Shown here piece by piece: positions 1 through 22,829 of a DNA stretch of 22,829 nt. The position numbers and the translations under genes were made by a program. The stretch lies in contig JAFQNM010000234.1 of assembly GCA_017395885.1 (NCBI GenBank), positions 1 to 22,829 of the forward strand. Reading direction: 5' to 3'. The notes beneath the pieces are model-generated. The model saw only the letters and a program-made list of their open reading frames with translations, was not told where the DNA came from and ran no database searches. The first letter of the stretch is position 1. Every line of letters starts with the position of its first letter. This DNA comes from Clostridia bacterium. Lineage in GTDB: Bacteria > Bacillota > Clostridia > Oscillospirales > CAG-272.

Positions 1-1239
1 ATACTTTCCCGTATTATCGCCGCGACCGCAGCCATCGTGCTGTCGGTCTCGGCCCTGGCCTCCTGCCAGCCCAAGGATATAACCTATACCATTAACGTGA
101 AGGATATGATAGGAACCCCCTATACCTCCGGTATCATCGTTAACTTTATGCAGGACGGAGAAAAGGTTGCTACTCAGATCGTAAATGACCAGGGTATTGC
201 AGAAAAGATTCTCCCCGCAGGAGACTACACCGTTGAGCTTGACTTTACTGCAGGCAAGGATGCATACTATTTTGCAGGCGGAGTTTCCCTATCCACGAAA
301 AACACCACAGCAGATGCTATTCTTGCAAATAAGCTCAACTCTGAAGCAAGGACCGCAACCGTAGGAGCAGATGAGTTTGATGCTTATGACGTTGCTACAG
401 GATGCACGTATCTTGAGCTTCAGAAGGATATCCGCAACTACTATTTCTTTACCCCTACTCAGGCCGGCCACTACAGAGTTTCCGTTGCAGACGGTGCATC
501 CGTTGAGATCGGTCACTACGGTGCTCCTCACTTTATTCAGGAGTTCAGCGTATCCGATGTGGTTGACGGTGCTTTTGAGTTCGACGTTAAGGACGGAATG
601 ATCGGTGACGGAAGCGGCGGCACAAGCGTTTACGTTTTTGGTGTTGACTCTAAGGACGGTGCTGAAAGCTGCGTTATCGCAATAGAAAGAACAGGCGATC
701 CTACAAAAACTATTGAGGATGAGCCCTGGACAGAATATAAGGCTTCTCATACCCCTGCTCTCTATACTCTCCCCCAGGGTCTGACCATCAAGGAATTCGA
801 CCTGACAGCAGATACCGATGAGTATAGCTTCGTTCTCGACACTGCAACAGGCTACTACCACCTTGGCTCCAAGGATGGCCCCATAGCTCTCGTACGTCTG
901 GCTGAGGACTGCGATTACATCGCCTGCTACGCAACCATTCTTGAAAAGCAGGGAGTTGTTAAGTATTTCTATGACGGCGAAGAAAAAACATATGAAAACT
1001 TCGTGAAGAGGGAAAACTACTCAAATTGCCTCCTTGACTATATAGACTGTGCAGATGAGACACTGGGTGTTTACCCCCTCACAGAGGACCTTATGTATAT
1101 CATTCAGCAGAACGGCGATCATATGGGCTGGTGGGATCCTGACGGAAGCACCTATCGCTTCCTTAATATGGACGACACAAAGGACCTTACGATCAATACA
1201 GAGATCGCCTGGCTGCTTATGTGCTGCTACGCAGAATAA
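1..1239 (+). CDS. Secreted lipoprotein with Ig-like, beta-rich and shared C-terminal modules (5' partial)
   Basis: The reading frame is open from base 1, so the true start lies upstream of the window. The visible N-terminus is the hydrophobic core of a signal peptide ending in a lipobox (LASC, Cys about residue 21), so the protein is probably a membrane-anchored extracellular lipoprotein. After the Cys comes an Ig/transthyretin-like domain (roughly residues 25-100), then a beta-rich region with a YYFFTPTQAGHYRVSV stretch that resembles repeats in the large protein at 3727-5862. The C-terminal 130 residues (from GYYHL at base 850) are clearly related to the C-terminal part of that same protein: both have GYYHLxSxxGPI, a DY..C segment, GxYPLTxDL, a GW pair and AW...CY. 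The next gene begins 6 bases after the stop, which suggests an operon. I do not recognise the family, so the function is unknown; a surface role is inferred from the signal peptide. Confidence 0.85.
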   Translation: MLSRIIAATAAIVLSVSALASCQPKDITYTINVKDMIGTPYTSGIIVNFMQDGEKVATQIVNDQGIAEKILPAGDYTVELDFTAGKDAYYFAGGVSLSTKNTTADAILANKLNSEARTATVGADEFDAYDVATGCTYLELQKDIRNYYFFTPTQAGHYRVSVADGASVEIGHYGAPHFIQEFSVSDVVDGAFEFDVKDGMIGDGSGGTSVYVFGVDSKDGAESCVIAIERTGDPTKTIEDEPWTEYKASHTPALYTLPQGLTIKEFDLTADTDEYSFVLDTATGYYHLGSKDGPIALVRLAEDCDYIACYATILEKQGVVKYFYDGEEKTYENFVKRENYSNCLLDYIDCADETLGVYPLTEDLMYIIQQNGDHMGWWDPDGSTYRFLNMDDTKDLTINTEIAWLLMCCYAE

Positions 1240-1245
1240 GCTCTT

Positions 1246-2109
1246 ATGAAAAAAACACATTCAATTTTCTCCTTCTTATCCCTTCTCATAGCCGCTACTC
1301 TTCTTCTTTCTGTGCTTGGCGGCTGTGGGAAGGAGCCTGAGCCTTGCGACTTCACCGTTTGGGTGAAGTCCGAGGGGGGCGCTCCCCTTAAAGGAGTAGA
1401 CGTTCATATCTACACAGATGAGACCCGTACAGACCTTGTCTGGGTAGGCCATACCGATGCCGACGGCAAGACCGTGTTCGAGGGAAAAAAGGGCAACACC
1501 TATACCGCCTTTCTTGAAGAGGTTCCCGCCGGATATACCGTTGATGAGAGGTACTCCGTTGCCGGAGAGCAGACAGAAATAATCCTGAGTATTCAGCTCC
1601 TCAGCGAGGACCTCCTGAACGAAAACTTTTTCCGCACAGGAAACGTTGCAGTGGATTTTTCCTTTACAGATACCGATGGAAATACCCACCGCCTCTCTGA
1701 GCTCCTTGAAACAAAAAAAGCTGTTATCCTTAACTTCTGGTTCCTTAACTGCGACCCCTGCCGTATGGAATTTCCCTATATGCAGGAAGCCTATGAGGAA
1801 TATAAGGACAGGATAGAGGTAATCGCCGTCAACCCTATGGATGGTAACAACGAATCTATCGCCTCCTATGCCGAGGAGCTGGGCCTCACCTTCCCTATGG
1901 TGAAGGGCAGCTCAGAATGGCAGGAAGCAATGGGCCTTAACGGATATCCTACAACCGTGGTCATAGACCGCTACGGTACCGTTGGCATGGTTCACTCTCA
2001 TGCATTTACCGGTGCCGAGGACTTTATTAAGGTGTTCGATTTCTTCACCTCTGATAATTACGTTCAGACTACCGTGAGAAATCTCAGCCAGATAAACGAT
2101 ATCAAATAA
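1246..2109 (+). CDS. Thioredoxin-like (TlpA/redoxin family) lipoprotein
   Basis: The signal peptide ends in the lipobox LGGC (Cys27), so this is predicted to be a lipid-anchored extracytoplasmic protein. Residues about 35-115 form an Ig/transthyretin-like domain of the kind also seen in the lipoproteins before and after it. Residues about 133-280 form a TlpA/ResA-like redoxin fold: a redoxin-type strand, FSFTDTDGNTHRLSELL, then NFWFLNCDPCRMEF with the redox cysteines C169 and C172 (CDPC), and the cis-proline loop GYPTTVVID (P235). Family members reduce or exchange disulfides outside the membrane. No cytochrome maturation genes are nearby, so a role on neighbouring surface proteins or in oxidant defence is only inference. 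The start has almost no Shine-Dalgarno sequence and sits 6 bases after the previous stop, so translational coupling is likely. Confidence 0.88.
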   Translation: MKKTHSIFSFLSLLIAATLLLSVLGGCGKEPEPCDFTVWVKSEGGAPLKGVDVHIYTDETRTDLVWVGHTDADGKTVFEGKKGNTYTAFLEEVPAGYTVDERYSVAGEQTEIILSIQLLSEDLLNENFFRTGNVAVDFSFTDTDGNTHRLSELLETKKAVILNFWFLNCDPCRMEFPYMQEAYEEYKDRIEVIAVNPMDGNNESIASYAEELGLTFPMVKGSSEWQEAMGLNGYPTTVVIDRYGTVGMVHSHAFTGAEDFIKVFDFFTSDNYVQTTVRNLSQINDIK

Positions 2110-2127
2110 ACGAAAGGAATGAAAGAA

Positions 2128-2565
2128 ATGAGAAACGTCAGATCTATTCTTGCTCTTCTCCTCTGCGCTTGCCTGCTCTTCGCTCTTTGCGCTTGCGGCA
2201 ATGCAGGTACAGATAAGGAGAGCAATGATTCCAAGAACGAAATTACAACTCCCGCTCCCGCTGATAGCGAAACAGATCCCCTGCCTGCAGTTACCTTTAC
2301 GGTTAAGGTAGTTGACGAAGAGGGCAACGGTGTTTCCGGCGCATGGATCAAGGTTTGCAAGGGAACAGAAAACTGCTACACCTCTATGTCCGACGAGAAG
2401 GGCAACGCCCCCTTTATTGAAACAAATATTCCCGAGGTTACCGCTGAGCACGAGCTTTCCGTTCTCACAGTTCCCGATGGTTATTCTTACACAGGCGAAG
2501 AGGTAGTTCACCTCACAGCGGGCATCACCGAATATACAGTTACCCTTACAAAGGCAGCTGAATAA
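2128..2565 (+). CDS. Small lipoprotein with a single Ig/Cna-B-like domain
   Basis: An in-frame ATG at 2119 exists, but I chose 2128: AAAGG at 2113-2117 lies 10 bases before it, and the product then begins MRNVRS, a normal signal-peptide start. The lipobox is LCAC with Cys23. After a short acidic/Thr/Pro linker, the rest (residues about 50-145) is one beta-sandwich of the Cna-B or carboxypeptidase-regulatory type, with the typical VKVVDEEGNGVSGAWIKV opening and a closing YTVTL strand. This is the same kind of domain as in the thioredoxin-like lipoprotein just upstream, here without an enzyme domain. Such domains are usually structural or binding modules. It lies 18 bases downstream of that gene and is probably co-transcribed. 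Confidence 0.8.
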   Translation: MRNVRSILALLLCACLLFALCACGNAGTDKESNDSKNEITTPAPADSETDPLPAVTFTVKVVDEEGNGVSGAWIKVCKGTENCYTSMSDEKGNAPFIETNIPEVTAEHELSVLTVPDGYSYTGEEVVHLTAGITEYTVTLTKAAE

Positions 2566-2616
2566 AAAAGCTGACCGCACATAGCTTCATTGCCAAACGG
2601 CAAAATAAACTAAGGC

Positions 2617-3633
2617 ATGGTCAAAACTATGAATAAAGCATTAAAGATACTTTCTCTTCTTCTTGCTCTGGCTATACTTTTCGGTACACTCTGCGCCTGT
2701 GGCAAGGACACAGTGAACGACGATACCGACTCGGACAGTGTGGTCGATTCAAACGATACAGAAGATACAGAGAAAGGAACAGACTACTCAGATGATACTG
2801 AGGACCCCGAAGAGGAAACTACAGGCGAGGGCAAGGAAACTACAGGTGAAGATGAGACAACGGCTGAGCCCGATGAAACCACAGCACCTGTAACGACCGT
2901 TCCCCCCGTTACTACTGTCCCTCCCGTTACAACAGAGCCCCCCGTTACAAATAACGAAGGCGAAACTCTTGCAGGCAAGGGCAGCGCAACTGATCCATAC
3001 CTTGAGATCCCCACAGTTGGCACAGGCAGCATGAGCATAACAACTGTTTCCATCCCTGCAGGCACATCCAAATTCTACGGTATCCAGCGTATCGGCGGAA
3101 TGGTGGTCACCGTTAATAATGCAAACGTTTATATCGTCAGCAACGGAACCCGCTACGATGCTCAGAACGGTGTTCTCACCTTTGTCGCTCCTGCGGCTCT
3201 CGCCAGCGACTACGTAACTCTGGAAATTGGTAATAAGGGTGGCGCAGCAGCCTCCTTCACTCTGGTTTTCACAAACCTTGAGGGAACTCAGGCTAATCCC
3301 AAGATCGTTGCCGCAGGCACTATCTCAACTGCGAAATCCGTTTCCCTCTCAGCCGATGATTCTGACGGATATACGTATAAGTATATGGCTGAAAAGGCAG
3401 GCAAGATCCGCTTCTACATGACAGCCTCCACTACAAGCATTATGTCCGTAACAAATAACCGCAACTCCGCTCAGCGTACTACCGAGTCAGACGCCCAGTG
3501 TGATGCAAACGGTACCTATATTGAGATAGACGTTAATGCAGGAGACGAGCTTATCATCATCGTTGGAGCAAAGCCCAATCAGAGAGGTAAGTACCCTGCA
3601 ACAAATATTAACTGGTACGGAAAATATATTTAA
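2617..3633 (+). CDS. Lipoprotein with long acidic/TTP-rich stalk and two beta-rich modules
   Basis: A signal peptide ends in the lipobox LCAC (Cys28). The start is either ATG 2617 or ATG 2629 (MNKALK); TAAGG at 2611-2615 is badly spaced for both, so the choice is open. Residues about 30-115 are a low-complexity stalk rich in Asp, Glu and Thr, then PVTT/VPPVTT repeats, which is typical of a segment spanning the cell wall. A module beginning GSATDPYLEIP follows and resembles the N-terminus of the mature protein at 3727-5862 (GSSTDPYLIS). A second beta-rich module contains GYTYKYMAEKAGKIRFYM and NAGDELIIIVGA, like the repeats of that protein. It looks like a lipid-anchored partner or paralogue of the larger anchored protein. 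Function unknown. Confidence 0.8.
   Translation: MVKTMNKALKILSLLLALAILFGTLCACGKDTVNDDTDSDSVVDSNDTEDTEKGTDYSDDTEDPEEETTGEGKETTGEDETTAEPDETTAPVTTVPPVTTVPPVTTEPPVTNNEGETLAGKGSATDPYLEIPTVGTGSMSITTVSIPAGTSKFYGIQRIGGMVVTVNNANVYIVSNGTRYDAQNGVLTFVAPAALASDYVTLEIGNKGGAAASFTLVFTNLEGTQANPKIVAAGTISTAKSVSLSADDSDGYTYKYMAEKAGKIRFYMTASTTSIMSVTNNRNSAQRTTESDAQCDANGTYIEIDVNAGDELIIIVGAKPNQRGKYPATNINWYGKYI
2887..2949 (+). repeat. VPPVTT-type repeat in lipoprotein stalk
   Basis: Imperfect in-frame repeats encode PVTT, VPPVTT, VPPVTT and EPPVT in succession. Thr/Pro-rich repeats of this kind usually form extended stalks that lift a domain away from the membrane. Copy number in such tracts often varies between strains. 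Confidence 0.7.
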
Positions 3634-3651
3634 TTAAAAACTATCAAACGA

Positions 3652-3680
3652 TTGCATTATAATTTGATATGTGATATAAT
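3652..3680 (+). promoter_or_regulatory. Sigma-A promoter of the anchored surface protein gene
   Basis: TTGCAT (3652-3657) is followed after exactly 17 bases by TATAAT (3675-3680), with TGA just before the -10, which gives an extended -10 element. It lies in the gap after the lipoprotein gene ending at 3633 and drives the gene at 3727, whose ribosome site AGGAGG (3711-3716) is strong and 10 bases from the ATG. The large surface protein therefore probably has its own promoter, separate from the upstream lipoproteins. Confidence 0.8.
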
Positions 3681-3686
3681 ACCATC

Positions 3687-3700
3687 ATTGCAAATGCAAT
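3687..3700. promoter_or_regulatory. Perfect palindrome at the transcription start region (possible operator)
   Basis: ATTGCA-AA-TGCAAT is a perfect 6+6 inverted repeat 6 bases downstream of the -10, about where transcription should start. The same ATTGCA hexamer also overlaps the -35 (3651-3656). The position suits an operator for a repressor, but no regulator is identified. Confidence 0.4.
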
Positions 3701-3726
3701 CAAAAATACAAGGAGGTTAAAACCAA

Positions 3727-5862
3727 ATGAAAAAGGTTTTAAGCATCATTATGGTTCTGGCAATGCTTGCAATGTCAGTAACCGTCTATGCTGTTAGCGG
3801 AACGGGTTCATCTACAGATCCCTACCTTATCAGCAATGAGGACACTACCCCAATAACTATAACCGTTCCCGCCGATACTGAGGTGTGGATCCAGGCTAAC
3901 AACTCAAACGGCTCTGTTCTCAAGGTCACAGAGGCATCAAGCACAAATTACTTCTTCTGGTACTGCAGACAGAACTATATCGCAGAGGATGCTCTTACCC
4001 TTGTTCCTGATGTTAATCTTGTTAACCTCAAGAATACAGGCACATCCGACCTCGTTATCTCTCTTCTTCTTGAGGGCGGCGCAGACGAGATCAAGGGCAC
4101 TGTTGATAACCCCGAGAACATCGAGCTTGTTGAAAACGATTTCAGCCATGCTCTCGGTGCATACGTAACCACAGAGCTTGAAGCAGGCAACAACGGCTAC
4201 TACTACACCTTCAATGCCCCCGCTGACGGTGTTATCTCCGTATACGTTTCCGCTTACGACAGCGAGTATAACGATATTGGCTGGATGTTCTTCGTTAATA
4301 ACATAACAAAGAGCAGATACGGCGAATTCCGCTACAGCGACGATGCTGAGGTAGTTAATCCTGAGAACGTTAAGGTTTCTGCAAACGACGAGATCGTTGT
4401 TTTTGCAAGCACCTATAACCCCGAAAGCAGATGGTCCAACCCCGCAGGCGGCATTGGAGTGAACATTTCCTTTGCAGGCGTTGGCACAAGCCTATGCCCC
4501 GAGGATATTACTGCAGGCAATCACAGTACAACTCTCGCAGCTGACTCCCAGGGCTATTACTACAACTGGACAGCAGCTGAGTCAGGCACCGCAACCTTCA
4601 CAATGAATACTGCAGCAAACTGGCAGTACTCCATCACTAAGACTCCCGCAAACGGCTTCCCCACCTACGGCGATACACACTGGCACGATGACGATCCTGT
4701 GGTTTCCACAGAATCTCACACAGTAGCAGCAGGTGACGTTCTCACCATCTGGGTCAACACATACGATCCTTCCAATATGTTTGGCTCACCCGCAGGTGCG
4801 CTCGACTGGACACTTTCCTTCACAGCAGGCGAGGGCGGCGGAAACGATGACAACATCGGTGGCGGCGGTGACGATGACATCATCGGCGGCGGTGACGACA
4901 CCCTCGAAGTTAACTGGGAGCTTTCCGATAAGTACCTCTCCGTAGGTACAGACTCCTACCCCGCAAGCAACACATACCCCTACACCGTATATGCATTCGA
5001 GCCCACAGAAGTAGGTAAGTATACCTTCACATCTACTGATTCTCTTATCGGTCTTGTAAGTAACAACGGTATGTGGATCACAGCAGGCACAAGCACAAAT
5101 GCTATCACAGACGGTGTTGTTACAGAAAATTCCTTTGAGTGGACCTGCACAAGCGTTGGTCAGTCCATCTGGGTGGCTGCTCTTCCCGATACAAACGTTG
5201 CAACCATCACAGTTGAGTACGAAGAGGTCGTTATCCACGAGATCCCCCGCGAGTACTATGAAAACACAGTAACACCTGAGGCATTTGAGTTCGGCGGCAA
5301 TGCTGATGAGCTTATGTACGTTGATACCTTTGACGGCATTGAGGACACAGCAGTTCTCGGTGCAGACGGCTACTACCACCTCAACTCTGCAAACGGCCCC
5401 ATCCTCTTTGCAAACCTCAATGATCCCATGATGTCCCTCTCTGCTGCAAACAGCTACGGCCAGCTCAAGCAGCTCATTAATGAGAATGGCGAAGTAGTTC
5501 TCATCATAGACTATACTTTGGCAATGATTGACTACCTTGCTTGCATGGATCAGGAAACAGGCCTCTATCCTCTTACAGCAGACCTTATCGAGGTATTCAA
5601 TAAGGCAGGAACAAGCCTTGGTTGGTACGGCGCAGAGGGCTGGCTCGGCGGCGAGGAAGCAGATGCCTGGATGTTCGCTTGCTACTACGATGAGGCAATC
5701 ACCGGTGAAGGCGATATTCCCGGCGGCAACGGTAACAACGCCGACCAGAACACAACATCTCCCTCTACAGGAGATAACGTAATGATTATCGTAACAGTTG
5801 CAGTTGTAGCTCTTGCAGCTACTGCTACTCTTCTCGTTTTCAGAAGAAGAAGAACTAACTGA
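3727..5862 (+). CDS. Large sortase-anchored surface protein with tandem beta-rich modules
   Basis: The protein has 711 residues. Its signal peptide ends near VYA (residue 23), and the C-terminus has an SPSTG sorting motif (residues 678-682), a hydrophobic segment and an RRRR tail, which is the layout of a sortase substrate. SPSTG fits the (S/P)PxTG variant known for some clostridial sortases. The ectodomain has an N-terminal GSSTDPYLIS module also present in the upstream lipoprotein. Two clearly duplicated modules follow (about residues 119-258 and 259-375), each with GYYY...A..G and TY(N/D)P...PAG...SF. Then come a Gly/Asp-rich linker, a fourth beta-rich module, and a C-terminal module (about residues 515-660, GYYHL at 548) shared with the first lipoprotein of the window. 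These resemble PPC-like beta-sandwiches, but I do not recognise a named family. A binding or adhesive role is inferred. No sortase gene is in the window. Confidence 0.85.
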   Translation: MKKVLSIIMVLAMLAMSVTVYAVSGTGSSTDPYLISNEDTTPITITVPADTEVWIQANNSNGSVLKVTEASSTNYFFWYCRQNYIAEDALTLVPDVNLVNLKNTGTSDLVISLLLEGGADEIKGTVDNPENIELVENDFSHALGAYVTTELEAGNNGYYYTFNAPADGVISVYVSAYDSEYNDIGWMFFVNNITKSRYGEFRYSDDAEVVNPENVKVSANDEIVVFASTYNPESRWSNPAGGIGVNISFAGVGTSLCPEDITAGNHSTTLAADSQGYYYNWTAAESGTATFTMNTAANWQYSITKTPANGFPTYGDTHWHDDDPVVSTESHTVAAGDVLTIWVNTYDPSNMFGSPAGALDWTLSFTAGEGGGNDDNIGGGGDDDIIGGGDDTLEVNWELSDKYLSVGTDSYPASNTYPYTVYAFEPTEVGKYTFTSTDSLIGLVSNNGMWITAGTSTNAITDGVVTENSFEWTCTSVGQSIWVAALPDTNVATITVEYEEVVIHEIPREYYENTVTPEAFEFGGNADELMYVDTFDGIEDTAVLGADGYYHLNSANGPILFANLNDPMMSLSAANSYGQLKQLINENGEVVLIIDYTLAMIDYLACMDQETGLYPLTADLIEVFNKAGTSLGWYGAEGWLGGEEADAWMFACYYDEAITGEGDIPGGNGNNADQNTTSPSTGDNVMIIVTVAVVALAATATLLVFRRRRTN
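4835..4900 (+). repeat. Gly/Asp-rich linker repeat
   Basis: An imperfect tandem repeat of about 24-27 bases encodes GGGNDDNIGGGGDDDIIGGG. It separates two beta-rich modules of the surface protein. Clustered Asp and Gly could bind calcium, but the spacing does not match a standard RTX nonapeptide or EF-hand, so it is best read as a flexible acidic linker. Confidence 0.6.
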
Positions 5863-5870
5863 TAAACAAA

Positions 5871-5900
5871 AAAAACACCTGGCTCTGTCAGGTGTTTTTT
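5871..5900. terminator. Bidirectional intrinsic terminator
   Basis: AAAAACACCTG (5871-5881) pairs with CAGGTGTTTTT (5889-5899) around a 7-base loop, with A-rich sequence before and a T run after. It sits between the convergent surface-protein gene and spoIVB, and can stop transcription from both sides. Confidence 0.85.
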
Positions 5901-5974
5901 GTTGCAATGATTCAAATTCCGGTTTATCGGGTAGGATAGCTTGTATGGGCGGAATTTACTTATCTCAATACTGT

Positions 5975-7000
5975 TTAAGGGATTTCAGAAAGCATATTAT
6001 CAATAAAGATCCCGTATCCACGGCAGGGGTCAGAGACAAGCACGTGGGTAACTGCTCCAATAAGCTTTCCATCCTGAACTACGGGGCTGCCTGACATTCC
6101 TCTGACGATGCCTCCCGTTTTTTCTACGAGGCTTGTATCTGTTACTGTTATGAGAAAGTTTTTATTCTCATCCTTCCCTTCATCAAGCAGAGTAATCTCA
6201 ACGGCATACTCACAAACTCCCTCTCCGTCAACCGTTGAAAAAATAGTTGCTCCCCCATTTCTGATGGAATCCCTTTCTGCAATGCCGATCTCCCTTTTCT
6301 CAAATCCCTTGGGATATGAGGTCATATACCCAAAAACACCGCTGTTTGTGTTTTTGGTAACTGCCCCTAGATGCTCCGGGTGAAACTCTCCCTTAAGCTC
6401 TCCCGGTGCTCCTGACTTACCCTTTTGCACCCCTGTTACCGTCACAGCCGATACAACAGCCTTTTTAAAACCACACAGCTCTCCGCCTTCAGTTTTTACA
6501 ATACCGTGCCCCAGGCCGCCAAAAGCGCCGCTATCCTCTTTTATAAAGGTTACCGTTCCAAGACCGGATGTTCCGTCCTCAAGCCAGAGCCCTATTCTCA
6601 GCTCACCTGTTTTTGTGGACAGCATTGGAGTAACGCTAAGAGAAAGCTTCTCTTCTCCTCTTTCCAGCTCAAAGCTTACCGCCGCTCCATTGCTGCTCTT
6701 CACCTCCAGCGTCACGTCAAGAGCGCTCTTTATATCCTTTCCGTTGACCTTTTTTATAATATCATTTTCCATAAGCCCAGCATCACGTGCCGGAGAGCAG
6801 ATACCGCTCTCCGTTTCCACGTCATCAAACCCGCCTACTCTCAGCTCCCCGGTCTGGAGGCTGACACCAAAGGGCATCCCTCCAAGCAGCACTGTTTTCG
6901 GCAGCGCAACGCTTCCCTTTGCACTCACGCTGCAGCTCAGCAGAAATATGAGCGCAAGAAGGATAGCTGCTCCTCTTTTTATATTCGTTTTATATTTCAT
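5975..7000 (-). CDS. spoIVB: SpoIVB peptidase (sporulation intercompartmental signalling)
   Basis: SpoIVB is a serine peptidase made in the forespore. It is secreted into the intermembrane space and triggers sigma-K activation in the mother cell through the SpoIVFA/SpoIVFB complex. The 341-residue product has an N-terminal membrane or signal segment (about residues 10-27), a PDZ domain (about 60-125) and the SpoIVB peptidase domain. The likely catalytic residues are H165 (GLGHGI), D288 (VTDTS) and S303 (GIVRGMSGSPVVQDGK), and the AVTHVLVSDPCRGYGIF ending is characteristic. A TTG at 7012 is also in frame, but ATG 7000 is preferred because AGAAAGG (7020-7014) is far too close to the TTG. It is shorter than the B. 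subtilis protein (about 425 residues). spo0A, its usual neighbour, is not downstream. Confidence 0.95.
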   Translation of the reverse strand: MKYKTNIKRGAAILLALIFLLSCSVSAKGSVALPKTVLLGGMPFGVSLQTGELRVGGFDDVETESGICSPARDAGLMENDIIKKVNGKDIKSALDVTLEVKSSNGAAVSFELERGEEKLSLSVTPMLSTKTGELRIGLWLEDGTSGLGTVTFIKEDSGAFGGLGHGIVKTEGGELCGFKKAVVSAVTVTGVQKGKSGAPGELKGEFHPEHLGAVTKNTNSGVFGYMTSYPKGFEKREIGIAERDSIRNGGATIFSTVDGEGVCEYAVEITLLDEGKDENKNFLITVTDTSLVEKTGGIVRGMSGSPVVQDGKLIGAVTHVLVSDPCRGYGIFIDNMLSEIP

Positions 7001-7276
7001 GCATATGTCCAAGCCTTTCTTTTTCTATGCTATTTCCCGTACAGCATTAATTTGCTCATTTTTTGCCCCGTATATGAATTGAAAAATTATAAACCGCTTC
7101 ATTTCTTTTCCATTGACAATTATTTTAGACAATCGCAAAATTAAATCTCACGTATCGTTCATTCTGCATTTGCCTAAATCCCTGAGCCTTTGTACCGCAA
7201 GCGATTTGGGCGTTTGGCATCTTTTATTATCCCTCTGCATATACTGTATAAATCAAACAGTTTTCGGAGGTTTTAT

Positions 7277-7561
7277 ATGGCTTGCAATACAAATGCCCTC
7301 TCGGGCAAGATAGTGATCAATGTTTGCGATGCAAGAAAGCTCGGTCACATATCAAATTATGAGCTGGATCTTTGCGATGGGAGGATAACGGCTGTATTTG
7401 TTCCCGGTGAATGCGGATTTTTAGGCTTTTCCAGAGGCTCGGATATACGAATTCCTTGGGACAAGATAAGAAAAATAGGCGAGGACGCCATTCTGGTGGA
7501 AATACCGCCACGGCCGGTTGAGTGCTCCGCAGCTCCTCCAAAAAAGAAAAAGCTATTTTGA
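7277..7561 (+). CDS. YlmC/YmxH-family sporulation protein (PRC-barrel)
   Basis: The frame is open further upstream, but ATG 7277 is the start: GGAGG at 7266-7270 is 6 bases away, and the protein then has the family's length (94 residues). Family features are the opening ALSGKIVINVCDARKLGHISNYELDL and the IRIPWDKIRKIGEDAILVEI core that closes the PRC-barrel fold. The C-terminus is basic (PPKKKKLF). Members are small cytoplasmic proteins of Firmicutes, several of them under sporulation sigma factors; the biochemical role is not known. It is divergent from spoIVB and ends in its own terminator, so it is monocistronic. Confidence 0.88.
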   Translation: MACNTNALSGKIVINVCDARKLGHISNYELDLCDGRITAVFVPGECGFLGFSRGSDIRIPWDKIRKIGEDAILVEIPPRPVECSAAPPKKKKLF

Positions 7562-7582
7562 TCCTATACACAGCTATTGCAT

Positions 7583-7617
7583 AAAACGGCACACCAAATG
7601 CAGGTCTGCCGTTTTTT
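7583..7617 (+). terminator. Intrinsic terminator
   Basis: AAAACGGCA (7583-7591) pairs with TGCCGTTTT (7607-7615), and the T run continues to 7617. It lies just after the YlmC-family gene and before the polysaccharide operon promoter. Confidence 0.8.
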
Positions 7618-7674
7618 CATTTTTTGCAATCATCCGTTAATAACCTTAGCTATTCTCCTTTTGTGCTCATCCGA

Positions 7675-7703
7675 TTGACAAAAAGGGCAATATATAGTAT
7701 AAT
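7675..7703 (+). promoter_or_regulatory. Consensus sigma-A promoter of the polysaccharide operon
   Basis: TTGACA (7675-7680), 17 bases, then TATAAT (7698-7703): both hexamers and the spacing are perfect. It lies directly upstream of the epimerase gene and suggests strong housekeeping transcription of 7746-11400. Confidence 0.92.
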
Positions 7704-7745
7704 GAATTTATCTATATTGATATGTTGAGAGGACCGGTGAATATT

Positions 7746-8849
7746 ATGATAAAAGTACTTTCCGTTTTCGGCACAAGACCCGAAACAATCAAGATGGCAC
7801 CCCTTGTTAAGGAGCTGGATTCTCGCCCCGAGATCGAAAGCATCGTTTGCGTTACAGGCCAGCACCGTCAGATGCTGGACCAGGTGCTCTCTGCCTTTGA
7901 TATCAAGCCCGATTACGACCTGGATATAATGAAAGACGGTCAGACTCTTACAGATATTACCGTTCGTGTTCTTGAGGGCATGAACCGTGTTATTGCAGAG
8001 GTTTCTCCCGATATCGTTCTTGTTCACGGCGATACCTCCACAGCCTTTGCATCCGCAATGTCCGCCTTCTATAACAGGGTTCCCATCGGCCACGTTGAGG
8101 CAGGCCTCAGAACCTACAACAAATATTCTCCCTATCCTGAGGAGATCAATCGTCAGTTCATCGGCACGGTTGCCGATATGAATTTCTCCCCCACCGAGAA
8201 GGCAAAGCAAAACCTTATTGCCGAGGGCAAGGATGCCGAAACCATATACGTTACCGGTAACACCGCCATAGATACGATGAAGCTTACCGTTCGCGAGGAT
8301 TATACCGATGAGACCGTTGAATGGGCAAAGGATTCCCGCCTTATCGTTCTCACCGCTCACCGCCGCGAAAACATCGGAGATACCATGAAAGGTATGTTCC
8401 GCTCCATCAAGCGTATCTGCGAAAAGTATACAGACGTTAAGGTGGTCTATCCCGTTCATCTTAACCCTGCAGTGGTTTCTGCTGCAAACGAGGTGCTTGG
8501 AGATATGGACCGTGTTCGCCTTATCAAGCCTCTTGAGGTATTTGAGTTCCACAATCTGCTTGCAAAATCTCATATCATCCTCACAGACAGCGGCGGGATT
8601 CAGGAGGAGGCTCCCTCTCTGCACAAGCCTGTTATCGTTCTCCGCGATACCACAGAGCGCCCTGAGGGTGTTGAAGCGGGAACTCTCAAGCTTGCCGGAA
8701 CAGATGAAAACGTTATCTATGAAATGATAGACGAGCTGCTCTCAAGCGATGAGCAGTATGAGAAGATGGCAAGCGCAAAAAACCCATACGGTGATGGCTT
8801 CGCCTCCAGACGTATAGCCGATGCCATTATCGCAAAATTTTCAAACTAA
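7746..8849 (+). CDS. wecB: UDP-N-acetylglucosamine 2-epimerase (non-hydrolysing)
   Basis: This cytoplasmic enzyme interconverts UDP-GlcNAc and UDP-ManNAc, supplying ManNAc for surface polysaccharides or wall teichoic-acid linkage units. Family motifs are all present: VFGTRPETIKMAPL near the N-terminus, TGQHRQMLDQVL, VHGDTSTA, GHVEAGLRT...PEEINRQ, TGNTAIDT, LTAHRRENIG, YPVHLNP and the UDP-binding LTDSGGIQEEAPSL...RPEGVEAGT. I chose ATG 7746 because the product then starts MIKVLSVFGTRPE, like known members; ATG 7722 and GTG 7737 add residues the family lacks. AGAGGA at 7728-7733 serves as ribosome site. It is the first gene of a three-gene operon and has the family's usual length (367 residues). 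Confidence 0.96.
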   Translation: MIKVLSVFGTRPETIKMAPLVKELDSRPEIESIVCVTGQHRQMLDQVLSAFDIKPDYDLDIMKDGQTLTDITVRVLEGMNRVIAEVSPDIVLVHGDTSTAFASAMSAFYNRVPIGHVEAGLRTYNKYSPYPEEINRQFIGTVADMNFSPTEKAKQNLIAEGKDAETIYVTGNTAIDTMKLTVREDYTDETVEWAKDSRLIVLTAHRRENIGDTMKGMFRSIKRICEKYTDVKVVYPVHLNPAVVSAANEVLGDMDRVRLIKPLEVFEFHNLLAKSHIILTDSGGIQEEAPSLHKPVIVLRDTTERPEGVEAGTLKLAGTDENVIYEMIDELLSSDEQYEKMASAKNPYGDGFASRRIADAIIAKFSN

Positions 8850-8864
8850 AAAAGGAGCCGCTTT

Positions 8865-10409
8865 ATGACAGGCGTCGTTCAGCTTTATAAAAAAACAAAG
8901 ATCGGCCTTGAAAAATATGCACCGGCTGCTCTTTTTGCCCTCCTTATAATCCAGCCCCTCCTTGACATTATTTCATACTGGGCAAACGAATGGAGCTTTA
9001 CCGTTCTTACTACCCTTGTGAGATTCGCAATGTTCGGCCTTGTTATGGTATACTGCTATATCATCTCCGACCGTAAAAAGGTCTATATTATAGCAAGCGC
9101 CGTTATGCTGGCATACTGGATACTCCATATGATAGCCTGCTTCAGGGCAGAGGGCGGATACGTTTCCATCTTCGGAGATATAACCAACTTCTTCAGAACG
9201 GTTCACCTTCCCTATTTCACCTTTGCGTTTATAACCGTTTTCAGAAAAAGCGATAAGGTGCCGGAGTATGTTCAAAAGGCATTCTGTATCAATATGGTCA
9301 TTATGATGCACGCTCTCGTCATCTCTTATATGACAGGTACCCAGATATATACCTACAGCGATAAGGGTCTTATGAGCTGGGCAAGCGTTCACAACTCACA
9401 GAGCGCTATCCTTGCATTTATCGTTCCCTTGATGCTCCTCTATGCATACAACAAGAAAAACAAGATCATGTACTATATCGTGGCCATGGGCTGCCTTATC
9501 AATCTGTTTTTCGTTGGAACAAAGGTAGACTATTTTTCCATCTTCATCATCGCTTTGGGTATGATGATCCTCCTTATTATTGCAGGCGAGAAAAACCTTT
9601 TCTACTATGCGGTGCTCTTTCTTGCAGCATTACTCTGCGCCCTTTGCTATAACCAGTCCATCGCCTTTGACGTGAAGATAACTCACCAGACAGCCATGGA
9701 TATCAAGCAGGAATACGTTGAAGATATCGTTGAGCCTGACCCGGGAGAAGCACCTCTTCCCGAGCATCTCAGCTGGGAAATGTTCTATTCTCTCACCCCC
9801 AAGGAGCAGTACGGTGTTCGTGAGATCTATGAGATCTACCTCGGCGGAATGGTTCAAAAATACGGTTTTGAAAGAGTTTTTGAAAAATATAATTTCAGCC
9901 TCAACGTTAAGGAGCTGACCGCAGCAAGACCTATGAAGGTGAACTTTGCTGAAATGGCCTTTGAGGATGCAAACACTATGACAAAGCTCTTCGGCTATGA
10001 GTATAAAACTCTGATCTATGACTACACGAGAGTCAACAGCGAGGGTAGAACGGTAACGACCCAGCAAATATATGACCTGGAAAATGACTTCCCGTCCGTT
10101 TTCTATTTCAGCGGCTACGTAGGCTTTGCCATTTATATAGCGTTCCTGCTCTATTTCGTTCTACTGATACTTGTTGCCGTTATTACCAGATTCAAAAAAT
10201 GCGTAAACGTGGAGAACGGATTGCTGGCCATCACCTTTGCACTTGCTCTGGGAACCAGCCAATTCTCCGGTAACGTTCTCCGCCGTCCCAATGCATCCAT
10301 CTATTTCTCTGTGATCCTTGCATATATCTATTATGTAACGGTCATAAAGGAAAACGTCCGGTTCAGGGATATTTTCGGTATTTTCAAAAAGAAGGAAAAA
10401 AAGGCTTAA
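8865..10409 (+). CDS. O-antigen-ligase-like polysaccharide polymerase/ligase, membrane protein
   Basis: A 514-residue integral membrane protein with about ten hydrophobic segments. A long hydrophilic loop (about residues 265-415) precedes the last segments, which is the topology of Wzy/WaaL-type O-antigen polymerases and ligases. Near the C-terminus, ALGTSQFSGNVLRRPNASIYFSVILAYIYY resembles the ending of the O-antigen-ligase-like family of Gram-positive exopolysaccharide clusters. Such proteins join lipid-linked repeat units at the outer face of the membrane. AAGGAG lies a few bases before the ATG, and the gene starts 15 bases after wecB. Function within the family (polymerase or ligase) cannot be read from sequence. 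Confidence 0.8.
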   Translation: MTGVVQLYKKTKIGLEKYAPAALFALLIIQPLLDIISYWANEWSFTVLTTLVRFAMFGLVMVYCYIISDRKKVYIIASAVMLAYWILHMIACFRAEGGYVSIFGDITNFFRTVHLPYFTFAFITVFRKSDKVPEYVQKAFCINMVIMMHALVISYMTGTQIYTYSDKGLMSWASVHNSQSAILAFIVPLMLLYAYNKKNKIMYYIVAMGCLINLFFVGTKVDYFSIFIIALGMMILLIIAGEKNLFYYAVLFLAALLCALCYNQSIAFDVKITHQTAMDIKQEYVEDIVEPDPGEAPLPEHLSWEMFYSLTPKEQYGVREIYEIYLGGMVQKYGFERVFEKYNFSLNVKELTAARPMKVNFAEMAFEDANTMTKLFGYEYKTLIYDYTRVNSEGRTVTTQQIYDLENDFPSVFYFSGYVGFAIYIAFLLYFVLLILVAVITRFKKCVNVENGLLAITFALALGTSQFSGNVLRRPNASIYFSVILAYIYYVTVIKENVRFRDIFGIFKKKEKKA

Positions 10410-10410
10410 A

Positions 10411-11400
10411 ATGTATAAGTTAAGTATCGTTATCCCCGTATACGGGGTAGAAAAATACCTTCCCACTTGCCTGGATTCGGTATATTCCCAGGCTACTGAT
10501 GAGTGTCAGATAATCCTCGTTGACGATGAATCTCCCGACAGATGCGGTGAAATGTGCGAGGAATATAAGGCCAGATACCCTGAGCATACTACTGTTATCC
10601 ACCAAAAAAACCTCGGCCTCGGCGGAGCAAGAAACACAGGAATGGCAGCGGCACAGGGCGAATACCTCTTCTTTATAGACAGCGATGACTATATCACAGA
10701 GGGAACGATCGATCACCTTCTCTCCGCAATAGAAAAGCACAGTGCCGATATATTTGTTTTTCCCTTCAGGCTTGTGGACGAGGCAGGCCGCTATCTCGGC
10801 AGCTATAAGGACCCCTTCCCCACCCTCACACCTCTGAATGCAAAAGAAAACAAAAGTATTCTCACCGGCATTCCCAGCGCCTGGAACAAGGTATGCAAAA
10901 GAGCTCTCTACGAAAGCCTTGAAATGACCTTCCCCTCCCGCGTATGGTATGAGGATATCAGAACAACTCCTAAGCTTATCTCAAAGGCAGAAAGCGTTGT
11001 TTACCTTGATTATGAGATGTATAACTATCTCCAGCGTGAGGGCTCCATTATGTCCAACGCAAGGGTGGAGCGAAACATCGAGATAGTTGAAGCCCTGGAG
11101 GACCTTTATGCCTGGTTTGAAAAGGAAGGAACACTTGAGAGCTTTAGAAATGAGCTGGAGTTTCTCACCATAGACCACGTTTTCCTTTCCGCCACGGTAA
11201 GAGTTATCAGAACGGCGGGATGCTCTCATCCCCTAATAAAGACCTTCCGCAGCTTTACCGAGGAGCATTGCCACTCGTTCAAAGGCGGCAACAATCCGTA
11301 TCTGAGATCGGGAATGCCAAGGTCCAGAAGGCTTATTTATAACCTTTTGAAAAACAGGCTGAATTTTGCAGTTTCACTTATCTATAAGATAAAAAAATAG
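10411..11400 (+). CDS. Family 2 glycosyltransferase
   Basis: A GT-A-fold glycosyltransferase of the EpsH/EpsJ kind. The N-terminus has KLSIVIPVYGVEKYLPTCLDSV (nucleotide-sugar site), VDDESPD, NLGLGGARNTGM and the FIDSDDY metal-binding motif (D90-D93). The W.N...RALYE and VWYEDI segments are typical of the acceptor half, where the base is probably one of the ED pair. The C-terminal 90 residues are basic and probably lie on the membrane. It starts one base after the preceding stop, is translationally coupled to it, and is followed by a strong terminator, so it ends the operon. It most likely adds a sugar to a lipid-linked intermediate polymerised by its neighbour; the specific sugar is unknown. 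Confidence 0.93.
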   Translation: MYKLSIVIPVYGVEKYLPTCLDSVYSQATDECQIILVDDESPDRCGEMCEEYKARYPEHTTVIHQKNLGLGGARNTGMAAAQGEYLFFIDSDDYITEGTIDHLLSAIEKHSADIFVFPFRLVDEAGRYLGSYKDPFPTLTPLNAKENKSILTGIPSAWNKVCKRALYESLEMTFPSRVWYEDIRTTPKLISKAESVVYLDYEMYNYLQREGSIMSNARVERNIEIVEALEDLYAWFEKEGTLESFRNELEFLTIDHVFLSATVRVIRTAGCSHPLIKTFRSFTEEHCHSFKGGNNPYLRSGMPRSRRLIYNLLKNRLNFAVSLIYKIKK

Positions 11401-11410
11401 AGAAAAGCTT

Positions 11411-11441
11411 GAAATCCCCTGAAAAATCAGGGGATTTCTTT
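11411..11441 (+). terminator. Intrinsic terminator of the polysaccharide operon
   Basis: GAAATCCCCTGA (11411-11422) pairs perfectly with TCAGGGGATTTC (11427-11438) around an AAAA loop, followed by a short T run. It starts 10 bases after the glycosyltransferase stop. Confidence 0.9.
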
Positions 11442-11545
11442 AATATCACTTTAATTATTTGTTGATTTTGTTTTTTACAGTTAAAGCCACGGGCCGGCTG
11501 TCTTTGTTTTAATATATTTGCGGTCTGCGCCTTCTTCGACAGTCT

Positions 11546-11576
11546 GAGAAAAGCTCCTGGATCAGGAGCTTTTCTC
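11546..11576. terminator. Hairpin terminator after the CapD-like gene
   Basis: GAGAAAAGCTCCTG (11546-11559) pairs with CAGGAGCTTTTCTC (11563-11576), a perfect 14-bp stem with a 3-base loop. It begins 2 bases past the stop of the minus-strand gene. The T-rich part lies inside the stem, so it may also act for + strand transcripts. Nothing else recognisable lies in 11442-11545. Confidence 0.75.
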
Positions 11577-11577
11577 T

Positions 11578-12657
11578 TTATATTCCGCTGTATTCGGGAA
11601 CGGCACGGCTCAAGGCCTTTTTTATAAGACCGTTATCTCCGCTCTCTGCAGCCGCCTCAAGCTCGCGGAGAGCCTTTTCTATTTCATCGCCGGAAACAGG
11701 CTTTTCCTTTTCTGCAAATATTCTGCCGTTTTTGCAAACGGAGTGCTCACCGCCTATGAGTATTTCTTCAGATAGCTTCTCGCCGGGGCGGATTCCCGTT
11801 TCCTCTATGGATATCTGCGTTTTATCATACCCCATAAGCTCAATGAGCCTGAGACACATATCGTACAGGTTGACCTGCTCGCCCATATCAAGAACGTATA
11901 GCTCACCCTCTCCCCCGATGGCCGCCGCCTCCATCACAAGGCCTGCCGCCTCTCTCGGAGTCATAAAATAGCGCTTCATCCTTCTGTCTGTCAGACGGAT
12001 AGGGCCACCTCGCTCTATCTGCTTTATAAAAAGGGGCAAAACGCTTCCGGCACTTCCCAGAACGTTTCCGAATCTGACGGAGGAAAAGGCTGTTTTGCCT
12101 CCCCTCATGCTTTCAACTATCATTTCACAAAGGCGCTTGGTTGCACCCATCACGCTGACAGGGCGAACAGCCTTATCTGTGGATATGAGAACAAACCTGC
12201 CGCAGCCTGCATCTTTTGTTGCAGCACATACGTTATAAGTGCCTAAAACGTTGTTTTTTACCGCCTCCGGCGCACACTCCTCCATCAAGGGCACATGCTT
12301 ATGAGCAGCCGCATGAAACACCGTATCTATCTTATATTTGGAAAAAAGCAGCTTCAGCCTTTTCTTATCTCTGACAGAGCCTATCTCTACTCTGATATCA
12401 AATGCATCTCCATACAGAGAGCTGAGCTCATCATACAGCTCGTATGCACAGTTCTCATATATATCGAAAATTATCAGCTCCCTCGGGCCGCAGGCCGCAA
12501 TGCACCGACAAAGCTCGCTGCCAACGCTACCTCCGCCGCCCGTTACAAGCACGGTCTGCCCCTTGAAGCTCTCAAGTGTTTCGGCGCCGAAAAGGCCATC
12601 TGCCCTTCTGCCAAGAAGCTCTTCTGCAATTTCGCAAACAGTCAGCCTATTTTGCAT
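11578..12657 (-). CDS. CapD/PglF-type nucleotide-sugar 4,6-dehydratase, soluble short form
   Basis: An extended short-chain dehydrogenase fold that probably converts a UDP-HexNAc into a 4-keto-6-deoxy sugar, a precursor of modified surface sugars. The NAD site TGGGGSVGSE is at residues 39-48; HAAAHKHVPLMEE, STDKAVRPVSVMGATKR (T160-D161-K162, with Met170 where classical SDRs have Tyr, and K174) and RFGNVLGSAGSVLPLF are family signatures. Membrane-bound relatives exceed 600 residues and begin with four transmembrane helices; this 359-residue protein has only the catalytic domain. GGGGGAGG lies just before the ATG. It faces the polysaccharide operon tail to tail, so it is transcribed separately but plausibly supplies the same pathway. 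Confidence 0.9.
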   Translation of the reverse strand: MQNRLTVCEIAEELLGRRADGLFGAETLESFKGQTVLVTGGGGSVGSELCRCIAACGPRELIIFDIYENCAYELYDELSSLYGDAFDIRVEIGSVRDKKRLKLLFSKYKIDTVFHAAAHKHVPLMEECAPEAVKNNVLGTYNVCAATKDAGCGRFVLISTDKAVRPVSVMGATKRLCEMIVESMRGGKTAFSSVRFGNVLGSAGSVLPLFIKQIERGGPIRLTDRRMKRYFMTPREAAGLVMEAAAIGGEGELYVLDMGEQVNLYDMCLRLIELMGYDKTQISIEETGIRPGEKLSEEILIGGEHSVCKNGRIFAEKEKPVSGDEIEKALRELEAAAESGDNGLIKKALSRAVPEYSGI

Positions 12658-12777
12658 ATGCCTCCCCCTTTCTCTGATCCCCTCTATTTTATCACCCTCT
12701 GCTGAAAAAATCTACAGTATTACCCACTTATTCACCTAAAAAAGCCGTTTTTTTCACCTGTTTTTCACACGGCCGTT

Positions 12778-12806
12778 TTTCATTTATCAATTATGAACGG
12801 TATAAT
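12778..12806 (+). promoter_or_regulatory. Candidate promoter of an intergenic RNA
   Basis: TTTCAT (12778-12783), 17 bases, then TATAAT (12801-12806). The -10 is perfect and the -35 is weaker. It points into the hairpin-rich gap between two minus-strand genes, where no convincing + strand protein gene exists. Confidence 0.5.
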
Positions 12807-12811
12807 AACAT

Positions 12812-12949
12812 CATAAGGATAAGAAAGGCAGATATGCTGCCCTTTTTGCGTAAAAGAAGCCGCCCTGCGGCGGCTTTATATGGCAGAGCATCTTTTGCGC
12901 AACAAGGACCGCATATCAAGGCCCCGAAAGGCTTTTGCCTTTCGGGGCC
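12812..12949 (+). ncRNA. Candidate structured non-coding RNA
   Basis: The gap 12658-12961 holds no supported protein gene. Downstream of the TATAAT at 12801 the + strand can fold into nested helices: GATATGC (12831-12837) with GCATATC (12911-12917); inside it TTGCGTAAAAGA (12846-12857) with TCTTTTGCGCAA (12891-12902), 12 bp with one G-U pair; and inside that AGCCGCC/GGCGGCT (12858-12864/12869-12875) with a CTGC loop. An alternative hairpin, GGCAG/CTGCC (12827-12841), competes with the outer helix. A perfect 13-bp hairpin (12920-12949) closes the region. The nesting and G-U pair look like a selected RNA structure. It matches no family I recognise (not SRP RNA, tmRNA or RNase P). A short frame, 12834-13009, crosses all hairpins and looks accidental. 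The strand is uncertain, since hairpins are symmetrical. Confidence 0.45.
12920..12949. terminator. Perfect 13-bp GC-rich hairpin downstream of clpC
   Basis: GGCCCCGAAAGGC (12920-12932) and GCCTTTCGGGGCC (12937-12949) pair perfectly around a TTTT loop. It is 12 bases past the clpC stop and may end that transcript, or end a + strand RNA from 12812. Neither side has a clear T run, so its efficiency as an intrinsic terminator is uncertain. Confidence 0.55.
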
Positions 12950-12961
12950 TATTCTCACGCT

Positions 12962-15241
12962 TCACTTTTTCACAAAAGCTATTTTGCCCTCTCTCAAAAC
13001 GGCAGTAACGTGATCGCCTTCACAGATCTCTCCCGAAAGGATAGCAGTGGAAAGGTCATCCTCCACACGCCTGACTATGGCACGCCTCAAGGGCCTTGCC
13101 CCGTAAACCGGGTCAAACCCCTCCTCTGCCAGAGAAGCCGCAACCTCCCTTGAAAAGGTAACGCAAATACCCATTGCTTCTATACGCTGCCTGACCCCCT
13201 CAAGCATCAGCAGCGCAATGCTCTCGACCTCCTCTCTGCCAAGTCTGTTGAACACAACGGTCTCATCTATTCTGTTGAGAAACTCAGGGCTGAAAACGCC
13301 CTTCAGCGCTTCCTTTACCCTGACCTCCATATCATCTCCATCGCCAACGGCAGACGTAAAGCCGGGGTTACGCTTTCCCATCATGCTCTGAGCGCCAACG
13401 TTTGACGTCATTACTATCACCGTGTTTTTAAAGTCCACCTGTCTTCCCTGTGCATCGGTAAGGATACCGTCGTCAAGTATCTGAAGCATCAGATTGAATA
13501 CGTCGGGATGGGCCTTTTCTATCTCATCAAACAGCACTACTGAGTATGGATGGCGGCGTATTCTCTCCGTCAGCTGTCCGCCTTCGCCGTAGCCTACGTA
13601 CCCGGGAGGAGAGCCTATGAGCCTTGATACGGAATGACGCTCCATATATTCGGACATATCTATTCTTACCATAGCACTCTCATCACCGAACATTACCTCT
13701 GCCAGAGCCTTTGTCAGCTCTGTTTTTCCCACTCCCGTGGGGCCCAGAAACAAAAACGAGCCCACAGGCCTTTTAGGGTCCTTCATACCCGTTCTGCCTC
13801 GTCGTACGGCCCTTGCAACAGTTTCCACCGCCTTATCCTGCCCCACTATCCTCTCCTTCAATATACTTTCAAGTCTGAGGAGCCTTTTGCTCTCCTCTGT
13901 ACAAAGCCGCTGAACGGGTATACCTGTCCACGCAGTTACTATCTCCTCCACGTGTGCCGCCTCCACAACGGGAGAGCAGTCTGTTCTCAGCCTGAGTTTC
14001 TCCTCCTCAAGCCGCTGAGAAAGCTCTCTTTCGCGGTCACGTATGGCGGCGGCCCTCTCAAAATCCTCGCTGAGAATAGCCTGCTCCTTCTCATCTCCCG
14101 CCTGCCGAACCGCCTCCTCAAGAGTTTTCGCCTCACCGGAAGGTGCACATCCTGCAATATGAAGCCTTGATGCCGCCTCGTCTATAAGATCAATTGCCTT
14201 GTCAGGCAAAAATCTGTCTCCTATATAGCGTACTGAAAGTCTGACTGCCGCCTCTATTGCCTCATCCGATATTCTTAGCTTGTGATGCTCCTCGTATTTT
14301 TCCCTAAGGCCCTTTAGTATGAGCACCGCCTCCTTAGGAAGAGGCTCACCTACGAATACAGATTGAAAGCGCCTTTCAAGAGCGGCATCCTTCTCTATAT
14401 ACTTTCTATATTCATCAACCGTAGTAGCTCCGATGAGCCTCATTTGCCCCCTTGCAAGGGCAGGCTTTATAATATTTGCCGCATCTACCGCTCCCTCTGC
14501 TCCCCCGGCGCCGATTATAGTGTGGAGCTCATCAACAAACAGGATGATCCTGCGGTCGGCAGACACCTCATCCATAACGCTTTTCATTCTCTCCTCAAAC
14601 TCGCCGCGGTATTTGGCTCCCGCCACCATTGACGATATATCCAAAGTGACGATCAGCTTATCCCTCAGCTCCTCGGGAACAGAGGCTGATGCTATCCTCC
14701 TTGCAAGCCCCTCGACCACGGCAGTTTTTCCAACGCCGGGCTCTCCGATAAGGCAGGGGTTGTTTTTCGTTCTTCGGGAAAGGATCTGTATCACCCTCTC
14801 CGTTTCCTTGTCCCTACCGATAATGGGGTCGGTTTTTCCATCTTTTGCCGCTCGGCAAAGATCGGTACCGTATTTTGAAAGCGTTGGGCAGCCGGGAATT
14901 TCTCCGCCTTGCCTTTTGCTCTCTCTCTTCCCAATCTCCGCTCCGGGGTGAGGGGTGCCGAAGGTTCTCGAAAGCTCGTTTCTTATATCCCCAACAGATA
15001 CGCCGGCCGCCTTTACTGTCTTGATAGCAAAGCACTCGCCTTCGCTTATAAGCGCAGCAAGCAGATGCTCTGTTCCGATAGTTGCGCTGCCAAGCCTTCT
15101 TGCAGTAAATGCGCTTTCCTCTATTATCTTCTTTGTCATAGGCGTCATATTAACGGCGCTCACGTCTGAGGCGGTGCCGATCCCCACCGAGGAGCTGATA
15201 AGCTCCCTGACGGTGCCGAGCGCGAGACCACGGTCGCTCAA
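12962..15241 (-). CDS. clpC: ClpC-type AAA+ unfoldase (Hsp100), 5' end interrupted
   Basis: ClpC unfolds proteins and feeds them to the ClpP peptidase. This frame covers the end of the first Clp_N repeat, the whole second one (IGTEHLLAAL), the D1 ATPase (GEPGVGKT, FVDELHTIIGAG, GATTVDEYRKYIEKDAALERRF), a UVR-like coiled coil (DFERAAAIRDRERELSQRL), the D2 ATPase (GPTGVGKTELTKAL, SRLIGSPPGYVGY, VVLFDEIEKAH) and the C-terminal Clp domain. A GF dipeptide in NPGFTS sits where ClpC has its ClpP-docking loop. The natural gene starts upstream at TTG 15385, but an in-frame TAA at 15262-15260 cuts the first repeat. The start given (TTG 15241) is only the frame's first possible start and has no ribosome site. 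ctsR, mcsA and mcsB, the usual operon partners, are absent. Confidence 0.9.
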   Translation of the reverse strand: MSDRGLALGTVRELISSSVGIGTASDVSAVNMTPMTKKIIEESAFTARRLGSATIGTEHLLAALISEGECFAIKTVKAAGVSVGDIRNELSRTFGTPHPGAEIGKRESKRQGGEIPGCPTLSKYGTDLCRAAKDGKTDPIIGRDKETERVIQILSRRTKNNPCLIGEPGVGKTAVVEGLARRIASASVPEELRDKLIVTLDISSMVAGAKYRGEFEERMKSVMDEVSADRRIILFVDELHTIIGAGGAEGAVDAANIIKPALARGQMRLIGATTVDEYRKYIEKDAALERRFQSVFVGEPLPKEAVLILKGLREKYEEHHKLRISDEAIEAAVRLSVRYIGDRFLPDKAIDLIDEAASRLHIAGCAPSGEAKTLEEAVRQAGDEKEQAILSEDFERAAAIRDRERELSQRLEEEKLRLRTDCSPVVEAAHVEEIVTAWTGIPVQRLCTEESKRLLRLESILKERIVGQDKAVETVARAVRRGRTGMKDPKRPVGSFLFLGPTGVGKTELTKALAEVMFGDESAMVRIDMSEYMERHSVSRLIGSPPGYVGYGEGGQLTERIRRHPYSVVLFDEIEKAHPDVFNLMLQILDDGILTDAQGRQVDFKNTVIVMTSNVGAQSMMGKRNPGFTSAVGDGDDMEVRVKEALKGVFSPEFLNRIDETVVFNRLGREEVESIALLMLEGVRQRIEAMGICVTFSREVAASLAEEGFDPVYGARPLRRAIVRRVEDDLSTAILSGEICEGDHVTAVLREGKIAFVKK

Positions 15242-15259
15242 TATTCTGTATGCAACGCT

Positions 15260-15385
15260 TTAGGGCACCGAAAGCAGGCCCATCAATATATGCTCGCTGC
15301 CGATATAGGTATGGCCCATCTCTCTGGCCAGAACGAGAGATGCATCAAGAGCGGCCTTCGCTTTTTCTGTAAACTTTGAGTTCAA
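15260..15385 (-). pseudogene. clpC: Detached N-terminal fragment of clpC ending at a premature TAA
   Basis: Starting at TTG 15385, 9 bases after AAAGGA, the frame reads [21 protein letters not shown], then [18 protein letters not shown], then TAA. This is the first half of the first Clp_N repeat and has the normal beginning of a ClpC protein. After the stop the same frame continues as SVAYRILSDRGLALGTV straight into the body of ClpC, so a single base change (TAA from AAA, CAA or GAA) explains the break. No frameshift is needed. Confidence 0.85.
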
Positions 15386-15430
15386 TTTCCGTCTTCCTTT
15401 CTTTCAGGAAAGCCATGGGGCTTGTCTGCA

Positions 15431-15459
15431 CTTATATTACCCTACGGACATGGCTGTAA
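15431..15459 (-). promoter_or_regulatory. Candidate clpC promoter
   Basis: On the minus strand TTACAG (15459-15454), 17 bases, then TATAAG (15436-15431), about 46 bases before the TTG start of clpC. No CtsR heptad repeats (GGTCAAA type) are seen around it, so classic CtsR control is not supported. Confidence 0.5.
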
Positions 15460-15544
15460 TCTGCCGTTTTATGTCAGCTGCCTGCCTTTATTCCACACTT
15501 TACTTTTAGAATGCACAAATTGCATATCAGTTAACAGTTTTATA

Positions 15545-15573
15545 TTGAATTGTTATAAAAACAGTAGTATAAT
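15545..15573 (+). promoter_or_regulatory. Promoter of the two-component operon
   Basis: TTGAAT (15545-15550), 17 bases, then TATAAT (15568-15573), followed by GGAGG (15590-15594) and the response-regulator ATG at 15603. The leader is therefore short. Confidence 0.75.
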
Positions 15574-15602
15574 TATTATGTATATTTATGGAGGTATTTC
15601 GG

Positions 15603-16292
15603 ATGTACAAGATTCTGATTGCAGACGACGAGGAGATGATCCGCCGTCTCATCGCTAAATATGCAGTTTTCGAGGGCCACACCGTGGCTGAAGCGGCAGA
15701 CGGTATGGAGACCGTCAATATGTGCCGCTCCGGCGAGTACGATATACTCATCTGCGATATTATGATGCCAGAGCTTGACGGTTTCTCTGCCTGCAGGGAG
15801 ATACGCAAATTCTCCGATATTCCCATTATCATGCTCTCTGCAAGAGGGGAGGAGTATGATAAGCTGAACGGCTTCTCTCTCGGAATAGACGACTACGTTG
15901 TCAAGCCCTTTTCACCAAAGGAGCTTATGATGCGTATAGACGCCGTTATGAAAAGATACAACAGCGAAAAAAAGCCTCTCCCCACCGAGGAAAAGGACGT
16001 TTTTGCGCTTGGCGGACTTACGGTCGATATGACCGCAAGAATCGTATATATCGACGGCGAGCGCCGTGAGCTCTCCCCAAAGGAATACGACCTTCTTTTC
16101 TACCTCATCAAAAACAGAAATATTGCCCTCTCCAGAGAAAGGCTCATTACCGAGGTCTGGGGATATGATTACTACGGTGACGACAGGACCCTTGATACCC
16201 ACATCAAGCTCCTGAGAAAGAGCCTTGGAGATTATTCCGGCCTTATCGTTACCCTGAGAGGAGTAGGCTACAGATTTGATACGCAAGCATAA
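15603..16292 (+). CDS. OmpR/PhoB-family response regulator
   Basis: A two-domain DNA-binding regulator. The receiver domain has the acidic pocket D8-D9, the phosphoacceptor D52 (LICDIMMPELDG), S79 and K101 (VVKPF). The C-terminal winged helix (about residues 130-229) has the usual LSPKEYDLLFYLIKN, TLDTHIKLLRKSLGD and TLRGVGYRF. ATG 15603 is chosen over 15588 because GGAGG (15590-15594) overlaps the earlier ATG and is 8 bases from the later one. The histidine kinase gene overlaps its end by 17 bases, so the two are a cognate pair. The stimulus and target genes cannot be read from the sequence. Confidence 0.95.
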   Translation: MYKILIADDEEMIRRLIAKYAVFEGHTVAEAADGMETVNMCRSGEYDILICDIMMPELDGFSACREIRKFSDIPIIMLSARGEEYDKLNGFSLGIDDYVVKPFSPKELMMRIDAVMKRYNSEKKPLPTEEKDVFALGGLTVDMTARIVYIDGERRELSPKEYDLLFYLIKNRNIALSRERLITEVWGYDYYGDDRTLDTHIKLLRKSLGDYSGLIVTLRGVGYRFDTQA

Positions 16293-17736
16293 CTCTTCAA
16301 AGCGCCGCAGGCCTGCAGGAATGCGACTGAAAATGTTCGGCTATATGGCGCTTTTTATTGCCATAGTCATCGCCGTTCTCTGGCTTTTTCAGATAATACT
16401 GCTTGATGATATATACCGCGGCACCGTGAAGGCGGAGACCAAGGGAGTGGCCGATGCCATTACCGTGGCCTCAAAGCTTGACCGCGAAAGCCTCAGATCG
16501 AGGGTATATTCCCTTGCCGCAGACCACTCCACCTGCGTTTCCGTTTACGAAATAAGCGGCTCCAAGGGCAAGGAGATCATCTCTGCTCATTCACAAAACC
16601 TTTGCGTTATCCACTCAAGGCTTTTGAACGAAAGCTTTCTTGCAGATATCTATGCCAATGCCAATGGCAAGAGCGCTTATATCGAAACGGTTGAGGGCTC
16701 GGCTCTGGGAGAGGGCAGCATCCTTTGCTCAAGAGTTATACCGGACGGATCAGCAGATCTGCTCATTATAGTTAATACACCTCTTGCCTCTGTTGATGCC
16801 ACCGTTCGCACCCTTCACCTTCAGTTCGGATTTATTACGGTCATTCTCCTCGTGGTTGCCGCAATAATGGCCTTTGTTATTTCTCAAAGGTTCACCCGAC
16901 CGGTTGCCGCAATGAACAAAGAGGCAAAAAAGCTGGCGGTCGGAAATTATGACGTTAATTTTGAAGGCGGCGATTTTCTCGAAACGGCAGAGCTGGGCAG
17001 GACCCTGAACTATGCCGCAGGTGAGCTCTCAAAGCTCGATACGATGCAAAAGGAGCTCATCTCCAATATTTCTCACGATCTTCGCACCCCCCTCACCATG
17101 ATCTCAGGCTACAGCGAGGTTATGAGAGATATCCCCGGCGAAATGACCGCCGAGAATATGCAGATCATTATAGACGAAACAAAAAGGCTTTCCTCACTTG
17201 TTAACGACATGCTTGACCTCTCCCGCCTCACGGGAGGAGCCAGAAGGCTGAATACCACCGTTTTCTCATTGACAGAGTGCGTGAGCTCAACTATTGACCG
17301 CTACGCTCATCTGACGGAGAAGGACGGCTACAAAATAACCTTCGATTTCAGGGAAAGCGTTTTCGTTGCCGCCGATGAGATACTGATCCTTCAGGTGGTA
17401 TACAACCTTATAAGCAATGCCGTTAACTATACGGGAGACGATAAGCTGATACACATTGCCCAGACGGTTGAGAACGGTATGTGCCGCATATCCGTTTCCG
17501 ATACGGGCGACGGTATTGCCGAGGAAAAGCTGCCCCATATATGGGACAGATATTACCGTACAGGCGACTTCCACAAGAGAGCCGTTATGGGTACAGGCCT
17601 CGGCCTCTCAATAGTTAAAGGCGCTCTCATTCTTCATAATGCACCCTTCGGTGTTTCAAGCACCCCCGGCGTTGGCTCCACCTTCTGGTTCGAGCTGCCC
17701 GTTATTTCAGACACAAATCAGAGCTCCTCTATATGA
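16276..17736 (+). CDS. Membrane sensor histidine kinase
   Basis: Cognate kinase of the upstream regulator. There are two transmembrane segments (about residues 21-43 and 183-203) around a roughly 140-residue external sensor of no recognised type. A HAMP linker (about 204-256), a HisKA dimerisation domain with phosphoacceptor H267 (NISHDLRTPLTMISGYSEVM), and a HATPase domain with N box (VVYNLISNAVNY), G1 (VSDTGDGI) and G2 (GTGLGLSIV) follow. The start is probably TTG 16276 inside the regulator gene, with AGAGGAG 12 bases upstream; ATG 16321 is an alternative that loses only a basic leader. The stop overlaps the convergent amidase gene by 8 bases. Confidence 0.94.
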   Translation: MIRKHNSSKRRRPAGMRLKMFGYMALFIAIVIAVLWLFQIILLDDIYRGTVKAETKGVADAITVASKLDRESLRSRVYSLAADHSTCVSVYEISGSKGKEIISAHSQNLCVIHSRLLNESFLADIYANANGKSAYIETVEGSALGEGSILCSRVIPDGSADLLIIVNTPLASVDATVRTLHLQFGFITVILLVVAAIMAFVISQRFTRPVAAMNKEAKKLAVGNYDVNFEGGDFLETAELGRTLNYAAGELSKLDTMQKELISNISHDLRTPLTMISGYSEVMRDIPGEMTAENMQIIIDETKRLSSLVNDMLDLSRLTGGARRLNTTVFSLTECVSSTIDRYAHLTEKDGYKITFDFRESVFVAADEILILQVVYNLISNAVNYTGDDKLIHIAQTVENGMCRISVSDTGDGIAEEKLPHIWDRYYRTGDFHKRAVMGTGLGLSIVKGALILHNAPFGVSSTPGVGSTFWFELPVISDTNQSSSI

Positions 17737-18289
17737 CCCCCAGGTATTCAAGTATCCCGTTTGCCACCCCTGCGGCAAAGAGCCACGGTTCATCTGCCAT
17801 CAGCTCAGCATCTGCGGGATTGGTTATAAACCCAAGTTCTATAAGGGTAGCGGGCATACGGGTCCTGCGGAGAACGTAAAGCGTGGGGCGAACAAAAACT
17901 CCTCTGTTCTCAAGTCCGGTCACATCCGAAAGCTCTGTCAGTATGCTCTCGGCCAAAGCCTCTGCCTCTCCTCCTCTTCTGAAAACGTATGCCTCGCTTC
18001 CGCCGGCCGACGGATTTTCAGATGCATTTGCATGGAGGCTTACAAAATAATCGGCCCCCCACGAATTCGCATCGTTGACTCTTGCGGCCAAAGAAGATGT
18101 GTTTGAGGTTCCCAGCTGAGTTTCCGGCGTTGGTCGGGAGAGGCGCACCTCCTGCCCCGCTCCTCTGAGTATTGCCGCTGTCTGAACGCCTATCTCATAT
18201 ACAAGGTCCTGCTCTCGGTAGCCGTTTCCCTCGGCGCCCGCATTGGGGTTTCGGGGATTATGCCCCTGGTCTATATATATTTTTGCCAT
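17729..18289 (-). CDS. N-acetylmuramoyl-L-alanine amidase (Amidase_3 family)
   Basis: A zinc amidase that cleaves the bond between N-acetylmuramic acid and the stem peptide of peptidoglycan. The 186 residues are just the catalytic domain: zinc ligands H10 (DQGHNP), E26 (YREQDL) and H86 (SLHANA), and the catalytic glutamate E151 (TLIELGFITN). There is no signal peptide, transmembrane segment or wall-binding domain, unlike exported CwlD or CwlC-type enzymes with extra modules, so release by lysis or by a non-classical route is possible. GGGAGG lies a few bases before the ATG. It is divergent from the ttcA-like gene and convergent with the kinase, and probably monocistronic. Confidence 0.93.
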   Translation of the reverse strand: MAKIYIDQGHNPRNPNAGAEGNGYREQDLVYEIGVQTAAILRGAGQEVRLSRPTPETQLGTSNTSSLAARVNDANSWGADYFVSLHANASENPSAGGSEAYVFRRGGEAEALAESILTELSDVTGLENRGVFVRPTLYVLRRTRMPATLIELGFITNPADAELMADEPWLFAAGVANGILEYLGVI

Positions 18290-18345
18290 ATATATCCTCC
18301 CTTTCTTAGGTTACTCACATTATATGCACGATTTGGAATTTTGAT

Positions 18346-19089
18346 ATGAAAGAGATCCAGAAGATACTGAGCCGGGTTCGGCTCGCAGTTGAAAAATACG
18401 ATATGATACAGGAGGGTGACCGCATTGCGGTGGGCGTTTCCGGAGGTAAGGACTCTCTCGTGCTTCTGCTTGCCCTTGCCGAGCTGAAAAAGTTTCTGCC
18501 CCGATCCTTTGAGCTCGTTGCCATAACGGTGGATATGGGCTTTGACAGGTGCGAGACCGCACCGAGCGAGAAATGCACCCATGCTGAGATCGCCGCTCTT
18601 TGCGAGAAACTTGGAATTGAATACGTCATCAAGGAGACTGAGCTTGCTCATATCATCTTTGACGTGCGCCGAGAATCCAACCCCTGCTCCCTCTGCTCCA
18701 GAATGCGCCGAGGCATTCTTCACGATTGCGCAAAGGAGGCCGGCTGCAACAAGGTCGCTCTCGGCCACCACTATGACGACGCCGTTGAGACGTTTATGCT
18801 CAACCTGTTTTTTGAGGGGCGAGTCGGTTGCTTCTCCCCCGTTACACTCCTCTCTAAAAAGGAGCTTATTCTTATCCGTCCCCTGGTGCTGACAGAGGAA
18901 AAAATGATAAAGCAGCTTGCAAAAAAAATATCTCTTCCCGTTGAGAAAAGCCCTTGCCCTGAGGATGAGCACACAGAGCGGGAGAATATGAAGCAGTATC
19001 TCTATGAGTTTGACAGAAAGCACAGAGGTCTTTATCGCCGTCTTCTCGGTGCACTTGAGCGCGGCAATATAGACGGCTGGCATGAATAA
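18346..19089 (+). CDS. ttcA: TtcA-like PP-loop ATPase, probable tRNA 2-thiocytidine biosynthesis
   Basis: Members of this family activate a tRNA base with ATP and insert sulfur, giving 2-thiocytidine at position 32. The PP-loop is GVSGGKDSL (residues 30-38), and the second signature is GHHYDDAVETFMLNLF (140-155). Three cysteines fit the iron-sulfur cluster of TtcA: C114 and C117 (NPCSLC) and C204 (SPCP), with nearly the same spacing as in the E. coli enzyme. The protein (247 residues) is shorter than the E. coli one (about 311). The end of the gene is part of a 13-bp tandem duplication that continues past the stop. Other PP-loop enzymes of this subgroup may modify other bases, so the exact target is inferred. 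Confidence 0.88.
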   Translation: MKEIQKILSRVRLAVEKYDMIQEGDRIAVGVSGGKDSLVLLLALAELKKFLPRSFELVAITVDMGFDRCETAPSEKCTHAEIAALCEKLGIEYVIKETELAHIIFDVRRESNPCSLCSRMRRGILHDCAKEAGCNKVALGHHYDDAVETFMLNLFFEGRVGCFSPVTLLSKKELILIRPLVLTEEKMIKQLAKKISLPVEKSPCPEDEHTERENMKQYLYEFDRKHRGLYRRLLGALERGNIDGWHE

Positions 19090-19106
19090 AATACATGAAT
19101 AAAATA
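19081..19106 (+). repeat. Perfect 13-bp tandem duplication across the ttcA stop codon
   Basis: CATGAATAAAATA occurs twice in a row (19081-19093, 19094-19106). The first copy carries the last two codons and stop of the ttcA-like gene; the second lies between it and the next start and creates an extra in-frame ATG (19095) for the transglutaminase gene. Confidence 0.9.
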
Positions 19107-19118
19107 GTAGGAGAAAAT

Positions 19119-20447
19119 ATGAAAAGATTCCTTTCAATGGCTCTCGCCATTATCATCTCGGTTTCTCTGTTCGTTTCCGGCGTACCCGTTTTTGCGGCAA
19201 GCTCAGAGCTCACCGTTAACGATTTTTACGGCAGAACTGCCCTCTCCAAAATGAGCAGGGGAAGCACCTACGTTGCCGTATATGACCACCTCTACGAGTG
19301 TGTTGAGAACGGAGACGCAGAGATAGACGTTTCAGCATACAACATTTCTACCGGTGAGCTGGATATGATCCTTATGGCGTATTTCGGTGACCCCACAGGC
19401 CACTTCTGGTTCACCTCAAACGGCTCATATGATAGCAATACCTACACAGGCCAGGCTCTTGCATTCTTTCCGTTATACAATTCTCTCGTTGGCCGGACTG
19501 ATAATGACAGAGCGGTGTTTGTGAAGAGATTTGAAAAAAGCGTTGACAGCTTTATTGCATCTCTCCCAATCTCCTCCCGTATGAGCGAATACGAAAAGGA
19601 GCTTATCGTTCACGATGCACTTGCGATGCTCATTGAGTATGACGATGCGGAGTTTGCTCACAGTGCCTACGGTGCCTTGCTGGAATACATAGCAGTTTGC
19701 GAGGGATATACATATGCCTTTGGCTATATTCTTGCAAAGCTTGGTATCCTTTCTCACGCAGTTTACGGCTATTCGAGAAATCAGCTCCATACGTGGAACC
19801 TGGTTAAGATAGACGGCAGCTTCTACTACTTAGACCTCACCTGGAACGACCAGACATTGCCCGGAAGTGCAGCCAAAGGCATTGACGTTTTTTACGAATA
19901 CTTTAACGTTACGACACAGGTCATCAACAGAGATCACAGTATCATCACACCTGCCTACGGCCTGCCCCAGTGCACCGCCACCGAGGCAAATTATTTTTCC
20001 AAGAATCCCCAAAACGTGGTCAACTCCAACACCGATGCCAAAACCGTTGCCAAGCTTTGGAACGACCACGCAATCAGGATATATTTTGACGGAACAGCCA
20101 CAGAGTTCAATATATGGATCTCCGATATTATAAGTGACGTTGCTTACTATTGCGGATACGATTTTTCAAAGCCCATTAGTTTAAATATACGCTCCATGCC
20201 GGAAGGCAACGAGGTTCACCTTTTCTTCACGGGAACGCTTCTCCCCTCGGAGGAGCCGGATATTCTCCTCGGAGACCTTGACGGAGACAATAAGGTCACC
20301 GCCATAGACTCAAACCTTATCAGAAGAATCCTTTCCGGCACTGCCGAAAAGAATGACAGCGTTCTCATCCGTGCCGATATGGACGGTGACGGCTCCCTCT
20401 CAGGAATAGACTCAAACCTTTTGAAACGATTAATTGCAGGTAGCTAA
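19119..20447 (+). CDS. Secreted transglutaminase-like protein with C-terminal dockerin
   Basis: I chose ATG 19119 because GGAG is 5 bases before it and a normal signal peptide (MKRFLSMALAIII...VFA) follows; the ATG at 19095 arises from a local duplication. The middle is a transglutaminase-like cysteine-protease fold with a probable catalytic triad C194 (AVCEGYTYAFGY), H224 (LHTWNLVKIDG) and D239 (YYLDLTWND). The last 58 residues (385-442) are a type I dockerin: two calcium-loop repeats, DLDGDNKVTAIDSNLIRRIL and DMDGDGSLSGIDSNLLKRLI. Dockerins bind cohesins, so the protein is probably assembled on a cell-surface or extracellular scaffold; no cohesin is in the window. Its stop overlaps the next ATG by one base. 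Peptidase, cross-linking or binding activity is not settled by sequence. Confidence 0.92.
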   Translation: MKRFLSMALAIIISVSLFVSGVPVFAASSELTVNDFYGRTALSKMSRGSTYVAVYDHLYECVENGDAEIDVSAYNISTGELDMILMAYFGDPTGHFWFTSNGSYDSNTYTGQALAFFPLYNSLVGRTDNDRAVFVKRFEKSVDSFIASLPISSRMSEYEKELIVHDALAMLIEYDDAEFAHSAYGALLEYIAVCEGYTYAFGYILAKLGILSHAVYGYSRNQLHTWNLVKIDGSFYYLDLTWNDQTLPGSAAKGIDVFYEYFNVTTQVINRDHSIITPAYGLPQCTATEANYFSKNPQNVVNSNTDAKTVAKLWNDHAIRIYFDGTATEFNIWISDIISDVAYYCGYDFSKPISLNIRSMPEGNEVHLFFTGTLLPSEEPDILLGDLDGDNKVTAIDSNLIRRILSGTAEKNDSVLIRADMDGDGSLSGIDSNLLKRLIAGS

Positions 20448-21121
20448 TGGAAAACAATCTTTATAAAGACGAAATAGCCGGCTTTCTTATAGAAAATTCT
20501 CCTGAGGATATTCAGAATTTTATGCTTGAGCTGCAGACGCTTATGTCCTATTACAAATGTGCAATGCACGAGATAGAGGCAAAGTTCAAGGTGCTCAACG
20601 AGCAGTTCTCCCTTCAGCACGAGCGCAACCCCATCGAAAGCATAAAAACAAGGCTCAAATCCTTTAAGAGCATCCGCGAAAAGCTCCAGCGCAAGGGTCT
20701 TCCTCTTACTGCTCAGTCTATTTGGGATAACCTGAACGATGTTGCAGGCATCCGTGTAGTGTGCAGCTTTATAGACGATATTCATATGCTGGGATACTGC
20801 CTTATCTCACAGGATGACGTTAAGCTTATCGAGATCAAGGATTACATAGAGCATCCCAAGGAGAACGGATACAGAAGCCTCCACATTATCGTTGAGGTGC
20901 CTATCTTTCTTTGCGATGACAAGCGCCTTGTACGGGCAGAGGTTCAGCTCAGAACCATCAATATGAACTCCTGGGCAAAGCTGGAGCACCGTATGAGATA
21001 CAAAAAGAATCTCTCAGAGGACCTGCTTTTAAGAACTCACGACGAGCTTCTTGAATGCGCAGAAATATCAAACCAGCTCGACCTGAAGATGCAGGCCATA
21101 AGAAATATAATCGAAAAATAA
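20447..21121 (+). CDS. Small alarmone synthetase (ppGpp synthetase, YwaC/RelP-like)
   Basis: Transfers pyrophosphate from ATP to GDP or GTP to make (p)ppGpp, the stringent-response signal. The protein has 224 residues and only the RelA/SpoT synthetase domain, with no HD hydrolase or TGS/ACT regulatory domains. Motifs are HERNPIESIKTRLKSFKSIREKLQRKG (59-84), NDVAGIRVVCSF, DYIEHPKENGYRSLH and AEVQLRTINMNSWAKLEH, with the catalytic E165. HxxNPIE and VCSF are closer to YwaC/RelP than to YjbM/RelQ, but the subtype is tentative. It starts inside the previous stop (TAATG), so its translation is probably coupled to the dockerin protein. Confidence 0.92.
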   Translation: MENNLYKDEIAGFLIENSPEDIQNFMLELQTLMSYYKCAMHEIEAKFKVLNEQFSLQHERNPIESIKTRLKSFKSIREKLQRKGLPLTAQSIWDNLNDVAGIRVVCSFIDDIHMLGYCLISQDDVKLIEIKDYIEHPKENGYRSLHIIVEVPIFLCDDKRLVRAEVQLRTINMNSWAKLEHRMRYKKNLSEDLLLRTHDELLECAEISNQLDLKMQAIRNIIEK

Positions 21122-21166
21122 GTATCCCCCCGTTTTTGAACAAGTCCGCAAAAACGGACAATAGAA

Positions 21167-21216
21167 AAAAGCCCCCTTTATGGTAGAATAAAGATACTAC
21201 CGTAAAGGGGGCTTTT
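21167..21216. terminator. Long hairpin after the alarmone synthetase gene
   Basis: AAAAGCCCCCTTTATGGTAG (21167-21186) pairs with CTACCGTAAAGGGGGCTTTT (21197-21216), 20 bp with a single G-U pair, A-rich on the left and T-rich on the right. It probably stops transcription from the upstream gene. A smaller alternative hairpin, GTCCG/CGGAC (21144-21159), lies just before it. It may instead belong to the insertion element. Confidence 0.7.
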
Positions 21217-21218
21217 GT

Positions 21219-21431
21219 ATGTCAAAAGCCGCAACGCCCAGAGATAATGCTGTTATCGAATCTTTCTTCGGCAGATTCAAAGACGTAATGTCATCACACT
21301 TCCGGTACTGGAAGTGTGATGACATTACGAAGGTCGTTTCTGATACTGTTTACTATTTCAATTATATCAGACCTGTTCGTAAATTAAATAGAAAGCCGCC
21401 AGTCCGATACAGGATCGAACCGGCAGCCTAA
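21219..21431 (+). pseudogene. C-terminal fragment of IS3-family transposase (rve integrase core)
   Basis: The 70-residue frame reads SKAATPRDNAVIESFFGRFKDVM, then VYYFNYIRPVRKLNRKPPVRYR, which is the end of an IS3-family OrfB integrase core. The E of AVIESFF is the last residue of the DDE triad. The two catalytic aspartates and everything before them are missing, so it cannot be active. The ATG at 21219 is an internal codon and probably not a real start. A perfect 20-bp inverted repeat disrupts the middle of the coding region. Confidence 0.85.
21284..21329. repeat. Perfect 20-bp inverted repeat inside the transposase remnant
   Basis: CGTAATGTCATCACACTTCC (21284-21303) and its exact reverse complement (21310-21329) flank the 6-base loop GGTACT. 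A perfect 20-bp arm is rare by chance in coding DNA. Confidence 0.95.
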
Positions 21432-21491
21432 TTCGTCTTTTTTGTGTCTACCAACTATTGACTATTTCACTGAGCATAGCCTTTTTGGAGA

Positions 21492-22115
21492 TCACTTAAT
21501 GCTGTAATAGAGCTTATCAAATGCGTCTGCATAGTGGCGGGCGATAAGACGGCTACCTGCGTCATTGGGATGAACGCCGTCCTCAGACCAGCACTCGGAG
21601 GGTGCTTCAACGCAGGCTGCGGCGAAGATACCGTCCAGAGGGATATAAAGGTCTGCAAACTCACGTGCAAGCTTTCTTATAACGTCGATCTTGGGGTTAA
21701 GGTCTTCTCTGAACCAATCCTTATCAGCAGTGGGAAGGAGGAAGGGCTCGAGAATGAGGATCTTTGCATTGGTCTTTTCCTTTACCTCGGTAAGAAGATA
21801 GCGAACGTTTTTTTCAAAATCCTCATTTGAAAGCCAGGGAACACCTGCGTCTGCACGGTGCCAGATATCGTTGATTCCGATAAGGAGAGAGAAGAAATCA
21901 GGCTTAAGGTCTGTGCAGTCACGGTCCCAACGCTGTGTCAGATCATAGGTCTGCTGACCGCTGATTCCGTGGTTATAGAACTCAAACTCGCATTCGGGAT
22001 GGCGATGCTTGATAGCCTCGATAGCATACTTAACGTAGCCCCAGCCGTAGTCAAAGGGGTTACCGTGGTCACGGCAGCCTGCGGTGATGGAGTCACCCTG
22101 AAAAACTATTCTCAT
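21492..22115 (-). CDS. SGNH/GDSL-family hydrolase (probable carbohydrate or lipid esterase)
   Basis: A serine hydrolase that removes ester-linked groups such as acetyl from sugars or lipids. The four SGNH blocks are present: S9 in FQGDSITAG, G53 in HGISGQ, N82 in IGINDIW, and D179/H182 in EDGVHPND. There is no signal peptide, so it is probably cytoplasmic and may act on imported acetylated sugars, as in CE3-like and related families; the substrate is not readable. GAGGTG precedes the ATG. It begins 2 bases after the trmL stop and is the second gene of that operon. Confidence 0.9.
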   Translation of the reverse strand: MRIVFQGDSITAGCRDHGNPFDYGWGYVKYAIEAIKHRHPECEFEFYNHGISGQQTYDLTQRWDRDCTDLKPDFFSLLIGINDIWHRADAGVPWLSNEDFEKNVRYLLTEVKEKTNAKILILEPFLLPTADKDWFREDLNPKIDVIRKLAREFADLYIPLDGIFAAACVEAPSECWSEDGVHPNDAGSRLIARHYADAFDKLYYSIK

Positions 22116-22117
22116 AA

Positions 22118-22621
22118 TTACACCTCATTATTTTCACAGCTCAGTGAGCCGTTGTATTTTTGATCGGGGAAGCCGTGCTGACGGAGCACCTCATATACTC
22201 CCACCGCAACGGCATTTGAAAGATTCAGGCAGCGCTGTCCGTCTCTCATAGGGATGCGGACGCACCTCTCATAGTTTTCGCGAAGAAAATCCTCAGGCAG
22301 CCCCTTTGTTTCTTTCCCGAACAGGAGAAAAACGGGCAGGGGATACTCAGCCTCAGTATGAGCTCTGGGGGCCTTTGAGGAAAAGCAGAAGAAATTACAA
22401 TCAGGGTTTTTCAGAAAAAAGTCCTGAAAGCTATCGTAATAATAGATCTCAAGGCTGTGCCAATAATCCAGACCTGCACGGTGCAGCTTGGCGTTATCTA
22501 TTTTGAATCCCATAGGGCCGACAAGATGAAGAGCGGCTCCCGTAACGGCACAGGTCCGTGCAATGTTGCCTGTGTTTTGTGGGATCTCCGGCTCAACGAG
22601 CACGATGTTTATGTTGTTCAT
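22118..22621 (-). CDS. trmL: tRNA (cytidine(34)-2'-O)-methyltransferase TrmL
   Basis: A SpoU (SPOUT) methyltransferase that 2'-O-methylates the wobble base C34/cmnm5U34 of leucine tRNAs using S-adenosylmethionine. The 167 residues are a complete, minimal SPOUT domain. Motif 1 is PEIPQNTGNIARTC (11-24), motif 2 is LLFGKETKGLPEDFL and motif 3 is IPMRDGQRCLNLSNAVAVGVYEVLRQ, which together form the trefoil knot that binds the cofactor. AAGGA lies 6 bases before the ATG. It is the first gene of a two-gene operon with the SGNH hydrolase. Confidence 0.95.
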   Translation of the reverse strand: MNNINIVLVEPEIPQNTGNIARTCAVTGAALHLVGPMGFKIDNAKLHRAGLDYWHSLEIYYYDSFQDFFLKNPDCNFFCFSSKAPRAHTEAEYPLPVFLLFGKETKGLPEDFLRENYERCVRIPMRDGQRCLNLSNAVAVGVYEVLRQHGFPDQKYNGSLSCENNEV

Positions 22622-22748
22622 AGCTGTCCTTAAGTTTGTGCTGCAGCATTGTTTGAAATTTTTATATATCGGGAAATTTGACCTTTTAAAGCTTCAGGGC
22701 AACAAATCCAAATTCACACAGATGCGATCAAACTGCATTATCCTAAAA

Positions 22749-22777
22749 ATTATATCATCATAAACGTCATTTGTCTA
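22749..22777 (-). promoter_or_regulatory. Promoter of the trmL operon
   Basis: On the minus strand TAGACA (22777-22772), 17 bases, then TATAAT (22754-22749) with an extended -10 TGA. The leader to trmL is about 120 bases and shows only a short palindrome (TGCTGCAGCA). I see no gene in 22622-22829; the last bases are AT-rich with a TA run. Confidence 0.8.
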
Positions 22778-22829
22778 CGATTCGGGCAAAAAAATTAACA
22801 AATAACGATTGAAAAATAATATATATATA

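What the first reader, a model, noticed from the sequence alone, without database searches (positions are those of the whole stretch)
850..5700. A shared, unnamed C-terminal module in a lipoprotein and a sortase-anchored protein
The last about 130 residues of the first lipoprotein (from base 850) and residues about 515-660 of the anchored protein share a pattern I do not recognise: GYYHLxSxxGPI, then DY..C, then (E)TxGxYPLTxDL, then GW, then AW...CY. The same spacing and order in two proteins of one cluster, one anchored by lipid and one in the wall, suggest a domain with a specific surface job, for example binding a common ligand.
Basis: partly seen in the sequence, partly recalled or inferred. 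Interest (0 to 1): 0.8.

Follow-up and report, generated by a model that had tools for sequence, protein, structure and literature searches.

The report
Shared surface domain in protease-redox cluster
Two surface proteins of an uncultured Clostridia bacterium share a real, still unnamed domain, and in most related genomes that have it the domain goes with a large surface protease, a peptide importer and thiol-active proteins, which may form a kit for opening, cutting and eating outside proteins.

Summary
The C-termini of the lipoprotein (1-1239) and the anchored protein (3727-5862) are homologous (BLASTP E 2e-13; profile-profile E 3e-31), with the same predicted order of strands and helices. 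No Pfam or NCBIfam model matches. A third copy sits on a dockerin protein in the same genome. The window holds the tail of a larger conserved locus, complete in relatives: NapH-like 4Fe-4S/redoxin fusion, CXXC protein, ~2,400-aa subtilase with leucine-rich repeats, OppABCDF, a redoxin protein with two modules, then the window's genes. Of 196 family genomes 16 have the module; a close subtilase is in 14 of these 16 and 0 of 180 others, the full fusion in 15 of 16 and 1 of 180. CcdA and VKOR gave no match in the 16. My reading: a surface system that reduces disulfides of outside proteins, cuts them and imports the peptides, with the module as capture or docking domain. Domain and linkage are shown; the mechanism is inferred, and the subtilase was not found in the window's own incomplete assembly.

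The parts
1..1239 (+). Lipoprotein (412 aa seen, 5' end cut by the contig edge; lipobox-like stretch ending at Cys22, by eye): CnaB/transthyretin-like domain (about 25-112), ColG-CBD/PPC-like beta-sandwich (about 110-231), then the module
   Evidence: most listed homologues are 400-430 aa
835..1236 (+). Module copy 1 (residues 279-412), Cys 304, 309, 343, 350, 408, 409
1246..2109 (+). Redoxin lipoprotein: prealbumin-like stretch (SpaA, under cut-off) plus TlpA/ResA-like redoxin, active site CDPC
2119..2565 (+). Small lipoprotein with a weak Ig-like match (IG150), syntenic in relatives
2617..3633 (+). Lipoprotein with Thr/Glu-rich linker and a beta-rich second half (PPC340), syntenic in relatives
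   Evidence: no Pfam match, so the beta-sandwich label is by eye
3727..5862 (+). Wall-anchored protein (711 aa): beta-sandwich domains (124-368 match ColG CBD in fold), module, SPSTG-type sorting signal
5347..5694 (+). Module copy 2 (residues 541-656), Cys 606 and 652

Best explanation
The module is a small alpha/beta domain with one near-invariant cysteine in its last strand, carried by surface proteins of one conserved locus. Shown: homology of the copies, the predicted common layout, and the linkage of the module genes with a surface subtilase, an Opp importer, extracytoplasmic redoxins and a NapH-like ferredoxin/redoxin membrane protein. Inferred: electrons cross the membrane through the ferredoxin/redoxin fusion and the CXXC protein, reach the surface redoxins, and reduce disulfides of proteins from the surroundings; the subtilase cuts the loosened proteins; OppABCDF imports the peptides. 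The module, present on the redoxin protein, on a membrane lipoprotein and on wall- or dockerin-attached proteins, is most likely the part that captures substrate protein or docks these proteins to one another, so that reduction, cutting and uptake happen in one place.
For: Module homology. Same element order (b b b a b b a b a a b) in both AlphaFold models, 10-residue pLDDT blocks of 88-98 in the module. Redoxin-module protein with a module lipoprotein next to it in 15 of 15 family genomes that have it. Subtilase with S8, PA, fn3_5, Big_2 and LRR_5 domains, and OppA with SBP_bac_5; OppB, OppC and OppD by Pfam. Asp, His and Ser motifs present in 13 of 13 subtilase sequences looked at, 9 of them cut by the end of the fetched stretch. 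Close subtilase (62% identity or more) in 14 of 16 module genomes and 0 of 180 others; on the same contig as a module in 12 of the 14. Full-length ferredoxin-redoxin fusion in 15 of 16 and 1 of 180. A genome of a different family of the same class (G651) keeps a redoxin-module protein (29% identical; its module matches weakly, E 4e-6), fusion, CXXC protein, OppFDCBA and an S8/PA/fn3_5/LRR_5 subtilase (30% identical) on one contig. CxxC present in 120 of 120 redoxin-module proteins examined, the listed best of 1840. No match to CcdA/DsbD or VKOR in the 16 module genomes, while CcdA is in 46 of 192 family genomes, so the fusion is the natural candidate electron source.
Against: No assay of any kind. 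The redoxin-module protein and the subtilase were not found in the window's own assembly, and Opp was not searched there; it is 72% complete in 303 contigs, and the fusion and CXXC protein are there at the end of contig C288. Genome G081 has the module but neither subtilase nor fusion. Three genomes of another family (G293, G331, G352) show a single module match, in a lipoprotein-like protein without the other labelled genes in the stretch fetched. Some match to one part of the fusion occurs in 153 of 196 genomes, and some subtilase relative at E 1e-60 in 44 of 196; only the full-length and close forms go with the module. The direction of electron flow (reducing, not oxidising) is inferred; DsbB was not tested. 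The Fisher values (about 1e-19 and 2e-20) ignore relatedness of the genomes. The possible partner of the last cysteine differs between classes and is missing in 20 of 82 anchored-class modules.
Confidence: 0.5

Rival explanations
1. Surface thiol maintenance: the redoxins keep the cell's own surface proteins (module cysteines, the Cys next to the subtilase's catalytic Ser) reduced or repaired, like pneumococcal Etrx proteins; the module is a client, not a tool.
For: The last-strand Cys is kept in 96% of lipoprotein-class, 96% of anchored-class and 100% of redoxin-class rows; the Cys pair at columns 132 and 193 alone is found in 116 of 123 redoxin-class rows; 10 of 13 subtilases read GTSMACP at the active Ser. 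Surface thioredoxin lipoproteins with a reductase partner are known in pneumococcus (PMC3914529, abstract and section list seen).
Against: Does not explain the Opp importer and the LRR subtilase in the same locus, nor modules fused to the redoxin itself.
Confidence: 0.25
2. The module is an adhesin domain for a host or food ligand (for example a glycoprotein), with the redox and protease genes only loosely related.
For: Wall, lipid and dockerin anchoring of the same domain; neighbouring ColG-CBD/PPC-like and CnaB-like domains.
Against: Copies on a membrane redoxin protein and close co-occurrence with subtilase and ferredoxin fusion are unexplained.
Confidence: 0.15
3. The module is a C-terminal folding or assembly tag that surface machinery recognises.
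For: In the window's lipoprotein and its aligned homologues it is the C-terminus; half-modules end lipoproteins beside DUF58 and BatA/vWA genes in seven of the module genomes.
Against: In anchored and dockerin proteins it is internal, and in the redoxin protein one copy lies mid-protein.
Confidence: 0.1

Closest known systems
Cell envelope proteinase (PrtP/lactocepin) plus Opp system of lactic acid bacteria
   Same: S8+PA+fn3_5 surface protease together with oligopeptide importer OppABCDF (PMC7783315, passages seen)
   Different: Here with BspA-type leucine-rich repeats, dedicated redoxins, a ferredoxin-type membrane protein and the new module; 'disulfide' does not occur in the main text of PMC7783315
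Etrx/CcdA/MsrAB2 surface thioredoxin system of Streptococcus pneumoniae
   Same: Thioredoxin-fold lipoproteins on a Gram-positive surface (PMC3914529, abstract and section list seen)
   Different: No CcdA match in the 16 module genomes; a NapH-like/redoxin fusion instead; protease and Opp in the locus; MsrAB not looked for
TlpA/ResA thiol-disulfide oxidoreductases
   Same: Redoxin domain with CxxC
   Different: Window redoxin scores 95.8 bits with the NCBIfam ResA model, under its cut-off of 170; in relatives a redoxin is also fused to modules
NapH-like ferredoxin-type membrane proteins
   Same: Fer4_5 domains; best NCBIfam hit NapH/MauN 75.8 bits, under its cut-off of 213
   Different: Fused to a ResA-like redoxin domain
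ColG collagen-binding / PPC beta-sandwich and CnaB/transthyretin-like domains
   Same: Fold matches for the lipoprotein's first two domains and for the anchored protein's 124-368
   Different: These are the neighbours of the module, not the module

Membership tests
Any described Pfam-A or NCBIfam domain (for the module) | Score over the curated cut-off | tested here: not met
   33 module copies scanned: no Pfam family is hit by more than 2 members, all with E above 0.009; NCBIfam best E 0.046; nothing over the module in the whole window proteins
Any solved fold (for the module) | Structural match of the module taken alone | tested here: inconclusive
   Only whole-protein models were searched; neighbouring domains filled the lists
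LPXTG-type sortase substrate (anchored protein) | C-terminal sorting signal | tested here: met
   PF00746 20.7 bits (cut-off 20), TIGR01167 17.9 (cut-off 15.9); motif SPSTG by eye; sortase gene not looked for
TlpA/ResA-like redoxin (window 1246-2109) | AhpC-TSA/Redoxin domain with CxxC | tested here: met
   PF00578 71.8 bits; CDPC
CEP-Opp proteolytic system | Surface subtilase with S8, PA, fn3_5 and intact catalytic motifs | tested here: met
   In relatives; in the window's own incomplete assembly not found at E 1e-60
CEP-Opp proteolytic system | OppA and OppBCDF on the same contig as the protease | tested here: met
   G003, G118, G010, and G651 of another family; for other genomes only part of the region was fetched
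CEP-Opp proteolytic system | Protein cleavage and peptide uptake measured | not testable with these tools
   needs experiment
Etrx/CcdA/MsrAB2 surface redox system | CcdA-type electron donor | tested here: not met
   PF02683 in 0 of 16 module genomes; control rings in 10 of 14 reference genomes
Etrx/CcdA/MsrAB2 surface redox system | MsrAB partner | not tested
   -

The most novel reading that the evidence does not exclude
Gut Clostridia own a surface machine for reductive proteolysis: cytoplasmic electrons, carried out by a ferredoxin-type membrane redoxin, open disulfides of extracellular proteins, which a leucine-rich-repeat subtilase then cuts for Opp import, and an undescribed cysteine-bearing domain family holds the machine's parts and its substrate together. 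This would let anaerobes use disulfide-rich proteins that resist proteases.
Probability: 0.35. Interest if true: 0.8.

Novelty: new variant of a known kind. Interest (0 to 1): 0.63.

Why it matters
A domain family with 590 matching proteins for the lipoprotein form and at least 1840 for the C-terminal half of the redoxin form, which also holds other domains, has no name in the libraries used. Its locus links three processes that are usually studied apart: surface proteolysis, peptide import and extracytoplasmic thiol chemistry. If right, it gives a testable answer to how strict anaerobes in the gut use disulfide-stabilised proteins, and a job for the NapH-like/redoxin fusion and its CD1871A-type CXXC neighbour, a name for which the paper library gave no hit.

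Tried and rejected
Family searches with the module gave nothing beyond chance in Pfam and NCBIfam; the sequence search against solved structures gave only E 0.47 or worse for the module profile and none for the anchored protein. First guess that the ~980-aa protein beside the Opp genes is the Opp binding protein: rejected, it is a redoxin with modules, and a separate OppA exists. Idea that the lack of the redoxin-module protein in the own assembly means a reduced locus: not favoured, since the contig starts inside the lipoprotein and the assembly is 72% complete. Idea of a CcdA-fed system: rejected. DsbB, MsrAB and sortase were not tested. Paper searches: eight sets of terms aimed at such a locus or its parts gave no paper that looked relevant in its listing; two aimed at known systems gave the papers cited; open-licence PMC only. 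In one search rows were picked by the pattern D/G/A-G-Y/F-Y-H, so the invariance of those residues there is by construction; for that motif I rely (A3 was drawn from hits of the model). The active-site tally was mis-framed by my pattern and was redone.
Full report
Observation. The window is the whole contig C146 of a 72%-complete genome in 303 contigs. Five genes run in the same direction from base 1 to 5862: a lipoprotein cut by the contig edge, a redoxin lipoprotein, a small lipoprotein with a weak Ig-like match, a beta-rich lipoprotein and a protein with a sorting signal. The first and last share a C-terminal segment: BLASTP E 2e-13; profiles of 122 and 81 homologous segments align over 156 columns, E 3.3e-31. 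The homologous stretch starts somewhat earlier (about residues 237 and 502) than stated.

The family. 590 proteins match the lipoprotein's C-terminal part (best 120 listed), 85 the anchored protein's and at least 1840 the redoxin protein's residues 460-979, which include other domains (best 120 listed). Carriers are lipoproteins of about 410 aa, anchored proteins of about 700 aa, dockerin proteins (own genome; 16 of the 85 carry PF00404) and a redoxin protein of about 950 aa. In the last, a first module is found in 120 of the 120 listed proteins and a further stretch in 71 of 120. Across 33 module copies the columns conserved in 90% or more are D, G, Y, H, G, P, Y, Y, L, C and Y. Cysteines: the one in the last strand is kept in 96%, 96% and 100% of the lipoprotein, anchored and redoxin classes (122, 82 and 123 rows); its possible partner sits at a different column in each class (col 95 in 99% of lipoprotein rows, col 106 in 66% of anchored, col 132 in 95% of redoxin rows), 20 of 82 anchored rows have the last Cys alone and 2 have none. 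I read this as one disulfide with a migrating partner, but a free functional Cys is not excluded.

Distribution. With the 33-copy alignment: 16 of 196 genomes of the family, 10 of 295 of the order, 4 of 391 of the class, and of 299 of the phylum only the window's own; each count includes the window's own genome and the draws overlap. The five named relatives found with the anchored protein are Oscillospiraceae or Clostridia assemblies; four titles name goat, water buffalo (two) or sheep gut, one names no host.

The locus. In G003, G118 and G010 the order is: NapH-like 4Fe-4S/ResA-like redoxin fusion, CXXC protein (NF040920 35 bits against a cut-off of 32, scored on the G031 copy), subtilase of about 2,420 aa, a lipoprotein of about 340-440 aa, OppA, OppB, OppC, OppD, OppF, an 85-90-aa membrane protein, the redoxin protein with modules, then orthologues of the window's five genes; G010's fusion is cut by the contig end. 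Family labels rest on Pfam or NCBIfam for representatives and on BLAST for the rest. G451, of another family of the order, runs from OppA to the anchored protein in the same order, and the five named relatives show the same order for the part their stretches hold. A second layout (for example G031, G054, G117, G147) has subtilase, redoxin-module protein, module lipoprotein, CXXC protein and fusion without the anchored protein in the stretch fetched; in G112, G155 and G179 Opp genes lie beside the redoxin-module protein or the subtilase. In G651, of another family of the class, redoxin-module protein (29% identical), fusion, CXXC protein, OppFDCBA and a subtilase with S8, PA, fn3_5 and LRR_5 (30% identical) lie on one contig. 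In the window's genome the fusion and CXXC protein are at the end of contig C288.

Association. Among the 196 family genomes, the subtilase at 62% identity or more is in 14 of the 16 module genomes (missing: G000, G081) and 0 of 180 others; the next best is 52% identical, and 44 of 196 have some relative at E 1e-60. The full-length fusion is in 15 of 16 (missing: G081) and in 1 of 180 (G068); 153 of 196 have some weaker or partial match. G099 has the two halves in neighbouring frames and I counted it as not fused; G010's copy is cut by contig ends and G179's is split between the subtilase contig and the module contig. Fisher tests give 1e-19 and 2e-20 but treat related genomes as independent; the module genomes fall in 11 of 71 genera. 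The redoxin-module protein is in 15 of 16 (not in the own assembly), each time beside a module lipoprotein.

Chemistry. CxxC is intact in 120 of 120 redoxin-module proteins listed (CSWC 103, CTWC 10, CGPC 7) and in the window's redoxin (CDPC). Catalytic Asp, His and Ser motifs are present in 13 of 13 subtilases looked at, nine of which are cut by the end of the fetched stretch. CcdA/DsbD and VKOR match in 0 of 16 module genomes; the controls ring in 10 and 3 of 14 reference genomes. CcdA is present in 46 of 192 family genomes. DsbB was not tested.

Interpretation. Surface protease plus Opp is the known nutrition system of lactic acid bacteria (PMC7783315, passages seen). Here it is combined with a private thiol branch and an undescribed domain. 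The simplest reading is reductive digestion of outside proteins, with the module as capture or docking domain. Steps shown: homology, architecture, linkage, intact active-site motifs, no match to CcdA or VKOR. Steps inferred: direction of electron flow, substrate, binding by the module.

Literature. Eight searches of the held library aimed at such a locus or its parts listed no paper that looked relevant, and two aimed at known systems gave the two papers I opened (PMC3914529: abstract and section list; PMC7783315: passages). Of the other listed papers I saw only titles and abstract starts.

Noticed in passing
L122-L128 (seven of the 16 module genomes), L120 (G651): Lipoproteins of about 500-590 aa ending in a C-terminal half-module lie beside DUF58, BatA/vWA and vWA genes in 8 of 8 loci looked at, with MoxR in 7 (L128 is cut there); Pfam names come from L124, the rest by tblastn.
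   Followed up: partly
L028:12954-14123, L029:13450-14688: A redoxin-like protein after the anchored protein without the active-site CxxC (FWYESSPSAV in G003), with Ig-like domains.
   Followed up: no
L112:716-4651 (G439): Two tandem module proteins of 586 and 682 aa on a contig other than that of the main locus.
   Followed up: no
L044, L045 (G003, G118): Proteins of about 1,555 aa carrying one module in their last third, on contigs other than that of the main locus.
   Followed up: no
window 5978-7012 (-): SpoIVB-type S55 peptidase with PDZ domain, convergent to the anchored gene; found just beyond the locus in G003 and G118 too, so probably only a positional marker.
   Followed up: partly
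window 21219-21431 (+): Short ORF matching integrase-core models rve_3/rve_2, probably a transposase remnant.
   Followed up: partly
window 19095-20447 (+): Secreted protein with a C-terminal Dockerin_1 domain and a transglutaminase-core match just under its cut-off; with the dockerin module protein on C176 it suggests dockerin-based assembly in this genome.
   Followed up: partly
window 20447-21121 (+): Small RelA/SpoT-domain protein, probably a short alarmone synthetase (PF04607).
   Followed up: no
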